Source of the DNA: Caproicibacterium lactatifermentans
Lineage (GTDB): Bacteria > Bacillota > Clostridia > Oscillospirales > Acutalibacteraceae
Reading direction: 5' to 3'
DNA: 64,000 bases
Assembly: GCF_013315815.1 (NCBI RefSeq)
Contig: NZ_CP046051.1
Span: forward strand, 372,001-436,000
Shown here one piece after another: positions 1 to 64,000 of the stretch (position 1 is the stretch's first letter; every line of letters starts with the position of its first letter). The notes below the pieces were generated by a model, which worked only from the letters and a program-made list of their open reading frames with translations, was not told where the DNA came from and made no database searches. Both the position numbers and the translations under genes were made by a program.

Positions 1-635
1 TCGATAAGGCGGCCCATGACTATATCGTAGGCGAGGGAGCTGTTCCCAGCTGCCTTGGATACGGCGGTTTTCCGGCGACCTGCTGCATTTCTGTAAACGA
101 CGTGGTTGTCCATGGCATACCAAGCAAAAAGAAGATCCTTAAGGAGGGCGACATCGTCAGCATTGACTTGTGCGCCACCTATGAGGGTTTTGTGGGCGAC
201 AATACCTGGACTTTCCCCTGCGGGAAGGTCAGCAAAGAAGCCCAGGACCTGATGGACGCTACCCGCGAAAGCCTTTTTCAAGGCATTGAGGCTGCAAAGC
301 CCGGTAACCGCATCGGCGATGTGGGCAGCGCGGTTCAGCGGTATGTCGAAGCTCGCGGTTACTCGGTGGTACGGAACTACACCGGCCACGGAGTAGGCGC
401 GAAGATGCACGAAGACCCCAGTGTTCCGAACTACGGCACGCCCGGCCGGGGCGTACGCCTGCTGCCGGGTATGGTTATTGCCATAGAGCCCATGGTTTGC
501 CAGGGGACCTATGACGTGAAGACTTTGCCGGACGGCTGGACCACTCTGACTAAAGACGGCAAGTTGGCGGCTCACTTTGAGCACACCGTTGCCATTACGG
601 AATCCGGCCCGGTCATTCTGACCAAGGGTGACTGA
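1..635 (+). CDS. map: Methionine aminopeptidase type I (5' end cut by window)
   Basis: Removes the initiator methionine from new proteins in the cytoplasm. The reading frame is open from base 3, before any start codon, so the N-terminus lies outside the window. Visible family features are NDVVVHGIP, the metal-binding Asp in SIDLCATYEGFVGD, the GHGVG and HEDPSVPN segments carrying the metal-ligand His, and the IAIEPM and FEHTVAIT segments with the last two Glu ligands. It is the first gene of the run map-KOW-infA-rpmJ-rpsM-rpsK-rpsD-rpoA-rplQ, the usual Gram-positive order. The stop lies 10 bases before the next start, so the genes are probably cotranscribed. Confidence 0.96.
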   Translation, partial: DKAAHDYIVGEGAVPSCLGYGGFPATCCISVNDVVVHGIPSKKKILKEGDIVSIDLCATYEGFVGDNTWTFPCGKVSKEAQDLMDATRESLFQGIEAAKPGNRIGDVGSAVQRYVEARGYSVVRNYTGHGVGAKMHEDPSVPNYGTPGRGVRLLPGMVIAIEPMVCQGTYDVKTLPDGWTTLTKDGKLAAHFEHTVAITESGPVILTKGD

Positions 636-645
636 GGTGGCCGCC

Positions 646-918
646 ATGGAGATGAAGCGCGGCACCGTGGCCCGCAGTGCTGCCGGCCACGACAAGGGCA
701 GCTTTTGCGCGGTGCTTTCCCTTATGGGGCCATATGCCCTGGTGTGTGACGGACGCCGCCGCACACTGGAAAAGCCCAAAAAGAAAAAGCTGATTCACCT
801 TTTTCCTACCCGTACGGTTTTACCGGAGGAAGCCCTGCACAGCAACCGTGCGCTTCGGGCGGCTCTTCGGCCGTTTTGCGGCAGGAGCAGTTCCACGCCA
901 GAGGAGGCTGATTTGTAA
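646..918 (+). CDS. KOW-domain RNA-binding protein (L14e-like)
   Basis: A basic protein of 90 residues with an N-terminal KOW-like segment ([17 protein letters not shown]) and a lysine-rich middle (KPKKKKL). A small KOW protein sits between map and infA in many Firmicutes, including Bacillus, and is thought to bind RNA or ribosomes; its exact job is not established. I chose the ATG at 646 because AGGTGG lies five bases upstream; the GTG at 628 would overlap map. The stop is two bases before the infA start, which points to translational coupling. Confidence 0.85.
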
Positions 919-920
919 GT

Positions 921-1139
921 ATGTCTAAGCAGGACGTTATAGAGACCGAGGGTACCGTAGTAGAGGCCCTGCCCAATGCAATGTTTAAGGTAGAGCTGCA
1001 AAATCATCACATGATTTTGGCCCATATCTCCGGCAAACTGCGTATGAATTTCATTCGCATCCTGCCCGGCGACAAGGTTACCGTAGAGATGTCCCCCTAC
1101 GACCTGACCCAGGGCCGCATCACGTGGCGTACCAAATAA
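921..1139 (+). CDS. infA: Translation initiation factor IF-1
   Basis: A 72-residue OB-fold protein of standard length that binds the 30S A site during initiation. It begins [19 protein letters not shown] and contains [36 protein letters not shown], all typical of IF-1. The ATG follows the KOW gene directly, and a GAGGAGG ribosome site lies inside the end of that gene. Its position between map and rpmJ is the conserved arrangement. Confidence 0.98.
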
Positions 1140-1180
1140 AGTAAATATCTAAAGAAGTTTTCTGCAAGGAGGGTACACCC

Positions 1181-1294
1181 ATGAAAGTAAGACCTTCTGT
1201 TAAAAAAATGTGCGAAAAGTGCAAGATTATTAAGCGCAAGGGCAAAGTCATGGTGATCTGTGAAAACCCGAAGCACAAACAGCGTCAGGGCTAA
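1181..1294 (+). CDS. rpmJ: 50S ribosomal protein L36
   Basis: A 37-residue ribosomal protein too short for most gene callers. It starts [17 protein letters not shown], has the zinc-binding set C11, C14, C27 and H32, and ends KHKQRQG, so it is the zinc-containing form of L36. An AAGGAGGG ribosome site lies about seven bases before the ATG. It sits between infA and rpsM, as usual. Confidence 0.97.
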
Positions 1295-1328
1295 GTGACG
1301 CGATTATCATTTTGGAGGTGCAACCAAT

Positions 1329-1697
1329 ATGGCTCGTATAGCAGGTATTGACTTGCCAAGAGACAAACGCGTCGAGATCGCCTTGACTTATATCTTTGGT
1401 ATCGGCCGCAAGACCGCCACGGATATCTGCGCCGCGACCGGCGTGAATCCTGACCTGCGCGTGCGCGACATGAACGAGGACGACGCCGCAAAGCTCAGAG
1501 AATATATTGACCATCACTGCCGCGTAGAGGGCGACCTGCGCCGTGACGTGGCATTCGACATTAAGCGGCTGACAGAAATTAACTGCTACCGCGGTACCCG
1601 TCATCGCAAGGGTCTGCCGGTACACGGTCAGCGTACCAAGACCAACGCCAGAACCTGTAAGGGTCCGGTTAAGACGATGGCTAACAAGAAGAAGTAA
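1329..1697 (+). CDS. rpsM: 30S ribosomal protein S13
   Basis: A 122-residue protein of the 30S head that contacts the P-site tRNA and the large subunit. Recognisable segments are [30 protein letters not shown], the [25 protein letters not shown] signature and the lysine-rich tail. The ribosome site GGAGGTG precedes the ATG. It belongs to the same operon as rpmJ and rpsK. Confidence 0.98.
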
Positions 1698-1712
1698 AGG
1701 AGGGTTTCACCA

Positions 1713-2126
1713 ATGCCAGCAAACAAAGGCGCAGCCGGCAAGAAGGCTGCTACCACGCGCCGCCGCCGCGAACGTAAAAATATCGACCGCGGTGCCGCGC
1801 ATATCCAGTCCACATTTAACAACACCATTGTAACCATTACCGATATGCAGGGCAATGCTGTTTCTTGGGCAAGCTCTGGTGAGCTGGGCTTCCGCGGAAG
1901 CAGAAAGTCCACCCCCTTTGCCGCTCAGACCGCTGCTGAAACGGCTGCCAAAGGCGCTGTAGAGCACGGAATGAAGACCGTTGACGTTTACGTTAAGGGC
2001 CCGGGCTCCGGCCGCGAGGCCGCTATCCGTGCGCTGCAGAACGCAGGCCTGGAGGTCACCATGATTAAAGACGTGACCCCTGTTCCCCACAACGGATGCC
2101 GTCCTCCCAAAAGAAGACGTGTCTAA
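1713..2126 (+). CDS. rpsK: 30S ribosomal protein S11
   Basis: A 137-residue platform protein of the 30S subunit. The basic N-terminus ([10 protein letters not shown]) is followed by the family core: [16 protein letters not shown], the AAQTAAE and [15 protein letters not shown] segments, and the C-terminal [15 protein letters not shown]. The length is normal or slightly long because of the N-terminal extension. It starts 15 bases after rpsM with an AAAGGAGGG ribosome site. Confidence 0.98.
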
Positions 2127-2157
2127 TGAAAACGGAATCATAAAGGAGGAATAAGAC

Positions 2158-2751
2158 ATGGCCAGAAATATGCAGCCTGTCCTGAAGCGGTGCAAGACAC
2201 TGGGCACCAGCCCCGCCGTTATGGGCATCAATAAAAATTCAATCCGCAACCCCAAGCAGGGCCGCCGCAAACAGAGTGAATATGCTACCCAGCTGAACGA
2301 AAAGCAGAAGGCAAAATTCATTTACGGCGTGCAGGAAAGACAGTTCCGCCATTACTACAAAATGGCAACCAACACCACCGGTGTGACAGGTGAAAACCTG
2401 CTGCGTCTGCTGGAGCGCCGCCTGGACAACGTTGTCTACCGCCTGGGCTTTGCAAACACTCGCCGCGAGGCACGCCAGATGGTCACCCACGGCCACATTA
2501 CTGTAAACGGCAAGCGCCTGGACATCTGCTCCGCACTTGTTAAAGTGGGCGATGTTGTCTCCATCGCGGAGAAGAGCCGCTCATCCCAGCATGTAAAAGA
2601 CATTCTGGAGAAGAATGCTGCTACTGCTGTGCCGAAGTGGCTGCAGATTAACCATGACAAGGTGGAGGGCACTGTCCTTGCCATGCCCGAAAGAAGCGAC
2701 ATTGACTTTGATATCAATGAAACGCTTATCGTTGAGTTGTACTCCAAATAA
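2158..2751 (+). CDS. rpsD: 30S ribosomal protein S4
   Basis: A 197-residue primary-binding protein of the 30S subunit and a known translational regulator of its operon in some bacteria. The S4 RNA-binding domain is visible in the middle (LLERRLDNVVYRLGFANTRR, ARQMVTHGHITVNGKR). The N-terminus lacks the zinc cysteines, so it is the C-minus form. It ends WLQINHDKVEGTVLAMPERSD and a normal tail. The AAGGAGG ribosome site is eight bases before the ATG. Confidence 0.98.
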   Translation: MARNMQPVLKRCKTLGTSPAVMGINKNSIRNPKQGRRKQSEYATQLNEKQKAKFIYGVQERQFRHYYKMATNTTGVTGENLLRLLERRLDNVVYRLGFANTRREARQMVTHGHITVNGKRLDICSALVKVGDVVSIAEKSRSSQHVKDILEKNAATAVPKWLQINHDKVEGTVLAMPERSDIDFDINETLIVELYSK

Positions 2752-2817
2752 TGCCCTGCAGGCACATGACACAGTGCGGTGGAGAATGCTCTGCCGTATG
2801 TCTAAGGAGGTTGCTTA

Positions 2818-3771
2818 ATGATCGAGATAGAAAAGCCCAAAATTGAAATAGCAGACGTATCTGATGACGGCAATTACGGCAAGTTCGTGGTGTCGCCGCT
2901 GGAGCGCGGCTTTGGTACAACCCTGGGCAACAGCCTGCGGCGCGTGCTGCTTTCCTCTTTGCCGGGCGTGGCCCCTACCTCTATTAAAATAGACGGTGTG
3001 GTACACGAGTTTTCCACCATTCCCGGTGTAAAAGAGGACGTCACTGAAATGGTTCTGAATATCAAGAACCTTACCGCAAAGCTGCACTGCGACGGTCCCA
3101 AGACCGTTGAAATCTGTGCGGAAGGCCCCTGCGACGTAACAGCAGATTCCATTAAGTGTGACAGCGAAGTGGAGATTCTGAACCCAGAACTGCACATCGC
3201 CACCCTCGACGAGGGCGCAAAGCTCTACATGGAAATTACGCTGGACAAAGGCCGCGGGTATGTGCCCTCTGACCGCAACAAGCAGAACATGGCTGCCAAT
3301 GTCATTGGCGTTATTCCGGTTGACTCTATTTACACCCCGGTGTATAAGGTGAACTTTAACGTGGAAAACGCCCGTGTGGGCCAGCGCATCGACTACGACA
3401 AGCTGACCCTGGAGGTTTGGACCAACGGCGTGATTACCGCGCAGGAGGCCGTCTCTTTGGCGGCAAAGTTCCTCACCGAGCACCTCAACCTGTTTGTCAA
3501 TCTGTCTGATAAAGGCAGCAACGCAGAAATCATGGTGGAAAAGGACGACAAGGACAAGGAAAAGGTCCTCGATATGACCATTGAAGAGCTGGACCTTTCT
3601 GTCCGGTCTTTCAACTGCCTCAAGCGCGCCGGCATTAACACCGTGGGCGACCTTGTCAATAAGTCGGAAGAGGACATGATGAAGGTGCGCAACCTTGGAC
3701 GTAAGTCACTGGAAGAAGTTATCTGGAAGATGGCTTCTCTTGGATACAATCTGCGCAAGGACGATGAATAA
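2818..3771 (+). CDS. rpoA: RNA polymerase alpha subunit
   Basis: A 317-residue subunit that scaffolds polymerase assembly and contacts activators and UP elements. The N-terminal dimerisation domain holds the hallmark [20 protein letters not shown]. An acidic-basic linker (EKDDKDKEK) joins the C-terminal helix-hairpin-helix domain ([26 protein letters not shown]). The length is normal for Firmicutes. It follows rpsD after 66 bases with an AAGGAGG ribosome site, and precedes rplQ as usual. Confidence 0.99.
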
Positions 3772-3805
3772 TTCCCTATCCCATAGGTTAAAGGAGTGAC
3801 ATTCG

Positions 3806-4273
3806 ATGCCAGGAACCAGAAAGCTCGGCAGAGCTACGGACAGCCGTACAGCAATGCTGCGTGCAATGGTGACCTTTCTTTTAGAGAATGGCAGAATCGA
3901 AACGACCGTCACCCGTGCCAAGGACGTTCGCGCCATGGCCGAGAAGATGATCACAATCGCCAAGAAGGACACGCTGCACACCCGCCGCCTTGTAATGGCC
4001 TTCATTACCAAGGAAGATGTTGCCAACAAGCTCTTTACCGAGATTGCTCCGCAGTATCAGGACCGCAACGGCGGTTATACCCGTATTACAAAAATCGGGC
4101 CGCGCCGCGGCGATGCTGCCCCGATGGCAATTATCGAACTGATGGAAACCGCTGCAAAGCCCGTCGCTGAAGCTGCACCAGCCGCAAAGGCTGAGGAAAA
4201 GCCTGCTGAAAAAGCAGAAGCAAAGGCTGACGATAAAGCAGAAAAGAAAGCCGACGAAAAAGCCGACAAGTAA
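3806..4273 (+). CDS. rplQ: 50S ribosomal protein L17 with Ala/Lys-rich tail
   Basis: The first 113 or so residues are ordinary L17 ([64 protein letters not shown]). A tail of about 40 residues rich in Ala, Glu, Lys and Asp follows, made of [21 protein letters not shown] repeats. Such low-complexity tails occur on L17 of several clostridia and are probably unstructured. This is the last gene of the operon and is followed by a strong terminator. An AAAGGAG site precedes the ATG. Confidence 0.97.
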
Positions 4274-4301
4274 TTCTGCCTTGTAAAATTGCTATAAAAA
4301 G

Positions 4302-4330
4302 AGCTGCCTGCAAACGCGGGCAGCTTTTTT
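4302..4330 (+). terminator. Rho-independent terminator after rplQ
   Basis: Stem AGCTGCC/GGGCAGCT followed by TTTTTT; ends the ribosomal protein operon. Confidence 0.9.
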
Positions 4331-4367
4331 GTATGGTTTTGCAGATCCTTGTGCGGCGCTGACCTCT

Positions 4368-5456
4368 TTATGACAGCGGCGGTATCCAATCCGGCTGAAT
4401 GCCAAGACCGGGCGTTTCATTCATCACAATGTGGTTTTCCAAAAACTGTGGGCCGCCGGTGTAGGGGCAGATGCTGCACAAGCCGGGACCGTCTAAGTCC
4501 ACACGGGTAACAATGCGTTTGCCCGCGGCCAGATGAGCGGCCGCGCTGACGGCAAGGCTGCTTTCCAGCATACAGCCCACCATGCAGGGCACACCAAAGG
4601 TTTCGGCGAGGGAGCAAATTTGCAAAGCGCCGTAAATGCCGCCGGTTTTCATCAGCTTCAGGTTCAAAAAGTCGGCTGCACCTGCCTGCAGCACCGCCAG
4701 GGCGTCCCGTGGTGAAAAGACGCTTTCGTCTGCCAGCAGCGGGGTGGAAACATTTCGGCGCACAAAGGCCATACCTTCTATGTCCTGTGCGGGAACGGGC
4801 TGTTCGATTAGTTCCAGACCAAGACCGGCGTCTTCCATGCTGCGGATAAGGCGGACAGCCTGTGCCGGAGTCCAGCCCTGATTTGCGTCCACACGAATGG
4901 TGATGTCCGGACCGACCGCACGGCGAACGGAGGTCAGACGCTGTAGGTCCAGCTGTGGTTCCAGCCCTACCTTGATTTTTAGAATATGGAAGCCGCGCTG
5001 CACAGCAGTCAGGCTGTCGGCAGCCATTTGTTCGGGGCGGTTCACGCTGATGGTCAGGTCAGTTTCCAGTTCACTTTTGCTGCCGCCGAGCAGCCGATAC
5101 AGTGGCACACCAAGTTTTTGTGCGCGCAGGTCGTACAGCGCCATGTCCACGGCAGCTTTGGCACTGGTGTTGTGCAGCAGTGCCGTGTGCAGGACTTGCA
5201 TGGTGTTATCAAAGTCGTCAAGGTCACGTCCCAGCAGTGCTGGACGAATAAAATCCTCCACGGCACAGCGAATGGAGCCGATGGTTTCGCCGGTGATAGG
5301 CGCGCTGGGTGGTGCTTCACCGAAGGCGCGGCGGCCGTCGTTCGTAGTGACAGTGACCAATACGTCATGAATCTTGCTTACAGTGCGCAGGGCAGTCTTA
5401 AAGGGCGTGCGCAGCGGCACCGAAAATTCGGAAGTGCGAATGTCTGTAATTTTCAT
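4368..5456 (-). CDS. Dipeptide epimerase, enolase superfamily (L-Ala-D/L-Glu type)
   Basis: A 362-residue enolase-superfamily enzyme. The muconate-lactonising-type N-terminal domain is followed by the barrel, with the catalytic lysine pair in ILKIKVG, metal ligands in RVDANQGW, ELIEQPV and LLADESVF, and the second lysine in NLKLMKTGG. These fit the dipeptide epimerase group, whose best-known member converts L-Ala-D-Glu from peptidoglycan to L-Ala-L-Glu (YkfB/YcjG). Dipeptide specificity cannot be proved from sequence alone. The gene stands alone on the minus strand, but a YkfC-like endopeptidase and an oligopeptide-binding protein elsewhere in the window fit a wall-peptide recycling role. Confidence 0.85.
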   Translation of the reverse strand: MKITDIRTSEFSVPLRTPFKTALRTVSKIHDVLVTVTTNDGRRAFGEAPPSAPITGETIGSIRCAVEDFIRPALLGRDLDDFDNTMQVLHTALLHNTSAKAAVDMALYDLRAQKLGVPLYRLLGGSKSELETDLTISVNRPEQMAADSLTAVQRGFHILKIKVGLEPQLDLQRLTSVRRAVGPDITIRVDANQGWTPAQAVRLIRSMEDAGLGLELIEQPVPAQDIEGMAFVRRNVSTPLLADESVFSPRDALAVLQAGAADFLNLKLMKTGGIYGALQICSLAETFGVPCMVGCMLESSLAVSAAAHLAAGKRIVTRVDLDGPGLCSICPYTGGPQFLENHIVMNETPGLGIQPDWIPPLS

Positions 5457-5627
5457 AAGGAACGTCCTTTCAGCGGAAAGCAGATGACAGGCGCAAAGAA
5501 AATGAATAATAGCACTGCCAGCCTGCAGAAATCAATGACTGGTAAGGCTATGGTAGCCTCTTTTTACGGCTCTGTCAACTTTTCTGCAGGACAAATAGGA
5601 AATTCTGCAAAGGACCGTGGCGTTCCC

Positions 5628-5656
5628 TTGCCAACGGACGAATGCAGAGGTATAAT
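5628..5656 (+). promoter_or_regulatory. Sigma-A-type promoter of pyrE
   Basis: TTGCCA, 17-base spacer, TATAAT; about 50 bases before the pyrE start. I see no PyrR-type attenuator in the short leader. Confidence 0.65.
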
Positions 5657-5706
5657 AATATAATAAGTAAAAATACAGGGATATACAGGAATGCAGGAGG
5701 GCACTT

Positions 5707-6363
5707 ATGCTGACAGAGCAGAAAGAACAGTTTATCCGGTTTATGATGGATGCAGATGTACTGCGTTTTGGCGACTTTGTAACCAAAAGCGGCCGCAATA
5801 CCCCGTACTTTGTCAATACCGGAAATTACCGCACCGGCGCACAGGCGGCGGGGCTGGGCCGTTTTTATGCCGGTATGGTACATGACAGCGGCTGCCGCTT
5901 TGACGCGATGTTTGGGCCGGCTTATAAGGGAATCCCACTGGTAACTGCCTGCGCGGGTGCACTGTACACCCAGTACGGAGAGGACAAGCCCTACTTCTTT
6001 AACCGCAAAGAGGCAAAGGACCACGGCGAGGGCGGTTGTTTGGTCGGCTATCAGCCGAAGGATGGCGACCACGTCATTATTATTGAGGACGTCATTACCG
6101 CGGGCACTGCTGTACGTGAAACCATACCTGTGCTGCGCTCGGCGGCAGATGTTTCCTGCAGTGATATGTTTATCTCCGTTAACCGCTGCGAAGTGGGACA
6201 GCACCCCGGCAAAACAGCAGTTATGGAAGTACAGGAAGAGTTCGGCATTACGGTGCACTCCTTAGTCACCGTGCGGGATATTCGCGAATGGCTGGGCAAG
6301 CACGGCGAATATGATGCACTTCTGCCAAAAATGGATAGGTATATGCAGAAATATTGTATCTAA
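5707..6363 (+). CDS. pyrE: Orotate phosphoribosyltransferase
   Basis: A 218-residue enzyme joining orotate and PRPP to give OMP in pyrimidine synthesis. The PRPP-binding motif is clear (VIIIEDVITAGTAV), as are FGPAYKGIPL and the FNRKEAKDHGEGG loop that closes over the substrate. The ribosome site CAGGAGGG lies five bases from the ATG. The gene is alone here rather than in a pyr cluster and ends in its own terminator. Confidence 0.95.
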   Translation: MLTEQKEQFIRFMMDADVLRFGDFVTKSGRNTPYFVNTGNYRTGAQAAGLGRFYAGMVHDSGCRFDAMFGPAYKGIPLVTACAGALYTQYGEDKPYFFNRKEAKDHGEGGCLVGYQPKDGDHVIIIEDVITAGTAVRETIPVLRSAADVSCSDMFISVNRCEVGQHPGKTAVMEVQEEFGITVHSLVTVRDIREWLGKHGEYDALLPKMDRYMQKYCI

Positions 6364-6390
6364 AGGCAGCGTGCCGCAGCAAAAAATGCC

Positions 6391-6431
6391 GACAGATGTG
6401 GGGGACTGACTTCCCTGCATCTGTCTTTTTT
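6391..6431 (+). terminator. Terminator after pyrE
   Basis: Stem GACAGATG/CATCTGTC followed by a run of T. Confidence 0.85.
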
Positions 6432-6475
6432 GTTCTGCATACAGCAGAGAAGACCCATGAAAAAGGAGAGAATCC

Positions 6476-8233
6476 ATGAAACTGATTTTTAAGTACCTCG
6501 GACACTACAAAGGGTGGTGCTTGCTGGACTTCCTCTCGGTTTTCGGCTTTGCGCTGACCGAGCTGGGAATACCGACACTGATGGCAAAGATGATTGACGG
6601 CGGTGTGATGAAAAATGATACAGGCTATATTCATAAAATGTGGCTGACCATTCTTATCATTTCGTTCATTGGTGTGACAGGAATCATTTTGCTCGGGTAC
6701 TGCTGCGCACGCATTTCTTCCAATGTGACGGCGGATATGCGCAGTGACGTATTTGCGCGGGCCCAAAGCTTTTCCGATACCGAGTTTGGCAAGTTCGGCG
6801 TTTCCTCTATGATTACACGGACCAACAACGATGCCTTTCAGGTGCAGATGTTTTTGAATATGCTTTTGCGTACAGCACTGATGACGCCGGTTATGTTAGT
6901 GGCCAGTTATGTTATGATTCTGTACGCGTCAGTGAAGCTTTCTCTGATTGTGGCGGCGACTATTCCAATTATTGTGCTGGGCGTGGTCATTGTTGCGCGG
7001 CTGTCGAAGCCCATCAGCGAAAAACAGCAGGATTCCCAGGATGGAATGAACCGCATTACTCGTGAAAATTTGACTGGCATTCGTGTAGTGCGTGCCTTTA
7101 CCAATGATAAATATGAGGAAAAACGCTTTGCGGGTGAAAATGAGCAGTACGCTAGTTGCTCCAAAAAAATGTTTCTGCTGATGCAGCTGACACAGCCGGC
7201 ATTTTTTCTGATAATGAATATTGCAAGCGTGCTCATCTACTGGCGCGGCGCGCAGCTTTTGGGAATCGGCCAGCTGCAAATTGGCCAGCTGACCGCATTT
7301 GTGGTTTATTTGTTCCATGCCATGATGTCCACTATGCTGTTCTGCACTGTCTTTATGATGTACCCGCGTGCAGCCGTCAGTGCTCACCGGATTCAGCAGG
7401 TGCTGGACACTGTTCCGCTGGTGCGGGACCCGGTGGGTGGCCTGCAGATGCAAAAGCCGGTACGGGACCTCACCTTTGACCATGTGACCTTTGTGTATCC
7501 GGACGGCGACGAGCCGGTTTTGCAGGATGTTTCCTTTTCGGTGCGGGTGGGACAGACCATTGCCTTTGTTGGCAGTACCGGTTCCGGAAAGAGCACGCTG
7601 GTGAACCTGATTCCCCGCTTTTATGACGTGACCGGCGGCAGCATTCAGATAAACGGCACGGATATTCGTGAGTACAGTCTCAGCTCCCTGCGCGGCGCTA
7701 TGGGCTTTATTCCGCAGAAAGCATTTCTGTTTCATGGAACCATTGCCGACAATATCCGTTTCGGAAAAGAGGATGCAAGCAAAGAAGAAGTGGAGCACGC
7801 GGCGAAAGTCGCGCAGGCGTATGATTTTATTATGGAAAAGCCGGGCGGTTTTGACGAAACCATTGAGGAGAACTCAGTCAATACCTCCGGCGGACAGCGT
7901 CAGCGGCTTTCCATTGCGCGTGCTGTTGTGCGCCAACCGCAGATTTATGTGTTTGATGACTCTTTTTCTGCGCTGGATTTTCGCACGGATGCAAATCTGC
8001 GCCGGGCACTGCACAGTGAAACCCAGAACGCGATTGTTGCCATTGTGGCACAGCGGGTGTCTACTATTTTGGATGCAGACTGTATTGTTGTGCTGAATGA
8101 GGGCAAAGTTGTGGGCATGGGCACACATCAGCAGCTGCTGCGTACTTGCCCTATTTATTATGAGATTGCCGCCTCACAGTTGACGGAAGCCGAGCTGCAG
8201 GAAAGTGCTGGGGAAGGGGGCAATGCAGAATGA
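6476..8233 (+). CDS. ABC exporter half-transporter, subunit with degenerate ATP site
   Basis: A 585-residue type IV ABC exporter subunit. Six membrane helices (about residues 15-300) precede a nucleotide-binding domain with Walker A GSTGSGKST, signature TSGGQRQRLSIARA and Walker B IYVFDDSFSALD. The usual catalytic Glu after Walker B is Asp here. This marks the non-hydrolysing subunit of heterodimeric exporters such as BmrC/BmrD or TM287/288. The stop overlaps the start of the partner gene by four bases (ATGA), so the two are translationally coupled. The substrate is unknown; family members export drugs, lipids or peptides. Confidence 0.92.
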   Translation: MKLIFKYLGHYKGWCLLDFLSVFGFALTELGIPTLMAKMIDGGVMKNDTGYIHKMWLTILIISFIGVTGIILLGYCCARISSNVTADMRSDVFARAQSFSDTEFGKFGVSSMITRTNNDAFQVQMFLNMLLRTALMTPVMLVASYVMILYASVKLSLIVAATIPIIVLGVVIVARLSKPISEKQQDSQDGMNRITRENLTGIRVVRAFTNDKYEEKRFAGENEQYASCSKKMFLLMQLTQPAFFLIMNIASVLIYWRGAQLLGIGQLQIGQLTAFVVYLFHAMMSTMLFCTVFMMYPRAAVSAHRIQQVLDTVPLVRDPVGGLQMQKPVRDLTFDHVTFVYPDGDEPVLQDVSFSVRVGQTIAFVGSTGSGKSTLVNLIPRFYDVTGGSIQINGTDIREYSLSSLRGAMGFIPQKAFLFHGTIADNIRFGKEDASKEEVEHAAKVAQAYDFIMEKPGGFDETIEENSVNTSGGQRQRLSIARAVVRQPQIYVFDDSFSALDFRTDANLRRALHSETQNAIVAIVAQRVSTILDADCIVVLNEGKVVGMGTHQQLLRTCPIYYEIAASQLTEAELQESAGEGGNAE

Positions 8234-10014
8234 AAAAGCGGAAAAAACAAGGGAAAAGTACTCTTAGTCAGCTGCGGCCGTACTTTGCGCCTCACAAATG
8301 GGGATTTTTGATGAGTGCGCTGATGGTCATTGCCCAAAGCGTCTGTTTGGCGATAATGCCGTCAGTGGAAGGCCGGATTACGACCCAGCTTGCCGCGGAC
8401 GTGACAGACATGGCAAAGCACATTTCCGGCGCAGGCATTCACTATCAAGCGATACTGCATATCATTTTAATACTCGTTATCATCTTTATCATCAAGACGA
8501 TTGTCGGGGCGCTGTCCATGATTAGTGTGACACATGCCACACAGGGCACCATGCAGACACTGCGCGATGCCCTGCAGAAAAAAATCCATACTCTGCCGGT
8601 CAGCTACTTCGATGAACACCCCTATGGCGATGTTTTGAGCCGTATTACCAACGATGTGGATACCATCAGCAACGCCTGCCAAATGACACTGCTTGACATT
8701 GTCGGCGGGATATTGTCCGTGGCGCTGGCGCTGGTCATGATGTACCGGATTCAGCCTGTTATGGCGGCCGTCGGTACGCTGATTATTCCGCTGGCACTCC
8801 TGATTACTTGGGTGGTTGTCCGGTGCAGCCAAAAACAGTTCCGCCAGCAGCAGGACGCAGTGGGACAGCTAAACGGCCGTGTAACGGAATTATACACAGG
8901 GTATCATGAAATATTATTATACAATAAGCAAAAATCAGCGGAGCAGGATTTCCGCAAGGTAAACCATCACCTGCAGCACTATGTGTTCCGTGCGCAGTTT
9001 TTGTCCTCTACCATGTCGCCACTTATTTTGCTGGTGACATATTTGATAATCGGCAGCACGGCGGCCCTCGGCTGCAATTATGTGCTGGCCGGTGGGCTGA
9101 CACTGGGTGCACTGCAGGCGTTTATCAACTATATCTGGCAGCTGAATGACCCGCTTTCACGAATTTCACAGATGTCCGGACAAATACAGTCAGCTTTTGC
9201 CGCGGCCGGCCGTGTAACGGACTTTTTGGCACAGCCTAATGAGGTTCCGGAGGCAGACCCACCGGCGGAACTGGGAAAGGTGCATGGTCAAATATCGTTT
9301 CAGCATGTAAGTTTTAGTTATGGAGAGCGGGAAATCATTCACGACCTCAGCTTTACGGCTCAGCCCGGGCAAATGGTAGCCATTGTTGGGCCTACGGGTG
9401 CAGGCAAAACCACACTTATCAACCTGTTGCTGCGTTTTTACGATGTAGGCAGCGGCCGCATTCTGCTGGATGGCCGGGATATCCGTTCCTTCCGCCGGGA
9501 TGACCTGCGTTCTGCTTTTGGCATGGTGCTGCAGGATACATGGCTGTTTTCCGGCAGCGTTGCGGACAACCTGCGCTATGGAAAATTGAACGCCCGCCGG
9601 GATGAAGTTGTTTCGGCGGCAAAGGCCGCTAATGTGCACCACTTTATCCGTACCCTGCCGAATGGCTACGATATGCGGGTGAACGAGGAGGGCAGCAACA
9701 TTTCACAGGGTGAAAAGCAGCTGCTGACCATTGCGCGGGCACTGCTGAGGGACCCGCCCATACTTATTTTAGATGAAGCAACTTCCAGTGTGGACACACG
9801 GCTGGAAAAGTGCCTGCAGGACGCCATGCAGAATTTGCTGCGCGGACGCACTAGCTTTGTTATTGCACATCGGCTTTCTACCATTCGCAGCGCGGACCTT
9901 ATTTTGGTACTGCAGGACGGACGCATTGTGGAACAGGGAACACATCAGTCGCTTATGGAAAAAGGCGGCTTTTATGCCCGTTTGTACAATGCACAGTTTG
10001 TACAGACAGAATAG
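8230..10014 (+). CDS. ABC exporter half-transporter, catalytic subunit
   Basis: A 594-residue partner of the preceding gene, with the same layout: six membrane helices and a C-terminal ATPase. Walker A is GPTGAGKTT and Walker B is ILILDEATSSVD with the catalytic Glu. The signature is altered to ISQGEKQ. In the heterodimer, the normal signature of the first subunit would therefore pair with this canonical Walker site, while the second composite site would be degenerate on both faces. This is the classic asymmetric arrangement. A strong terminator follows. Confidence 0.93.
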   Translation: MKKRKKQGKSTLSQLRPYFAPHKWGFLMSALMVIAQSVCLAIMPSVEGRITTQLAADVTDMAKHISGAGIHYQAILHIILILVIIFIIKTIVGALSMISVTHATQGTMQTLRDALQKKIHTLPVSYFDEHPYGDVLSRITNDVDTISNACQMTLLDIVGGILSVALALVMMYRIQPVMAAVGTLIIPLALLITWVVVRCSQKQFRQQQDAVGQLNGRVTELYTGYHEILLYNKQKSAEQDFRKVNHHLQHYVFRAQFLSSTMSPLILLVTYLIIGSTAALGCNYVLAGGLTLGALQAFINYIWQLNDPLSRISQMSGQIQSAFAAAGRVTDFLAQPNEVPEADPPAELGKVHGQISFQHVSFSYGEREIIHDLSFTAQPGQMVAIVGPTGAGKTTLINLLLRFYDVGSGRILLDGRDIRSFRRDDLRSAFGMVLQDTWLFSGSVADNLRYGKLNARRDEVVSAAKAANVHHFIRTLPNGYDMRVNEEGSNISQGEKQLLTIARALLRDPPILILDEATSSVDTRLEKCLQDAMQNLLRGRTSFVIAHRLSTIRSADLILVLQDGRIVEQGTHQSLMEKGGFYARLYNAQFVQTE

Positions 10015-10040
10015 TACATAATAAAATCGAAGAATAAAAA

Positions 10041-10081
10041 ACGGACAGATGCCGCACCTTGCGGACCTGTCCGTCTTTTTT
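10041..10081 (+). terminator. Terminator after the ABC exporter pair
   Basis: Stem ACGGACAG/CTGTCCGT with an inner GCCGCA/TGCGG pairing and a TTTTTT tail. Confidence 0.9.
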
Positions 10082-10082
10082 A

Positions 10083-10558
10083 TCTGTTTATTTTGCCGTT
10101 CAGCCGCCACACAATGAACGGAACAAGTTCTAAAAAACTCTTTTTCAAAGTGTACGGCAGCAGTGGGAAAATATCAACGCGGGGCAAAAAATGTCCCCGA
10201 CTTCCGGCAGGGAGCGGGGACGCGGCTTTTATAAAAACCCAAAGGGGAATGTTTGGTCTGCCGTGGTCCAAAGTCGGTATTCCGTCCATCTTTGGACTCC
10301 TGGCAGCAAAGGAAAAATGTAAAATGCGCGCAGCGCGCAAAGATAATCGTACCACTCCAGAAGTGCGATTTTTGTCGCTCTGTGGAACATCATTGATACG
10401 TTTTTTACTGTACCGGAAGGATATGTACGAGGAGTGAACGAAAGGCCAATATTTTGTCAAATATCATGTCGGCCGGCTTCACGTTCATGCAGATGACCTT
10501 GCACCGAGGGGAAATTTATTATAGAATGGAAGGGAAATAAAGCAGAAGGAGGAGAAAA
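10083..10558 (+). other. 476-base gap, no gene recognised
   Basis: Open frames exist on both strands here (about 114 and 126 codons), but neither has a convincing ribosome site, domain or codon pattern. Several inverted repeats are visible: GTCCCCG/CGGGGAC (10191-10219), TCCAAAG/CTTTGGA (10267-10296) and the palindrome TGCGCGCAGCGCGCA (about 10325). It could be a non-coding repeat or a gene remnant. The last 60 bases should hold the promoter of the two-component system; a possible TTGCAC (10499) and TATAGA (10520) are spaced only 15 bases. Confidence 0.4.
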
Positions 10559-11302
10559 ATGCTGTGGATTGCGGTATGTGATAATGACAGTTGGGACCTT
10601 AATCAACTGGTAAAAGTGACGAATGCCTATTTTTCAAAGCACCCGGAACGCGAAGGTGTAGTCACGGCATTTTCGGATGCAGTGGAACTGGATTCCCAAC
10701 TGCAATCCGATACGCTTTATGATATTTACGTTGTGGATATTCTAATGCCGAGCATCAGCGGCATCCGCCTGGGCAGGAAAATTCGCAGCGTACAAAAAAA
10801 TGCCCCCATTATTTATACAACTTCTTCCGAAGAGTTCGCGCTGGATGCCTATCAGAATCAGGCACTGCGTTATCTGCTGAAGCCTGTTTCGCCAGAAGAG
10901 CTTTTTTCAGCGCTGGATATGGCTTGTATGCTGCTGGAAAAAGAAAAGGCGCATTTCATCCTAATTAACGGTCGTGACGGAAAAGAAAGCGTAGATAAGG
11001 AATCTATTATTGTAGTAGAAAATGTGGCGCGCTCGGCATTATATACCTTGAGCAATGGACAGACCATTTCCAGTGTCTGCAACCGCGGCAGCTTTGATCG
11101 GGCGGTTGCACCGCTTTCCAGTGACCCGGCTTTTTTAAAGCCGCACAAGTCTTTTTGGGTAAACATGCGGTTTATCCGTACCGTGCAGCGTGACAGCCTA
11201 GTTTTGGACAATAACCGGGAGATTCCCATCAGCCGCAACCGCTTTGCCGACGTCAACCGGAGATACCTGCGGTTTTTAGCACATGATGGGGAGGAATTCT
11301 AA
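10559..11302 (+). CDS. LytTR-family response regulator (AgrA-like)
   Basis: A 247-residue transcription factor. An N-terminal receiver domain has acidic residues CDND near the start, the phospho-acceptor D60 in VVDILMP and Lys in YLLKPVS. A C-terminal LytTR DNA-binding domain follows (residues about 140-240, ending near NRRYLRFLA). LytTR regulators bind pairs of direct repeats about 21 bases apart and usually control virulence, pilus, competence or bacteriocin genes. The stop overlaps the kinase start (TAATG). A likely binding site lies upstream of the pilus operon at 12774-12808. The ribosome site is AGGAGGAG. Confidence 0.92.
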   Translation: MLWIAVCDNDSWDLNQLVKVTNAYFSKHPEREGVVTAFSDAVELDSQLQSDTLYDIYVVDILMPSISGIRLGRKIRSVQKNAPIIYTTSSEEFALDAYQNQALRYLLKPVSPEELFSALDMACMLLEKEKAHFILINGRDGKESVDKESIIVVENVARSALYTLSNGQTISSVCNRGSFDRAVAPLSSDPAFLKPHKSFWVNMRFIRTVQRDSLVLDNNREIPISRNRFADVNRRYLRFLAHDGEEF

Positions 11303-12606
11303 TGGAATGGCTTCAGCTTATACAGTACCGTATTTCTATGGCCTTTCTGCTGACATTTCTATATTTTTTTCTGCCCATGCGATATACAAAGCCGAAAACA
11401 ATACTGCTTTTGCTGCTTTGCTTTTTGGTAACCAGTCCAGGAGACTATGCCCAGTGATTTTTGCCGGACCAGATTCTGCCGGCTACCCTGCTGGAAATTT
11501 TGGTCCTGCAGCTGTTTGTCCTGCTGCTCTGCCTTTACCGCGATTGGCGTGCGGTAATGACGGGTATCATGGCGGCATGTTATGTGCTGCCTGGAAATGT
11601 CCTGTGTTCCATGCTGTATTACTATGGAAGTATTGTCGGAAAGAACCCCGACTATACCAGCGCTGCCTTTGCTTTTACCGTGCAGATTGTAGTGCACGCT
11701 GTGTTCCTGCTCCTTCTCATTTTGTTTTGCAGGAAGCAATATCTTTCTGTCATAGAAGACAGTAGAATACATTGGGGCGGTATTTGCCTGTCCCTGGCAT
11801 TGTATTATGTGGTAGTCTGCACCATGATGGTTTGGCCTACAAATTTTTACAAGTATCCGCAGAAAGGTGTCCCTATTTTACTGATGCTCGCCGCGATGAT
11901 ATTTACTTATTTCTTCGTTTTTAATTTAGTTTCTGCAGTTAAGCAAAGCGAGAAACTGAAACATAACAATGAGTTGCTGGAGGCCTATGCGGCTGCGTTA
12001 AAGCGAGAAGTGGAACATGAAAAAAAGTCCAAAATAGAGATGGCTATTCTCCGCCACGATATGCGCCACAGCGCAAACCTGGTTTTTTCTTATTTAGAAA
12101 ACGGCGATACGGACAAAATACGCGGGATGCTACAGCAATATGTACAGCGGCTGGACCACACGGTTGTTGCAAACTACTGCAAAAATACAGCTGTCAACGG
12201 TGTGCTGACCGCTGCTGCCGAATTCGCAGAGAAAAAGAAGGTACAGTTTCAGTGCCGGGCAGATGTACCAAAGCAGCTGCAGGTAAATGAATTTGAACTT
12301 TTGACAGTTTTGCTCAATTTGCTGGAAAACGCCGTTAATGCAGCTGCCAATGTGAAAGAACCGGAAAAGCGTTTTGTCTATGTTCTGATGCACCCAGCTA
12401 AAGATAAGACAATCCTCGAAATCACCAATTCCTATGCGGGGACCGTTACATTTTCCCACGAAACTGGTCTGCCAGAATCCACGCGGGGAGAGGGACACGG
12501 TTATGGTCTGCGCAGTGTACAGGCATTTTCCAGGAAAAGCCACGCTACGTTTGATTGTGAGGCTGAAGAAGGAATTTTTACTGTTCGTATGCTGCTGCCT
12601 TTGTGA
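11302..12606 (+). pseudogene. GHKL sensor histidine kinase (AgrC-like) interrupted by in-frame TGA
   Basis: Reading from the ATG at 11302, which overlaps the regulator stop, gives a 434-codon frame with one internal stop, TGA, at codon 52 (11455-11457). It is otherwise normal: several N-terminal membrane helices, a coiled linker, an H-box ILRHDMRHS, N-box LLNLLENAVNAA and G-box GEGHGYGLRS. The first 51 codons (MEWLQLIQYRI...) look like a true kinase N-terminus, so a TGG to TGA change is likely. The frame could restart at TTG 11461, without a clear ribosome site and lacking the first membrane segment. It may be a dead gene, a sequencing error or a suppressed stop. It is the partner of the adjacent LytTR regulator. 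Confidence 0.7.
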
Positions 12607-12636
12607 GTACCCGCGGGGCGGGCAAGAGGCTTTTTC

Positions 12637-12665
12637 AGGGACCCGATAAATCGGGTCCCTTTTTG
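12637..12665 (+). terminator. Terminator after the two-component system
   Basis: Perfect stem AGGGACCCGA/TCGGGTCCCT with a TAAA loop and T-run. Confidence 0.92.
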
Positions 12666-12773
12666 CGTACTTTTTTCGACTATTCTGCGAAACAATGTGA
12701 CTATAGTGAAATTCATAAAAACGCAGGAGATTTTTCCTAAAAATCAGGTGATTTGTGGAAGCACATCCAGACA

Positions 12774-12808
12774 TGTGTAAAACGTGTATGCTTTTGTGTA
12801 AAACGTGT
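12774..12808 (+). promoter_or_regulatory. Direct-repeat operator, probable LytTR binding site
   Basis: Two perfect copies of TGTGTAAAACGTGT at 12774-12787 and 12795-12808, a period of 21 bases or two helical turns. LytTR proteins such as AgrA bind exactly such repeat pairs placed next to the -35 region. The second copy abuts a TTGCCA -35. The nearest regulator gene is the LytTR protein at 10559. Confidence 0.65.
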
Positions 12809-12838
12809 TGCCACAAAGGCCGGTTCCTGTATTACAAT
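12808..12838 (+). promoter_or_regulatory. Candidate activator-dependent promoter of the pilus operon
   Basis: TTGCCA (12808-12813) and TACAAT (12833-12838) with a 19-base spacer. The long spacer is suboptimal, as in agr-type promoters that need their LytTR activator. About 135 bases of AT-rich leader follow before the first gene; a second start site there is possible. Confidence 0.5.
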
Positions 12839-12972
12839 GAATAGACAAAAATCAAATGGAAGACAGACTAGTTTATCGCTTGTATTATAAATATTTGGGA
12901 TTCATATAAAATACATTGATTGTATTTTGGGCGGCCCTTTTCAGCAGGGCGGCCGTTGGCAGAGGAAAAAAT

Positions 12973-13404
12973 ATGACGGATAAAGAACTAAAAAAAATGA
13001 AGCGGACAGAGCTGCTGGAAGTGCTGGTGGATTTGTCCGAAGAAAATACCAGTCTGCGAAAGCAGATTGAGAGACTGGAACAGCAAAACGCTGCCCTGCA
13101 GGAAAAGTTGCAGGACCGGGAAATTCATCTGCAGAAAGCCGGTTCCATTGCGGAAGCGTCACTGCAGCTCAATGGTGTCTTTGAGGCGGCCCAGAAGGCC
13201 GCAGACCAATATCTCGAAAATATCCGGGGGCTGAACCAGCAAGCGGAAAGAAAAGCTGCACCATTCCAAAAGAAGGAGGGCAGAAGATTAGAAATCCATG
13301 CAGAAAACAACACAAACAAACCTGCAGCCAGCCAAAGCACGGCCGACAACCATACAACTGAAGCAGGAACTTCAGCGGGAACAACACAAAAGCCGGTATC
13401 ATAA
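12973..13404 (+). CDS. Coiled-coil protein at head of pilus operon
   Basis: A 143-residue soluble protein without signal peptide. Residues about 5-75 are a strong coiled coil (ELKKMKRTELLEVL, LRKQIERLEQQNAALQEKL). The last third is Thr/Ala/Ser-rich and low in complexity. I chose the ATG at 12973, preceded by AGAGGAAAA. Similar short coiled-coil proteins often precede lepB and pilin genes in ruminococcal pilus clusters, but I know of no proven function. Its last 107 bases overlap lepB in another frame, so its low-complexity tail may be dictated by that overlap. Confidence 0.7.
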   Translation: MTDKELKKMKRTELLEVLVDLSEENTSLRKQIERLEQQNAALQEKLQDREIHLQKAGSIAEASLQLNGVFEAAQKAADQYLENIRGLNQQAERKAAPFQKKEGRRLEIHAENNTNKPAASQSTADNHTTEAGTSAGTTQKPVS

Positions 13405-13903
13405 ACTACTGCGCAGTACCATTTACATACTGCTGGCTGTTGCGGCGGCCGCAGTGTTGATTGCAACATTGGTCCTGACTGTGCTGCAGGTAACAGGCAC
13501 AAGTATGGAGCCAACACTGCAAAATGGCCAAATCGTTGTGGCAGTCAAAAATGCAAAGTTTCAAAAGGGAAACATCGTTGCATTTTATTACAATAACAAA
13601 ATCCTGCTGAAACGAGTGATTGCGAAGGCAGGCGATACGGTCATTATTCAGAAGGACGGCACTGTGCTGGTAAACGGCAAAGCTCTGAACGAACCTTACC
13701 TAAAGGAAAAGAGCCAAGGGAAATGTGACATCCAATTTCCCTATCAGGTGCCGGACGGCAAGATTTTTGTTCTGGGTGACCACCGTGCAACTTCCGTAGA
13801 CAGCCGTTCTTCTTCCATAGGCTGTATTGAAAATGAGTTTATTGTTGGCAAGGTAGTCTTTCGCGTTTGGCCGCTTCCGCAAATAGGGATGGTTGGAAAT
13901 TAA
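13298..13903 (+). CDS. lepB: Signal peptidase I
   Basis: A 201-residue type I signal peptidase with one N-terminal membrane anchor (about 38-65). The catalytic Ser69 is in TGTSMEPTL and the Lys105 in LLKRVIAKAGD; the GDHRATSVDSR box is also present. Dedicated signal peptidases (SipX-like) occur in several sortase pilus operons and are thought to help process or assemble pilins. A stop lies directly before this ATG in frame, so the start must be 13298 or later. The overlap with the upstream gene is 107 bases. The ribosome site AAGGAGGG lies 17 bases upstream, which is unusually far. Confidence 0.92.
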   Translation: MQKTTQTNLQPAKARPTTIQLKQELQREQHKSRYHKLLRSTIYILLAVAAAAVLIATLVLTVLQVTGTSMEPTLQNGQIVVAVKNAKFQKGNIVAFYYNNKILLKRVIAKAGDTVIIQKDGTVLVNGKALNEPYLKEKSQGKCDIQFPYQVPDGKIFVLGDHRATSVDSRSSSIGCIENEFIVGKVVFRVWPLPQIGMVGN

Positions 13904-16900
13904 AAATTCAGAGGGAAAGGAGTTTTTATCCCTGCGAAAACAAATTTATCAAGACAGGTGGAAAATCGCTTACCACCATAAAAAAAGGAAAAATCTGTTC
14001 ATAGCGGTATGTATCCTTTCCGTATGCACGGTTTTCGGTGTTTTTACGGCGCTGCGACAACCAGCCATTAGTATGGAAAAAGAAAATCCACTGCTGCAGG
14101 CGGAAGTTACCAAGGCGGTTTCCGGCAATGATATTCCGGTACATATTATGGCAACGGCGGATACCGAACAGGACTCCACTGTATTTTGCTTTACACCGGA
14201 CGCTGTCAATGCGGAGCTGTCGGATACGTATCAGTTCGATGCCAAGAATGAAGTAAAAGTGGCGGCAGCCGATAAGACCACCATCCTCGATTTGCACCGT
14301 GTTACGGAAAGCGGCAAACCGGTTACCTACTGGTTTGCACTGGAGAAAGGCAAATCCGTAAAAGTAGACCTCAGCTGGACTGCAAAGGCTGCGGCGGACC
14401 AGAGCACAACACAGCAGGTAAAACTGTATGCCGCTTCCGCAGCAGACCTAAAAGCCGCAAAAGAGGCAATACAGGCAAAGCAGTCTTCCGGCACAGCGGA
14501 AACCGCCGATGGTTCTGTCAGCCAGCCGCTTGCGCTGAACTGGGAACCAGAAGCAGTTTCCTCTGAGGGAACATCCTCACAGGTGTCTTCTTCCAAAGCA
14601 GCTTCCTCTGAAGTGTCTTCTTCCGAGGCAACCTCTGCACAGGTGTCTTCTTCTGAAGCGGCTTCCTCTGAAGTGCCTTCTTCCGGAGCATCCTCCTCAC
14701 AGGCGTCTTCTTCCAAAACAGCTTCTTCACAGACAGAATCTAAGGTGGTTAGACAAAAGCTTACCGCTTCCGTGTATACAGACAGCAAACGCACACAGGC
14801 AGTCAGCGACGGCACTTCCATTACAGTAGAGGGAGACCTGCCGCAGGGGACTACCGCAGTGGCTTACCCGGTACAGGTCAGCATGGAAAAGGCAAACGTG
14901 CTGGCGGCGTATGATATTACCCTGCTGGACAGCACCGGAAAAGAATTTGAACCGGCCAGCCCGGTGAAGGTGTACATCAACACACCGCGGCTGAAAAAGG
15001 CCGCCGGTCCGGTGGACATTTATCATGTACAGACCGGTACAGCCGATAAAAGTGAAAGCACTGCGGCTGTCAAAGCCACCGTCACGCAGGACAAAGCTGC
15101 CAGCACCAGAACCGCCGCAAAGGTCGCGGGCGCGGTGCTGGTGCAGCAGCAGGGCACGGTACAGTTCAGTGCCAGCAGTTTCTCCATTTACGTTGTGACA
15201 TCGGAAACGATTTCGGTCGGCGACACAAGTGCGCTGTCTGCGGTGTCGACTTTGGACGTGCTGGCGTGCAGCGGAAGGTCCGGGCAGCACCGGAGTGCGC
15301 TGTCTACGGTGTCGACTTTGGACAGCACTGCTATGGGCGTAACGCTGCAGATGTTTGACTATAACAGCCCGGCGAACATTGGCGGCGGCGGATATAACGG
15401 AACAACCGGTTCCATTACACAGGGGCTGTTGTCCAACAAGGTTGGTGAGAATGGGTTCCCAACCTGTGTGAATAATGGTTATAGCCTTTCTAACTGGTTC
15501 ACCAAGGGCGGCAGCGGTACTTCCTATTCGAACGATGCTAACCATCTGTTCCTGCAAAGCGAGTATGACAAGACTCACTACCTTTACTATGATGGTTCGC
15601 AGAACTTTGCCTCCTTCGACAAGGCCAGCGGCAACTTTAAGGTTTACAACCAGCTGGGCACGCCAAATGGTGATCCCCGGTTTTTCTTTCAGCGCGGCAA
15701 CTTCATGCCGTTCAATACGCTGAATATAGGAAACGTTCGGAACCATAACCGGTATGTTCGGAACCATAACCGGTATGACTATTTAGGTCATGAACTGCCT
15801 ACGAGCGATGCCCGCTATAATGAAAATCTTTATGGCTTTAACGAGAGTAATAACTACTTCTTTGGCATGTATATGGAAGCCAATTTTGCGCAGCCGAAGA
15901 ACGGGCTGGTAAACGGCAGTCCCATGCGGTTCGAGTTTACCGGTGATGACGATATGTGGGTGTATATTGACGGCAAACTGGTGCTGGATTTGGGCGGTAT
16001 TCATGATGCACAGAGCGGTTATATCGACTTCAGCACCGGTGAAGTTGGCTTTTCAACAACGTCTCAAATCGGAGGAAATTACAAAGAGAACATAACTTCT
16101 ATTAAAGACATGTTCAAGGCGGCCAACGACAATATGACCGCCAGCACGTTCGATAACTATTCAACGCATAAGATTCAAGTGTTCTATATGGAACGCGGCG
16201 CCGGTGCTTCCAATCTGCGCATTAAGTTCAATATGCCATCTGTCCCGAAAGGCAAGCTGAGCATTTCCAAACAGGTGGAAGGTGACGCGGATACGAATGC
16301 CACCTATCCAATGAAGCTCTTTGTTGACGGCAAGGTACAGGCAAATGCAGCCTATACTTTGAACGGTGACAGCACCCCATATAAAACGGATGAAAACGGA
16401 GTCTTTCAGTTGAAGACCCGCCAGACGGCTGTGTTTGACGGCATTGATGACAGTGCGAAGTATTATGTACAGGAACTGAACAGCGCCGATTACGCTGTTA
16501 CTTTCAATGGTGCTAAGGCGGTGCTCCAAAAAGACAACACGACCGCACAAAGCGGTGATTATACGTTCGATTCCGATGGTTCCTTCGTGGCTGTTACCAA
16601 CAAGGTGAAGACATCCGGGTTCATGCTGCATAAAGTGAGCAAGGACAGCAAGACTTCTCTGTCAGGTGCACAGTTTACGCTGTATAAAAACGATAAAGCA
16701 GACGGAACCGGCAGCTGGAGAGCTTATCTGGGCGCCGACAAGACCGGCGTCTATACCGTAGATGGGAGCGGGCAGGTGAACATTACAAACCTGCCCAGCG
16801 GGGCATACAAACTGATAGAAACCAAGGCGCCAGCTGGCTACAGTGCATTGGGCGAACCCGTTACTTTCAAGGTAGATGCCCGGACGGGAAGCATTACACC

Positions 16901-17093
16901 GGTGAACAGCTGGCCCACAGATGTTTCCTTTGAGAATAGCACCATGACTGTAAAAGATGAAAAAGGGTATGTCCTGCCGGAGGCAGGCGGAGCTGGCACA
17001 GGAAAATTCTTCGGAGGCGGTCTATTGCTGATGGGTGCGGCCCTGTGTACATGGTACCTCAAAAAACAGTACGCAAAAGGAAGCTGCCGATAA
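13893..17093 (+). CDS. Large cell-wall-anchored adhesin with fibro-slime domain (probable pilus tip)
   Basis: About 1,066 residues. After an N-terminal membrane or signal segment (residues about 33-55) comes a Ser-rich repeat region (SSSEAASSE type, about 220-285). A fibro-slime/PA14-like domain (about 490-790) contains FTGDDDMWVYIDGKLVLDLGG. SpaA-like Cna-B domains follow, with an E-box LIETKAPAGY. The C-terminus has an atypical sorting signal LPEAG, a hydrophobic stretch and a basic tail. This layout suits a pilus tip adhesin. The TTG at 13893 overlaps lepB; a CTG at 13932 has a much better ribosome site (AAAGGAG, nine bases away), so the true start is uncertain. Confidence 0.88.
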   Translation: MEIKNSEGKEFLSLRKQIYQDRWKIAYHHKKRKNLFIAVCILSVCTVFGVFTALRQPAISMEKENPLLQAEVTKAVSGNDIPVHIMATADTEQDSTVFCFTPDAVNAELSDTYQFDAKNEVKVAAADKTTILDLHRVTESGKPVTYWFALEKGKSVKVDLSWTAKAAADQSTTQQVKLYAASAADLKAAKEAIQAKQSSGTAETADGSVSQPLALNWEPEAVSSEGTSSQVSSSKAASSEVSSSEATSAQVSSSEAASSEVPSSGASSSQASSSKTASSQTESKVVRQKLTASVYTDSKRTQAVSDGTSITVEGDLPQGTTAVAYPVQVSMEKANVLAAYDITLLDSTGKEFEPASPVKVYINTPRLKKAAGPVDIYHVQTGTADKSESTAAVKATVTQDKAASTRTAAKVAGAVLVQQQGTVQFSASSFSIYVVTSETISVGDTSALSAVSTLDVLACSGRSGQHRSALSTVSTLDSTAMGVTLQMFDYNSPANIGGGGYNGTTGSITQGLLSNKVGENGFPTCVNNGYSLSNWFTKGGSGTSYSNDANHLFLQSEYDKTHYLYYDGSQNFASFDKASGNFKVYNQLGTPNGDPRFFFQRGNFMPFNTLNIGNVRNHNRYVRNHNRYDYLGHELPTSDARYNENLYGFNESNNYFFGMYMEANFAQPKNGLVNGSPMRFEFTGDDDMWVYIDGKLVLDLGGIHDAQSGYIDFSTGEVGFSTTSQIGGNYKENITSIKDMFKAANDNMTASTFDNYSTHKIQVFYMERGAGASNLRIKFNMPSVPKGKLSISKQVEGDADTNATYPMKLFVDGKVQANAAYTLNGDSTPYKTDENGVFQLKTRQTAVFDGIDDSAKYYVQELNSADYAVTFNGAKAVLQKDNTTAQSGDYTFDSDGSFVAVTNKVKTSGFMLHKVSKDSKTSLSGAQFTLYKNDKADGTGSWRAYLGADKTGVYTVDGSGQVNITNLPSGAYKLIETKAPAGYSALGEPVTFKVDARTGSITPVNSWPTDVSFENSTMTVKDEKGYVLPEAGGAGTGKFFGGGLLLMGAALCTWYLKKQYAKGSCR
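14556..14740 (+). repeat. Serine-rich tandem repeat inside the adhesin
   Basis: Imperfect repeats built on TCTTCTTCC and GTGTCTTCTTC encode Ser-Ser-Glu-Ala-type units. Such stretches form a stalk and change in length by slippage. Confidence 0.7.
15736..15777 (+). repeat. Perfect 21-base tandem duplication in the adhesin
   Basis: GTTCGGAACCATAACCGGTA plus one T occurs twice in a row, giving the peptide VRNHNRY twice. The perfect identity suggests a recent in-frame duplication. Confidence 0.8.
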
Positions 17094-17173
17094 AATCAGA
17101 TTCCCAGTGCTGTTTTTCATAAAGCAAACACATTTAAACAAAAATCAGTTTTAGGAAAGGTGAAGAATAATTT

Positions 17174-18673
17174 ATGAAGAAAATGCTAAAACGTATGGCA
17201 GCAATTGCTGCTGCAGCTGTCATGACCGCCGCTGTTGCTGTTCCAGCATGGGCAGCAGACGGTTATACCATTACCATTCAGAACGAGACCGCTAACCATA
17301 CCTATGAAGCCTATCAGGTATTCAAGGGCGACCTGAGTGAAAGCACATTGTCTAATGTACAGTGGGGCGATGGTGTCAAGGGTGCTGACCTGCTGGCAGC
17401 TTTGAAAGCAGACGATGCTACGAAAGCAAGCTTTGCCAGTGTAACAGATGCCGCCGGTGCCGCAAAGATACTGGACGGCAAAGATAACGATGCCGATTTG
17501 GTTAAGGCTTTCGCACAGGATGTCAACAAGAACCTTTCCACAGTTGCAGGTACCAGTACGTACAATACGACAGCAAAAAATTACACCATTTCCGGCCTTG
17601 CCGCAGGCTATTATCTGGTAAAAGATAAAAACGGTACACAGAGCGGTAACGATGACTACACCCGTGTGATGCTGGAAGTTGTAAATAATGTTCAGGTAAA
17701 CCCGAAGAACAGCAAAGATGTTCCTACTGTTGACAAAAAAATCGTTGAAAACGGAGAAGACAAAGCAGCAAACGACTACAACGTCGGCGATACTGTTTCC
17801 TTTAAGCTGACCGGCACGCTGCCGAGCAACTATGCTGACTACAAAACTTATCAGTATAAGTTCAACGATACACTTTCCGATGGCTTGACTTATGACGCAG
17901 ATTCCATTAAAGTTACTGTAGGGGATACAGATGTTACCACATCCTTTACAACAACAGCTGATGAACAGAAGCTGACGGTTGCTTGTGCAGACCTGAAGAA
18001 GGTTACTGGTGTAGATAAAGACAGCCAAATTGTTGTTACATACACCGCGAAACTGAACAATAAGGCTGTGCTGGGCACCGCTGTCGGCAACAAGAATGAA
18101 GTTACTGTGACCTACTCCAACAACCCGAACAATGATGGTTCCGGCGACACGGGCACAACTCCGCCGAAAGATGTTACAGTTTACACCTATGAGCTGAAAG
18201 TTACCAAGGTTGACGGTGCTGACAATAAGACACCTCTGGCAGGCGCAGGCTTTAAGCTGTACAAAAATGTTGCTGACGGCGACAAGACCGTTGCCAACTA
18301 TGCTGTTATCACAGACGGTAAAGTATCCGGCTGGACAACGGACATTTCCAAAGCAACAGAACTGGATACTACAGCAGACGGCGTTATTGCATTCACAGGT
18401 CTGGACACCGGTGACTATTTCCTAAAAGAAACGAAGACACCGGCTGGCTACAACACAACCGCTGATGTGGCTGTAAAAATTGGCACAACTGAACAGAACA
18501 TGGTCGCAACAACTGGTATTGAATCTATGAATGTTGCCAACAACAAGGGCACTGTCCTGCCTGCTACCGGCGGTATGGGCACACGCATCTTCACAATCGT
18601 TGGTATCTGCCTGATGGCTGGCGCCGCCGTTCTGCTTATCACAAAACGCAGAATGAACAGCGAAACAAAATAA
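17174..18673 (+). CDS. Major pilin, SpaA type, LPATG-anchored
   Basis: A 499-residue secreted protein. The signal peptide is residues 1-28 (ending AWAA). A pilin-like motif VNPKNSKDVPTVDKKI near residue 175 holds the candidate lysine for isopeptide polymerisation. Isopeptide-type D1 and Cna-B domains follow, with an E-box YFLKETKTPAGY. The sorting signal is LPATG, then a membrane helix and KRRM tail. This pattern marks the shaft subunit polymerised by a class C sortase. The ribosome site AGGAAAGGTGAAG precedes the ATG. A hairpin separates it from the sortase gene and may raise its relative expression. Confidence 0.93.
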   Translation: MKKMLKRMAAIAAAAVMTAAVAVPAWAADGYTITIQNETANHTYEAYQVFKGDLSESTLSNVQWGDGVKGADLLAALKADDATKASFASVTDAAGAAKILDGKDNDADLVKAFAQDVNKNLSTVAGTSTYNTTAKNYTISGLAAGYYLVKDKNGTQSGNDDYTRVMLEVVNNVQVNPKNSKDVPTVDKKIVENGEDKAANDYNVGDTVSFKLTGTLPSNYADYKTYQYKFNDTLSDGLTYDADSIKVTVGDTDVTTSFTTTADEQKLTVACADLKKVTGVDKDSQIVVTYTAKLNNKAVLGTAVGNKNEVTVTYSNNPNNDGSGDTGTTPPKDVTVYTYELKVTKVDGADNKTPLAGAGFKLYKNVADGDKTVANYAVITDGKVSGWTTDISKATELDTTADGVIAFTGLDTGDYFLKETKTPAGYNTTADVAVKIGTTEQNMVATTGIESMNVANNKGTVLPATGGMGTRIFTIVGICLMAGAAVLLITKRRMNSETK

Positions 18674-18721
18674 TTTTGTTACCCTTCGTTTCATATCTCA
18701 ATGAATTCCAATAGATAACTG

Positions 18722-18757
18722 GTTCCCAGCGTGCAGCTAGCCCGGCACACTGGGAAC
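18722..18757 (+). promoter_or_regulatory. Intercistronic hairpin between major pilin and sortase
   Basis: Stem GTTCCCAG/CTGGGAAC with no T-run. It could protect the pilin message from 3' decay or reduce readthrough, so that pilin is made in excess over sortase. Confidence 0.6.
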
Positions 18758-18769
18758 AGGGAGAGGCCT

Positions 18770-19636
18770 ATGAAGAAACCAGCCAGAAAGAATAGAACTA
18801 GTATTCTTTTGATCGTTGTTTTTCTTGTAGGTCTCTCCGTGTTATTATACCCCTCAATCAGTAACTACTGGAACCAGTTTCATGCGTCCCATGCCATTTC
18901 CAAGTACGAACAGACCGTGTCCCATCTGGATGAAAACAGAAAAAAGCAAATGTTGACAGTGGCTCGCCGGTACAACGACTTACTGCGCGGCGGCGAAGAC
19001 CAGCACCACATGACCGCCGCCCAGCAAAAGGAGTATAATAGCTTGCTGAATGCGGATGGAACCGGCGTTATGGGGTATGTAGACATACCGAAAATCCATG
19101 TCTCCCTGCCCGTGTACCACGGCACCAGCGACGCGGTTCTTGCCGCTGGTGCCGGCCACCTGCAAGGCTCCTCGCTGCCGGTGGGCGGTACCGGCACCCA
19201 CGCAGTCATTACCGGACATCGGGGTCTGCCCTCCGCCAAACTGTTCACGGATCTTGACAAAATGCAGGCCGGTGATACCTTTTCCCTAACTGTGCTGGGC
19301 GAAACACTTTACTATAAAGTGGACCAAATTAAAATCGTCCTTCCCAGTGAGGTGGGCAGCCTGACCATTGACCCAAAAAAAGATTATGTTACACTGATTA
19401 CCTGTACGCCTTACGGCATTAACACGCACCGCCTGCTGGTACGCGGCGTGCGTACAAATGGCCCCAATACCGTCAATGCGGCGGCGGACGCTGTGCAGAT
19501 AGACCCCATGCTGGTTGCGCCGGTTGTTGCGGCGCCAATTCTTCTGGTCCTGCTGATTATGCTGCTGACTTCTACCGCAAGAAAACGCAGGGATAAGGGG
19601 ACACCGAATTTTGGAAAGGATGAGAGCAAAAAATGA
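18770..19636 (+). CDS. Class C (pilus-polymerising) sortase
   Basis: A 288-residue membrane transpeptidase that links pilins. An N-terminal helix (about 13-32) precedes an extracellular helical region and the sortase barrel. The catalytic His is in ITGHRGL, the Cys in TLITCTP and the Arg in HRLLVRG. The class C pattern GYVDIPKIHVSLPVYHGT is clear, but I do not see the expected second C-terminal basic tail beyond KRRDKG after a C-terminal helix. I chose the ATG at 18770 behind AGGGAGAGG. It overlaps the next gene by four bases. Confidence 0.92.
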   Translation: MKKPARKNRTSILLIVVFLVGLSVLLYPSISNYWNQFHASHAISKYEQTVSHLDENRKKQMLTVARRYNDLLRGGEDQHHMTAAQQKEYNSLLNADGTGVMGYVDIPKIHVSLPVYHGTSDAVLAAGAGHLQGSSLPVGGTGTHAVITGHRGLPSAKLFTDLDKMQAGDTFSLTVLGETLYYKVDQIKIVLPSEVGSLTIDPKKDYVTLITCTPYGINTHRLLVRGVRTNGPNTVNAAADAVQIDPMLVAPVVAAPILLVLLIMLLTSTARKRRDKGTPNFGKDESKK

Positions 19637-20664
19637 GAAAGAAACTCCGTTTCAGCGGATTTCTGGCAGTAGTACTGATGCTGCTGCTGTGTGTGATGCC
19701 GTTTAATTCCATGCATGCCGCGGACGTGATAGAACCAACGAAGAAGGGTTCCATTTCGCTGCAGTTTCAGGGCGGTGGTGCGGCACTTTCCGGTGTTCCT
19801 GTAAATATTTACCGTGTCGCATCCGTTTCCCAGGACGTCCACTTCACCATGACAGGCATGTTCCAGGATTACCCGGTTGTACTGGAAAACCTTTCAGATG
19901 ATGAACTGACAACCGCAGCGTCGACCCTGAGAGATTACACAATCGCCGATAAAATCAAGGTGGACACATCCCTCAGCTCTGACGAAAGCGGGAACGTAAA
20001 GTTCCGGAACTTGGCTACCGGTATGTATCTGGTCATTCCCAACAGTGTAAAGATAAGCGGGACCGAAGACGAAGCATATACGTTTGCCCCGCTTCTCATT
20101 TCTGTGCCGGAATCCCTTGACAGTTCATGGAATTACGACATCGTTTCTATGCCAAAAGCGGAACGGAAGTTCATTACTAGTGATTCTTCCGCCAGCAGTG
20201 ACGATACCCAAACAACCGGAAAAGTTATGAAACAGTGGGCGGACACCGGCCATTTGGACCAGCGCCCGCAGGAAATAACCGTTGAGATACTCAAAAACGG
20301 CGAAGCATTTACTACACAGAAGCTGTCTTCCAACAACAACTGGATGTTTACATGGCAGATAGATAACACAAAAGATACCTGGCAGGTCGTGGAAAGAAAT
20401 GTACCGAGCAGATACACGGTACAGGTCAACAGTGACCAAACAAGCCACTCTTTTGTCGTGACGAATACCTATTCCGGCAAGGTACCAGGCAGAGGTCCCG
20501 GCGGTCCAACAGGCGCCACAACTCCCGTTAATGTGTCAAAATCGCAGGGCTCCCTGCCGCAGACCGGACAGCTTTGGTGGCCGGTTCCGCTTATGGCAGC
20601 TACCGGTATGGTATTGGTTGCGGTTGGCTGGTCCGTAAAAGCAAGGAACAGAAAAAAATCATGA
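19633..20664 (+). CDS. Minor or basal pilin, LPQTG-anchored
   Basis: A 343-residue secreted protein with a signal peptide (residues 1-30, ending MHAA). A Cna-B-like domain (about 38-165) follows, then a second domain (about 190-290), a Gly/Pro linker (GKVPGRGPGGP), the LPQTG sorting signal, a membrane helix and the tail RNRKKS. The proline-containing linker before the anchor is typical of base pilins fixed to the wall. It overlaps the sortase genes on both sides by four bases (ATGA), so the operon is tightly coupled. Confidence 0.88.
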   Translation: MRKKLRFSGFLAVVLMLLLCVMPFNSMHAADVIEPTKKGSISLQFQGGGAALSGVPVNIYRVASVSQDVHFTMTGMFQDYPVVLENLSDDELTTAASTLRDYTIADKIKVDTSLSSDESGNVKFRNLATGMYLVIPNSVKISGTEDEAYTFAPLLISVPESLDSSWNYDIVSMPKAERKFITSDSSASSDDTQTTGKVMKQWADTGHLDQRPQEITVEILKNGEAFTTQKLSSNNNWMFTWQIDNTKDTWQVVERNVPSRYTVQVNSDQTSHSFVVTNTYSGKVPGRGPGGPTGATTPVNVSKSQGSLPQTGQLWWPVPLMAATGMVLVAVGWSVKARNRKKS

Positions 20665-21275
20665 AAACGAAGAAAACGAAATCTAAAGCAGGCAGCATTT
20701 TTATAGTGACGGGCATAGCGCTTATTTTGGCCGCGCTGGCGCTGGTGGTATTTAACCGCTGGGATGACTGGAACGCCGGGAAAATAGCGAGTGAAACGCT
20801 GAAACCCCTGCAGCAGCAGATCTCCACTTCTGTCGGTGGCGGCACAGCTTCCCCCAGTGAGATGCCTATGACCGAAGTGAATGGAAGGTCATACATTGGC
20901 ATTGTCAGCATTCCCACACTGGGGCTGACGCTGCCGGTGCAGAATGAGTGGAATTACCCGAACCTGCGGAAAGCGCCCTGCCGATATCAGGGCAGTGTTT
21001 ACACACATTCGCTGATTATCGCGGGGCACAATTACCAGGGCCATTTTGGCAGGCTCAATACGCTGAATGTGGGTGACGCTGTACAGTTTACCGACGTACG
21101 CGGCAATACATTTGATTATCAGGTTTCTTCTATGGAAACCATTGATAAATATGATGTCAGTCGCATGAAATCCGGCAAATGGGATTTGACACTGTTCACC
21201 TGCACCATTGGCGGAAAAAAACGTGTGACTGTCCGCTGTACACAGATGACCACAGCGGCTTCCGCACAGACATAA
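20661..21275 (+). CDS. Second sortase of the pilus operon
   Basis: A 204-residue sortase with an N-terminal membrane helix (about 10-30). Catalytic His is in AGHNYQGHFG, Cys in LTLFTCT and Arg in KRVTVRC. It differs from the class C enzyme upstream and looks more like the class B/D group. It may anchor the finished pilus to the wall through the LPQTG base pilin, or process the adhesin with the odd LPEAG signal. I chose the ATG at 20661, overlapping the previous stop. A terminator follows. Confidence 0.88.
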   Translation: MKTKKTKSKAGSIFIVTGIALILAALALVVFNRWDDWNAGKIASETLKPLQQQISTSVGGGTASPSEMPMTEVNGRSYIGIVSIPTLGLTLPVQNEWNYPNLRKAPCRYQGSVYTHSLIIAGHNYQGHFGRLNTLNVGDAVQFTDVRGNTFDYQVSSMETIDKYDVSRMKSGKWDLTLFTCTIGGKKRVTVRCTQMTTAASAQT

Positions 21276-21287
21276 AACTAAACTCCA

Positions 21288-21321
21288 GGCCTCCGCCGCA
21301 GTGCACGGCGGGGACCTTTTT
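21288..21321 (+). terminator. Terminator of the pilus operon
   Basis: Stem GGCCTCCGCCG/CGGCGGGGACC with T-run. Confidence 0.85.
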
Positions 21322-21336
21322 GTATTTTAGGCAGAA

Positions 21337-21360
21337 AAAAGCACCCAATTGGGTGCTTTT
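21337..21360. terminator. Bidirectional terminator between convergent genes
   Basis: Perfect palindrome AAAAGCACCCAATTGGGTGC plus TTTT; serves the pilus operon and the glycosyltransferase. Confidence 0.88.
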
Positions 21361-21375
21361 GCTGTATGAGAAGAT

Positions 21376-22317
21376 TTACTTTAAATGTTTTTCAATGTGG
21401 AAACGCGGGCGGGCTTTTACTTCGGCGTACAGTTTGCCCACATAGGTGCCCACCACACCCAGACAGATAAGCTGCACGCCTCCCAGAAGCCACAGGGAAC
21501 AGAGTGCAGCGGTTTGTCCGGCCAGCAGGCTGCCGGCAAAGTGAGAGATAAGCGCGTACAACAGCCCGACCACAGCCACCAGCGTTACGCCGATACCGAT
21601 GTTGGTAATGATTTTCAGCGGCTTAATGCTGAAAGAGGTGATACCGTCTATGGCGAAGTTCAGCATCTTTTTCAGCGGATACTTGCTTTCTCCGGCAAAG
21701 CGCTCGTGACGGTTATAATAGACAAAGTCGCTGCGGTAGCCAATCAGCGGTACAAGGCCGCGCAGAAATAGGTTCACTTCTTTATATTCGCTGAGCGCCT
21801 CCAGCGCACGGCGGCTCATCAGGCGGTAGTCCGCGTGATTGTACACAATGTCCACACCCATGCGGCTTAAAAATCGGTAAAAAGCCTCGGCACTGGTACG
21901 TTTAAACCAAGTGTCAGTATCGCGCTTGTTGCGTACGCCGTATACTACGTCACAGCCCTCCTCAAACTTTTGCACAAACTGGGGCAGGACGCTGACATCG
22001 TCCTGCAGGTCAGCATCCAGACTAATGGCACAATCTGCTTCGTCTTTGGCAGTCATTAAACCAGCCAAAAGGGCGTTTTGGTGGCCGCGGTTGTGGGCAA
22101 GTTTCAGGCCGGTTACAAGCGGATTCTGTTGGTGGAACTGCTCAATGAGCTGCCATGTGTGGTCCTTGCTGCCATCGTCGACAAAAAGCATTCGGCTGCT
22201 GACATCCACAAGGCCTGCATCTATCATTTTGTGCAGCTGCAGGTTCAGTTCCTTTATGGTTTCGGGCAGGACTTTTTCTTCATTGTAACATGGTATCACT
22301 AAGTATACAGTAGACAT
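21376..22317 (-). CDS. Family 2 glycosyltransferase, DPM1/GtrB-like
   Basis: A 313-residue enzyme with an N-terminal GT-A domain (VIPCYNEEKVL, the DXD-like SLDADLQDD, and the acceptor region near YGVRNKRDTDTWFK). Two C-terminal membrane helices follow (about 230-290). This is the polyprenyl-phosphate sugar transferase architecture, in which sugar is moved to undecaprenyl phosphate to modify wall polymers. The sugar is not predictable. The gene stands alone between a good promoter and a shared terminator. Confidence 0.9.
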   Translation of the reverse strand: MSTVYLVIPCYNEEKVLPETIKELNLQLHKMIDAGLVDVSSRMLFVDDGSKDHTWQLIEQFHQQNPLVTGLKLAHNRGHQNALLAGLMTAKDEADCAISLDADLQDDVSVLPQFVQKFEEGCDVVYGVRNKRDTDTWFKRTSAEAFYRFLSRMGVDIVYNHADYRLMSRRALEALSEYKEVNLFLRGLVPLIGYRSDFVYYNRHERFAGESKYPLKKMLNFAIDGITSFSIKPLKIITNIGIGVTLVAVVGLLYALISHFAGSLLAGQTAALCSLWLLGGVQLICLGVVGTYVGKLYAEVKARPRFHIEKHLK

Positions 22318-22360
22318 ATTCTTCCTCTTTTTACTATTTATCGGAATTCTCTGCTTTCCT

Positions 22361-22389
22361 ATTTTAGCATTTTGGTATCTGCTTTACAA
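22361..22389 (-). promoter_or_regulatory. Promoter of the glycosyltransferase
   Basis: On the minus strand: TTGTAA, 17-base spacer, TAAAAT. Confidence 0.55.
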
Positions 22390-22451
22390 GATAAGGAATC
22401 AACCTACACCGTATATGAAAGAAAAGCGAACACTGTGTGAAAACGCCGCAT

Positions 22452-22485
22452 GGAACGGTAGTGTTCCACCCATGTGTGATATAAT
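22452..22485 (+). promoter_or_regulatory. Extended -10 promoter of the acetyltransferase with inverted repeat
   Basis: TGATATAAT (22477-22485) is an extended -10 element. The inverted repeat GGAAC/GTTCC (22452-22467) overlies the -35 position and could be an operator. Confidence 0.45.
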
Positions 22486-22548
22486 GAAAGCCGCCGAAGC
22501 CAGGGCAGCATAGGCGGGCAACTGGGTGTCCGAGGGAAAGGATATGCC

Positions 22549-23205
22549 ATGAAAAAACGCGAACTCAAAACCAAACATTTACAGGTAACGCCTATGACGG
22601 ATGAGGAACTGCAAGAAGAAGCTGCCGGTCAGACGGAGGAACGTTTGAAACAGCTTTATACTGAAATAGGCAGCAGCTGCCGTGCCCGCCCGGAACAGCG
22701 CCTGTGGTATACGGTGTGGCGCATTACCCTGCGGGAAAGCGGGGAGCAGGCGGGTACCGTTGGTTTTTTAGGCGCACCGCAAAATAGTGCCGTGGAACTG
22801 CGCTGCAGGATAAACAGTGACTTTCGTGGCCAGGGTTATGCGGAAGAGGCCATACGTGCCGCCGCGGATTGGGCTTTTTCTCAACCGGATATGTATTTTG
22901 TTACAGCGTCCATAGAAAAGGACAATGCAGCTGCAGCGGCGGCGCTGGAAACCGTGGGCTTTGCCCGCTCCGGTCAAAAAAAGGATATGCTTTACTATGA
23001 GCTGGAGAAACCCCGTACCTGTTGGGGCAGTATTTGTTTTCTGTTCGGGTTGGCCATTGGTTATGCCTGTGGAATGAGTTCCACTGATATGTGCATCGGC
23101 ATGGTGCTGGGCATGGTAATTGGAATGCCGTTTGACCGGCAGGACCGGGAAAAGCGGAAGACCCTGCGGGAGGCACGCATGGGGCACACAGGACTGCGCC
23201 AATAA
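22549..23205 (+). CDS. GNAT-family N-acetyltransferase with glycine-zipper tail
   Basis: A 218-residue protein. Residues about 45-160 form a GNAT domain, with the acetyl-CoA-binding motif RGQGYAEEAI and the later TASIEKDNAAAAAALETVGF. The last 60 residues contain a Gly/Met-rich hydrophobic segment (CFLFGLAIGYACGM, GMVLGMVIGMPFD) that probably inserts in or lies on the membrane, then a basic end. Acetyltransferase plus glycine zipper is an unusual combination, and the substrate is unknown. Its own promoter and terminator make it monocistronic. Confidence 0.82.
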   Translation: MKKRELKTKHLQVTPMTDEELQEEAAGQTEERLKQLYTEIGSSCRARPEQRLWYTVWRITLRESGEQAGTVGFLGAPQNSAVELRCRINSDFRGQGYAEEAIRAAADWAFSQPDMYFVTASIEKDNAAAAAALETVGFARSGQKKDMLYYELEKPRTCWGSICFLFGLAIGYACGMSSTDMCIGMVLGMVIGMPFDRQDREKRKTLREARMGHTGLRQ

Positions 23206-23226
23206 ACCAATAAATAAGAATTTTAA

Positions 23227-23257
23227 GATGCCGCAGGGTTCCACTGCGGCATCTTTC
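23227..23257 (+). terminator. Terminator after the acetyltransferase
   Basis: Perfect stem GATGCCGCAG/CTGCGGCATC followed by TTTC. Confidence 0.88.
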
Positions 23258-23287
23258 TTGAACAATCATACAAGAACATAAAACGTT

Positions 23288-24265
23288 TCATTCCGGTACT
23301 AGCTTTACGTCAATGGAGGCGTTGCTGGTCACAGCGGACAGACTGCACGCTTGGCCGGGGAAGGACCAGTCTGCGGGCAGACTGCTGCGGCCGTTGCTGG
23401 TGTGGCTGTGAATGGTGTAGTCCCGCGGGTCACCATGCAATGTGGCATGAATGGGGGCATTGCAGGTCTTTAGCTCGACGTTGTTAGAGGACAACTGTTC
23501 GGCGCGAACAGGGCTGTTGCTGGTGTGCAGGGACAGGCGTGTTGGAAAGCGGCAGTCCTCAGCCTGTAGACGGCCATTGCTGGTTTTGGCGGTGCAGCTT
23601 TCACCACTGCAGTTCAGAAGAAGCAGACGGCTGTTGCTGGTTCTGGCCTGCAAGGTGCGGCACACGGTACTGGTGATGAAAATGCAGGCATTGCTGGTTA
23701 TAAAGCTGCCGGTGCCAATGCTGTGCAGGCTGTCGACGGTGATTTTGGCGTTGCAGGTCTGTATGGACAGACTGCCGCTAAAGTTGACAGGGACCTCCAG
23801 TATAAGGCTGCGTGCCCCGTGGAACAAATCGCGCCAGAAGAAGGGCTGCATAGTGATGGTGTGGCAGAAGGAAAATGTGCTGTTTTCCTCGGTAACGGCC
23901 ACATGGTCATTTCCCAGTGGGGAAAACAGTACCTGTACGGTTTCAATCTGTGCATTTTCACGCACTTCTATCCGCAGGTTTTGGGCTGTAAGAATAATCG
24001 CGCCGACCGGTTCTTTGGAGGCGTAAATATGCTGACCATCGGAAGAGGCTGGCTTCCGCGGTGCAGTGCGTCCGTATTCGGCGCAAATGCTGGCGGCAAT
24101 CTCTTTTGGCGAGCCGAAATCCTGAATGACGGATTCTTCCGATTTTCCGTTCTCTATGCCGTCGCAGATGAGCTCTCCGTAATACTCCAGTACGCGGCGG
24201 CGTTCCTCTTGACTTAGGTTTGTGAGACCGAGGGCAAGTTCTTTCAGAAAAGTTTCTTTAGTCAT
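23288..24265 (-). CDS. DUF1700/DUF4097-type protein (PadR partner)
   Basis: A 325-residue protein. The N-terminal 65 residues match the DUF1700 helical domain (MTKETFLKELALGL, YYGELICDGIENGKSEE, DFGSPKEIA). The rest is a DUF4097-like beta-repeat with many Thr-Ser-Asn-Gly/Ala units (TSNGRLQAED, TSNSPVRAEQ, TCNAPIHATL), probably a beta-helix. I see no signal peptide or membrane helix. Such genes are regularly paired with a PadR regulator and may act in membrane-stress signalling, but function is unproven. The ATG at 24265 lies inside the end of padR with GGAGGGAG as ribosome site. Confidence 0.82.
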   Translation of the reverse strand: MTKETFLKELALGLTNLSQEERRRVLEYYGELICDGIENGKSEESVIQDFGSPKEIAASICAEYGRTAPRKPASSDGQHIYASKEPVGAIILTAQNLRIEVRENAQIETVQVLFSPLGNDHVAVTEENSTFSFCHTITMQPFFWRDLFHGARSLILEVPVNFSGSLSIQTCNAKITVDSLHSIGTGSFITSNACIFITSTVCRTLQARTSNSRLLLLNCSGESCTAKTSNGRLQAEDCRFPTRLSLHTSNSPVRAEQLSSNNVELKTCNAPIHATLHGDPRDYTIHSHTSNGRSSLPADWSFPGQACSLSAVTSNASIDVKLVPE

Positions 24266-24572
24266 GGTTGGCTCCCTCCACAAAGGCATAAATTTGTTTC
24301 ATTTCGTCGGCTTCATCCAGAAAGGCCTGTACCCGGTCAAGGCCGGGCTGCTCAATTTGGTAATACTTGCGAGTGCGGCCGTTATAAGCTTTCCGATAGG
24401 TGGAAACACAGCCGTTCGATTCCAGCCGGCGAAGAATGGGGTACAGGGTGGACTCGGAAATTTGAATACAGGCTGACACATCACTGACAATACGGTAACC
24501 GTAGGACGGCCCGCGTTTCAGCACCGCCAGTACACAGACGTCCAGCACACCTTTTTTTCTTTGTATGTCCAT
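24258..24572 (-). CDS. PadR-family transcriptional regulator
   Basis: A 104-residue winged-helix repressor: MDIQRKKGVLDVCVLAVLKR, YGYRIVSDV, SESTLYPILRRLESNGCV and the wing RTRKYYQIEQPG. The short C-terminal dimer helix puts it in the small PadR-s2 group. I chose the ATG at 24572 behind GAGGAAGTG. The promoter holds a 10-base perfect inverted repeat over the -10, so the protein probably represses its own operon. It overlaps the DUF1700 gene by eight bases. Confidence 0.92.
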   Translation of the reverse strand: MDIQRKKGVLDVCVLAVLKRGPSYGYRIVSDVSACIQISESTLYPILRRLESNGCVSTYRKAYNGRTRKYYQIEQPGLDRVQAFLDEADEMKQIYAFVEGANHD

Positions 24573-24603
24573 GGTACACTTCCTCTCTATAAAAAATATG
24601 GGC

Positions 24604-24663
24604 ATATACTATGCATTGCATACTGTACGATACATAGTATATACAAAAAATGCGTGCTGTCAA
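24604..24663 (-). promoter_or_regulatory. padR promoter with palindromic operator
   Basis: Minus strand: TTGACA (24658-24663), 16-base spacer, TATACT (24636-24641). The perfect inverted repeat ATATACTATG (24604-24613) and CATAGTATAT (24633-24642) covers the -10 box, as expected of a PadR autoregulatory site. Confidence 0.75.
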
Positions 24664-24829
24664 GTCCTTGTGCGGATTTTTCTGCGGGAAAGGGCCATCT
24701 TTGAAGTGTACCCCGTTGTTCGGACAAAATAATCAAACTTGAAATCCGAAAGCTGAATCCGTGATATAATGTTCCTGCTTTACTGACAGACAGGATAGGG
24801 CAACGCTGGAGAGCGACCCGAGCGGGCTG

Positions 24830-25891
24830 TCAGGTTTGCGGGGAAGGCGGAGCTTTGGCTTCGTCTTTTTCTTTGCCTTTCCCGGAAACAAAAGCGTTAA
24901 ACTCCGGGGGGTTGGGGGCAGCGCCCCCAAATGTATCCAACGGATAAATTCCCGTCATGACAAACTTGTAGTACTCACACGGCGAGAGCTTGGCAAGGCT
25001 CCATTGATACCGGTCGTTGTTATAATACTCAATCCAAGCGTAAACACGTTCAGCAATTACTGCATGTCCATAAGATCCAACCGGTGGCAGTTCATCCTTC
25101 ATGTGTCCAAATAGGCTTTCCTGCGGTGCATTGTCCCAACAATTTCCTCTGCGGGACATGGATTGACGGAGGTTGTAATCATTCAGAATGGCAACGAATT
25201 TAGAACTGGTGTATTGGCATCCTTGATCTGAATGGATCAGGGCGTCCGTGTGAAGTTCAGACCCATGCTTTTCCATCAGTTGATTTACGGTGTCCAAGAC
25301 GAAATCTGTATCACAGGAGTTACTGCAGGTACAGGCCAAAACTTCTTTTGTGAATGCGTCCATGATCACACAGACGTATGAATAATAGTAAGCTCGTTGG
25401 CTGCTATCTCGGTGTACCGGTCTCGGAATATATGTAATGTCCGTCAGCAGAACAGTGCGCGGTCCAAATGACTTAAACTGTCTGTTTAGTATGTTCGGAG
25501 CTGTCCTGTTTTCCTGTAGACGCTTGCCGAGCTTGCGGTACGGATTTACCTTTCGTACCGGACATACGAGGTGATACTTTTTCATCAGTCTGCGAATCTT
25601 CTTTGTGTTCATAAGCACCGGGGGATCCTGATGCCGCAGTCTCATGTGTATACCGCGTGCGCCTTTTGAATATCCGCGGAAATTGTATGCAGCCACAATG
25701 AGGTCAAAGTCTCTTTGATCGGCCTCATCGGATGCTGTCCGCTCGGTCTGATGTCCACGCCAGTAATAAAATCCCGAACGAGATACGCCTGCTATTTCAC
25801 AAAGATAAGAAATATTCAGAAGATTGTCATCCTGGCTAATGGTTTCATTTATGATGCGGTAGCGGACTTCTGGGGAACCATTCATATACAT
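24830..25891 (-). CDS. IS3-family transposase OrfB (DDE)
   Basis: A 353-residue integrase-type transposase. An N-terminal HTH_21-like part (YRIINETI...SGFYYW) is followed by the rve core with the DDE residues in LLTDITY, IHSDQGCQYTS and APQESLFGHMKDE. The C-terminus ends with an odd KGKEKDEAKAPPSPQT tail. It begins two bases after the OrfA stop, but the frame is open further upstream. It is probably also made as an OrfAB fusion by -1 slippage on the A run. All catalytic residues are present, so it may be active. Confidence 0.93.
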   Translation of the reverse strand: MYMNGSPEVRYRIINETISQDDNLLNISYLCEIAGVSRSGFYYWRGHQTERTASDEADQRDFDLIVAAYNFRGYSKGARGIHMRLRHQDPPVLMNTKKIRRLMKKYHLVCPVRKVNPYRKLGKRLQENRTAPNILNRQFKSFGPRTVLLTDITYIPRPVHRDSSQRAYYYSYVCVIMDAFTKEVLACTCSNSCDTDFVLDTVNQLMEKHGSELHTDALIHSDQGCQYTSSKFVAILNDYNLRQSMSRRGNCWDNAPQESLFGHMKDELPPVGSYGHAVIAERVYAWIEYYNNDRYQWSLAKLSPCEYYKFVMTGIYPLDTFGGAAPNPPEFNAFVSGKGKEKDEAKAPPSPQT

Positions 25892-25893
25892 GG

Positions 25894-26415
25894 CTATTTC
25901 CCTTTCTTCTCCGCAAATATAATTTTTTTTATAAACTCAATCTCTTGGGACATGTAGGCAACCTTCGCAGCGAGATGGTTTATTTCTGACTCGCTCATCA
26001 ATGGAGGATGCCCTTTGTTTGCCCTACGAGGCGGCGCTGGCAGTGGAGGTGCATCCTCGTTGTCATCCGGATAAGGATCATTTCCTTCGGTAAACTCGAG
26101 GCCACGTCCTTTTGCTTGCCGCAGAAGCTTAAAAAAGCCGAGAATGCGTGCACGTCCTAATGTCTCCGGGTTGAGGCCGACCTCAGAAAAAATCTGTATC
26201 GGATCGACCCCATCGCAGTACCGTTGCCAAGCTGCATCTTTAAAAGCTTTTGTGTATGACACTGTTTTGCTTGAGACATATGCCACATGAGGCGAGTCCG
26301 TGAGTTCCTTGAGTTGTTCTGCAGAGAACGCAGCATGCTCATATGTGCCGTCAGGATTCTTTTTCTTACGGCCTGCACCAGGACGTGAACCCCCACGATT
26401 ACTGCTGTTTGCCAT
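25894..26415 (-). CDS. IS3-like OrfA, large helix-turn-helix protein
   Basis: A 173-residue protein beginning with a basic Gly-rich stretch (NRGGSRPGAGRKKK). A helix-turn-helix-like region follows (FKDAAWQRYCDGVDPIQIFSEVGL), then a Pro-rich linker (PPLPAPPRRANKG) and a C-terminal leucine-zipper-like helix (INHLAAKVAYMSQEIEFIKKIIF). It is much longer than the usual 100-residue OrfA. Its gene ends over an eight-A slippery run. It gives DNA-binding specificity to the fused transposase. Confidence 0.82.
   Translation of the reverse strand: MANSSNRGGSRPGAGRKKKNPDGTYEHAAFSAEQLKELTDSPHVAYVSSKTVSYTKAFKDAAWQRYCDGVDPIQIFSEVGLNPETLGRARILGFFKLLRQAKGRGLEFTEGNDPYPDDNEDAPPLPAPPRRANKGHPPLMSESEINHLAAKVAYMSQEIEFIKKIIFAEKKGK
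25923..25930 (-). promoter_or_regulatory. Probable -1 ribosomal frameshift site (A AAA AAA)
   Basis: Minus strand ATA AAA AAA ATT in the OrfA frame is a canonical slippery heptamer. A -1 shift enters the OrfB frame, which is open from there to the OrfB ATG. Known IS3 elements make OrfAB transposase this way. Confidence 0.7.
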
Positions 26416-26602
26416 TGATAATTCCTCCTTTTGCAGAGAGAAATGATTTCAAATACAGATATTATAGCATTATCTGTCCGGTCTGTGGATGCAAACTATA
26501 TTATCTGTCCGAAAACTTGATTTCCAACTCTGCGATTTGTGTGATGATTTTGATTTCACACTCTCGAATTTCAATCAATGACTGTCCAAATTTCGGGGTA
26601 CG

Positions 26603-27139
26603 GATCATCTTATGGTAAAATAACAAAATGAATATAAAGTGAAAGCAGAAAGTCGGAAAGGGGGTGCGTAACAAAAACCTACAGAGGGATTTTGGACAAG
26701 CCGTGAGAGCGGGATGTGCCCTGCTGCTTTTTTGGATGATAGCACCGACTGCACAGAGGACATCGAAAACTGTGTATTATACTATACGGAAGGGTCAAAG
26801 GCCACAGGTATGCTGTTTCAGCATATTTGTGGTCTTTGTTGTTTGTAATAAAAAACAGTTTGTCTATTCCCCGGAGGATAACAAGAAGAGACGTCAAAAT
26901 ATACAAACAAAAAGGTAAACATCAGTGCTATACAGCAAGAGAGTGAATTATCAACACTTTTATGTCGCAAATTTAACCGACAACACATAAAATATAGACA
27001 GCCAAACAGGAGGCCCGTATAGGTTATATTTTTATAAACAGAGTTCTATAGCACATATACAGATTGGATTAGATTGCAACAACTTACACAAATATTTTCA
27101 ATTTTATCAGAAAAATATGAATTATATTTCAAAAAATAT
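26603..27139 (+). other. Gap between IS and CAP gene, no gene seen
   Basis: About 540 AT-rich bases. A long hairpin with stem CAAAGGCCACA/TGTGGTCTTTG (26796-26838) and inner TATGCTG/CAGCATA looks like a terminator with a weak T tail. A possible second hairpin with a T-run is at 26706-26736. An 84-codon frame here overlaps both and is not convincing. Confidence 0.5.
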
Positions 27140-27168
27140 TTGCAATATAGAAAAATGTATTGTATGAT
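27140..27168 (+). promoter_or_regulatory. Promoter of the CAP protein gene
   Basis: TTGCAA, 17-base spacer, TATGAT, 50 bases before the start and preceded by A/T tracts that may act as an UP element. Confidence 0.65.
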
Positions 27169-27219
27169 GTAAACGTAAATTAAAAAAGCACAAAATTTTT
27201 TGTAAAGGAAGCTGATAAT

Positions 27220-28497
27220 ATGAATGCAAAGAAATGGAAAAGACTCGTGGCAGTAGTGTTGTCAGCGGGCATTTTGTGCACTGTTACCTTGCCTACCTTC
27301 GCGGCAGATTCCATAAATGCCACAAAAGGAAATGCGACATCGTCCAGCTGCATAAAACTTCCGCAGGGTTTTACCACAGATACATGGAAGGAACTGCAGC
27401 TGATAAACCGCGTCCGCCACAATGAAGGCCAAGAAGACCCCTTGTCTGCTTACACCAAGCTGAACGCAGCGGCCCAAACCCGTGCACAGGAATCCGATAC
27501 TCAGTTCTCCCACGTACGTCCAAACGGCACCTCCTGCTTCACTATTTTTAAACAGTATGGTATTTCCGCGTACAGCGTGGGCGAAAACCTTGCACAGCGC
27601 TTTACAGATGCCGGCTCAGTTGTGCAGGCATGGATGGAAAGTACCGGTCACCGCGCCAATATCCTGAATGCCAACTATGCATTTATCGGTATGGGCGAAT
27701 ACACAAAGAATTCCGTTACTTCTTGGTCACAGCTATTCACAACCGCCAGCTCCCGCCCAACAGGGCTGTCGGTTGAGAATCCACCCAAAGAAATTTTGGC
27801 CGGCCGCCGCCTGTTTGACATTGGAACTGTCCTGCGTTTGCAGTATGGCAGCACCACAACTTATCTGCCGCTGGATGACTGTATGTGCAGTGGACTGAAC
27901 ACCAGACGCACCGGTACCCAAAACATCACAGTCAATGTGCGCGGTGTCACAACTACTTTTTCTATCAATGTCATATCGCCAAACGGCATTTCCCTGACAG
28001 AGGATTCCGTTTACCTGCAGCCCGGTGCAACCACCACTCTGAAGGCAACGAAAAACAGCAATGGCTCCCAGGTAACCGAAGCGATTGCGTGGACTTCCAG
28101 CAACCCGAGCGCTGTCACTGTGGAAAACGGTGTTGTTCATTCCGTGGGCAATGGCAGTGCTGAAATCACTGCCAAGACAGCGACCGGTTCCGACACCTGT
28201 ACAGTTTCTACCATCTCGGTTAAATCGGATACCACGATGGACTTTTCTATTCGGAAAAACAGTACATATACCTATCGCTTTGAGGTCATTGCCCCACGCG
28301 GTACACAGCCGAACATCACAACCGGAAACGGCAGTGTCCTCCGTACAGAAGGTTGCATGAAGCGTGTGGAAAACGGCCATGATGTGTATTACGTCAAAGT
28401 TCGCGCAATTGGTAAAGTCGGCGAAGAAACCGGCGTTTACACGACATTGCCTGGTCAGCAGGCTGTCCGTCACTGCAAGATTCGGATTGCGGCCTAA
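27220..28497 (+). CDS. Secreted CAP-domain protein with Ig-like domain
   Basis: A 425-residue exported protein with a signal peptide (residues 1-29, ending TFAA). A CAP/SCP domain (about 60-190) has NRVRHNEG, FSHVRPNG, GENLAQ and HRANILN. After a linker comes a BIG2-like bacterial Ig domain (about 260-335; GATTTLKATKN, AIAWTSSNPSAVTV, GSAEITAKT). CAP proteins of the YkwD type are secreted, and some are linked to sporulation or the cell wall; the biochemical role is unknown. The A+T-rich promoter drives only this gene. Confidence 0.88.
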   Translation: MNAKKWKRLVAVVLSAGILCTVTLPTFAADSINATKGNATSSSCIKLPQGFTTDTWKELQLINRVRHNEGQEDPLSAYTKLNAAAQTRAQESDTQFSHVRPNGTSCFTIFKQYGISAYSVGENLAQRFTDAGSVVQAWMESTGHRANILNANYAFIGMGEYTKNSVTSWSQLFTTASSRPTGLSVENPPKEILAGRRLFDIGTVLRLQYGSTTTYLPLDDCMCSGLNTRRTGTQNITVNVRGVTTTFSINVISPNGISLTEDSVYLQPGATTTLKATKNSNGSQVTEAIAWTSSNPSAVTVENGVVHSVGNGSAEITAKTATGSDTCTVSTISVKSDTTMDFSIRKNSTYTYRFEVIAPRGTQPNITTGNGSVLRTEGCMKRVENGHDVYYVKVRAIGKVGEETGVYTTLPGQQAVRHCKIRIAA

Positions 28498-28573
28498 TCT
28501 TTGTATATATGCTTTGGTATAGATGATAAGATGTTTGAATGTATCTCTCCATTATAGGGTCCCCTGAAAAAAT

Positions 28574-28614
28574 CCGCTGTTTTCCAAAAGGCATACGGCA
28601 GATTTTTTGCTGCC
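28574..28614 (+). terminator. Possible terminator after CAP gene
   Basis: Stem AATCCGCTG/CGGCAGATT with G-U pairs and a TTTTTT tail, in the 196-base gap before cotJA. I could not fix a sigma-E or sigma-K promoter for cotJ in the remaining bases. Confidence 0.55.
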
Positions 28615-28693
28615 TTGCAGCAGGGAAGGACCGTGGGGACCGCCGCTGCATAGAATAAGCGGGGGCTTTCCCCAGAAAGGAGTGCTTTTTAAC

Positions 28694-28885
28694 ATGGAAG
28701 AACCTTTAACTGGGCAAAAATGCGCGGTCCAGCCGCTGCCGCCTATTCCAAAGGACCCGGCACTGGCCATGGCATATATACCCGTACAAAAATTTGAGAA
28801 CCTATATCAGCCGGAGGAGGGGTACCAGTCCGGTACTCTATTCCGGGATCTGAACAAACCCTTTATGGGGGGTGCCGCGAAATGA
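28694..28885 (+). CDS. cotJA: Spore coat-associated protein CotJA
   Basis: A 63-residue acidic, proline-rich protein. The block LAMAYIPVQKFENLYQPEEG, ending FRDLNKPF, is the CotJA family signature. In Bacillus the cotJ operon is switched on by sigma-E in the mother cell and the products enter the spore coat. I chose the ATG at 28694 behind AGAAAGGAG. It overlaps cotJB by four bases. Confidence 0.9.
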   Translation: MEEPLTGQKCAVQPLPPIPKDPALAMAYIPVQKFENLYQPEEGYQSGTLFRDLNKPFMGGAAK

Positions 28886-29148
28886 CAGAACAGCAGCGCC
28901 TAATGCGCAGGATAGATGCCTGCCGGTTTGCCATGTGGGAACTGAAAATTTTTCTTGATACCCACCCCGACAACTGTGAGGCTGTGAAAAGTTTGCAGGA
29001 ACGCCGGAAGATGGCTGCCGACCTGATAAAACAGTATGAGGATGCCTACGGGCCGCTGAACCAAAGCGACGCCACCGCCAGCCGCTGGGCGTGGGTGCAG
29101 GAGCCATGGCCGTGGGAGCTTACACAAAAAGAGGAGGCGGATAACTGA
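28882..29148 (+). CDS. cotJB: Spore coat protein CotJB
   Basis: An 88-residue protein of the CotJB family: RRIDACRFAMWELKIFLDTHPDN, AADLIKQYEDAYGPL and the Trp-rich end WAWVQEPWPWE. It overlaps cotJA by four bases and its TGA overlaps the cotJC ATG (TGATG), so all three genes are translationally coupled. The product acts with CotJC in the coat, but its exact job is unknown. Confidence 0.92.
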   Translation: MTEQQRLMRRIDACRFAMWELKIFLDTHPDNCEAVKSLQERRKMAADLIKQYEDAYGPLNQSDATASRWAWVQEPWPWELTQKEEADN

Positions 29149-29239
29149 TGTGGAACTATGAAAAACGGCTGCAGTATCCTATTCACATTAAAAATCCAGA
29201 CCCGCGTATGGCGAAGATTGTGCTGGCACAATATGGTGG
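29148..29239 (+). pseudogene. cotJC: cotJC 5' part, split by an intervening element
   Basis: Codons 1-30 of CotJC (MWNYEKRLQYPIHIKNPDPR, then MAKIVLAQYGG), in the normal place after cotJB. At the shared sequence TATGGTGG the gene runs into the inserted element and stops at 29256-29258 after 36 codons. None of the metal ligands is in this part. Joining it at TATGGTGG to the 3' part (33950-34474) gives exactly 203 codons with stop and no frame change. It is better seen as one half of a rearrangeable gene than as a dead gene. Confidence 0.93.
29232..29239 (+). other. Left att core (attL), TATGGTGG
   Basis: The eight-base core shared with 33950-33957. The last two bases, GG, lie at the centre of symmetry and are the predicted two-base crossover of a serine recombinase. 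Confidence 0.8.
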
Positions 29240-29245
29240 GCTATA

Positions 29246-29262
29246 CATTAAAATGTGATAAT
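29246..29262 (+). repeat. attP right arm (inverted-repeat half)
   Basis: CATTAAAATGTGATAAT. Its complement matches 14 of 17 bases of the left arm at 33933-33949. In the excised circle these arms flank the core. Confidence 0.75.
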
Positions 29263-29278
29263 CTAGAGCAAACAAAAA

Positions 29279-30706
29279 TCAGGCGAAGTAAAATACCTCA
29301 ACACTGCAGCTTATGCGGTCGAAAACAGCATGGTCGACAAACGACCGCATAAGCTTTGATTTTTCAGCCATCGGCACATCCGGCGATTGAATACGTGCCA
29401 GCTTGGATAGATTCTTTTTGCAGTATGCCTGCATATCTATTGCTGGAGTGGGACGTTTGAGCTCGCTTTCCAGCTTTGCAATTTGTTTGTTGATGCGCAT
29501 TTTATTTTGCTTGTATTCATCCAGCGTATCCACTCCAGAGGCATAAGCATCCTTTACGCGGCCCAGCTTTTGCCGTTCACGGTTCAGCTGCTGCTGGAGA
29601 ATAGAAATCGAGCTTTTGGTGCGTTCTGGGTGTGTGCGGTATATGAGAGATACGCTGCCGGAGGACAGGTCTTTTTGGATGACATAATACGTGATTGCCT
29701 CGATTTTGCTGAGGGAAATATAATGCGACTCTGTGCACTGACCGTGAGCAAAGGCACAGCACTGAAATCCTCCATGCGTAAAAGATAATGTAGAGCCGCA
29801 GTTGCTGCACTTCACAAGGCCCTGCAATGGGCTGTGCAGCGACGGGGTGATATGGTGTACATATTTGCCATGGAGCACCTTGTTTTCTGCAATTTTTTTC
29901 TGCGCAGCGTCCCACGTTTGTAAATCAATAATTGCCTCATGCCTGCCGTCAACAATTTTGACGGACGGGTCGTCGTAGTTCATGTTCGTTATGTGGTCAG
30001 GATTCCAGCGGATTTTTCCAATGTATACAGGATTACGCAAGATATAATCCACGGTGCGGTTTTCCCACAAGTTTCCGCGCCGAGTGCGGATGCCCATGGC
30101 ATTGATTTTTATGGCGATTTTTTTAACAGGTACCCCCGCTGAAAAATCACTAAAAATCATCCGAACAAGCGGCGCGGTGTCCGGGTCTGGCACCAGTTGG
30201 CCGTCTTGCATCAGGTAGCCGATGGGCGCGATGGACACCGGGTGTCCAGTTTCAAACGCTTTGGTCATGCCGCGTTTGACTTCCCCAGCCAAACGGACAG
30301 AATAGTAGCCGTCCATCCACTCAATGATGCGCTCAATCAGGTTGCCGAATTCGCCATCAGCAATCGGCTCCGAGATGCTGACAACCGAGATACCCTTTTC
30401 CCGTTTGAGCAGGGATTTATAGACGATACTCTCTTCTTGGTTGCGCGCAAACCGGCTGAACTTCCAGACCAATATAACATCAATATCACTTTCCGGGGAA
30501 CGGGCCGTGGCAATCATTCGCTGAAACTCCGGCCGTCTTTCGGCTTTACGGCCGCTGATACCTTCTGCTTCGCGGAAAATATATTCTTCCGGCAAAATCA
30601 TGTCATGTTCTTTTGCGTATTTTTGTATCAGCTCCAGCTGACTTTCGGGGCTGTACTCCAGCTGGTTGTCAGTGCTGACGCGGATATAGGCTGCTGCCGT
30701 CTGCAT
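29279..30706 (-). CDS. Large serine recombinase of the cotJC element
   Basis: A 475-residue site-specific recombinase. The N-terminal resolvase domain has the catalytic Ser11 in AAYIRVSTDNQ, the conserved SGRKAERRPEFQRM region and KFSRFARN. The long helix E (ERIIEWMDGYYSVRLAGE) leads to the recombinase domain (PIGYLMQ, TVDYILRNPVYIGKIRW). A zinc ribbon (CSNCGSTL and later CC and C) is interrupted by a coiled coil (ILQQQLNRERQKLG to KQIAKLESEL). All parts are intact, so the enzyme is likely active. The ATG at 30706 follows AGAGGTG. It reads toward the left att site, and the XRE gene lies just upstream. Confidence 0.93.
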   Translation of the reverse strand: MQTAAAYIRVSTDNQLEYSPESQLELIQKYAKEHDMILPEEYIFREAEGISGRKAERRPEFQRMIATARSPESDIDVILVWKFSRFARNQEESIVYKSLLKREKGISVVSISEPIADGEFGNLIERIIEWMDGYYSVRLAGEVKRGMTKAFETGHPVSIAPIGYLMQDGQLVPDPDTAPLVRMIFSDFSAGVPVKKIAIKINAMGIRTRRGNLWENRTVDYILRNPVYIGKIRWNPDHITNMNYDDPSVKIVDGRHEAIIDLQTWDAAQKKIAENKVLHGKYVHHITPSLHSPLQGLVKCSNCGSTLSFTHGGFQCCAFAHGQCTESHYISLSKIEAITYYVIQKDLSSGSVSLIYRTHPERTKSSISILQQQLNRERQKLGRVKDAYASGVDTLDEYKQNKMRINKQIAKLESELKRPTPAIDMQAYCKKNLSKLARIQSPDVPMAEKSKLMRSFVDHAVFDRISCSVEVFYFA

Positions 30707-30724
30707 GGTATCACCTCTTTGCAA

Positions 30725-30931
30725 TCATGAGTCGGCACCCCCCAGCGGCTCTAATATTTTTTGCATGGTCGTCAAAGTAGGCACGCTGGGGCCGTTTTCG
30801 ATGCGTGCTGCATTCGATTGTTTAACACCTGCCAGTTCGGCAAGCTTTCCATTTGTCAATGATACGCTCCACAGCGGAAAGCGCTTCCGTTCTTTGATAT
30901 TTATATGATACCAAATTATATTAAACCTCAT
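30725..30931 (-). CDS. XRE-like helix-turn-helix regulator, possibly truncated
   Basis: Up to 68 residues. The last 45 clearly match an XRE helix-turn-helix (GKLAELAGVKQSNAARIENG, PSVPTLTTMQKILEPLG). The N-terminal part (MRFNIIWYHINIKERKRF) is less typical, so the first helix may be degraded or the start misplaced. A TATAAT-like sequence on this strand lies at 30915-30920. The stop is 18 bases before the recombinase start, so both probably share a transcript. It may repress the recombinase or set its direction; this is inference. Confidence 0.6.
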   Translation of the reverse strand: MRFNIIWYHINIKERKRFPLWSVSLTNGKLAELAGVKQSNAARIENGPSVPTLTTMQKILEPLGGADS

Positions 30932-31025
30932 ATTGAATTGGATATTTAAAAATTCGGTACAAAAAATCCCGACCAGATAAGGCCGGGATCGAACATAAGC
31001 CAGTGCGGAAAACTGGAGCGAAACC

Positions 31026-31137
31026 ATGAACGAAAAAACGCCTGCAAAAACTTATCATGGAAGCCATCGAAGAGATGGATGATGTGCCATTGCTGTTAGA
31101 ATTGTACAGCGCCGTAAAAGAGCTTACAGGCAAATAG
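31026..31137 (+). pseudogene. Small ORF with frameshift in an A run
   Basis: The ATG at 31026 opens MNEK, then a run of six A shifts the frame. With five A the reading would be MNEKRLQKLIMEAIEEMDDV, then PLLLELYSAVKELTGK and a stop at 31135-31137: 36 acidic, helical residues. The downstream part alone could start at an internal ATG near 31056. It reads away from the XRE gene and is followed by a terminator. It may be a decayed antitoxin-like or regulatory peptide; no family is recognised. Confidence 0.5.
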
Positions 31138-31155
31138 TTATTCGTCTTTTTTGTG

Positions 31156-31190
31156 TCCGAGACTTGTTAAAAGTCGCGGATTATTTTTTT
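31156..31190 (+). terminator. Terminator after the small ORF
   Basis: Stem TCCGAGACTT/AAGTCGCGGA with a T-rich tail. Confidence 0.7.
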
Positions 31191-31336
31191 GCTTTTTTCA
31201 TCAAGTGATATATAGGAAATAATGAAATCTTTGATAAATGCTGGACAATGAAAACCCGCAGTCCGACAAGCAGCCCGCCTGACTCAGCGGGTACGGAAAG
31301 CGGCCAGACAGCATAGCATAAAAAGAGGTGATACGC

Positions 31337-31624
31337 ATGGCACGCAAGGCAGAACGCTGGACGCTCCGCTCGTCCTTTATCGACAAAACGCACAACGGTC
31401 AGCCGCAGCTGATGACCGAACGGGTTGTGGAACTGACAAAGGACCCAAAAACAAAGCAATGGGTGGTGCATGAGATATCATGCCGGCAGGTGATGCCGGA
31501 GGCGGAGCAAAAGAAGGCCAAAGCGGCCATGATGCGGCGCGCGTCGGAGCAGATGTCGGATTACATATCCACAAATGACAGTGTAATTGCCCCGGGAACC
31601 TATAAGCTTACGGACCTACTATGA
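31337..31624 (+). CDS. Hypothetical 95-residue basic protein of the element
   Basis: Starts MARKAERWTLRSSFIDKTH at an ATG behind AGAGGTGATACGC, a good ribosome site. It is basic and helical in the second half (EAEQKKAKAAMMRRASEQM) with no recognised domain. The stop touches the start region of the replication-gene remnant, so both may once have formed an operon. In position it resembles small accessory genes next to replication proteins of integrative elements; a directionality-factor role is possible but only a guess. Confidence 0.65.
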   Translation: MARKAERWTLRSSFIDKTHNGQPQLMTERVVELTKDPKTKQWVVHEISCRQVMPEAEQKKAKAAMMRRASEQMSDYISTNDSVIAPGTYKLTDLL

Positions 31625-31886
31625 AATTTCCGCCGAGAGGTCTTTGCCTACGAAGCGGGACCGGAAGGAAACAAAGCTGCGGCGCCTGTTAAATACAAAC
31701 TTCGGATCAGGTGATTTTCACCTAACGTTGACTTACCGAAAAGGGGATAGACCAGCGGCCGAAAAGGTGCCAGGCATCATGGAAAAGTTTTGGAGAGATT
31801 TTCGGGCTTGAATATCAGTTTTACAGTATGGTGAAGTTATCCACGGCAGAGCGGAGAAGCGGTGCAGAGTCTATTCCATAGAATGA
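31587..31886 (+). pseudogene. Remnant of a replication-initiator-like gene
   Basis: One frame from about 31587 gives YYEISAERSLPTKRDRK, KLRRLLNTNFGSGDFHLTLTY and EKFWRDFRA, then TGA at 31809. The same frame goes on as ISVLQYGEVIHG before a second stop. To my recollection this resembles the N-terminal third of clostridial phage- or ICE-type replication proteins, which run to about 270 residues. The rest is missing; the next gene follows on the other strand at once. It suggests that the element descends from a self-replicating mobile element that has lost this function. Confidence 0.55.
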
Positions 31887-32569
31887 AAACATTGCGGATA
31901 CCATCCAACTACCGCGTATGGAATGATGAACACAACAATCCCTGTAGAGTAAGGTGCAATGTCATATTGCTGATAGTAGATTGCAACGCCGCAGCAGGTG
32001 AGATAATAGCTCTCTTTGTTGAAATTCTTTACAATCAGCTCCCGGTAATTTTCAAAATAAATACCGGGATTTTGTTGATATTGTTTATCAGCCTGCTTTA
32101 TAATCTGCTCTGTCAGCAATGCACAATAATCCTGACCGGCTGGGAACAGGCAGGAAAGCGGAACGTTTTTTCCGTTAGAAAGGTTCCAAGTGTCGGATGA
32201 CCGGACGGTGCTTCCATGAGCACCGCCGGTATACTCGTACTGCTCGCGGTATACGCTGAGATAGCAGTTCTGATTGTAAGTCGTTTCATATTTGAGAACT
32301 GCGTCATATGGGTGAAAAGGAAATCCCTGCTCCAATGTGTCCTTATAGTAAGCAATGGCCTGCTGGTACAGTTCACCGGATGCATGCTGATAAAATGTAT
32401 TCACCTGCTTTTGAATTTGAGCATTGATGCTGACTTGCACAGGCTCATTGTTCTGTAAGTATATTTTCGGATAGGAAATGGTAAACGTAAGCATGGTTGT
32501 ATTGTCATATGTAAGAGTACGATTTATTTTGCACGTTTTCATACATGCGCATGCGTTAAAAGAATTCAT
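31871..32569 (-). CDS. DUF4163/DUF3298-type protein without signal peptide
   Basis: A 232-residue protein. The first half looks like a PdaC/RsiV-type DUF4163 domain (TFTISYPKIYL, EYTGGAHGSTVRSSDTWNL). The end looks like DUF3298 (YLTCCGVAIYYQQYDIAPYSTGIVVFIIPY). Family members are normally exported or membrane-bound, but the N-terminus here (MNSFNACACMKTCK) is Cys-rich with no signal peptide. The product would therefore stay in the cell that makes it. AGGAGG lies seven bases from the ATG, so it is probably expressed. It is cargo of the cotJC element. Confidence 0.75.
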   Translation of the reverse strand: MNSFNACACMKTCKINRTLTYDNTTMLTFTISYPKIYLQNNEPVQVSINAQIQKQVNTFYQHASGELYQQAIAYYKDTLEQGFPFHPYDAVLKYETTYNQNCYLSVYREQYEYTGGAHGSTVRSSDTWNLSNGKNVPLSCLFPAGQDYCALLTEQIIKQADKQYQQNPGIYFENYRELIVKNFNKESYYLTCCGVAIYYQQYDIAPYSTGIVVFIIPYAVVGWYPQCFHSME

Positions 32570-32793
32570 GAGTCATTCCTCCTGTTTTGGATTTTTATTA
32601 TTTTATTCAATCAAAACGGAGATTAACACAAAGTGAGGGGAGCATAAATGATGGTTTTACCAATCAAAAAACAATTTAAGGGCTGAATTTCAAATGGCAG
32701 CACCAGAGAATCAGAAGAAAATGAATGGGCTGTCCCGCTTTCGGACGCGAAACGGCAGAGTTTGAAAAGTACATATTGCCGAAATGGGGGAAA

Positions 32794-32826
32794 TAAAAAA
32801 CGGCTCCGTCCCAAAAGGGACGGAGC
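32794..32826 (-). terminator. Terminator of the Cys-rich peptide gene
   Basis: Perfect stem GCTCCGTCCC/GGGACGGAGC with TTTT loop; a T-run follows on the minus strand. Confidence 0.85.
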
Positions 32827-32845
32827 TAGATGTAGGCGATGTTAC

Positions 32846-32920
32846 TTATTTACAACCGTTGCAGCAACCGCAGTTGCTCATCATCTGCTGGAGCAGCTGG
32901 AGCAATTCCTGACATGTCAT
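32846..32920 (-). CDS. 24-residue cysteine-rich peptide in the cotJC element
   Basis: An ORF too short for normal callers: MTCQELLQLLQQMMSNCGCC then NGCK. Five Cys in 24 residues, four of them in a C-G-C-C-N-G-C block at the end. The ATG has a strong AAGGAGG site seven bases away, a promoter with 17-base spacing at 32969-32997, and a perfect terminator after the stop. That complete unit argues for a real gene. It could be a small coat or metal-binding peptide; no family is recognised. Confidence 0.6.
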   Translation of the reverse strand: MTCQELLQLLQQMMSNCGCCNGCK

Positions 32921-32968
32921 AGCAGAAGCCTCCTTTTCAAGTTTGCTATTTCCTTTCGGAATACGTCT

Positions 32969-32997
32969 ATCATATCAGAATTTATACAAGGCTACAA
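32969..32997 (-). promoter_or_regulatory. Promoter of the Cys-rich peptide gene
   Basis: Minus strand TTGTAG, 17-base spacer, TATGAT. Confidence 0.5.
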
Positions 32998-33039
32998 TCA
33001 TATATTTTTGGCAAACTTGTTAATGAAATAAATGGATAA

Positions 33040-33202
33040 TACTTCGGCATTGTTTGGTTTGCACAAAGATACGAATGAAGGCGCAGCGCGTGAGCAGGCT
33101 GCACCGCCCAACGTGGGGTACGGCAGTCCAACAGGACGTGCCCACTGGTTCGTGACCGGAATATCTCTCCAAAGGCAGACAGTCTTGAAAGGCTGTCTTT
33201 TC
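33040..33202 (+). ncRNA. Candidate structured RNA with terminator
   Basis: Three hairpins lie inside a closing stem AGATA/TATCT (33067-33071 and 33162-33166). These are GGCG+CAGC with GCTG+CGCC (33080-33108), GTGGG/CCCAC enclosing GCAGTCC/GGACGTGC with an AACA loop (33113-33145), and CTGG/CCGG with a seven-base loop (33145-33159). A terminator AGACAG/CTGTCT-TTT follows at 33177-33202. No convincing ORF is present. The RNA could be independent or lead into the cupin gene; I recognise no known riboswitch class. Confidence 0.45.
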
Positions 33203-33283
33203 GTATCCCTTCAATGAAACACTTTCTTGAAACGCCTTTCATATATATAATAGTATACCAGAATATGAAGGGAGCAAAAAAGT

Positions 33284-33730
33284 ATGAATAATAGGTGTCC
33301 ACGTCAGGGCAACTGTAATCGTATGCTCTTACAAGATTATGGACCGGAGCCGTTTGTAGTTGACATTGAAGCAATGACAAGGAGAAATAATAATTATCGT
33401 ACGGCATTATGGACAGGGGACTATCTGCAGATGACTTTAATGAGCATCAGGGTGGGTGAAGATATAGGTCTGGAAATACATCCCGATACAGACCAGTTCC
33501 TTAGGATTGAGCAAGGCCGGGGAATTGTAAAGATGGGAAGCAAAAAGGATAATTTAACCTTCCAAAAACAGGTATGCCCTGGATATGTGATATTGGTACC
33601 AGCAAAAACATGGCACAATGTAATAAATACCGGAGATGTCCCACTGAAAATGTATACGATTTATGCACCTCCTCATCATCCGTGGGGCACGGTTCAAAAA
33701 ACAAAAGCTGACGCACAGGAAGCAGAATAA
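33284..33730 (+). CDS. Cupin-domain protein, cargo of the cotJC element
   Basis: A 148-residue single-domain cupin. Motif 1 includes GLEIHPDTDQFLRIEQGRG and motif 2 PAKTWHNVINTG; the His, Gln/Glu and second His could bind a metal. The front (PFVVDIEAMTRRNNNYRTALWTGDYLQMTLMSI) and the end (YAPPHHPWGTVQKTKADA) belong to a cupin subfamily common in clostridia. Its substrate is unknown. The promoter region has TTGAAA and overlapping TATAAT-like sequences around 33229-33255. A UUCG-loop terminator follows. Confidence 0.85.
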   Translation: MNNRCPRQGNCNRMLLQDYGPEPFVVDIEAMTRRNNNYRTALWTGDYLQMTLMSIRVGEDIGLEIHPDTDQFLRIEQGRGIVKMGSKKDNLTFQKQVCPGYVILVPAKTWHNVINTGDVPLKMYTIYAPPHHPWGTVQKTKADAQEAE

Positions 33731-33735
33731 TTAGG

Positions 33736-33766
33736 CAACGTATCGCTTCGGCGGTACGCTGTTTTT
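33736..33766 (+). terminator. Terminator after the cupin gene
   Basis: Stem AACGTATCGC/GCGGTACGCT with a TTCG tetraloop and T-run. The 180 bases from here to the right junction contain no gene. Confidence 0.82.
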
Positions 33767-33932
33767 ATACCCCAAAACTGAAACATACTGCGGCAAGCAC
33801 AATGTACCTGCAACCATGGGGTGCGGCGCACGGCTGACCGTCAGTATTGATGTCTTCTGCCACTCCCGCAAGCGGCGGCACTTAAGAAGATGTATCAGGG
33901 AATTACAAGTAGATTAAAATGAACAGTACTAT

Positions 33933-33957
33933 ATTATCGCAATTTAAAGTATGGTGG
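33933..33957 (+). other. Right att site (attR): inverted-repeat arm plus core
   Basis: ATTATCGCAATTTAAAG (33933-33949) followed by TATGGTGG (33950-33957). The arm is the partner of 29246-29262. Confidence 0.78.
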
Positions 33958-34474
33958 ACCTCACGGCGAACTTGGCGCGTCTTTAAGGTATATTTCGCAG
34001 CGTTATGTCATGCCGTATCCGGAACTGAAAGCAATCCTTACGGATGTCGGAACTGAGGAGCTGGCGCACTTGGAAATGGTTAGCACCATTGTGTATCAGC
34101 TGACACGGAACCTGACGCCGGAACAGATTAAAGAGGGCGGCTTTCAGGACTATTTCATCAACCATACGACCGGAATTTTTCCGGCAGACGCAAACGGTAT
34201 GCCGTTCAGTGCCATGACCATAGACGTTGCCGGCGACCCCATCACGGACCTGCACGAGGACCTTGCCGCTGAGCAGAAGGCACGCACAACTTATGACAAC
34301 ATCCTGCGCTTTGCGGAGGACCCCGACGTGCGTGACCCCATTAAATTCCTGCGTCAGCGCGAAGTGGTGCATTATCAGCGTTTCGGCGAGGCGCTGCGCA
34401 TCATTACGGACCACTTGGACAGTAAAAACTTTTACGCCCTTAACCCGGCTTTCGATAATACAAAAAAGAAATAA
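33950..34474 (+). pseudogene. cotJC: cotJC 3' part, codons 29-202
   Basis: Read from the core it gives YGGPHGELGASLRYISQRYV through DNTKKK. In the joined protein the manganese-catalase ligands would be E35, E65, H68, E136 and H169, close to the spacing known for manganese catalases. The fragment has no ribosome site at its own first ATG (34010), so it should not be translated alone. Lengths 92 and 517 bases after the GG crossover sum to 609, or 203 codons. A terminator follows, closing the cotJABC operon. Confidence 0.93.
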
Positions 34475-34504
34475 AGAAATGCAAGAATAGGGCGCACCGT
34501 GCCA

Positions 34505-34523
34505 AGCGGCGCGCCGCTTTTTT
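34505..34523 (+). terminator. Terminator of the cotJ operon
   Basis: Palindrome AGCGGCGCGCCGCT with TTTTTT. Confidence 0.85.
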
Positions 34524-34542
34524 ATGCAGGCGGCAAAGAATA

Positions 34543-34551
34543 TGGTATAAT
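34543..34551 (+). promoter_or_regulatory. Extended -10 promoter of the ABC-F gene
   Basis: TGGTATAAT with no good -35; 60 bases before the chosen start. Confidence 0.5.
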
Positions 34552-34612
34552 GACAAAGAGCGCGAAAACGACTGCGCCCGTTTCGGACTTTAGTGCGGCA
34601 AGGAGCAATGGA

Positions 34613-36406
34613 ATGTTATTATCTGCTGAACATATTTCAAAAAACTATGGAACCAAACAACTGCTGCAGGACGCCTCCTGCTATTTGAATGAGAAAGATA
34701 AAATTGGCATTATCGGAATTAACGGCACAGGGAAAAGCACCCTGCTGAAGATTTTGGCGGGCACGGAAACACCGGATTCCGGTATCGTCACGGTACAGCG
34801 CGGTGCCTGTATTTCTTTCCTGCCTCAGAATCCGGAAATGGATGACAGCCGGACTGTGCTGCAGCAGGCCATGGCACAGGTGTCACCATCATTTCCGGAA
34901 GTAAACGAATACGAAGTGAAGGCCATTTTAACGAAACTTGGCATGAATGACTGCTCCACGAAAATCGGCACGCTTTCCGGCGGACAGAAAAAGCGTGTGG
35001 CGCTGGCGGCCACGCTGAGCTGCCCAGCGGATATCTTGATTCTGGACGAACCGACCAACCATTTGGACAGCGAAATGGTTATGTGGCTGGAGGACCGGCT
35101 GGCCCGTTTTACCGGCGGGCTGATTATGGTCACGCATGACCGCTATTTTTTGGAGCGTGTGGTCAACCATATCACCGAACTTTCCCATGGCAAACTTTAT
35201 ACCTATGAAGCAAATTACTCCAAATACCTGCAGATGCGGATGGAACGGCAGGACATGGAGCAGGCCGGCGAGCGAAAGCGGCAGGCATTTCTGCGGCGGG
35301 AATATCAGTGGATTATGCGCGGTGCCCGTGCCAGGGGAACTAAAAGCCGCGGCCGAATAGAGAAATACAATGCTGTGAGGGAGCAGGCAGCACCGGTTAC
35401 AGACGGGCAGGTACAGATGGTCACCATGTCCAGCCGGCTGGGCAAAAAGCTCATTGAACTTTCCGACGTGTCCAAGTCGTTTGATGGAAGCTGCGTGGTC
35501 AGCCATTTTTCATACAATGTCAAACGCAGTGACCGCATCGGCATTGTCGGCCGGAACGGCGCGGGAAAATCCACACTGATGAACCTCATTGCGGGCAGGC
35601 TGCAGCCGGATACGGGCAAAGTAGACATCGGTTCTACCGTGAAGATTGGCTACTTCACGCAGGAGGGCAAGGAAATGGACAGCAGTCAGCTGGTTTACGA
35701 CTATATCAGTGAGATTGCCGGTGAAGTGAAAACCGCCGAGGGCACGTTTTCGGCCGCACAGATGCTGGAACGCTTCCTATTTACATCTGACCTGCAGTAT
35801 ACGCCAATCGGCAGGCTGAGCGGCGGGGAACGCCGCCGGCTGTACCTGCTGGGCATTTTGGTTTCCGCACCAAACATTTTACTTCTGGATGAACCGACCA
35901 ATGACCTTGATATTGCAACACTGACCATTCTGGAAAATTACCTCACTTCTTTTGCCGGTGCGGTCATTGCCGTATCCCATGACCGGTATTTTTTGGACAA
36001 GGTTGCGGGCAGCATTTTTGAGGTCGCGGACGGCGGTGACATTACCTGTTACAACGGTAGCTTTTCGGACTATCTGGAAAAGCGTCCCGCACCGCCGACG
36101 GAGAAAAAGGAGCATCAGCCTGCCGGGAAGCCAAAGCCGCGCGCCGCGGACAAACCGCAGCAGCTGAAAATGTCCTTTAGTGAACAGCACGAACTAAAAA
36201 CGATAGATGATGAGGTTGTCGCACTGGAAGGCAAGGTTCATGCCAAAGAAAAGGAAGTGGAGGCTGCCGCCAGCGACTACACGCGGCTGGTGCCGCTTAC
36301 ACAGGAATTAGAGGACCTGAAACAGCAGCTGGACGAAAAAAATGACCGCTGGCTATACCTCAACGACCTTGCGGAACGTATCGGTGCGCAGAACACTGAA
36401 AAATAA
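34613..36406 (+). CDS. ABC-F family ATPase (Uup/YdiF-like)
   Basis: A 597-residue soluble protein with two ABC domains and no membrane helix. Domain 1 has GINGTGKST, LSGGQKKRVALAATL and LILDEPTNHLD. Domain 2 has GRNGAGKST, LSGGERRRLYLLGIL and LLLDEPTNDLD. Between them is a linker with a basic segment; a charged C-terminal coiled coil (KTIDDEVVALEGKVHAKEKE) resembles Uup. ABC-F proteins act on stalled or antibiotic-bound ribosomes; a housekeeping role is more likely than resistance here. I chose the ATG at 34613 behind AAGGAGC; a longer start at 34550 is possible. Confidence 0.92.
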   Translation: MLLSAEHISKNYGTKQLLQDASCYLNEKDKIGIIGINGTGKSTLLKILAGTETPDSGIVTVQRGACISFLPQNPEMDDSRTVLQQAMAQVSPSFPEVNEYEVKAILTKLGMNDCSTKIGTLSGGQKKRVALAATLSCPADILILDEPTNHLDSEMVMWLEDRLARFTGGLIMVTHDRYFLERVVNHITELSHGKLYTYEANYSKYLQMRMERQDMEQAGERKRQAFLRREYQWIMRGARARGTKSRGRIEKYNAVREQAAPVTDGQVQMVTMSSRLGKKLIELSDVSKSFDGSCVVSHFSYNVKRSDRIGIVGRNGAGKSTLMNLIAGRLQPDTGKVDIGSTVKIGYFTQEGKEMDSSQLVYDYISEIAGEVKTAEGTFSAAQMLERFLFTSDLQYTPIGRLSGGERRRLYLLGILVSAPNILLLDEPTNDLDIATLTILENYLTSFAGAVIAVSHDRYFLDKVAGSIFEVADGGDITCYNGSFSDYLEKRPAPPTEKKEHQPAGKPKPRAADKPQQLKMSFSEQHELKTIDDEVVALEGKVHAKEKEVEAAASDYTRLVPLTQELEDLKQQLDEKNDRWLYLNDLAERIGAQNTEK

Positions 36407-36524
36407 GTATTTTTCGTTTTTTTTACCGTTGTCCTGTTTCTGCATTTTTCGGCATACGATGATTCATGGAAAGAGAAATTTTGCTATATTTTGACGAAAT
36501 GATTCAAAAAACTGCAAGAAAGCA

Positions 36525-36554
36525 TTGACAAAGCACAAAAAAAGTTACTATAAT
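36525..36554 (+). promoter_or_regulatory. Strong promoter of the oppA-like gene
   Basis: TTGACA, 18-base spacer, TATAAT. A leader of about 130 bases follows with a T-rich stretch; I recognise no riboswitch in it. Confidence 0.72.
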
Positions 36555-36690
36555 CAGACAGTAGATGATGAAGCTCTTACCGGTTTCGTGTTTTACTGCC
36601 TTTTTGTTTTTTAGGGAATTCCCCGTTTCCGGAAGCCGCACGGGCTGCCGCAGAAAGCGGGTACAAATGAGTGTACAAGGGGGACTAAAG

Positions 36691-38400
36691 ATGAAAAAGA
36701 GGATTTCAGGCAGCAGTACGCCTGCGTGGAAAAAACGTCTGTTTCGTGCAGCGGCTTTTTTGCTGGCGGCTGTTATGGCCGGCTCCATGGCGGGCTGCGG
36801 CAGCAGCGCAGGCAGCGCAGCGGCTTCCGCCGCCAGTACACGGTATCCGGGCACTTCCGCAGCCAATTCAGTGACGATTAATGTGCCTAACGAGCCGCCG
36901 GAACTGAACAGCATGCTGACAACCGACCAAGTTTCCGGCGATGTACTGCGTTTAACCGTATCCGGCCTGACAAAGCAGGACGCAAACGATACACCTCAGC
37001 CGGACATTGCCAAAAGCTGGGATATCAGCGCCGACAAAAAGACCTATACTTTCCACCTGCGCAAAGACGCGAAGTGGTCCAACGGCGAACCTGTGAAGGC
37101 AAAAGATTTCGTCTTTTCATGGTTAACGGCTATGACGGCTTCTACCGGTGCCCAATATGCCTATATTTTGACGGACAACATTGCTGGTGGGCAGGAATAT
37201 TACGATAAAAAAATCACTGCAGATAAGGTCGGTGTGAAGGCACTGGACGACTATACGCTGAAAGTAGAGTTTAAAAACCCAATTCCTTACGCGCTGAGCC
37301 TTACCTCTTTCTTTGCCTACCTGCCCATTAACGAAAAGGGATATAAGCAGATTACCGGCAGCAATGCGGACAAGTATGGCAAAAGCCCCCAGACGCTATT
37401 GACGAACGGTCCCTACAAAATGACAGAGTGGACACATGACGACCATGTGACACTGGTGAAAAACAACGATTACTGGGACGCTGCCAAAACGACCATTCCC
37501 AATGTAAAACTGACCATGCTGAAAGATGAGAACGCCATGATGAACGCCTTTAAGGCGGGCAGCGTGGATGAAGTAACTGTTAACGGCGACCAGATGGCCG
37601 CAATGAAGGCAGAGGGCGAGCCGGTCCACACCTACTCGGACGGCGGTACCGTTTATCTGGAGTACAATGTCAAGCGTACCAAGCTTGGTTTGAACAATGC
37701 TAAAATTCGCAAGGCCCTCGGCATGGCACTGGATACCGCCAAAATGTGCACCAATGTGCTGAAGGATGGTTCCACAGCGGCTACCGGCGTGGTGCCTACC
37801 GCCATTGCCGGTGCAAACGGCAGCTACGACAAAGCCCGCGGCACAGTCATAGCCGGCTATGACAAGGCAAAGGCCAAAGCACTGTTTGAGGATGGCCTGA
37901 AAGAAACCGGCCTTTCCAAGAACGACCTGAAGATTCCACTTGTTTCCAGTGATGACAGTAAAGCACAGAAAATAACAGCTTACCTGCAGCAGCAGTGGAG
38001 CGACGCCCTCGGCATTACCGTTGAGCTGAAGCCTATGCCCTCTAAGTCCCGTTTCGCTGCCATGAGCGCCGGTGATTTCGACATGGTGCTGACCAACTGG
38101 TTCCCGGACTACAACGACCCCATGACCTATCTGGATACACTGGTGACCACAAACGGCAACAATAACGGCAAATACAGCAGTAAGCAGTATGATACCTTAA
38201 TCCAGCAGGCTACTGCGGAGGCGGACGCCGCCAAACGGCAGAATATCCTCATTCAGGCCGAAAAGCTGATGATGGACGACTGCCCTATTTACCCGCTGTA
38301 CTTTAAGGCACAGTGCTATGTTACATCTGGTAAGTTCACCGGCCTCACACGCACCGCATTCCAGGACATTGACCTATGTGACGGAGCAAAAGTCAGCTGA
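36691..38400 (+). CDS. Oligopeptide-binding lipoprotein (OppA/MppA-like)
   Basis: A 569-residue ABC-transporter substrate-binding lipoprotein. A signal peptide ends in the lipobox AGSMAGC. The mature part is an SBP_bac_5 fold (NVPNEPPELNSMLTTDQVSG, YTFHLRKDAKWSNGEPVKAKDFVFSW cut here for length, and NWFPDYNDPMTYLD near the end). The ATG at 36691 follows AAGGGGG. Opp permease and ATPase genes are absent nearby, so it must use a system encoded elsewhere. Two genes for wall-peptide processing follow, which suggests muropeptides as ligands. Confidence 0.92.
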   Translation: MKKRISGSSTPAWKKRLFRAAAFLLAAVMAGSMAGCGSSAGSAAASAASTRYPGTSAANSVTINVPNEPPELNSMLTTDQVSGDVLRLTVSGLTKQDANDTPQPDIAKSWDISADKKTYTFHLRKDAKWSNGEPVKAKDFVFSWLTAMTASTGAQYAYILTDNIAGGQEYYDKKITADKVGVKALDDYTLKVEFKNPIPYALSLTSFFAYLPINEKGYKQITGSNADKYGKSPQTLLTNGPYKMTEWTHDDHVTLVKNNDYWDAAKTTIPNVKLTMLKDENAMMNAFKAGSVDEVTVNGDQMAAMKAEGEPVHTYSDGGTVYLEYNVKRTKLGLNNAKIRKALGMALDTAKMCTNVLKDGSTAATGVVPTAIAGANGSYDKARGTVIAGYDKAKAKALFEDGLKETGLSKNDLKIPLVSSDDSKAQKITAYLQQQWSDALGITVELKPMPSKSRFAAMSAGDFDMVLTNWFPDYNDPMTYLDTLVTTNGNNNGKYSSKQYDTLIQQATAEADAAKRQNILIQAEKLMMDDCPIYPLYFKAQCYVTSGKFTGLTRTAFQDIDLCDGAKVS

Positions 38401-38437
38401 AGGCTATTCCAGTTTTACTTTATACAATAAGCGAAAG

Positions 38438-38480
38438 GACCTGCTGCCGCGCGCACCTGCACCGGCCGGCAGGCCCTTTT
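38438..38480 (+). terminator. Terminator after the oligopeptide-binding gene
   Basis: Stem CCTGCTGCCG/CGGCAGG with a short T-run. Confidence 0.6.
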
Positions 38481-38582
38481 GCTGTGCTGCGGCAGTGGAC
38501 AGAATGCGAAAAATGCGGTAAAACAGTAGGAGAAAAGCCCTGCCAACCGTGGGGCTGCACATAGGGAAGGAGCTCAATTTTT

Positions 38583-39377
38583 ATGCAGCTGGAGACTTTA
38601 CAGAAAAAAACCGCAGCACTCATAGAAGATGCGGCGGCAAATGTTTCGGTGCTGGTACAGGACATTGCCGGGCGCCAGCCACTGCTTGCTTTTGGGGAGC
38701 AGCGGCGGTTGGTTTCGGCCAGCACCATTAAAACACAGATTTTGCTGACGGTGCTGGACGAAGTGCGGCAGGGCAAACGGAACCTGCAGGACATGGTATC
38801 CATCGCGCCGGCAGACATTTTGCCGGACAGCACCGCTTTTGACCGTCCGGTTGCGGCGGCCTCTTTGGAAGAGCTTTTGTACTGGATGGTTTGTATCAGC
38901 GATAATACCGCAACGAATCTGATGATTCGGCTGGTCGGTATGGATGCCGTCAACCGCTACAGCAGCGAGGTGCTGCACCTGACAGATACCTCACTGCAGC
39001 GAAAAATGCTGGACCACAACGCCGTGCGGCAGGGCCGCAACAACTACACCAGCCCGCGCGATATGCTGTGTACCTATCGGGCACTGGCACAGAAGACCAT
39101 TTTAACGCCGCAGCTGTGCAGCTATGCGCTTTCCCTGCTTTCCCGTCAGCAGGACAAAACAGTGGCGTTTCGGTATATTTGGGAGCCGCTGCAGGCTGCC
39201 CACAAAACCGGAGAACTGCGGGGCCTGGACCACGACACAGGCCTGCTGTTTCTGAACGGCCACACCTACTTTTTTGGCCTGTTTGCAACGGACGGTTCCT
39301 CTAATCGAGAAAATCAGCAGCTTTTGGGACGCTTGTTCCGTATGTTGGTGGATTATTTGAAAGGGGCGGCAGTATGA
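38583..39377 (+). CDS. Class A beta-lactamase-like serine hydrolase
   Basis: A 264-residue protein of the penicillin-binding fold. The active-site set is complete: S47-x-x-K50 (STIK), S106-D107-N108 (ISDNTATN) and KTG near residue 208 (HKTGELRG). There is no signal peptide, so it acts in the cytoplasm and is unlikely to give resistance. A role on imported wall peptides or D-amino-acid peptides is more plausible, since its stop overlaps a YkfC-like gene by four bases. I cannot identify the omega-loop Glu with certainty. The start follows AAGGAGC. Confidence 0.85.
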   Translation: MQLETLQKKTAALIEDAAANVSVLVQDIAGRQPLLAFGEQRRLVSASTIKTQILLTVLDEVRQGKRNLQDMVSIAPADILPDSTAFDRPVAAASLEELLYWMVCISDNTATNLMIRLVGMDAVNRYSSEVLHLTDTSLQRKMLDHNAVRQGRNNYTSPRDMLCTYRALAQKTILTPQLCSYALSLLSRQQDKTVAFRYIWEPLQAAHKTGELRGLDHDTGLLFLNGHTYFFGLFATDGSSNRENQQLLGRLFRMLVDYLKGAAV

Positions 39378-40195
39378 ATGGTATAAATAGTATTTTCCTG
39401 CGCGGCGTGACCGACTTGTTTCGCAGTCCAGATGATATGGAGCGTGTGGACCAGGCGCTGTGTGGAACTGCCGCACGTGTGTTGGAACGGCGCGGAGAAT
39501 GGTATCGGGTGGAAACTTCTTATGGCTACCGCGGATGGGCAGCAAAGGGAGATATGCGTGCGCTGAACAGTCGCAGTATTTGGGATGATGCCCCGAAACG
39601 TGTTGTCGTACAGGCCGCGGCAGATGTGCTGTCTCGGCCGCGGGTGCAGGGAATGTGCGTGCGCACGCTGGTACGCGGCTGTGTAGTAGGCCTGACCGAT
39701 ACAGATGAACGGGACGGCTGGCAGCAGGTCTGCCTGCCGGAAGGAATTACCGGATGGCTGCCCGCTTGCTTCCTTGCTGCGCTGCCGGAAACGGCCGGCG
39801 TACCGGAGGCAGACCTGCGTGCCTGCGTAACGGCATCGGCGCTTTCCTACCTTGGCACACAGTATCGGTGGGGCGGCAAAAGCCCGTTTGGCATTGACTG
39901 CTCCGGTCTTGTGCAGATGGCGTTCCAGCTGAACGGCATTACCATTTGGCGTGATGCGGAGATAAAGGAGGGCTTTCCGGTACACGAAATTCCCGAGGAG
40001 GAGATACGGCCGGCGGACTTGCTGTATTTTCCCGGCCATGTTGCCATGTATCTCGGCAGTGGGAAAATCGTCCATGCCACCGGCCACAAAGGGGACAGCT
40101 GCGTAACCGTGAACAGTTTGGACCCACGCAGCAGCCGCTGCCGTCAAGACCTTGCGGAGAGTATCACCGCCATTGGCAGCGCGTTTCCATACTAA
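39374..40195 (+). CDS. NlpC/P60 endopeptidase, YkfC-like
   Basis: A 273-residue enzyme with two N-terminal SH3-like domains (about 10-65 and 75-140) and a C-terminal NlpC/P60 domain. Catalytic residues are C176 in GIDCSGLV, H222 in FPGHVAMYLG and H234 in VHATGHKG. It lacks a signal peptide. The layout matches YkfC, which cleaves L-Ala-gamma-D-Glu from diaminopimelate in recycled wall peptides. The L-Ala-D-Glu product is the substrate of the epimerase at 4368. Coupled by ATGA overlap to the serine hydrolase. Confidence 0.87.
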   Translation: MNGINSIFLRGVTDLFRSPDDMERVDQALCGTAARVLERRGEWYRVETSYGYRGWAAKGDMRALNSRSIWDDAPKRVVVQAAADVLSRPRVQGMCVRTLVRGCVVGLTDTDERDGWQQVCLPEGITGWLPACFLAALPETAGVPEADLRACVTASALSYLGTQYRWGGKSPFGIDCSGLVQMAFQLNGITIWRDAEIKEGFPVHEIPEEEIRPADLLYFPGHVAMYLGSGKIVHATGHKGDSCVTVNSLDPRSSRCRQDLAESITAIGSAFPY

Positions 40196-40196
40196 A

Positions 40197-40252
40197 AATG
40201 TCCCTTACAGCACAGGAGCCCGCGGCGGTTCCTGCCTTGTAAGGGGCATCTT
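40197..40252 (+). terminator. Terminator after the YkfC-like gene
   Basis: Stem GTCCCTTACA/TTGTAAGGGGC around an inner CAGGAGCC/GGTTCCTG hairpin, then TCTTCTT. Confidence 0.7.
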
Positions 40253-40284
40253 CTTCTATCTTACGGCGGCTGGAGAAAATAGAC

Positions 40285-40322
40285 AAAAAAGCGGCGGGAC
40301 ATATTTGATGTCCTGCCGTTTT
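40285..40322. terminator. Bidirectional terminator between convergent genes
   Basis: Stem CGGCGGGACAT/ATGTCCTGCCG flanked by A-run and TTTT. Confidence 0.82.
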
Positions 40323-40343
40323 GGTACTACTATTATGTACGGT

Positions 40344-41699
40344 TTACAGACGACCGAAAGCATAGAAGTGCTGCCGCCAGTAAGAGGTATCAATACTGGA
40401 ATACTGAACGGGGCTGCCAGCGTGAATCATCGTTCCGCTGCCGGTGTAAATACCCACATGGGTAATGGTCTCACCGCAGCTGTAGGTGCCGGTGAAGAAC
40501 ACAATGTCGCCCGGCCGTGCTTCGGAAACGGAGATTTTCTGGCACTGGTCATAAATGCCCTGTGCCGTGGTGCGGGACAGATTGTAGCCGCAGTGGCTAA
40601 ATACCCAGCAAACAAAGCCGCTGCAGTCAAAGCCGCTCGGACTGTAGCCGCCCATTACATAAGGCGTGCCGAGGTGCTTTTCCGCTTCGCCAATCAGGTT
40701 GGAAAAAGAAGACGAGGACGAAGAGGAGGAATGGCTGGCAGACGATGTACTGCTGGCAACAGAAGAGCGACCGCGGGAAGAATAATTGCTGGACTGGCGG
40801 CTGGCACTGCTGTGCGTGGCACTGCTGGCGGCGGGGCTTGTACTGTCTGCTGTAGAACTGCTGGCAGCAGAGGAGGAACTGGAAGCGGAGCCGCTGGACG
40901 GGCTGTCCGCACTCTTGCCGGCAGTGTTGTCGGTGGAGCTGGCTGCTGCCTGCTGTGTCTGCTGCCATGAAGCGATAGAGGCGGAAAGCTTGGCCGCCTT
41001 TACGTCCAGAGAAGCGTTTTGGTCCTGCAGGTCCACTTCCTGTTGACCGATGTCTTTCAGAAACTGGTTTGTTTCACTCAATGTACTGGAAAGCTGCTGC
41101 TGTTTGCCGCTATAGCTTTCCTTTACTTTGGCTGCCTGCTGGCGCTTGGTGGAAATGGTGTCCTTTGCCTGTTTGACCGCTTCCTTTTCGGATTTCAGCC
41201 GGTTAATGAGTGTGGTATCATGCTGTGTTACCACGGAAATAGCTTCGGCCTTGTCCGAAAGGTCAGAAGTGTCCGATGCGGAAAGCAGAATTTGCAGGTT
41301 GCCTGCACCGCCGGTCATGTACAGGGCACACAGGCGCTGCTTCAGTTTCCGAGTATCAGCGTCTATCTGCTTCTGTTTGGCGGAGATGGTGTCCTGCGCC
41401 TGCTGCATTTGCAGGTCGAGGTCAGTCATCTGGTTAGAGCAGCTGTTAATCTGCTCCTCAATGGTTTCCAGCTGGGACTGCAAAGCAGCACCGTAGGCTT
41501 CTTTTTGGCTTTTGTCACTGCGAAGGGAAGCAAGTTCACTGTCGTTTTTCTGCTGTTGGGCAGCATACTGCGCCTGTTCGCTTTTCATAGTGTCCACGTC
41601 GCCCACAGCGTAGGACGGCACGGGTGTGAAAGCGGTTACACAGGCGGCAGCCAGCGCAACTGCGAGAATACGGGTCCGAATACGAGCGTGTTTATCCAT
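40344..41699 (-). CDS. Secreted PcsB-like NlpC/P60 wall hydrolase
   Basis: A 451-residue exported protein. A signal peptide (residues 1-32) precedes a long coiled coil (about 35-245) of the PcsB/CwlO type. A Ser/Ala/Thr linker (about 255-335) follows, then a C-terminal NlpC/P60 domain with Cys in GFDCSGFVCW and His in THVGIYTG and MIHAG. Such enzymes cut septal peptidoglycan and are usually controlled by FtsEX through the coiled coil. It has its own consensus promoter and is monocistronic. Confidence 0.93.
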   Translation of the reverse strand: MDKHARIRTRILAVALAAACVTAFTPVPSYAVGDVDTMKSEQAQYAAQQQKNDSELASLRSDKSQKEAYGAALQSQLETIEEQINSCSNQMTDLDLQMQQAQDTISAKQKQIDADTRKLKQRLCALYMTGGAGNLQILLSASDTSDLSDKAEAISVVTQHDTTLINRLKSEKEAVKQAKDTISTKRQQAAKVKESYSGKQQQLSSTLSETNQFLKDIGQQEVDLQDQNASLDVKAAKLSASIASWQQTQQAAASSTDNTAGKSADSPSSGSASSSSSAASSSTADSTSPAASSATHSSASRQSSNYSSRGRSSVASSTSSASHSSSSSSSSFSNLIGEAEKHLGTPYVMGGYSPSGFDCSGFVCWVFSHCGYNLSRTTAQGIYDQCQKISVSEARPGDIVFFTGTYSCGETITHVGIYTGSGTMIHAGSPVQYSSIDTSYWRQHFYAFGRL

Positions 41700-41735
41700 A
41701 TATCATCCTTCTTTACTGATAGTATCATTCTATCT

Positions 41736-41764
41736 ATTATAAGATTTACATAATCTTTCGTCAA
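41736..41764 (-). promoter_or_regulatory. Promoter of the PcsB-like gene
   Basis: Minus strand TTGACG, 17-base spacer, TATAAT. Confidence 0.7.
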
Positions 41765-41789
41765 GCCAAAAAGATGAAAAAGGACTGAC

Positions 41790-41818
41790 TTGCAAAGAGG
41801 CGGACAGGCCGTTATAAT
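41790..41818 (+). promoter_or_regulatory. Promoter of the thiM-thiE operon
   Basis: TTGCAA, 17-base spacer, TATAAT, 25 bases before the riboswitch. Confidence 0.7.
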
Positions 41819-41842
41819 AAAAGTACGGCAGAAGAAATCTGC

Positions 41843-41931
41843 CTGCAGGGGAGCTTGGACCGCCAGGCTGAGAGGAAGCGCTGCCGCTTCGACCCTAGAA
41901 CCTGATGTGGACAATGCCAACGCAGGAAACG
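41843..41931 (+). promoter_or_regulatory. TPP riboswitch (THI element) of thiM
   Basis: Conserved blocks CTGAGAGGAAG, CGACCCTAGAACCTGATGTG and GACAATGCCAACGCAGG are all present. When thiamine diphosphate binds, transcription should stop at the terminator at 41946-41980. Confidence 0.95.
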
Positions 41932-41945
41932 AGTCGGATTTTCTG

Positions 41946-41980
41946 GCGGAGGAGCCCATTTTGGGTTCCTCCGCTTTTTC
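41946..41980 (+). terminator. Riboswitch-controlled terminator before thiM
   Basis: Stem GGCGGAGGAGCCC/GGGTTCCTCCGC with TTTTTC tail, between the aptamer and thiM. Confidence 0.88.
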
Positions 41981-42021
41981 TGTTCCTGCGGACATCTTAT
42001 CAAAAACAGGAGGAATTCCGT

Positions 42022-42843
42022 ATGTTTGGAGAAATGCTTGAGAACGTGCGTACCAAAGCACCGCTGGTACACAATATTACGAATTATGTTACCGTTAATG
42101 ACTGTGCCAATACCGTGCTGGCCTGCGGTGGCTCGCCCATCATGTCCGATGATGCTTCAGAGGTGGAGGAAATCACTGCCATCTGCGGCGGGCTCAATAT
42201 CAATATCGGCACCCTGAACGAGGACACCCGCCGGGCAATGTTCGCCGCCGGCAAAAAGTCAAATCAATGCGGTCATCCGGTTGTGCTGGACCCCGTTGCC
42301 GCCGGTGCGTCCCGCATTCGCACCGAAACGGCCCTGCGGCTTCTGCAGGAAGTGCGGTTTGCCATTATCCGCGGCAACGTTTCCGAAATTAAGACGCTGG
42401 CGCTGGGGCGCGGCACCACAAAGGGCGTGGACGCGGACATTGCCGATACGGTTACCGAGGAAAACTTGGACCATGCGGTGGCGTTTCTTAAAGCTTTCGC
42501 GGCAAAGGCAGGCTGTGTTGTGGCGGCGACCGGTGCCATAGACATTGCGGCGGATGCGGACCGGGCATATGTTATCCGCAACGGTCATCCAATGATGAGC
42601 CGCGTCACTGGCACCGGCTGTATGCTCAGCGCAATGACTGCCGCCTATGCTGCCGCCAATCCGGAAACGCCGCTGGAGGCTGCCGCCGCTGCCATTGCAG
42701 CTATGGGGCTGTGCGGCGAGCGGGCACGTAACCGGCTTTCCGCCCGTGACGGCAACGCGACTTACCGGAATTATATCATAGATGAAGTGTATAACCTGGA
42801 CGGAAAAACACTGGAGGGCGGCGCCAAATATGAAGTGCGATAA
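42022..42843 (+). CDS. thiM: Hydroxyethylthiazole kinase
   Basis: A 273-residue ribokinase-like enzyme that phosphorylates the thiazole moiety in thiamine salvage. Typical segments are PLVHNITNYVTVNDCAN, GGSPIMSDDASEVEE, VVLDPVAAGAS and the VTGTGCMLSA anion-hole motif with its catalytic Cys. The ATG at 42022 follows AGGAGG. It overlaps thiE by 14 bases. The riboswitch upstream fits salvage control by TPP. Confidence 0.96.
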   Translation: MFGEMLENVRTKAPLVHNITNYVTVNDCANTVLACGGSPIMSDDASEVEEITAICGGLNINIGTLNEDTRRAMFAAGKKSNQCGHPVVLDPVAAGASRIRTETALRLLQEVRFAIIRGNVSEIKTLALGRGTTKGVDADIADTVTEENLDHAVAFLKAFAAKAGCVVAATGAIDIAADADRAYVIRNGHPMMSRVTGTGCMLSAMTAAYAAANPETPLEAAAAAIAAMGLCGERARNRLSARDGNATYRNYIIDEVYNLDGKTLEGGAKYEVR

Positions 42844-43471
42844 AAAAACAATGCTTCTGTACGCGGTTACAGACCGTGCATGGGTGGGAAAAGAAACCCT
42901 GTATCAGCAGGTGGAGGACGCGCTGAAGGGCGGCATTACCTGCCTGCAGCTGCGGGAAAAGGAATTGCCAGCCGAGGCTTTTTATGAGGAAGCGGTACAA
43001 ATTCAAAAGCTGTGCCATCAGTACGGTGTGCCGTTCCTGATAGATGACAATGTAGAAGTTGCCCTGCGCTGTGGCGCAGACGGTGTTCACGTTGGTCAAC
43101 AGGACATGGCCGCACAGGAAGTCCGCCGTCGGGTGGGGGAACGTATGATTCTCGGTGTATCTGCCGGAACCGTTGAGGAGGCTGTATGCGCCGAGCAGGC
43201 GGGTGCTGATTATCTGGGCGTCGGCGCGGTGTTTTCCACCGCGACCAAAGAGGACGCCGCGCCGGTCAGCCGGCAGACGCTGATTGCCATCTGCCAAACG
43301 GTGCATATTCCGGTGGTGGCTATCGGCGGCATAAAGGAAAATAACCTCATGCAGCTTGCGGGCACCGGCGTGGACGGTGTGTCCATTGTGTCTGCTGTTT
43401 TTGGAAGCCCGGATATCACGGCGGCCTGCCGAAAGCTGAAGGCCCTTTCGGCGAAAATGGTCAGCGGCTAA
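42830..43471 (+). CDS. thiE: Thiamine-phosphate synthase
   Basis: A 213-residue TIM-barrel enzyme joining the pyrimidine and thiazole phosphates. Key segments are LYAVTDRAW, CLQLREKELPAE, FLIDDNVEVALRCGADGVHVGQ, GADYLGVGAVFSTATK and VVAIGGI. I chose the ATG at 42830, inside the end of thiM, where GGAGGGCGG provides the ribosome site. It is the last gene of the riboswitch operon. No thiD is visible in the window. Confidence 0.95.
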   Translation: MKCDKKTMLLYAVTDRAWVGKETLYQQVEDALKGGITCLQLREKELPAEAFYEEAVQIQKLCHQYGVPFLIDDNVEVALRCGADGVHVGQQDMAAQEVRRRVGERMILGVSAGTVEEAVCAEQAGADYLGVGAVFSTATKEDAAPVSRQTLIAICQTVHIPVVAIGGIKENNLMQLAGTGVDGVSIVSAVFGSPDITAACRKLKALSAKMVSG

Positions 43472-43481
43472 AAAACAATCA

Positions 43482-43533
43482 AAAGCCGGACGTTCGGGCG
43501 GGAAAAATTCCGCGGAACGTCCGGCTTCTTTAT
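43482..43533. terminator. Terminator between thiE and PTS gene
   Basis: Stem AAGCCGGACGTTC/GAACGTCCGGCTT, long loop, CTTTATT tail; convergent genes may share it. Confidence 0.8.
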
Positions 43534-43551
43534 TCTATAAGAAGTATTCTG

Positions 43552-44643
43552 TCAGGTTAACTTCATGTCGCCGTCCTTCACCCAGCCAGCTTTGCGGCAG
43601 AAGTAATTGATAAGCGGGCACAACACAGCGGGCAGGATAAAGCTGATGAGGAACAGGCCAGCCCAGTCCATGTCGGTAATGGCGGCTTTGGTGCCTGCGG
43701 CGATATCCTTTACCCAGCCGGTGTAAACACCAATCTGTCCGACAAAGCCACAGGTTCCCATGCCGGAAGAAACCGGCGTGCCGTTCATCTGCAAATGGAA
43801 CAAACAGGTTGCAATCGGTCCGGTAATGGCCGAAGTGACAATGGGCGCAATCCAAATACGCGGGTTCCGTACAATGTTGCCCATCTGCAGCATAGAGGTG
43901 CCGATTCCCTGCGAAACCAGCCCGCCCCAGCGGTTTTCACGGAAGGACATCACGGCAAAACCGACCATTTGGGCACAGCAGCCTGCTACAGCAGCACCGC
44001 CAGCCAGTCCGGTGAGGGACAGCGCCGCGCAAATGGCCGCCGAAGAAATGGGCAGCGTCAGCGCAATGCCCACCAGTACAGATACGACAATCCCCATCAG
44101 GAACGGCTGCAGGTTGGTGGCCCACATAATGAGCGTGCCCATCTTCATGGCCAGCGCGCCCAGTGCGGGTGCCCACCACCACGACAGCACCACGCCCACG
44201 CCGATTGTCACCAGCGGCGTGACAAGAATGTCCACTTTCGTTTCATGCGAAATTGCCTTGCCGACTTCCGAAGCGATAATAGCAACGAACAGCACCGCCA
44301 GCGGTCCGCCGGCTCCACCCAGTGCGTTGGAAGCAAAGCCTACTGCGATGAGGGAGAACAGAACCAGCGGCGGACAATGCAGAGCATAACCGATTGCAAC
44401 GGCCATAGCCGGTCCACTCATGGCGGAGGCAAGGCCGCCCACCGTGTAGGATGTGCCGGCGACCGTTGCTACCGGTGCAGTGAGAAAGCCGATGTGGAAC
44501 TGTGTGCCTAGTGTGCTAATAATGGTGCCAATCAGCAGGGAGCAGAACAGCCCCTGCGCCATGGCCCCCAGCGCGTCTACGCCGTAGCGCTGAGCGGAGA
44601 TGACAATATCTTTTCGTTTGAGGAACGCTTTTACTTTTTCCAA
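43552..44643 (-). CDS. PTS-type IIC membrane transporter (PTS_EIIC_2-like)
   Basis: A 363-residue protein with about eight to ten membrane helices, rich in Gly and Ala (QGLFCSLLIGTIISTLG, GGLASAMSGPAMAVAIG, PISSAAICAALSLTGLAGGAAVAGC cut for length). It matches the poorly studied EIIC_2 family of PTS transporters, which often occurs without IIA or IIB genes. The substrate is unknown. It has its own promoter and lies downstream of the 3H-domain repressor and between thiamine genes, so a vitamin or precursor is a possible cargo; that is inference. Confidence 0.82.
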   Translation of the reverse strand: MEKVKAFLKRKDIVISAQRYGVDALGAMAQGLFCSLLIGTIISTLGTQFHIGFLTAPVATVAGTSYTVGGLASAMSGPAMAVAIGYALHCPPLVLFSLIAVGFASNALGGAGGPLAVLFVAIIASEVGKAISHETKVDILVTPLVTIGVGVVLSWWWAPALGALAMKMGTLIMWATNLQPFLMGIVVSVLVGIALTLPISSAAICAALSLTGLAGGAAVAGCCAQMVGFAVMSFRENRWGGLVSQGIGTSMLQMGNIVRNPRIWIAPIVTSAITGPIATCLFHLQMNGTPVSSGMGTCGFVGQIGVYTGWVKDIAAGTKAAITDMDWAGLFLISFILPAVLCPLINYFCRKAGWVKDGDMKLT

Positions 44644-44677
44644 GAAAACACCTGCTTTAAAAATATATATTTATGCG

Positions 44678-44697
44678 TTTACATGGATTTACATGTG
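44678..44697 (-). promoter_or_regulatory. Direct-repeat operator candidate before the PTS gene
   Basis: TTTACATG occurs at 44678-44685 and 44688-44695, just downstream of the promoter. It could bind the repressor encoded at 44763; the known NiaR box is not clearly matched. Confidence 0.4.
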
Positions 44698-44717
44698 TCT
44701 TGATACCAATAAATACA

Positions 44718-44746
44718 ATCATACACAACCAGGCGTACCTTGTCAA
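44718..44746 (-). promoter_or_regulatory. Promoter of the PTS gene
   Basis: Minus strand TTGACA, 17-base spacer, TATGAT. Confidence 0.72.
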
Positions 44747-44762
44747 CCATTTTTGTTGGGAT

Positions 44763-45275
44763 TTATTCGTCCAGTAAAATATGCAGGCGGTGCAGTGCGG
44801 TCTGCACCCGCTCAAACGCGGCTTCATCCGGACAGGCAAGCGTGTGCAGGTGAATGCCGTCCGTCAGGTTGGAAAGCAGCTGTGCATCTGACTGCGCACA
44901 GCGCTGCATAAACTGCTGTACCTCATACCGGCAGGAAATCTGCAGCGGGCCGGTCAGCTGTCCGTAAATGGGATGTTCCACAATGACGTCCAGCACAGTG
45001 CAGCCTTGGTCCACAATGGCTAGCAGTTCCGCCTGTGTTTGGACTGTATCGTGGCGGCAGGCAATCTGCCGTACCAGTCCTTCCGCCGGACGGCGTGTGG
45101 TATAGCCGCGGGGTGTGGCGGAAATATCCGCACCGCCGGCCCGCAGCAGGGCGATATCCCCCACAATGACCTGTCGGCTGACGGAAAAAGTTTCCGCCAA
45201 TGCAGAAGCACTTACCGGCTTTTCTGCCCCCTGCAGCAGATGTACGATTGCGCTGCGCCGTTCCTTTGCATTCAT
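44763..45275 (-). CDS. 3H-domain transcriptional repressor (NiaR/YrxA-like)
   Basis: A 170-residue regulator. An N-terminal HTH_11 domain (RRSAIVHLLQGAEKPVSASALAETF, cut here by family convention, then SRQVIVGDIALLRAGG) is followed by the 3H domain, with its three His in IACRHDTV, IVEHPIYGQL and LTDGIHLHTL. The family includes NiaR, the niacin-responsive repressor of NAD and niacin-uptake genes. No nad gene is adjacent; the neighbours are thiamine genes and the PTS IIC. The effector may therefore differ. Ribosome site GGAGG before the ATG. Confidence 0.87.
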   Translation of the reverse strand: MNAKERRSAIVHLLQGAEKPVSASALAETFSVSRQVIVGDIALLRAGGADISATPRGYTTRRPAEGLVRQIACRHDTVQTQAELLAIVDQGCTVLDVIVEHPIYGQLTGPLQISCRYEVQQFMQRCAQSDAQLLSNLTDGIHLHTLACPDEAAFERVQTALHRLHILLDE

Positions 45276-45371
45276 GGTTCGCAGCCTCCTTCATTTTTTG
45301 TTCTGTATTGCTTATCTTACCATATCGTTTGTCAGATGAAAACAGTTTCTAGGCGTTTCCCCGGCAGGATA

Positions 45372-45400
45372 TTGACAAAATACCGAATATATGGTACACT
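45372..45400 (+). promoter_or_regulatory. Promoter of thiC
   Basis: TTGACA, 17-base spacer, TACACT, 12 bases before the riboswitch. Confidence 0.72.
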
Positions 45401-45411
45401 TGCCTCAAATA

Positions 45412-45503
45412 TTCAGGGGAGCTTGTCTACAGCAAGCTGAGAGGAAGTTTTACACTTCGACCCTTTAACCTGATGTGGGCAATGCCACCGTAGGGAGTAA
45501 GGA
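45412..45503 (+). promoter_or_regulatory. TPP riboswitch of thiC
   Basis: Contains GCTGAGAGGAAG, CGACCCTTTAACCTGATGTG and GGCAATGCCACCGTAGGGAG, the conserved THI blocks. It is followed by a terminator at 45519-45553, so control is transcriptional. Confidence 0.95.
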
Positions 45504-45518
45504 AATACTTGCTTTTAC

Positions 45519-45553
45519 GCGGAGAATGCCCGGTGTGGCGTTCTCCGCTTTTT
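45519..45553 (+). terminator. Riboswitch-controlled terminator before thiC
   Basis: Stem GCGGAGAATGCC/GGCGTTCTCCGC with TTTTT tail. Confidence 0.88.
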
Positions 45554-45590
45554 GCTGCCCGGAATGAAAAAGAAGGAAGGCTTTTTATCA

Positions 45591-46898
45591 ATGGAATACA
45601 CAACACAGATGGACGCCGCAAAGAAGGGCATGGTCACCAATGCTATGCGGACAGTTGCCCAAAAAGAAAACATTCCGGCAGAAAAAGTGCGGCAGCTGGT
45701 TGCCGCCGGTCAGGCAGTGATTCCCTGCAACAAGAATCATGCTTCCCTTTCACCCAGCGGTGTAGGTTCGGCGCTTAAAACGAAAATTAATGTCAACCTT
45801 GGTACTTCCCGCGACTGCAGGGACCTCGACATGGAACTGGAAAAGGTCAAAAGTGCAGTGGATATGGGCACCGAAGCGATTATGGACCTCAGCTCCTGCG
45901 GCGATACACAGAAGTTCCGTCGTATGCTTACCCAGCAGTGCCCGGCGATAATTGGTACCGTGCCTATTTACGACGCGGTTGTGTATTATCATAAGGCACT
46001 GAAGGACATTACCACCGAGGAGTGGCTGGATATTGTGCGGATGCACGCACAGGACGGCGTGGACTTTATGACAATTCACTGCGGCATTAACCGTGAAACC
46101 GCCCAGAAGTTTAAACGCAACAAGCGCCTGATGAATATTGTTTCCCGCGGTGGTTCCATTATCTTTGCGTGGATGATGATGACAGGCAAGGAGAATCCGT
46201 TTTACGAGCATTTTGATGAAGTGCTGGACATTTGTCAGCAGTACGATGTGACGCTCAGCTTGGGCGATGCGTGCCGTCCCGGCTGTCTTGCGGATGGCAC
46301 GGACGCTTCCCAGATAGAGGAGCTTATCACACTGGGTGAACTGACCAAGCGCGCATGGGCAAAAAATGTGCAGGTCATGATTGAGGGCCCCGGACATATG
46401 CCGCTGGACCAGATTGCCGCCAACATGGAGATTGAAAAGACACTGTGCCATGGTGCACCGTTTTATGTGCTGGGACCAATCGTCACCGACATTGCGCCGG
46501 GCTATGACCACATCACTTCCGCTATCGGCGGTGCCCTTGCTGCGTGGAAGGGTGCCGCGTTCCTGTGCTACGTTACGCCGGCCGAACACCTGCGTCTGCC
46601 GGACCTGCAGGATGTAAAAGAGGGCATTATTGCCGCGCGCATTGCGGCCCATGTCGCTGACATTGCCAAGGGTGTTCCCGGTGCCGCTGACTGGGACCGG
46701 GACATGGGACAGGCACGCAGAGAACTGGACTGGGAAAAGATTTTCTCCCTCTCCATTGACCCGGAGAAGGCCCGCCGCTACCGTGCCGCCTCCCAGCCGG
46801 AAAAAGAAGATACCTGCACCATGTGCGGGAATTTCTGTGCCGTGAAAAACATGAACCGGATTTTGGATGGCGAAGTGGTATCGATCTTTAACGAATAA
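45591..46898 (+). CDS. thiC: Phosphomethylpyrimidine synthase (radical SAM)
   Basis: A 435-residue enzyme that converts aminoimidazole ribotide to HMP phosphate in thiamine synthesis. It has the core segments [42 protein letters not shown] and [11 protein letters not shown], and the C-terminal iron-sulfur motif CTMCGNFC. I chose the ATG at 45591 with AAGGAAGG about 11 bases upstream; it could start earlier at 45564. It lacks the long N-terminal domain of proteobacterial ThiC, as is usual in clostridia. Confidence 0.97.
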
Positions 46899-46905
46899 AG
46901 GCCAA

Positions 46906-46936
46906 AAAGGCCAAGCCTTTATTCTGCCTTTTTTAT
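46906..46936 (+). terminator. Terminator after thiC
   Basis: AAAGGC/GCCTTT hairpin with following TTTTTT. Confidence 0.6.
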
Positions 46937-46960
46937 ACATTTTCCTCCTTGAAGAGTACG

Positions 46961-47023
46961 GCAAAACAGAGCAGAGCTGTGCCCGTGCGGGACTTCCCGC
47001 CGGACCGGGCTGCTCTGTTTTGC
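46961..47023 (+). terminator. Second hairpin after thiC
   Basis: Perfect 14-base stem GCAAAACAGAGCAG/CTGCTCTGTTTTGC around an inner GCGGG/CCCGC hairpin. Confidence 0.65.
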
Positions 47024-47136
47024 TGTATATGAGCAGATTCCACGGGAAAATTGGATTTTTCCCGTAAATAAGCGTCTTTTGTGAAGAAATATGGTATAGT
47101 GTAAACTGGACTTTAATAGTTTGAGGAGATGTCATC

Positions 47137-48111
47137 ATGAAGAAAGGCCCAATCTATATTTTGCTGGCAACACTGCTTTTTTCGTCGATGGAAGTGGCGC
47201 TGAAAGGACTGGCTGGCAGCTTTAACCCGATTCAGATTACCTGCACACGGTTCCTTGCGGCGGGTATTCTGCTGATTCCCTTTGCACACCGTGCGCTGCG
47301 AAAGCGCAGCTGCACCATTGCCCGTACAGACTATAAATTTCTGGCGGTGCTTGGATTTTTAAATGTGGTGCTGAGTATGTCTTTTTATCAGCTGGCGGTA
47401 CATAATGCGGAGGCTTCCGCGGTGGCGGTGCTGTTCTCCAGCAACCCCATTTTTGTCATTATGCTGGCGGGTGTGCTGCTGCACGAAACTGTGCACAAAA
47501 ACCAAGTAGTCACGATGGTGCTGGAACTGCTGGGCATTTTGATTATTCTGAACCCCATGCATATGAAAGGGAACAGAACTGGTGTGGCGTTTGCGCTGAT
47601 TTCGGCGGTGCTGTTTGCGCTGTACAGCACACTCAGCAAGAAAAAATGTGCGGACTACGGCGGACTGGCGGTTACCTGCGGCGGATTTCTGTTCGGCAGC
47701 GCGGAAATGCTGCTGCTGATTGCGGTATCCCACATTCCAGCCGTGGCGGGGGTACTGACAGCTGCCGGGCTGGGTGCTTTTTCGGCTGTCCCCATGCTGA
47801 GCGGCTATACCCTGCAGAATTTTCCCATTGTGCTGTATGTTTTTATCGGCATCACCTGCGGCGGGTTTGCCTTTTACTTTTTGGCAATGGAGGAAACTTC
47901 CGCGGCGGAAGCATCCATTGTGTTCATGCTGAAACCGGCCATTGCGCCTGTCTTTGCGGTGCTGATTCTGGGCGAATCCATTACCCCCAATATGCTGATG
48001 GGCATTGTGCTGATGCTGGCGGGATCGCTCATCAATGTGCTGCCGCAGATTTTGCAGCAAAGGGCTGCACATACAGTACCGGAAACGGATGAAACAGGGG
48101 TCGGCTGCTGA
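47137..48111 (+). CDS. DMT-superfamily EamA transporter
   Basis: A 324-residue membrane protein with ten predicted helices in two EamA repeats (from MKKGPIYILLATLLFSSMEV, and again around the VAFALISAVLFALYSTLSKK segment). Family members export amino acids or other metabolites; the substrate is unknown. An extended -10 promoter (TGGTATAGT, 47092-47100) and a GAGGAG ribosome site precede it. It is monocistronic. Confidence 0.9.
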   Translation: MKKGPIYILLATLLFSSMEVALKGLAGSFNPIQITCTRFLAAGILLIPFAHRALRKRSCTIARTDYKFLAVLGFLNVVLSMSFYQLAVHNAEASAVAVLFSSNPIFVIMLAGVLLHETVHKNQVVTMVLELLGILIILNPMHMKGNRTGVAFALISAVLFALYSTLSKKKCADYGGLAVTCGGFLFGSAEMLLLIAVSHIPAVAGVLTAAGLGAFSAVPMLSGYTLQNFPIVLYVFIGITCGGFAFYFLAMEETSAAEASIVFMLKPAIAPVFAVLILGESITPNMLMGIVLMLAGSLINVLPQILQQRAAHTVPETDETGVGC

Positions 48112-48250
48112 CAGCAGCGCAAAACAGATACGATGATAAGGAGCAGAATATAAATATCACCGACATTGCAAAGATGGTGGGTATCACGGTGCGGTTCTGT
48201 CCTATCCTACTCTGGAGCAAATGCAGCAGATTATGCGCTGATTTTATAAA
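48112..48250 (+). other. Short gap with possible gene remnant
   Basis: A short frame gives NITDIAKMVGITVR, reminiscent of the first helix-turn-helix of a LacI-type regulator, and another frame gives PTLEQMQQIMR before a stop. Frames are broken and no gene is intact. Probably a decayed remnant. Confidence 0.3.
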
Positions 48251-48253
48251 AAA

Positions 48254-48309
48254 GACAGGCACTGCACTGGATACCATTTCCGTATCCGGTGTGGTGCCTG
48301 CTTTTTTTG
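48254..48309. terminator. Bidirectional terminator between the DMT gene and glgB
   Basis: Stem AGGCAC..GGATAC/GTATCC..GTGCCT with T-runs on both strands. Confidence 0.82.
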
Positions 48310-48311
48310 TT

Positions 48312-50144
48312 TTATTTTTTTCGGCTAAATACAATTCCGGCGTAAGCGGGTAGGTCCACACGGATGCCCTCATGGCCGCCCTGCCGGAATGAGAGAACCG
48401 CTGGATTGTGGTGGCCGTCACCGCCAAAATCTGTCTTATCTGTGTTGAACGCTTCCGTGTAGGTGCCATGTTCCCGCACCGGCAGAAAGTACCCAATGGC
48501 GGGACGTGCGGAAAAGTTCAGCGCAATGTACAGCTTTTCATGGTTCGGCTCCTCCAGACTGTCGCGGCAGTAGGCGAACAGACACCGGCCAACATTGGTA
48601 AGGTCCATCCACTGGAAGCCTTTCGGGTGGTAGTCGTTCTGGTACAGTGCCGGGTGGTTACGGTAAAAGTCCTGCAGGGTTGTGACAAAGAGGTGAAAGA
48701 CACTGTGCTTAGGATAGGAGAGTAGGTTCCAGCCCAACCCGGCATTTTCGTCCCATTCTTTAAATTCCGCCAGTTCATTGCCCATAAAGTTCAGCTTTTT
48801 GCCAGGGTGTGTAAACATATACAGCCAGAACAGGCGCAGCTGCGGAAATTTTTCATCATAGGAACCGTAAATTTTATCAATAATCGTCCGCTTACCGTGA
48901 ACGACTTCATCATGAGACAGCGGCAGCAGGAAGATATCGTTATAGAAATAGCTCATGGAAAACGTAATTTCTCGGGAAAAGCCGGGACGCTCGTCCGGCC
49001 GCTTCATCATATAATCCAGTGCGTCATTCATCCAGCCAAGGTCCCATTTATAGTCGAAGCCCAGTCCACCGTACTCGACCGGCGCCGTAACCTTCAGAAA
49101 ATTGGTGGAATCTTCCGCAATCAGCATGGCGCCGGGGTGGCGCTGCTGCATGGCATAGTTGGTATTGCGCAGGAACCATACACCTGCCTCGTTGACGCCG
49201 CGGTTTTCCTGCCCGCATACATACAGCAGGCGGGAAACCGCATCATAGCGAATGCCGTCAAAGTGGTAGCAGGTCAGCCAGAAATCAACGGCGGATTTTA
49301 AAAAGCTGACAACGTGTGGCTTGGTGAAGTCAAAAAAGACGGTTCCCCACTCGCTTTCCCGCAGGTCGGGGTTCTCGCTTTCATACAAATAGAAGCCGTC
49401 AAATTTACTCAGTGCATAATTGTCACTAATGAAGTGGGCCGGCACAAAGTCCATAATAACGCCAATGCCTTCCCGATGGCAGCAGTCCACAAAGTGCATC
49501 AGCTGTTTTGGGGTGCCGTAGCGGCTGGTGGCGGCGTAGTAGCCGGAAACCTGGTATCCCCACGAGGCATCCAGCGGGTGCTCTGTTAGCGGAAGCAGCT
49601 CAATATGGGTAAAACCTTCCTGCTTTACATATGGCAGAAGGGTATCGATAAGTTCGTCATAAGTAAAGAAGCGTGCGATGCCTTTTTGGCCGTCTTTAAT
49701 ACGCCATGAACCGGGGTGAACTTCATAAATGGACAGGGGAGAGTTGTAGTTTTTGCCGCGGTGTGCCATCCACTGCTCGTCCGTCCAGGTGAAGCCCTCC
49801 AGCTGACAAATACGGCTGGCGGTAGCAGGACGCACTTCTGCGTAAAAACCGAACGGGTCGGCTCGGTCAAATAGGCCATCCGGCGTTTGAATGCGGTATT
49901 TGTACATTTGGCTTTCCTGTGCGCCCTCCACAAAAATACTCCAGAAACCCATAGGGGAGCGCGTCATCTGCCAGGCGTTCCAGTTGGAAAACTCACCGAT
50001 GAGGAACACGTTCTGGGCATGGGGGGCATATACGGTGAAGCGCACACCCTGCTGACCATACTCACTGGTAAAGTGCGCTCCCAGTACGCGGTATGCTTCG
50101 CAGCTTTGTCCCTGCAGGTATTCGTGCAGAATCTGTTCAAACAT
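48312..50144 (-). CDS. glgB: 1,4-alpha-glucan branching enzyme
   Basis: A 610-residue GH13 enzyme that makes alpha-1,6 branches in glycogen. An N-terminal CBM48 domain (VRFTVYAPHAQNVFLIGEFSNW cut for length) precedes the barrel, with the four GH13 regions VIMDFVPAHF, GIRYDAVSRLLY, MLIAEDST and LPLSHDEVVHGK. The all-beta C-terminal domain completes it. I chose the ATG at 50144 with AAGAAGGGC upstream. No other glg gene is adjacent, so it is a detached member of the glycogen pathway. Confidence 0.95.
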   Translation of the reverse strand: MFEQILHEYLQGQSCEAYRVLGAHFTSEYGQQGVRFTVYAPHAQNVFLIGEFSNWNAWQMTRSPMGFWSIFVEGAQESQMYKYRIQTPDGLFDRADPFGFYAEVRPATASRICQLEGFTWTDEQWMAHRGKNYNSPLSIYEVHPGSWRIKDGQKGIARFFTYDELIDTLLPYVKQEGFTHIELLPLTEHPLDASWGYQVSGYYAATSRYGTPKQLMHFVDCCHREGIGVIMDFVPAHFISDNYALSKFDGFYLYESENPDLRESEWGTVFFDFTKPHVVSFLKSAVDFWLTCYHFDGIRYDAVSRLLYVCGQENRGVNEAGVWFLRNTNYAMQQRHPGAMLIAEDSTNFLKVTAPVEYGGLGFDYKWDLGWMNDALDYMMKRPDERPGFSREITFSMSYFYNDIFLLPLSHDEVVHGKRTIIDKIYGSYDEKFPQLRLFWLYMFTHPGKKLNFMGNELAEFKEWDENAGLGWNLLSYPKHSVFHLFVTTLQDFYRNHPALYQNDYHPKGFQWMDLTNVGRCLFAYCRDSLEEPNHEKLYIALNFSARPAIGYFLPVREHGTYTEAFNTDKTDFGGDGHHNPAVLSFRQGGHEGIRVDLPAYAGIVFSRKK

Positions 50145-50267
50145 AGTAACAGCCCTTCTTTCGTTTTGGCGTTTCTGCTGGCTGAAAAAAGTACAGACAG
50201 GTCTTTCTTCCATTATAGATGAAAAGACAGTGAAAAGCGAATGAGTTTTAAAGAAAATACCGAATTT

Positions 50268-51083
50268 TTACACTTCATGCAAAATGAATTTTTGTACCGC
50301 ATAGGCGACGCCATCCTCATCATTGGAGCGGGTGACAAATTTAGCTGCGGCTTTCACCTCCGGCTGGGCGTTCTCCATTGCTACCCCCATGCCGGCAAAG
50401 CGTACCATGGAAACATCGTTAAAGCCGTCACCACAGGCTAAAAGGGACTGCCGTGTTAAATGCAGCCATCCCAGCAGCGCCGAAAGTGCCTGCGCTTTGT
50501 CCACGTTGCTGGGCATGACCTCCAGATAATAGGGGTCACTGCGGTAAATACTGCAGGAAGGGAACTGGCTGCGTATGTCAGGCTCCAGTTTTTCCAGATA
50601 CGGCGGGTCACCCGCGAACAGAAATTTATGTACTGGAAAATCAATGCGCTGCATCAGGTCCGGCACTTCCTCTATTGCCATATGGTTAATGCGGCCATCG
50701 AACAGCACATATCGGTTATTACCCGTTTCGGTAATAATGGTGTCGGGGCTGTAAATCATGGAAGTCAAACGGTACTTTTTATTTAATCCGCACAGCTGCG
50801 GCAGGACGTTCTGCGGCAAAGAGCGCTCGTACAGCGTTTCACCGGTGCTGCAGGAGGAAATTTTTGCACCGTTAAAGGAAATAATACATCCCCCAAATCG
50901 GTCCATCTGCAGCTGCTTTGCCAGCGATGCGATACCGTTTATTGGACGGCCGGAAACAAGTGCCAGCCGTGCACCCATCTGCTGTGACCGCAGGAGGACC
51001 TGCTGCGTGTGGGGCGTTATCTGTTTTTGAGTAGTGGTTAGTGTGCCGTCAAGGTCCGTTGCCACAAGCTGATAATCAGTCAT
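50268..51083 (-). CDS. HAD-superfamily Cof-type sugar phosphatase
   Basis: A 271-residue enzyme of HAD subfamily IIB. Motif I is DLDGTLTTTQK, motif II ALVSGRPING and motif IV ACGDGFNDVSMVRFAG, with the C2B cap in between. The end VTRSNDEDGVAYAVQKF is the classic Cof tail. It acts on sugar phosphates or similar metabolites; the substrate is unknown. Monocistronic on the minus strand. Confidence 0.93.
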   Translation of the reverse strand: MTDYQLVATDLDGTLTTTQKQITPHTQQVLLRSQQMGARLALVSGRPINGIASLAKQLQMDRFGGCIISFNGAKISSCSTGETLYERSLPQNVLPQLCGLNKKYRLTSMIYSPDTIITETGNNRYVLFDGRINHMAIEEVPDLMQRIDFPVHKFLFAGDPPYLEKLEPDIRSQFPSCSIYRSDPYYLEVMPSNVDKAQALSALLGWLHLTRQSLLACGDGFNDVSMVRFAGMGVAMENAQPEVKAAAKFVTRSNDEDGVAYAVQKFILHEV

Positions 51084-51233
51084 TTTATTTATTGTCTCCT
51101 GCCTATTCTAAATCTTTTTATTGGTTTTTCTTTCTATTTTACGCAGAAAGCGTCCGTTCTGCAATGGATAGGAAAGAAAACCTGCTGTCTATTGCCGCCG
51201 TTTTTTGTAGAAAAGAGAAAACCACGGCTGTAC

Positions 51234-51262
51234 TTGCGCTTTTTCGGCTCGACCGGTATAAT
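51234..51262 (+). promoter_or_regulatory. Promoter of the PGP-like HAD gene
   Basis: TTGCGC, 17-base spacer, TATAAT. Confidence 0.6.
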
Positions 51263-51313
51263 AAGAGCAGAAATTGCACTTTCCAAAAACGAGGCTGACA
51301 GGAGGAATTTTAT

Positions 51314-51976
51314 TTGCGGCTGTGCTATCAAACGGTTTTGTTCGACTTCGACGGGACAATCTGTGATACAGGCGAAGGCATTATGGACTGCGTGCGGCTG
51401 GCGCTGCAAGAAATGGGGTACCCGGTGCCGCCGACGGCGACACTGCGGCGCTTTGTCGGTCCGCCGGCGGAACAGGGGTACATGACTTACTGCGGCATGA
51501 ACCGTGAACAGGCGCTGCAGGCGGTGCAGCATTTTCGCTGTCATTACAATGTGGACGGCTGGAAAAAGACCAGCATCTACCCCGGCATTCCGGAACTGCT
51601 GCGGGACCTGAAGCAGGCGGGCGCAACCGTGTGCGTGGCTTCTTCCAAGCCACAAAATATGGTGGAGCGAATGCTGCCCTGCTTCCATATTCAACAGTAT
51701 TTTGATGTCGTGAGTGCGGCGGACAATAGCGACCGGCATTCGGACAAAGATACGGTTATCCGTCATGCTTTGGCGCTGAGCCATGCCGAAAGCGGAACCA
51801 GCACGGTCATGGTGGGCGATACGCACTTTGACGCCGTTGGTGCCGATAAAGTGGGCCTGCCCTTTATCGGTGCCGCCTATGGCTACGGTGGTCCGGAGGA
51901 TTTGCACGCTGATGGGCGTAAGGTGCCGCTGGCAAGTTCGCCGGATGGCCTGCGGCAGTATCTGTTCCACGACTGA
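51314..51976 (+). CDS. HAD hydrolase, phosphoglycolate phosphatase-like
   Basis: A 220-residue subfamily IA HAD enzyme: motif I LFDFDGTICDTGEGI, motif II VASSKPQ, motif III lysine in SDKDTVIRHAL and motif IV MVGDTHFDAVGADKVG. The alpha-helical cap resembles PGP/PpaX. It starts at TTG 51314, supported by AGGAGG eight bases upstream. Its target could be phosphoglycolate, pyrophosphate or a nucleotide. Its own promoter and a shared terminator flank it. Confidence 0.9.
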   Translation: MRLCYQTVLFDFDGTICDTGEGIMDCVRLALQEMGYPVPPTATLRRFVGPPAEQGYMTYCGMNREQALQAVQHFRCHYNVDGWKKTSIYPGIPELLRDLKQAGATVCVASSKPQNMVERMLPCFHIQQYFDVVSAADNSDRHSDKDTVIRHALALSHAESGTSTVMVGDTHFDAVGADKVGLPFIGAAYGYGGPEDLHADGRKVPLASSPDGLRQYLFHD

Positions 51977-52018
51977 AAGTTTCTTTCGGTATATCGCATT
52001 GGAAACAAAATAAATACG

Positions 52019-52073
52019 AAAGAAGGTACTGGTCCGACGCTTTGGCAGCGCGGAACCAATACCTTCTTTATTG
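52019..52073. terminator. Bidirectional terminator after the HAD gene
   Basis: Stem AGAAGGTA.TGGTCCG/CGGAACCA.TACCTTCT with flanking A and T. Confidence 0.82.
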
Positions 52074-52349
52074 TTGTTTATTTTTTCGCAGATACTGAAT
52101 GCTGCGCACAGCACAAAGCAGCAGTCCCGCGGTCAGAACCAATGTGATGACCAGCAGCGGAATGTCCAGTCCGAAACGGGTGTGCAGGCGGCTGCTTTCG
52201 TCCAGAATGAGCAGGACCAGCAGTACCGCAGCCAGCACAAGGGAAAGTACAGCGGTGCGTACAAAGCCTGTGCGGTTGGGCTGTCCGGCTTTTCCGCCTG
52301 CGAAGTGTTCTACCAGCAGGTCCAGCACCCGCGTAAACTTATCACGCAT
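52068..52349 (-). CDS. Small membrane protein, unknown function
   Basis: A 93-residue protein with two hydrophobic helices (AVLSLVLAAVLLVLLIL and LLVITLVLTAGLLLCAV) and charged ends. No domain is recognised. Its start overlaps the end of ybaK by eight bases, so the two form an operon. It could be a membrane partner or simply a passenger. Confidence 0.75.
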   Translation of the reverse strand: MRDKFTRVLDLLVEHFAGGKAGQPNRTGFVRTAVLSLVLAAVLLVLLILDESSRLHTRFGLDIPLLVITLVLTAGLLLCAVRSIQYLRKNKQQ

Positions 52350-52854
52350 GGCGGTCCTCCTCCGGTGCGGGAACGGCGATGGCCGCGGTGGTGCCGCCGG
52401 TCAGACGCAGCAGGTCCGCAAGGGGCAGCTCCACCTGTGTGCCGATTTTTCCGCCGCTGACGTAAATGGTGGGGAAGTTCTGCGCACTCTGGTCAAATAC
52501 CGTGATAAACTGTTTTTTCATGCCGATGGGGCTGCATCCGCCGCGAATGTAGCCGGATACTTTGTTAATATCCTTCACATGAATCATTTCCACGCTTTTG
52601 GCGCCGACACTGCGTGCGGCGGCTTTCAAGTCCAGTTCTTCGGCAACGGGCAGCACAAACACATAGTACGCTTTGTCCGCACCGCATGTCACCAGCGTTT
52701 TAAAGACCTGCGCCAGCGGCTGTCCCAGCTTGCGTGCGACCGCTTCGCCGTCAATTTTGCCGTCCGAGTGGTCGTAGAAGTGGGCAGTATAGGTGACCTT
52801 TGCCTTGTCCAGAATTCGCATGACATTGGTCTTCTCGTCTTTTTTCTTTGCCAT
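52342..52854 (-). CDS. ybaK: Cys-tRNA(Pro) deacylase, YbaK/EbsC family
   Basis: A 170-residue YbaK-fold enzyme that clears mischarged Cys from tRNA-Pro. Family segments include RILDKAKVTYTAHFYDH, the conserved Lys in VFKTLVTCG, VLPVAEELDLKAAARSVG and YIRGGCSPIGMKK. Its length is typical. AGGAGGC precedes the ATG. Bases after this gene lead to the tRNA promoter on the other strand. Confidence 0.93.
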   Translation of the reverse strand: MAKKKDEKTNVMRILDKAKVTYTAHFYDHSDGKIDGEAVARKLGQPLAQVFKTLVTCGADKAYYVFVLPVAEELDLKAAARSVGAKSVEMIHVKDINKVSGYIRGGCSPIGMKKQFITVFDQSAQNFPTIYVSGGKIGTQVELPLADLLRLTGGTTAAIAVPAPEEDRHA

Positions 52855-52980
52855 AAAAAAGCCTCCTGTCAGGTGCCCCTATTATACGCCGCAGTGCCCC
52901 TCCTGTAAACCGTATGCCGTATTGCCGAAGGGCGCAAAACCGGTTATTGGCCTACCTACAAATAAAAAACAAAAAAACAG

Positions 52981-53009
52981 TTGACTTTTCTAAAACACCG
53001 TGGTATTAT
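52981..53009 (+). promoter_or_regulatory. Promoter of the tRNA gene
   Basis: TTGACT, 17-base spacer, TATTAT, about 40 bases before the tRNA. Confidence 0.65.
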
Positions 53010-53050
53010 ATATGAGTGCCGTTCAGAACGGCATGCGTTCAACAGAATAT

Positions 53051-53127
<77 letters not shown>

Positions 53128-53129
53128 CC

Positions 53130-53169
53130 AAGCAACTGATTTCCGTATAAGAAATCAGTTGCTTTTTTT
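53130..53169 (+). terminator. Terminator after tRNA-Met
   Basis: Perfect stem AAGCAACTGATTTC/GAAATCAGTTGCTT with T7 tail. Confidence 0.93.
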
Positions 53170-53449
53170 GTCGCCGAATAGGCATGATAACCCCCAGTTC
53201 AACTGGAGGTAGGAAAAAGATGTCAACGTGCTAATTTGAATGTATAAAGACTGGAAGCCGCTGATTATATACTCTGTGGCATCTACATATTGGAATATGA
53301 CCAACCAAACCCCGAAGCCATTTTACGGCTCCGGGGTTTCTGTGTCTGCGGCCTGTGGAAAGTGTGCAGAAGGGAATGACAGAAAGCGTAGGAACTGCTA
53401 AAGTATGAATAATTTATTTCAGAAATCGAAATTTTGTGTAAATAACACC
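53170..53449 (+). other. 280-base gap, no gene seen
   Basis: Contains the perfect palindrome CCAGTTCAACTGG (53194-53206) and a strong hairpin AAACCCCGAAGCC/GGCTCCGGGGTTT (53307-53340) that looks like a terminator. I see no ORF with a ribosome site and no purine riboswitch. It may be the remains of a lost gene. Confidence 0.45.
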
Positions 53450-53478
53450 TTGCGCAATGTCAGAAAAACAGATATACT
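53450..53478 (+). promoter_or_regulatory. Promoter of the purine permease gene
   Basis: TTGCGC, 17-base spacer, TATACT. The message would begin near 53485 with an immediate hairpin CCCG.CA/TG.CGGG and a T-rich stretch just before the ribosome site. Confidence 0.6.
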
Positions 53479-53541
53479 TAAAAATAGAACCCGACACAAT
53501 GATTTGCCGGGCAGTTTTATTTTTTGAAGGAAGGAAATAAA

Positions 53542-55032
53542 ATGGAGGAAACCAAGAAACAGGCGTACCATCCCAAGGGAGACTTTTTTAACCTGAAGGG
53601 GAACGGGACAAACGTCCATACGGAAATTATGGCCGGTATTACGACGTTCTTCACCATGTCGTATATCCTGTTTGTTAACCCACAGGTGCTTAGCAAGACC
53701 GGCATGGACAGTCAGGCGGTGTTCCTGGCTACCATCATTGCCGCGTCCATCGGCACCCTGGTCATGGCACTGTTCGCAAATGTTCCGTACGCACAGGCGC
53801 CGGGCATGGGACTGAACGCATTCTTTACCTACACGGTGTGCATGTCCCTGCACTTCACTTGGCAGCAGGCATTGGCAATGGTGTTCATCTGCGGCCTTAT
53901 CAACATCATCATTACCGTTACCAAATTCCGTAAGCTCATTATCAAGTCGATTCCAAAGAGCCTGCAAAATGCTATCAGCGGCGGCATCGGCATCTTTGTG
54001 GCATATATCGGCCTGAAGAATGCAAACCTTATCCAGTTCTCAACGGACAGTTCTTCCATGGTGGCTATCAACGGTCAGCCATACAGCGCGACCGCAGCCT
54101 ACAAGGGAATTACCTCGGTGGCTTCCAATGGTGGTGTGGTTCCGTCTATCGCTACTTTTAACCAGCCCTCCGTGCTGGTGGCACTGTTCGGCATCATTCT
54201 CATTGTGATTCTGCTCATGCTGAACGTTAAGGGCGCCATTCTCATTGGCATTATCGCCACAACAGTAATCGGCATTCCGTTTGGCGTTACGGATTTCTCC
54301 GGCGCGTCCATTACGTTTGGAAGCCTTGGCACTGCTTTTTCCAAACTGGGCACCACTTTCGGCGCTGCGTTCAGCTCGCAGGGCATGGGTTCATTGTTTA
54401 ACGACCCCAGCAAGTTCCTGTTGGTTATTATGACCATCTTTGCGTTCAGCCTTTCCGATACATTTGATACCATCGGCACCTTCATCGGTACAGGCCGCCG
54501 CACCGGTATTTTCAGTGAAGAGGACGAGGCGGCACTGAACGACAGCAAAGGCTTCAACTCCAAAATGGACCGTGCGCTGTTTGCGGATTCCATTGCTACT
54601 TCCATCGGCGCTATTTTCGGCACATCCAACACAACAACCTTTGTGGAAAGCGCTGCCGGTATTGGCGCTGGCGGCCGCACAGGACTGACTAGCCTGACAA
54701 CGGCGATTATGTTCATGCTGTGCACAATTCTTGCTCCGGTAGCGGGCTGTATCCCAGCCGCGGCTACGGCACCGGCACTGATTATCGTCGGTATCATGAT
54801 GATGAGCTCCTTCAAGGAAGTTAACTGGCCGGACATGGAAGAGGCCATTCCTGCCTTTGGCGCGGCTATCTTCATGGCACTGGCTTACAGCATTTCCTAT
54901 GGCATTGCGGCGGGCTTCATTTTCTACTGCATTGTCAAGGCTGTCAAGGGCAAGTTCAAGGACGTCCATCCTATCCTGCTTGTTTCTGCCATTTTGTTTG
55001 TACTGAACTTTATTGTATTGGCCATTTTGTAA
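53542..55032 (+). CDS. NCS2-family purine permease (AzgA/PbuG-like)
   Basis: A 496-residue transporter with about 12-14 membrane helices. Family segments are EIMAGITTFFTMSYILFVNP, APGMGLNAFFTYTV, GIGIFVAYIGLKNA, FSLSDTFDTIGTFIGTG and GTSNTTTFVESAAGIGAGGRTGL cut for length. This is the AzgA subfamily, which takes up adenine, guanine or hypoxanthine with protons. I chose the ATG at 53542 behind GAAGGAAGG. No purine riboswitch was found, which is unusual for such genes in clostridia. Confidence 0.93.
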   Translation: MEETKKQAYHPKGDFFNLKGNGTNVHTEIMAGITTFFTMSYILFVNPQVLSKTGMDSQAVFLATIIAASIGTLVMALFANVPYAQAPGMGLNAFFTYTVCMSLHFTWQQALAMVFICGLINIIITVTKFRKLIIKSIPKSLQNAISGGIGIFVAYIGLKNANLIQFSTDSSSMVAINGQPYSATAAYKGITSVASNGGVVPSIATFNQPSVLVALFGIILIVILLMLNVKGAILIGIIATTVIGIPFGVTDFSGASITFGSLGTAFSKLGTTFGAAFSSQGMGSLFNDPSKFLLVIMTIFAFSLSDTFDTIGTFIGTGRRTGIFSEEDEAALNDSKGFNSKMDRALFADSIATSIGAIFGTSNTTTFVESAAGIGAGGRTGLTSLTTAIMFMLCTILAPVAGCIPAAATAPALIIVGIMMMSSFKEVNWPDMEEAIPAFGAAIFMALAYSISYGIAAGFIFYCIVKAVKGKFKDVHPILLVSAILFVLNFIVLAIL

Positions 55033-55067
55033 GCGGCCTTCCGGTTAAAAAAGAGAGAGTTTTTATA

Positions 55068-55100
55068 AAGCAGCCGTTGGATTTTTAGACGGCTGCTTTT
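55068..55100 (+). terminator. Terminator after the purine permease
   Basis: Stem AAGCAGCCGT/ACGGCTGCTT with T tail. Confidence 0.88.
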
Positions 55101-55109
55101 CTGTCTGTT

Positions 55110-56525
55110 TTATTTATTTCGGTGCTTTCGGTGCGGTTTAAAATTTGAACATTGTTTCTGCAAAATGGCACGCAGGTCATCGGCGGTGCCTTTGGTAAAA
55201 TCATGCTTGTTGACTAAACAGACATGGTTTGCGCCTAGGTACAGATAAAAGTATCGGCTGGTTTCGTAGACCTTGGCAATTTGCACATAGGGGTAAACAC
55301 CGGAGGAAACGCCGGTCACCCGAAAATCCTCTGCCCGAAACTGGTAGCGCACTTTGCGCGTCTTCATTTTGCGGTAAGTTCCATCCTCCGCTTGAAAAAC
55401 CTTATGCGGGATGCGTAAAATATAGATCACACAGAATACGGCGCCGAGTATGGCAAAGATTCTGACCAATGTAGAGGAATCCTTTGTTGCGATAAACAGG
55501 CACAAGGCCGCTGCAATCAGCAGAAAAATCCAAGTTCCCTTTCGATTCAGCAGCAGGTCTACCCGGCTAAAGCGCTGCAGCGCCTTTTTCACACACTTTG
55601 TTGTGTTTTCCACCAGTACTTCCGGTCCCGCCAATGGAATGCCCCGCTCGCGGGCTGCCGCTTCCTTTTCTTCCTGCCGCCGGCGGTAGTCCGTTATGCG
55701 CTCCAGCATAACAGCTTTGCGCCGCTTTTCATGGGTACGGCTTACGCGGCCGACAATGTACAGTACTGCCACCAGTGCCGCCAGGAACAGCAGCGGTCCT
55801 GCCAGAAATAGTGCAGAAAAAGCGGAACCGCCGCTTTCCTGCTGTTTGGGCAGATACTGCGTTACCTGAAGGCTGTCTGCCAGTGCCTTCAAACTGGCAT
55901 GCTGCGGTGCCGTAAGTGCGCCAATTTCCCGATAAGTTCCCAGTGTATAGCTTCTGCCATTCGCAATGGTTAAGTAGGCGGCCTCCTGGACCTTTTTATT
56001 GTCCAGTGTACCGTTCATTTCCACATACACATACGGCAGCCCTGCAGCACCGGTAACGCGCTTGGAGGAGGACTTTATGGAGTCTGAGCCGTTTACGGAC
56101 GACTCCGGCTTGTTCAGTTCTGACATTAGCGACTGCACCGCGGTACCGGACATATCCTTCATATTGTAGTATTTTTGAGTGCTGGAAGTATCCTTTTTCC
56201 GCAGATAAATGGTGTAGGCACTGTTTGGGGCGCAGATGAGCAGTATTTCATTCTGCTGCTGCATATCCTGTTTCTGCCGAATCCAGTTTGTAATGCCCGC
56301 TTTGGCAAGTGAGGGGTCCGAGGGGTCCGTGTTCTGCGTAAAGGCGTACAGGCCGGTGGGCACAGTCAGCTTCAGGTGCTCATCTGTCAGCTGTATCGGT
56401 GTACCGGAGCGGGAAGATGTCGTGGAGCTGACGGAAGAACTGCCGGCGGCTGCAGCGGGCAGCGTGCCTGCCGCGCCAATGCAGAGGACCAGCGCCAGCA
56501 GCAGGGCTGCGGCTTTTTTTCTCAT
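55110..56525 (-). CDS. Membrane protein with extracellular domain and YcxB-like tail
   Basis: A 471-residue protein. A signal peptide (residues 1-27, ending PAAAAG) precedes a Ser/Thr linker and an exported domain (about 45-225). Then comes a membrane helix (about 237-260), a basic cytoplasmic stretch, two more helices (about 325-365) and a C-terminal YcxB-like domain (VFQAEDGTYRKMK to YFYLYLGANHVCLVNKHDF). The function is unknown. I chose the ATG at 56525 behind AAAGGAG; the frame runs further upstream without support. Confidence 0.8.
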   Translation of the reverse strand: MRKKAAALLLALVLCIGAAGTLPAAAAGSSSVSSTTSSRSGTPIQLTDEHLKLTVPTGLYAFTQNTDPSDPSLAKAGITNWIRQKQDMQQQNEILLICAPNSAYTIYLRKKDTSSTQKYYNMKDMSGTAVQSLMSELNKPESSVNGSDSIKSSSKRVTGAAGLPYVYVEMNGTLDNKKVQEAAYLTIANGRSYTLGTYREIGALTAPQHASLKALADSLQVTQYLPKQQESGGSAFSALFLAGPLLFLAALVAVLYIVGRVSRTHEKRRKAVMLERITDYRRRQEEKEAAARERGIPLAGPEVLVENTTKCVKKALQRFSRVDLLLNRKGTWIFLLIAAALCLFIATKDSSTLVRIFAILGAVFCVIYILRIPHKVFQAEDGTYRKMKTRKVRYQFRAEDFRVTGVSSGVYPYVQIAKVYETSRYFYLYLGANHVCLVNKHDFTKGTADDLRAILQKQCSNFKPHRKHRNK

Positions 56526-56649
56526 GGTGGAAAACTCCTTTGTCTGCAAAATTGAAACCGTTTTTTCTGTTTCCATTATAACACAATCCCACCGGGCAAA
56601 AAAGGCGGCCGCAGAGTGCTGGAGGTAACATGACTGCACAGCGGGTACA

Positions 56650-56678
56650 TTTACAAACACTGTGATTTCCTCTATAAT
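56650..56678 (+). promoter_or_regulatory. Promoter of the alanine symporter gene
   Basis: TTTACA, 17-base spacer, TATAAT; a leader of about 90 bases follows without a recognised motif. Confidence 0.62.
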
Positions 56679-56777
56679 CTTACTAAGAGGTACAGGAGAA
56701 TGAATAAACAGGATTGCATTTCAATATTCATCCTGTAGGACACGGATTATAAAAAAGAAAGAAGATGACGGCCCCGA

Positions 56778-58217
56778 ATGAGTAAAATAACCAATTTGTT
56801 GGAACGCATTGACGGTGCTGTGTGGGGACCAGTTATGGTCACTGCGCTGATAGGCACCGGCATTTTTCTAATGTTTCGACTTCACTTTCTGCCGTGGCGG
56901 AATCTGGGATATGCGCTGCGCTCTGTCTTTGGGGAGGATTCCCATAAAAAGAATGGTTCCGGGGACATTACGCCGTTTGCGGCATTGATGACAACGCTCG
57001 CTGCCACCATAGGCACCGGCAATATTGCCGGTGTGGCTACGGCAATGGTGATGGGCGGCCCGGGCGCACTGGTATGGATGTGGATTTCGGCAATGGTCGG
57101 GTTGGCAACGAAGTACACCGAGTGTACACTGGCGGTCCGGTTCCGGGAACGGGACCAAAACGGCGAGATGTGCGGTGGCCCCATGTATACCATAAAAAAT
57201 GGATTTCGCTGCAAAAAGCTCGGCATGGTACTGGCTGCACTGTTTGCAGTGTTTACGGTGCTGGCGTCATTCGGTATCGGCGACCTGACGCAGGCAAACT
57301 CCATTTCTTCTGCTATATACGGTACCTTTCATATACCAACATGGATAACCGGCCTGGTTATCACCATACTGGCATTCGTTGTACTGGTCGGCGGCATTCA
57401 GTCTATTTCCAAAGTGTCGTCCATACTGGTACCGGCAATGGCTGTACTGTACATGATGGCTGGATTTGCCTGCATTTTTAGCAGAATACAGAATGTGCCT
57501 GCCGGCCTTGCACAGATTTTCCACATGGCCTTTACGGCACGTGCGGCGGCTGGCGGCGTCGGTGGTACGATTGTGGTGACCATGATGAATGCCATGCGTG
57601 CCGGCTGTTCACGCGGTGTCTTTTCCAATGAAGCGGGCCTTGGCTCCGCGGCCATTACATCAGCAGCGGCTACAACAGATTATCCGGCCCGTCAGGGGTA
57701 CATCAGCATGACCGGAGCTTTCTTTGACACCATCGTGGTCTGCACGGTGACCGGCCTAAGCATTGCCGCTTCCGGCGTACTGGGGACAAAGGGACCGGAC
57801 GGGCATGTACTGAATGGTGTGGAACTGACCATGCAGGCGTTCCAGAGCGTGCTTGGTCCTATGGGCGCATGGATTGTAGCCATTAGCCTGACACTGTTTG
57901 CGTTTTCTACAATTATCGGATGGGAATATATGGGCGAAGTGGCGCTGAAGTTTCTGGTAAAGAACCCCTCTGCCAGCTATGTGTATCGGGTGCTGTTTGC
58001 CTTTATGTCTCTCATTGGCTCTACCGTGGAGATGCAGCTCGTTTGGACACTGTCTGACATTACCAACGCACTGATGGCCATACCAAACCTCATCAGCCTG
58101 CTGGCGCTGAGCGGTGTGGCAGTAAAGGAAACGGTCATTTATCAGAAGAAAGTTGTTGTTCCGGAGCGGGAGGCACGCAGAGTCCGCCGAAAACAGAAAT
58201 GTGTACAGAATACCTGA
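56778..58217 (+). CDS. Sodium:alanine symporter, AGCS family
   Basis: A 479-residue transporter with about 11 helices. AGCS signatures include TALIGTGIFLMFRL, TTLAATIGTGNIAGVATAMV, GPGALVWMWISAMVGLATKY cut for length, GGPMYTIKNG and CSRGVFSNEAGLGSAAITSA. It imports alanine or glycine with sodium. Ribosome support is weak (GAAAGAAGATG). It is monocistronic, with a long terminator shared with the convergent glycosyltransferase. Confidence 0.94.
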   Translation: MSKITNLLERIDGAVWGPVMVTALIGTGIFLMFRLHFLPWRNLGYALRSVFGEDSHKKNGSGDITPFAALMTTLAATIGTGNIAGVATAMVMGGPGALVWMWISAMVGLATKYTECTLAVRFRERDQNGEMCGGPMYTIKNGFRCKKLGMVLAALFAVFTVLASFGIGDLTQANSISSAIYGTFHIPTWITGLVITILAFVVLVGGIQSISKVSSILVPAMAVLYMMAGFACIFSRIQNVPAGLAQIFHMAFTARAAAGGVGGTIVVTMMNAMRAGCSRGVFSNEAGLGSAAITSAAATTDYPARQGYISMTGAFFDTIVVCTVTGLSIAASGVLGTKGPDGHVLNGVELTMQAFQSVLGPMGAWIVAISLTLFAFSTIIGWEYMGEVALKFLVKNPSASYVYRVLFAFMSLIGSTVEMQLVWTLSDITNALMAIPNLISLLALSGVAVKETVIYQKKVVVPEREARRVRRKQKCVQNT

Positions 58218-58230
58218 CAAAAACATACAG

Positions 58231-58277
58231 AAAGCCCGCCGTGCGGAGAAGCAGTTTTCCGTGCGGCGGGCTTTTTG
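58231..58277. terminator. Bidirectional terminator
   Basis: Long stem AAAGCCCGCCGTGCGGA/TCCGTGCGGCGGGCTTT between convergent genes. Confidence 0.92.
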
Positions 58278-58285
58278 ATTGTTGT

Positions 58286-59977
58286 TTATTTTGTACCCAA
58301 CAGTAGATAGACACCGGCACTGCACACACAGAACAGCGTGATAAGCAGTGCAAGGGCACAGGTTACGGCACGGGGACGGTGCTCTTGCAGTACTGCACCG
58401 ATACCCACGGTGCCGACCAGGACCGTGGGGAAAATGTATCGGAAGCTTTGGGTGCAGGCGAAGGGCTGTTTAAAACAGAACCAGATGTAAAACGCCATGC
58501 AGGTGCCGTACAGCACACCGCAGAACAGCACTTCTGAGCGGTACGGCTGCAGACTGCCGGATTTTCCCACCTGCACAGCGCAGCGAACCATGCAGACAAA
58601 GGCAGCTGCAGCCAGCAGGATGTTAGTCCAGAACAGGACCTGAGAAAAGCACAGTCCGACACCTCCCGTGAACAGCTTTGCCTCATCAAAGACGGACGTT
58701 TTAAAGAGTGCTGTAAACAGGTTGTGCTCAAAGACTTGGTTTTGCCAGTCCCAGTTTTCAAAAACGGTCAGGTGCTGCCAGTCTATACTGAACAGCCGCT
58801 GAAGGGGCGTATCAGTACCCAGATACTGCGGGTTGTTTTTTGCCAGCGCGGAGATAGCGCCGAACGGCATTTGAAAGCGGATTTTTCCGTACAGGCTCCA
58901 CCACAGTCCCAGCGGTGCACAGACCAGCAGGAACAGGCCATACTGTTTCCACAGGCCGCGGCGCTTTCCCTTTCCTTTGATTAGACGAATCAGAAACAGA
59001 ACCGCCACGGCGGGTGCCGCCAGCACACCGGCGCTTTTCGCCATCATGGCAAGACCAAGGAACAGGCCCAGTAGAAGAATGTTTTTTACGGTTGGACTCT
59101 GGTACCAGCGAATGGCATACAAAATGGAGGCCATGGTCAATGCCAGACACAGCACATCGTTGTTGATGCTGCCGGCCAGCAGAATGAGCATCGGGTGAAA
59201 GCAGAGGATGGCGAACGGCAGCGTGAGCGCCGCACCTTTTAGGTGCAGTGCCTGCAGAATGCGGTACCCGAGAATGATGACGGCGCAGGAATAGAAAAGC
59301 GACAGGAATTGCACATTTTCTATGGCGGTCTCCGTATTGGTGCCGAAGAACATCTGCAGCTTTACCCACATGGCGCTGAGAAAATAGTGCAGCGGCGGAT
59401 GGTAGAACTCCCAGACCTTATTGGGGGCAAAATCCGGCAGGGCAAAATTGTGGTCTACAAAATATAAAATATATGCCTGGTGCCCTTCCGACTGAGACAC
59501 CGGAAAAACATCGTGCTGACGTGTCAGATAAGAAGTATATAAAATATAGCAGGCGTGCAGAAAGAAAGCACCTGCGCCCAGCAGAATACAGGTGGCCTGG
59601 TCGGACAGCCACTGCTGTCGGTATTCCCAGAAACCGGCGGCGGCCAGCATCAGTAGCAAAAGCAGTGTCAGCGCGGACAGCGGGTGGCTCGACAACAGGC
59701 ACAGCATTGCGGCACAGAGCACACACGCGGCGGAGAATATCACTGTCAGGACGGACAGCAGATGGGAACTACCGCATATGCAGTATCGTGCCATAAACCA
59801 CGCTGTGCCCAGTGCCGTGCAGATGGCTGGCAGCAGAACACTGCGCAGGGGCAGCGGAGCTTCCGCCTGTCCGGCTGAGAAACTGGCGTACACCAGCATG
59901 CAGCCTAGACACAGCAGTAGGTATGGATGGGAGAAGACGGACGGGCGTATTTGTTGTCTGTTCATACCATACACCAT
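58286..59977 (-). CDS. GT39/PMT-like membrane glycosyltransferase
   Basis: A 563-residue protein with about 12 membrane helices and a first luminal loop holding the acidic/His pattern of GT-C enzymes (FVDHNFALPDFAP, EFYHPPLHYFLSAMWV). Such enzymes move a sugar from a polyprenyl-phosphate donor to protein, lipid or wall polymer. The donor could be made by a DPM1-like enzyme such as that at 21376. It starts four bases after the FAD protein gene ends, so the two form an operon. Acceptor unknown. Confidence 0.82.
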   Translation of the reverse strand: MVYGMNRQQIRPSVFSHPYLLLCLGCMLVYASFSAGQAEAPLPLRSVLLPAICTALGTAWFMARYCICGSSHLLSVLTVIFSAACVLCAAMLCLLSSHPLSALTLLLLLMLAAAGFWEYRQQWLSDQATCILLGAGAFFLHACYILYTSYLTRQHDVFPVSQSEGHQAYILYFVDHNFALPDFAPNKVWEFYHPPLHYFLSAMWVKLQMFFGTNTETAIENVQFLSLFYSCAVIILGYRILQALHLKGAALTLPFAILCFHPMLILLAGSINNDVLCLALTMASILYAIRWYQSPTVKNILLLGLFLGLAMMAKSAGVLAAPAVAVLFLIRLIKGKGKRRGLWKQYGLFLLVCAPLGLWWSLYGKIRFQMPFGAISALAKNNPQYLGTDTPLQRLFSIDWQHLTVFENWDWQNQVFEHNLFTALFKTSVFDEAKLFTGGVGLCFSQVLFWTNILLAAAAFVCMVRCAVQVGKSGSLQPYRSEVLFCGVLYGTCMAFYIWFCFKQPFACTQSFRYIFPTVLVGTVGIGAVLQEHRPRAVTCALALLITLFCVCSAGVYLLLGTK

Positions 59978-59980
59978 CCG

Positions 59981-61537
59981 TCAGTCCTGTTTTTCTTCTT
60001 GATAGTCCGTGTCGGTATTCACATTCCATACGTTTGTCTTGTCCGCGCGGCCAGAAAGAATATTGTCCACCGCCTCAAAGGCTGTCATCATGGAGTGGTC
60101 CATGTTGTTGTAGCGGTGCTGCCCGTTGCGGCCAATGCAGTACAAATTTTGGTACTGATTTAAGTAAGTAATGATGCGGTCCATGTGCGCGTAGGTGTCA
60201 AAGTAGGCGGGGTAGGCTTTTTTCACGCGTTCGCGGTGGAAATCCAGAATATCGTCCGCACTTGCCAGAATGCCCATTTTCAGCAGCTCACCAGCGGCAA
60301 AGGCCATGCAGGATTCTTCAGTCATGTTCCAGAAGGCGTCACCCTCGGTGCAGAAATATTCCAGCCCAATCCATATGGTGTGTTCCGGGTCTTTCACCAT
60401 ATAGGGGGACCAGTTGTTGAAAATTTGCAGCCGTCCCAGCTTAATGCCGGTGTCCTGTATGTAAATCCAGCAGTCGGGTACGATATTACCCAGCGTTTTG
60501 CGGCCGGTTTCGTTTTTTAGGTTCAGCTTTTTCACCAGAAGCCCCAGTGTGACAAAATCGCGGTAAGGAAGGCCAGCCGCCAGTTTGGAGATTTCTTCCG
60601 GAACCGCATCCATGCCGCCGATAAGGTCCTTGACCGGCATAGACGACAGGAAAATGTCACCGGTTATGTTTTGTATTCCTTTCGGGGTTTCCACGGTCAG
60701 GGAAGTTACGTGGCCGTCCTGTGTATGGATGCCGGTTACATGGCAGTTTCGGTACAGTGTGCCACCCATCCTTTCCACCTCAGCGGCGGTCTGCTCCCAA
60801 ATTTGGCCCGGACCATATTTCGGGTACTGGAACTGTTCTATCAGAGAAGTTTGGGTATCGGTGGATTTTTTGCCAGCTGCTTTCTGCAGCATATCTTTCA
60901 GCACGGCGGAAACGGACAGGCCTTTTACGCGCTGTGCGCCCCAGTCTGCGGAAATCATGCGCGGCGGGCGTCCCCACACCTTTTCAGTGTATCCCTCGAA
61001 GAACATACTGTACAGCGTTTTGCCAAAGCGGTTGATGTAGAAATTTTCCAGATTGTTTTCCGGCAGTTTGTGCAGACAGGCGTGCAGGTAGCTGCCGCCG
61101 GCCTGCAGGGTGCTGGCAAGACCGAGGTTCCGGAACGTCTGTGGCTTCATAGAAATGGGATAGTCGAAGAAGCGGCGGTTGTAATAAATGCGTGACACCC
61201 GCTGCCGTGTCAGCATGACGCGGTCCTGTACTTCGGGGTCTGGTCCGTCCGGCGTCAGCGTGCAGGGACGGTTCAGCACTTTGTCGTCGTAGGCCGGTGT
61301 GCCCTGCGCGGGCAGCCGCTGCGCCCACCAGCGGTTGACACGGCTTTCTTTGGAGAAAAAGCGGTGTCCACCGATGTCCATGCGGTTGCCGTGCCAGCGC
61401 ACTGTACGGGAAATGCCGCCAACGGCGTTGCTTTCTTCCAGTATCGTGACGTTATAGTCGTTGCCTGCGCGGGACAGCAAATCATGCGCGGCGGTCAGGC
61501 CTGCCGGCCCGGCGCCGATAATAATAACCTGTTTCAT
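59981..61537 (-). CDS. FAD-dependent oxidoreductase, UDP-galactopyranose-mutase-like
   Basis: A 518-residue flavoprotein. The N-terminal dinucleotide motif is [17 protein letters not shown], followed by the FAD ribose contact [12 protein letters not shown] and the [10 protein letters not shown] segment of the amine-oxidase/mutase-like group. The C-terminus has [19 protein letters not shown], where flavin is closed in. Related proteins are often annotated as protoporphyrinogen oxidase-like or UDP-galactopyranose mutase-like. Pairing with a GT-C glycosyltransferase argues for a role in glycan or lipid-sugar modification. Confidence 0.85.
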
Positions 61538-61656
61538 ATATAAATGGAACCTCCACGTCTTTATCCCTGTTTTTTCACTGATTTTCCTTTTCTATTATAA
61601 AGGCAACTATGTGAATTGAAAAGGGGGAAAAGTAAAGTCTGTAAAAAATGTACCGC

Positions 61657-61717
61657 TTGACAAACATACGCTCATGCAGTATAATCTTTTTGCTTGTAAA
61701 GCATATGGCTTTACAAG
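61657..61717 (+). promoter_or_regulatory. ylxM-ffh promoter with palindromic leader
   Basis: TTGACA (61657), 17-base spacer, TATAAT (61680). Right after the start site a perfect 10-base inverted repeat CTTGTAAAGC/GCTTTACAAG (61693-61717) could be an operator or a 5' hairpin. Confidence 0.72.
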
Positions 61718-61736
61718 AAAGAACGGAGGCATCGTT

Positions 61737-62105
61737 ATGGCAAAGGATTTGGAAATTTCACTGCTGCTGGACTACTATGGGGCTATGCTTACCCCGAAGC
61801 AGCGGAAAATTCTTGCCTGCTACTACAACGACGACCTGTCCCTGTCGGAAATTGCCCAGAACGAAGGCATCACCCGGCAGGGGGTGCGGGATGCGGTCAA
61901 ACGCGGGGAAGCACAGCTGCGGGAAATGGAAACAAACCTTGGCCTGCTGCGCTGTTCCCGTGACCGTATGGCCGCCTACGCCAAACTGCGCGGGTATGCG
62001 GAACACATTCGTGACTACAACAGCCGCTTTGTTTATGACCGTTCCATTACAGAACAGATTACAAACCTTTTAAAGGTCCTTGACCGGATGGAAGCAGCAG
62101 AGTAA
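61737..62105 (+). CDS. ylxM: YlxM-like DNA-binding protein of the SRP operon
   Basis: A 122-residue protein of the UPF0122/YlxM family, with a sigma-region-4-like helix-turn-helix (LTPKQRKILACYYNDDLSLS then EIAQNEGITRQGVRDAVKRGE). It is nearly always next to ffh in Firmicutes and helps the SRP in streptococci. The ATG at 61737 follows CGGAGGC. It lies 15 bases before ffh and shares its promoter. Confidence 0.92.
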   Translation: MAKDLEISLLLDYYGAMLTPKQRKILACYYNDDLSLSEIAQNEGITRQGVRDAVKRGEAQLREMETNLGLLRCSRDRMAAYAKLRGYAEHIRDYNSRFVYDRSITEQITNLLKVLDRMEAAE

Positions 62106-62120
62106 AAAGGAGGAGCACCA

Positions 62121-63476
62121 ATGGCATTTGAAAGCCTTTCAGATAAACTTTCCGCCGCGTTTAAACGGCTGAAAAGCAAGGGAAAGCTTACCGAAGACGA
62201 CGTGAAGGCCGCCATGCGCGAGGTGCGCCTTGCTCTGTTGGAGGCCGACGTCAACTACAAGGTGGCAAAGGAATTCACAAAAAAGGTGAGTGAGCGTGCC
62301 ATCGGCAGTGAGGTTATGGAAAGCCTGACGCCTGGCCAGATGGTTGTCAAAATTGTGGACGAAGAACTGACCAACCTGATGGGCGGCGGCGAAGCGCGGC
62401 TCAACATCCCATCCTCCGGGCCGTGCGTTATGCTGCTGTGCGGCCTGCAGGGCGCCGGCAAAACCACCCACGCGGCAAAGCTGGGACGCCTGCTGAAGAA
62501 AAAAGGTCACCGGCCGCTGCTGGTGGCGTGCGATGTTTACCGTCCGGCCGCCATTAAACAGCTGCAGATTGTTGGGCAGCAGGCCGGTGTGCCGGTCTTT
62601 GAGGAAGGACAGGGCGACCCGATACGCATCAGCAAAGACGCTGTGCGCCGTGCGAAGGATTACGGCAACGATTTTGTACTCATTGATACTGCCGGCCGTT
62701 TGCAGATAGACGACAAACTGATGGATGAGCTGAAAAACATCAAAGAAGCGGTGCATCCCAATGAAATCCTGCTGGTCGTGGACAGCATGACCGGTCAGGA
62801 AGCAGTCAACGTGGCGAAGTCCTTTGATGAAAAGCTGGACATCACCGGCGTTATCCTTACTAAGCTGGACGGCGACACCCGCGGCGGTGCGGCGCTTTCC
62901 GTAAAAGCAGTGACCGGCAAGCCTATCAAATTTGCCGGTGTGGGCGAAAAGCTGGATGATATTGAGGTGTTCCACCCGGACCGCATGGCTTCCCGCATTT
63001 TGGGCATGGGTGATGTGCTGACACTCATTGAAGATGCACAGACAAAGCTGGACGAAAAGCAAGCGGAAAAAGCCGCCAAGCGAATGCTGCAGAACAAGCT
63101 GGACTTTAACGACTTACTGGCGCAATTCGACCAAATTAAAAAAATGGGACCAATTCGCGGTGTTCTGGAAAAAATCGGCATGGATACCCGCAAGCTAAGC
63201 GACTCCCAGCTGGATGACCGTATTGTGGACCGTGAAAAGGCCATTATCCTTTCCATGACACCGCAGGAACGTGAAAAGCCCTCTCTCATAAATCCATCCC
63301 ACAAACGGCGCATTGCCGCCGGCAGCGGCACCCGGGTGGAGGATGTCAACAAGCTGCTGCGTTCCATGGAACAAATGCAGAAGCTGATGAAGCGTGTGAA
63401 GGGTAAAAAAGGCCGCCGCCGCTTTATGCCGCCGATGAACATGCCCGGCATGCCGGGCGGAATGCCTTTTAACTGA
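62121..63476 (+). CDS. ffh: Signal recognition particle protein Ffh
   Basis: A 451-residue SRP GTPase. The N domain (AFESLSDKLSAAFKRLKSKG) is followed by the G domain with [37 protein letters not shown] and TKLDGDTRGGAALS. The Met-rich M domain (about 300-451) binds SRP RNA and signal peptides and ends PPMNMPGMPGGM. Length is standard. It has an AAAAGGAGG ribosome site. It is followed by rpsP, as in most Firmicutes. Confidence 0.98.
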   Translation: MAFESLSDKLSAAFKRLKSKGKLTEDDVKAAMREVRLALLEADVNYKVAKEFTKKVSERAIGSEVMESLTPGQMVVKIVDEELTNLMGGGEARLNIPSSGPCVMLLCGLQGAGKTTHAAKLGRLLKKKGHRPLLVACDVYRPAAIKQLQIVGQQAGVPVFEEGQGDPIRISKDAVRRAKDYGNDFVLIDTAGRLQIDDKLMDELKNIKEAVHPNEILLVVDSMTGQEAVNVAKSFDEKLDITGVILTKLDGDTRGGAALSVKAVTGKPIKFAGVGEKLDDIEVFHPDRMASRILGMGDVLTLIEDAQTKLDEKQAEKAAKRMLQNKLDFNDLLAQFDQIKKMGPIRGVLEKIGMDTRKLSDSQLDDRIVDREKAIILSMTPQEREKPSLINPSHKRRIAAGSGTRVEDVNKLLRSMEQMQKLMKRVKGKKGRRRFMPPMNMPGMPGGMPFN

Positions 63477-63567
63477 CCGGATAATTCGGGGAAACCGCGT
63501 TTTTCCCAGGTTATAAATTCCTTTATTATATTTATTTTGCGTAGAAAAATTCTGGAGGTACAAACTT

Positions 63568-63810
63568 ATGGCAGTCAAGATTCGTCTGCGCCGCATGGGC
63601 GCAAAGAAAAGCCCGTTTTATCGTATTGTTGTGGCAGATTCCCGCGACCCCCGCGACGGCCGTTTCATTGAAGAAATCGGTTACTACAACCCGCTGAAGG
63701 AGCCTGCCGAGGTTAAGGTAGACGCCGACAAGGTGCAGAACTGGATGAAGAACGGCGCACAGCCGACCGATACCGTAAAGCGCCTGTTCAAGAAGAACGG
63801 CGTACTGTAA
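63568..63810 (+). CDS. rpsP: 30S ribosomal protein S16
   Basis: An 80-residue protein of normal length: [40 protein letters not shown] and the [16 protein letters not shown] end. CTGGAGG is the ribosome site. The gene belongs to the ffh-rpsP-khpA-rimM-trmD type of cluster, of which the rest lies beyond the window. Confidence 0.98.
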
Positions 63811-63829
63811 AAAAGGGGAGGGCCCTTCC

Positions 63830-64000
63830 ATGGAAAAACTTCTGACTGCCCTTGCGCAGGGATTGGTGGAAGACCCCTCGGCTGTTCAGGTGACGGTTGA
63901 CGCGCCTGCACCGGACGGCACGGTTACTTATCATCTGCATGTGGCGGAACCGGATATGGGCCGTGTTATCGGCAAGCAGGGACGCATTGCACGGGCTATC
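63830..64000 (+). CDS. khpA: KH-domain RNA-binding protein KhpA (3' end cut by window)
   Basis: The first 57 codons of a small RNA-binding protein: MEKLLTALAQGLVEDPSAV, then a KH domain with the GRVIGKQGRIARAI loop (GxxG motif). It is the conserved neighbour of rpsP in Firmicutes and acts with KhpB as a global RNA chaperone. GGGGAGGG precedes the ATG, 19 bases after rpsP. The gene runs out of the window. Confidence 0.93.
   Translation, partial: MEKLLTALAQGLVEDPSAVQVTVDAPAPDGTVTYHLHVAEPDMGRVIGKQGRIARAI

Follow-up and report, generated by a model that had tools for sequence, protein, structure and literature searches.

A probable skin-like element splits the spore-coat gene cotJC of Caproicibacterium lactatifermentans, and cotJC is split at fixed points in related genomes

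skin is a serine-recombinase element that splits sigK, a mother-cell sporulation gene encoding a sigma factor, and its excision rebuilds the gene. In the skin element of C. difficile (skinCd), the recombinase is constitutive and a directionality factor controlled by sigma-E and SpoIIID times excision (PMC5025042). The skins of B. subtilis and C. difficile occupy different regions of sigK (PMC6957869), so that, on the sections of this work considered here, it was already known that one gene can be struck at different points across species. SPbeta, an active or defective prophage in the spore-envelope gene spsM of B. subtilis, is excised in sporulation and occurs in full and shrunken versions (PMC4191935). 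Other gene-intervening elements lie in gerE (gin, B. cereus), spoVFB (vfbin), spoVR (vrin) and yabG (yin, C. botulinum) [PMC5595907, PMC4191935, PMC10747680]; the term cotJ has no match in the texts of these three papers. In the regulated gene integrity of HE-PICI, integration disrupts a gene, excision restores it, and an integrase clade keeps its targets (PMC10111431). Diverse large serine recombinases also converge on one conserved coding site, e.g., in prolyl isomerase (PMC10083194); neither catalase nor cotJ has a match in the main text of that paper.

We found that cotJC of C. lactatifermentans is interrupted by an element that is probably of the skin type. As in sigK, the interrupted gene is a sporulation gene of the mother cell, and the DNA within it encodes a serine recombinase. 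In contrast to sigK, the target encodes a spore-coat Mn catalase, excision is predicted, and relatives carry up to three elements at once; for gin, vfbin, vrin and yin, the sections considered describe one element per gene, and for spsM, a different gene, they describe one site. The targets of HE-PICI, as presented there, are prophage late genes, whereas cotJC is a host coat gene entered at different sites by several recombinase lineages. Likewise, the prolyl isomerase case concerns one conserved site, whereas cotJC is struck at several points and in a sporulation context.

The sequence analyzed (the window) is 64,000 nucleotides of the single-contig C. lactatifermentans genome. cotJA (28694-28885, + strand; Pfam CotJA, E 4.1e-16) and cotJB (28882-29148, +; Pfam CotJB, E 1.6e-27) precede cotJC, and the stop of cotJB overlaps the cotJC ATG at 29148. 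The 5' piece of cotJC (29148-29239, +) holds nt 1-92, with codons 1-30 complete and codon 31 cut after its second base. The 3' piece (33958-34474, +; Pfam Mn_catalase) holds nt 93-609 and all five candidate metal ligands. In an alignment with a Mn catalase of solved structure, all five fall on conserved residues; which of the aligned CotJC residues bind metal we take from Mn catalases generally. The original prediction was that precise removal of the intervening DNA would restore the gene. When we located the junctions and joined the pieces in silico, 92 + 517 bases gave a 609-bp frame of 202 amino acids and a stop, with no internal stop (0) and no frameshift, and the prediction held. A second, intact cotJC alongside decay of this copy would have told against a developmental switch; a search of the whole complete genome for CotJC gave two matches, both of them pieces of the split gene, and none beyond these.

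The element is 4,718 bp from core to core (29238-33955), with the split point at 29238/33956. The core TATGGTGG is present at both ends, at 29232-29239 (attL, +) and 33950-33957 (attR, +). Pairing of inverted-repeat arms places the inferred crossover at a GG (29238-29239 and 33956-33957), around which the predicted attP is most nearly palindromic. The predicted right arm of this attP is ACATTAAAATGTGATAAT (29245-29262, +) and its predicted left arm is ATTATCGCAATTTAAAG (33933-33949, +). Arm pairing was 19/23 for this attP and 4/23 for attB, compared with an average of 10.3 for shuffles at their best centre. Over 45 junctions, the corresponding means (of 23) were 15.6, 6.1 and 10.2. The attP sites of G017 and G049 were not more palindromic than shuffles. 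The inferred crossover fell on one of five points in 42 of the 45 junctions, and the site-A junctions, the class to which this element belongs, had an identical centre in 18/18. G464-B gave no agreed centre; G017, G049 and G093-C gave other centres. All five points coincide with the first two bases of a codon for a conserved Gly, Glu or Asp, close to a codon for a candidate metal ligand.

The element has a phage ancestry. Some 40 bases from the left core is the intact large serine recombinase frame that had been noted (29279-30724, - strand; 481 amino acids, likely ATG at 30706; Pfam Resolvase and Recombinase; phrog_95 integrase; tree group A), whose activity is predicted from its sequence. 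Directly upstream of it is a helix-turn-helix frame (30725-31027, -; Pfam HTH_3). A small conserved gene of ~95 amino acids (31337-31624, +) is followed by a remnant of a phage replication-initiation protein (31587-31811, +; phrog_3584, E 7.8e-12, profile positions 39-100 of 265). The cargo is a PdaC/DUF3298 protein (31871-32569, -; Pfam) and a cupin protein (33284-33730, +; Pfam Cupin_2; phrog_13536), both with matches confined to own-genome loci among the loci compared. PHROG searches with six frames of the element returned the integrase, a regulator-like frame, the remnant of the replication-initiation gene and one phage family whose function is unknown. No structural or packaging gene was found among these six frames; the sole tail-family match was weak (E 0.006) and was the recombinase itself. 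A full tailed prophage, with structural and packaging genes and a recombinase 80% identical to this one, occupies the same cotJC site in G002.

Split cotJC genes are common among relatives. In 98 genomes, that of C. lactatifermentans included, a hand count gave 33 with split and 37 with intact cotJC. These counts rest on the 98-genome set; a 398-genome family search was left out of the census. In one genome, a single contig holds four pieces of cotJC together with three elements and three recombinases. Interruption at as many as three fixed points suggests a gene that is assembled by DNA excision, which in such relatives would take two or three successive events. In contrast to cotJC, the control spore gene spoIVA was present only as pieces in 3/84 genomes. 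It was full length in C. lactatifermentans, which also has the cotJA-cotJB-cotJC cluster, and in 28/33 genomes with split cotJC. In this control, G003 and G011 each gave a single partial piece where a contig ends, and the piece in G047 covered 472/492 positions; G033 and G051 had additional fragments beside a full copy. One split cotJC could not be rebuilt by excision: the two pieces in G006 are ~2.1 Mb apart on opposite strands.

Recombinase lineage follows the site of insertion. Recombinase group matched site in 26/26 cases in a first set and 20/25 in a second, and the five misfits (L104 and L107 at site A; L115, L124 and L140 at site B) make up two further lineages. At the junctions of G012, G011, G071 site B, G040 and G016, the stretches examined yielded no recombinase. 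On the G012 contig, the L097 recombinase, 52% identical to that of the window, is ~11 kb beyond the 3' piece of cotJC. The 21-kb locus of the group-A recombinase L098 contains no cotJC, and L100 is also without cotJC. A scan of viral_contigs gave one distant match.

All 23 joined genes (23/23) were free of internal stops and frameshifts. An orthologous element is common to G001, G003, G004 and G010, in none of which did CotJC genome searches find an intact copy. For three pairs among these genomes, dN/dS of the split gene was 0.013-0.025, indicating strong purifying selection; as dS was saturated in the majority of the remaining pairs, selection is well measured only in this one element group.

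The small gene at 31337-31624 is a candidate excision (directionality) factor. Homologues occur at site A in the elements of G002, G001, G003, G004 and G010, and also in L097 and L098, which have group-A-like recombinases and adjoin no cotJC piece. Seventeen nucleotides before its ATG is CATAGCAT (31312-31319, +), which resembles a sigma-E/K -10 box. The CATAnnnT box is at a fixed spacing before the small gene in six elements and before 0/179 other start sites, in a count made after the motif had been noticed in these sequences. A matching -35 was present only in C. lactatifermentans and G002. We also considered the helix-turn-helix frame as the directionality factor and rejected it, as among 24 loci it had a match only in its own element and UBA4871. 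Upstream of the recombinases themselves, a sigma-E-like promoter within 200 bp was found in 0/48 cases (1.2 expected from shuffles), which lends no support to control at the recombinase. Site-B elements, however, have a small gene of ~60 amino acids upstream of the recombinase in 13/19 loci scanned, within 45 bases of the recombinase frame in 8 of the 13, so a 200-bp window may miss an operon promoter. Four of these small genes have a CATAnnnT box.

The following sequence of events probably accounts for this arrangement. An ancestral temperate phage, with a large serine recombinase specialized on the site near codon 31 of cotJC, would have inserted there and, in the C. lactatifermentans lineage, shrunk to 4.7 kb with loss of recognizable structural genes. 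We infer that the recombinase, together with a directionality factor for which the small gene is the candidate, cuts at the GG and rejoins codons 1-30 to codons 31-202. The likely setting is the mother cell in sporulation, the cell in which the cotJ operon functions and from which a rearranged chromosome is not passed on.

These results might also indicate an ordinary hotspot for lysogeny, in which conserved cotJC serves as attB, carriers lose the gene, and excision follows phage induction alone and is unrelated to sporulation. The full prophage in G002, a group-A recombinase on a circular phage genome, and the recombinases without a nearby sigma-E-like promoter all fit such a view. We consider it unlikely, however, as joined genes are uniformly free of lesions, the split gene is under strong purifying selection in the group with measurable pairs, several elements are just 4-9 kb and have a full-length recombinase frame, and a -10 box of the mother-cell type precedes the small gene. 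Much less probable still is that the element is a dead, fixed remnant, with cotJC a pseudogene and a host that sporulates without CotJC. The decayed phage gene in the element fits a remnant, and CotJC was not found in 21/98 genomes, some of which have spoIVA. In contrast, the recombinase frame is intact and constrained (dN/dS 0.05-0.08 versus G002 and UBA4871), the cotJC frame is perfect and the cores match.

Misassembly or chimerism has almost no probability as an explanation. Many of the relatives are draft genomes, and the apparent split in G061 is a contig break, for which it was excluded from the split count. However, the split is present in single-contig assemblies (C. lactatifermentans, G002, G004, G006, G010 and G017), and att-like structures with site-matched recombinases recur across families. 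Six contigs (G061, G227, G459, G040, G570 and G029) stop no more than 7 nt from a crossover, as a mixed population might produce. We rejected this as proof of mixed populations, as contigs also end elsewhere in or beside the gene in G343, G048 and G041; the ends are suggestive only, and neither G061 nor G570 yielded a third contig that carries the alternative branch.

The skin-like developmental switch of the original prediction is partly supported. It is favored by a precise, frame-preserving element in a coat gene with no other cotJC found, an intact recombinase frame, intact spoIVA, purifying selection on the split gene in a related group, and the mother-cell-type -10 at the candidate excision-factor gene. 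The notion of one isolated switch was too narrow, as cotJC is interrupted at more than one point and in many families, and the recombinases concerned belong to several lineages. Our results are, on balance, more consistent with a broader arrangement. Clostridial cotJC would consist of up to four coding pieces separated by as many as three elements. Each site would have its own specialized recombinase lineage, and the crossover would spare the wobble base, falling on the other two bases of a codon for a conserved Gly, Glu or Asp next to a metal-ligand motif. A candidate factor with a mother-cell promoter would release at least the site-A elements in the mother cell. As the coat catalase would be made only in cells that remove every element, the elements would be kept.

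We found no report of a skin-like system in cotJC, including its multi-piece form, and a mention in Mageeney et al. 2020 (regulated gene integrity) is possible. Published cases, in the sections considered here, have one element per sporulation gene; cotJC is a recurrent target at fixed codons, with multi-element forms, and is split in 33/70 genomes classable as split or intact. Gene finders may overlook or truncate CotJC in such genomes. The site-matched recombinases with predicted att sites are a resource, and the system makes testable how phages settle harmlessly in spore formers, why they land in the most constrained codons, and in what order programmed excisions follow one another within a cell.

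In the window, which lies on a complete 1.99-Mb contig, the gene order is cotJA, cotJB and a two-piece cotJC, the gene for the spore-coat Mn catalase. The coordinates in the original prediction were correct: cotJC is interrupted at window positions 29238/33956 by a serine-recombinase element, and the pieces fused at their common TATGGTGG give 609 bases encoding a 202-aa CotJC. A whole-genome search found no CotJC copies besides these two pieces; the genome also encodes a full-length SpoIVA, our control spore protein. The predicted split is real, with joinable pieces that are the sole CotJC matches. It is not isolated and is one case of a larger pattern. Elsewhere in the window, two minus-strand frames (24830-26415) resemble by eye an IS3-type transposase pair.

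We found that split cotJC is common. Among 98 genomes (own genome included), with every match row listed, classes assigned by hand and low-identity paralogues left out, cotJC was intact in 37, split in 33 and absent in 21. The gene was interrupted by a contig end in one genome (G061), represented by its outer pieces alone in five (G018, G046, G056, G075 and G081) and unclear in one (G029). Both flanks of at least one junction were aligned in 28 of the 33 split genomes, the rest being G009, G016, G040, G060 and G082. SpoIVA was present in 84/98 genomes, three of which had it solely in two pieces (G024, G076 and G060); the G024 and G076 pieces were at or nearly at a contig end. The difference between split cotJC (33/70) and two-piece SpoIVA (3/84) was significant (Fisher p 6e-11). 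Full-length SpoIVA was found in 28/33 split-cotJC genomes. The exceptions were partial at a contig end (G003, G011), in two pieces (G060) or not found (G049, G082). Across 128 genomes sampled class-wide, the same cotJC sites were hit in other families, and junction regions were additionally taken from 14 genomes beyond the first set. In a phylum sample of 129 genomes, judged from match rows only, splits (e.g., G590, G603, G654) seemed rarer.

In G060, spoIVA itself is seemingly split (C36:3656-4888 and C15:30072-30326; L143; profile positions 1-411 and 408-492). A recombinase frame adjoins the 3' piece, possibly marking a spoIVA-intervening element. Separately, several draft assemblies have a contig edge no more than 7 nt from a cotJC crossover (the end of G061:C76; the starts of G227:C2, G459:C70, G040:C6 and G570:C81), as if joined and split forms were together in the sample.

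The split genes may still be in use. Joined at preset core points, with the frame fixed by alignment to intact CotJC, 23/23 were free of internal stops and frameshifts, a set in which the first 11 codons of G003 are N and G034 has no 5' piece. Four genomes share an orthologous element whose long blocks are 84-93% identical (G004 and G010, single contigs; G001 and G003, incomplete drafts), and intact CotJC was found in none of them. For the three pairs among G001, G004 and G010, dN/dS was 0.013-0.025 for cotJC, compared with 0.12-0.14 for the recombinases of the group; dS was saturated in most pairs outside this group. A pseudogene would be expected to drift, and the pattern fits a gene that would be functional once rejoined.

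The window's element measures 4,718 bp between its two crossovers. Besides a large serine recombinase and a small helix-turn-helix frame, it contains a phage replication-initiation protein remnant, a small conserved gene and genes for PdaC/DUF3298 and cupin proteins. Six of the element's frames were compared with PHROGs and matched no structural or packaging families, save that the recombinase itself weakly matched a tail family (E 0.006). G002, of the same genus, has a 44.7-kb insertion at the identical cotJC position, and its recombinase shares 80% identity with that of the window. Matches among ten long frames searched in this insertion included terminase, portal, head protease, tail sheath, tape measure and endolysin. 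The window's element is therefore probably related to a tailed prophage and reduced in size. A short cysteine-rich open frame was noted by eye within the element (32850-32921, minus strand).

Among the literature matches listed, no title or abstract described an element inside cotJC. Neither cotJ nor cotJC occurs in the main texts of PMC5595907, PMC10747680, PMC4191935, PMC5025042, PMC6957869, PMC10111431, PMC10083194, PMC12424338, PMC11063209 and PMC13141910. In one report, the C. difficile prophage phi027 adjoins a 678-bp gene related to cotJC, so neighbouring attachment is already in print (PMC11222575).

Some cotJC genes are in more than two pieces. In G093, four pieces (codons 1-64, 61-136, 134-178 and 172-197) span 25 kb of one contig, separated by three elements with three different recombinases. 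There are three pieces on one contig in G087, four on two contigs in G031, three on two contigs in G071 and three in G464, a single 4.8-Mb contig. The pieces in G006 (C1:446947, plus strand, and 2556906, minus strand; L090 and L091) are ~2.1 Mb apart on a single contig. Because they are on opposite strands, rejoining would be by inversion, not excision. In G475, pieces on the same strand of a single contig are 157 kb apart (C1:2541492-2698809; L123 and L124), so either the element is very large or the region has been rearranged.

Across 48 recombinases, the 200 bp upstream contained no sigma-E-like site. The small gene in the window's element (31337-31624, plus strand), to which PHROGs assigned no function, has homologues in the elements of G002, G001, G003, G004 and G010 at the same recurrent insertion point (site A), and in loci L097 and L098, where they are not beside cotJC. 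In 6/8 cases (the window's and the five other site-A copies) its ATG is preceded by a CATAnnnT box at a distance of exactly 17 nt. At that spacing the box, noticed first and counted later, occurred at 7 of the 186 starts that have a ribosome-binding site (31 loci), all copies of the small gene, one counted twice. In C. difficile, the skin recombinase is constitutive and excision is timed by a factor controlled by sigma-E/SpoIIID (PMC5025042). The arrangement here is plausibly similar, in which case the small gene would time excision. We infer both cotJC excision and its timing in sporulation. At site B, a ~60-aa frame lies upstream of 13 recombinases (L057, L062, L063, L065, L073, L099, L106, L122, L126, L128, L129, L139 and L142), at most 45 bases away in 8/13, and is a candidate partner factor.

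Recombinase lineage largely followed insertion site. We analyzed 26 first-set and 25 second-set recombinase frames, each assigned to the site of the nearest junction; 47/51 were within 250 bp of it and four (L063, L065, L107 and L140) were 0.7-2 kb off. The stretches taken at G012, G011, G071 (site B), G040 and G016 contained no recombinase. In a maximum-likelihood tree, the first 26 formed four fully supported groups, one per site (10 at A, 7 at B, 3 at C and 6 at D). In the second set, 20/25 fell in their own site's group, although three of the 25 are not independent because they came from a similarity search with the window's recombinase. The five misfits fall into two additional groups: G464 and G497 at site A, and G486, G475 and G049 at site B. 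Two members of the site-B group have a crossover centre shifted to nt 193. Two loci with a recombinase and a small-gene homologue count against a strict recombinase-site rule: the 21-kb locus of L098 (group A) lacks cotJC, and L097 (outside the tree) lies ~11 kb beyond the G012 cotJC 3' piece on the same contig. The circular phage record PQ006094, from Neotoma feces, encodes a site-A-type integrase (L103; PQ006094.1, 6016-7446) that belongs to group A, is 44.7% identical to the window's recombinase and has by eye an attP-like palindrome behind it. This phage is predicted to insert in cotJC.

The inferred crossovers cluster at a few points. We built the predicted attP and attB for 46 junctions and took as centre the best palindrome no more than 8 nt from a preset point with dinucleotide matching on both sides. 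For the 45/46 junctions that gave a value, the mean number of paired positions of 23 was 15.6 for attP and 6.1 for attB, against 10.2 for shuffles at their best centre. The centre was nt 91-92 (GG) in 18/18 junctions at site A, nt 184-185 (GG) in 13/17 at site B, nt 406-407 (GA) in 4/5 at site C and nt 523-524 (GA) in 5/5 at site D. Of the other four site-B junctions, two had nt 193-194 (GA) as their centre; G017 and G049 had other centres, with palindrome scores not above shuffles. These five points cover 42/45 centres, and each coincides with bases 1 and 2 of a codon (Gly31, Gly62, Glu65, Glu136 and Glu/Asp175). They are 0-6 codons from the candidate metal ligands of CotJC (Glu35, Glu65, His68, Glu136 and His169), whose positions are conserved in the alignment with a Mn catalase of solved structure. 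The crossover bases are probably among the least variable available, so a recombinase targeting them could use many hosts.
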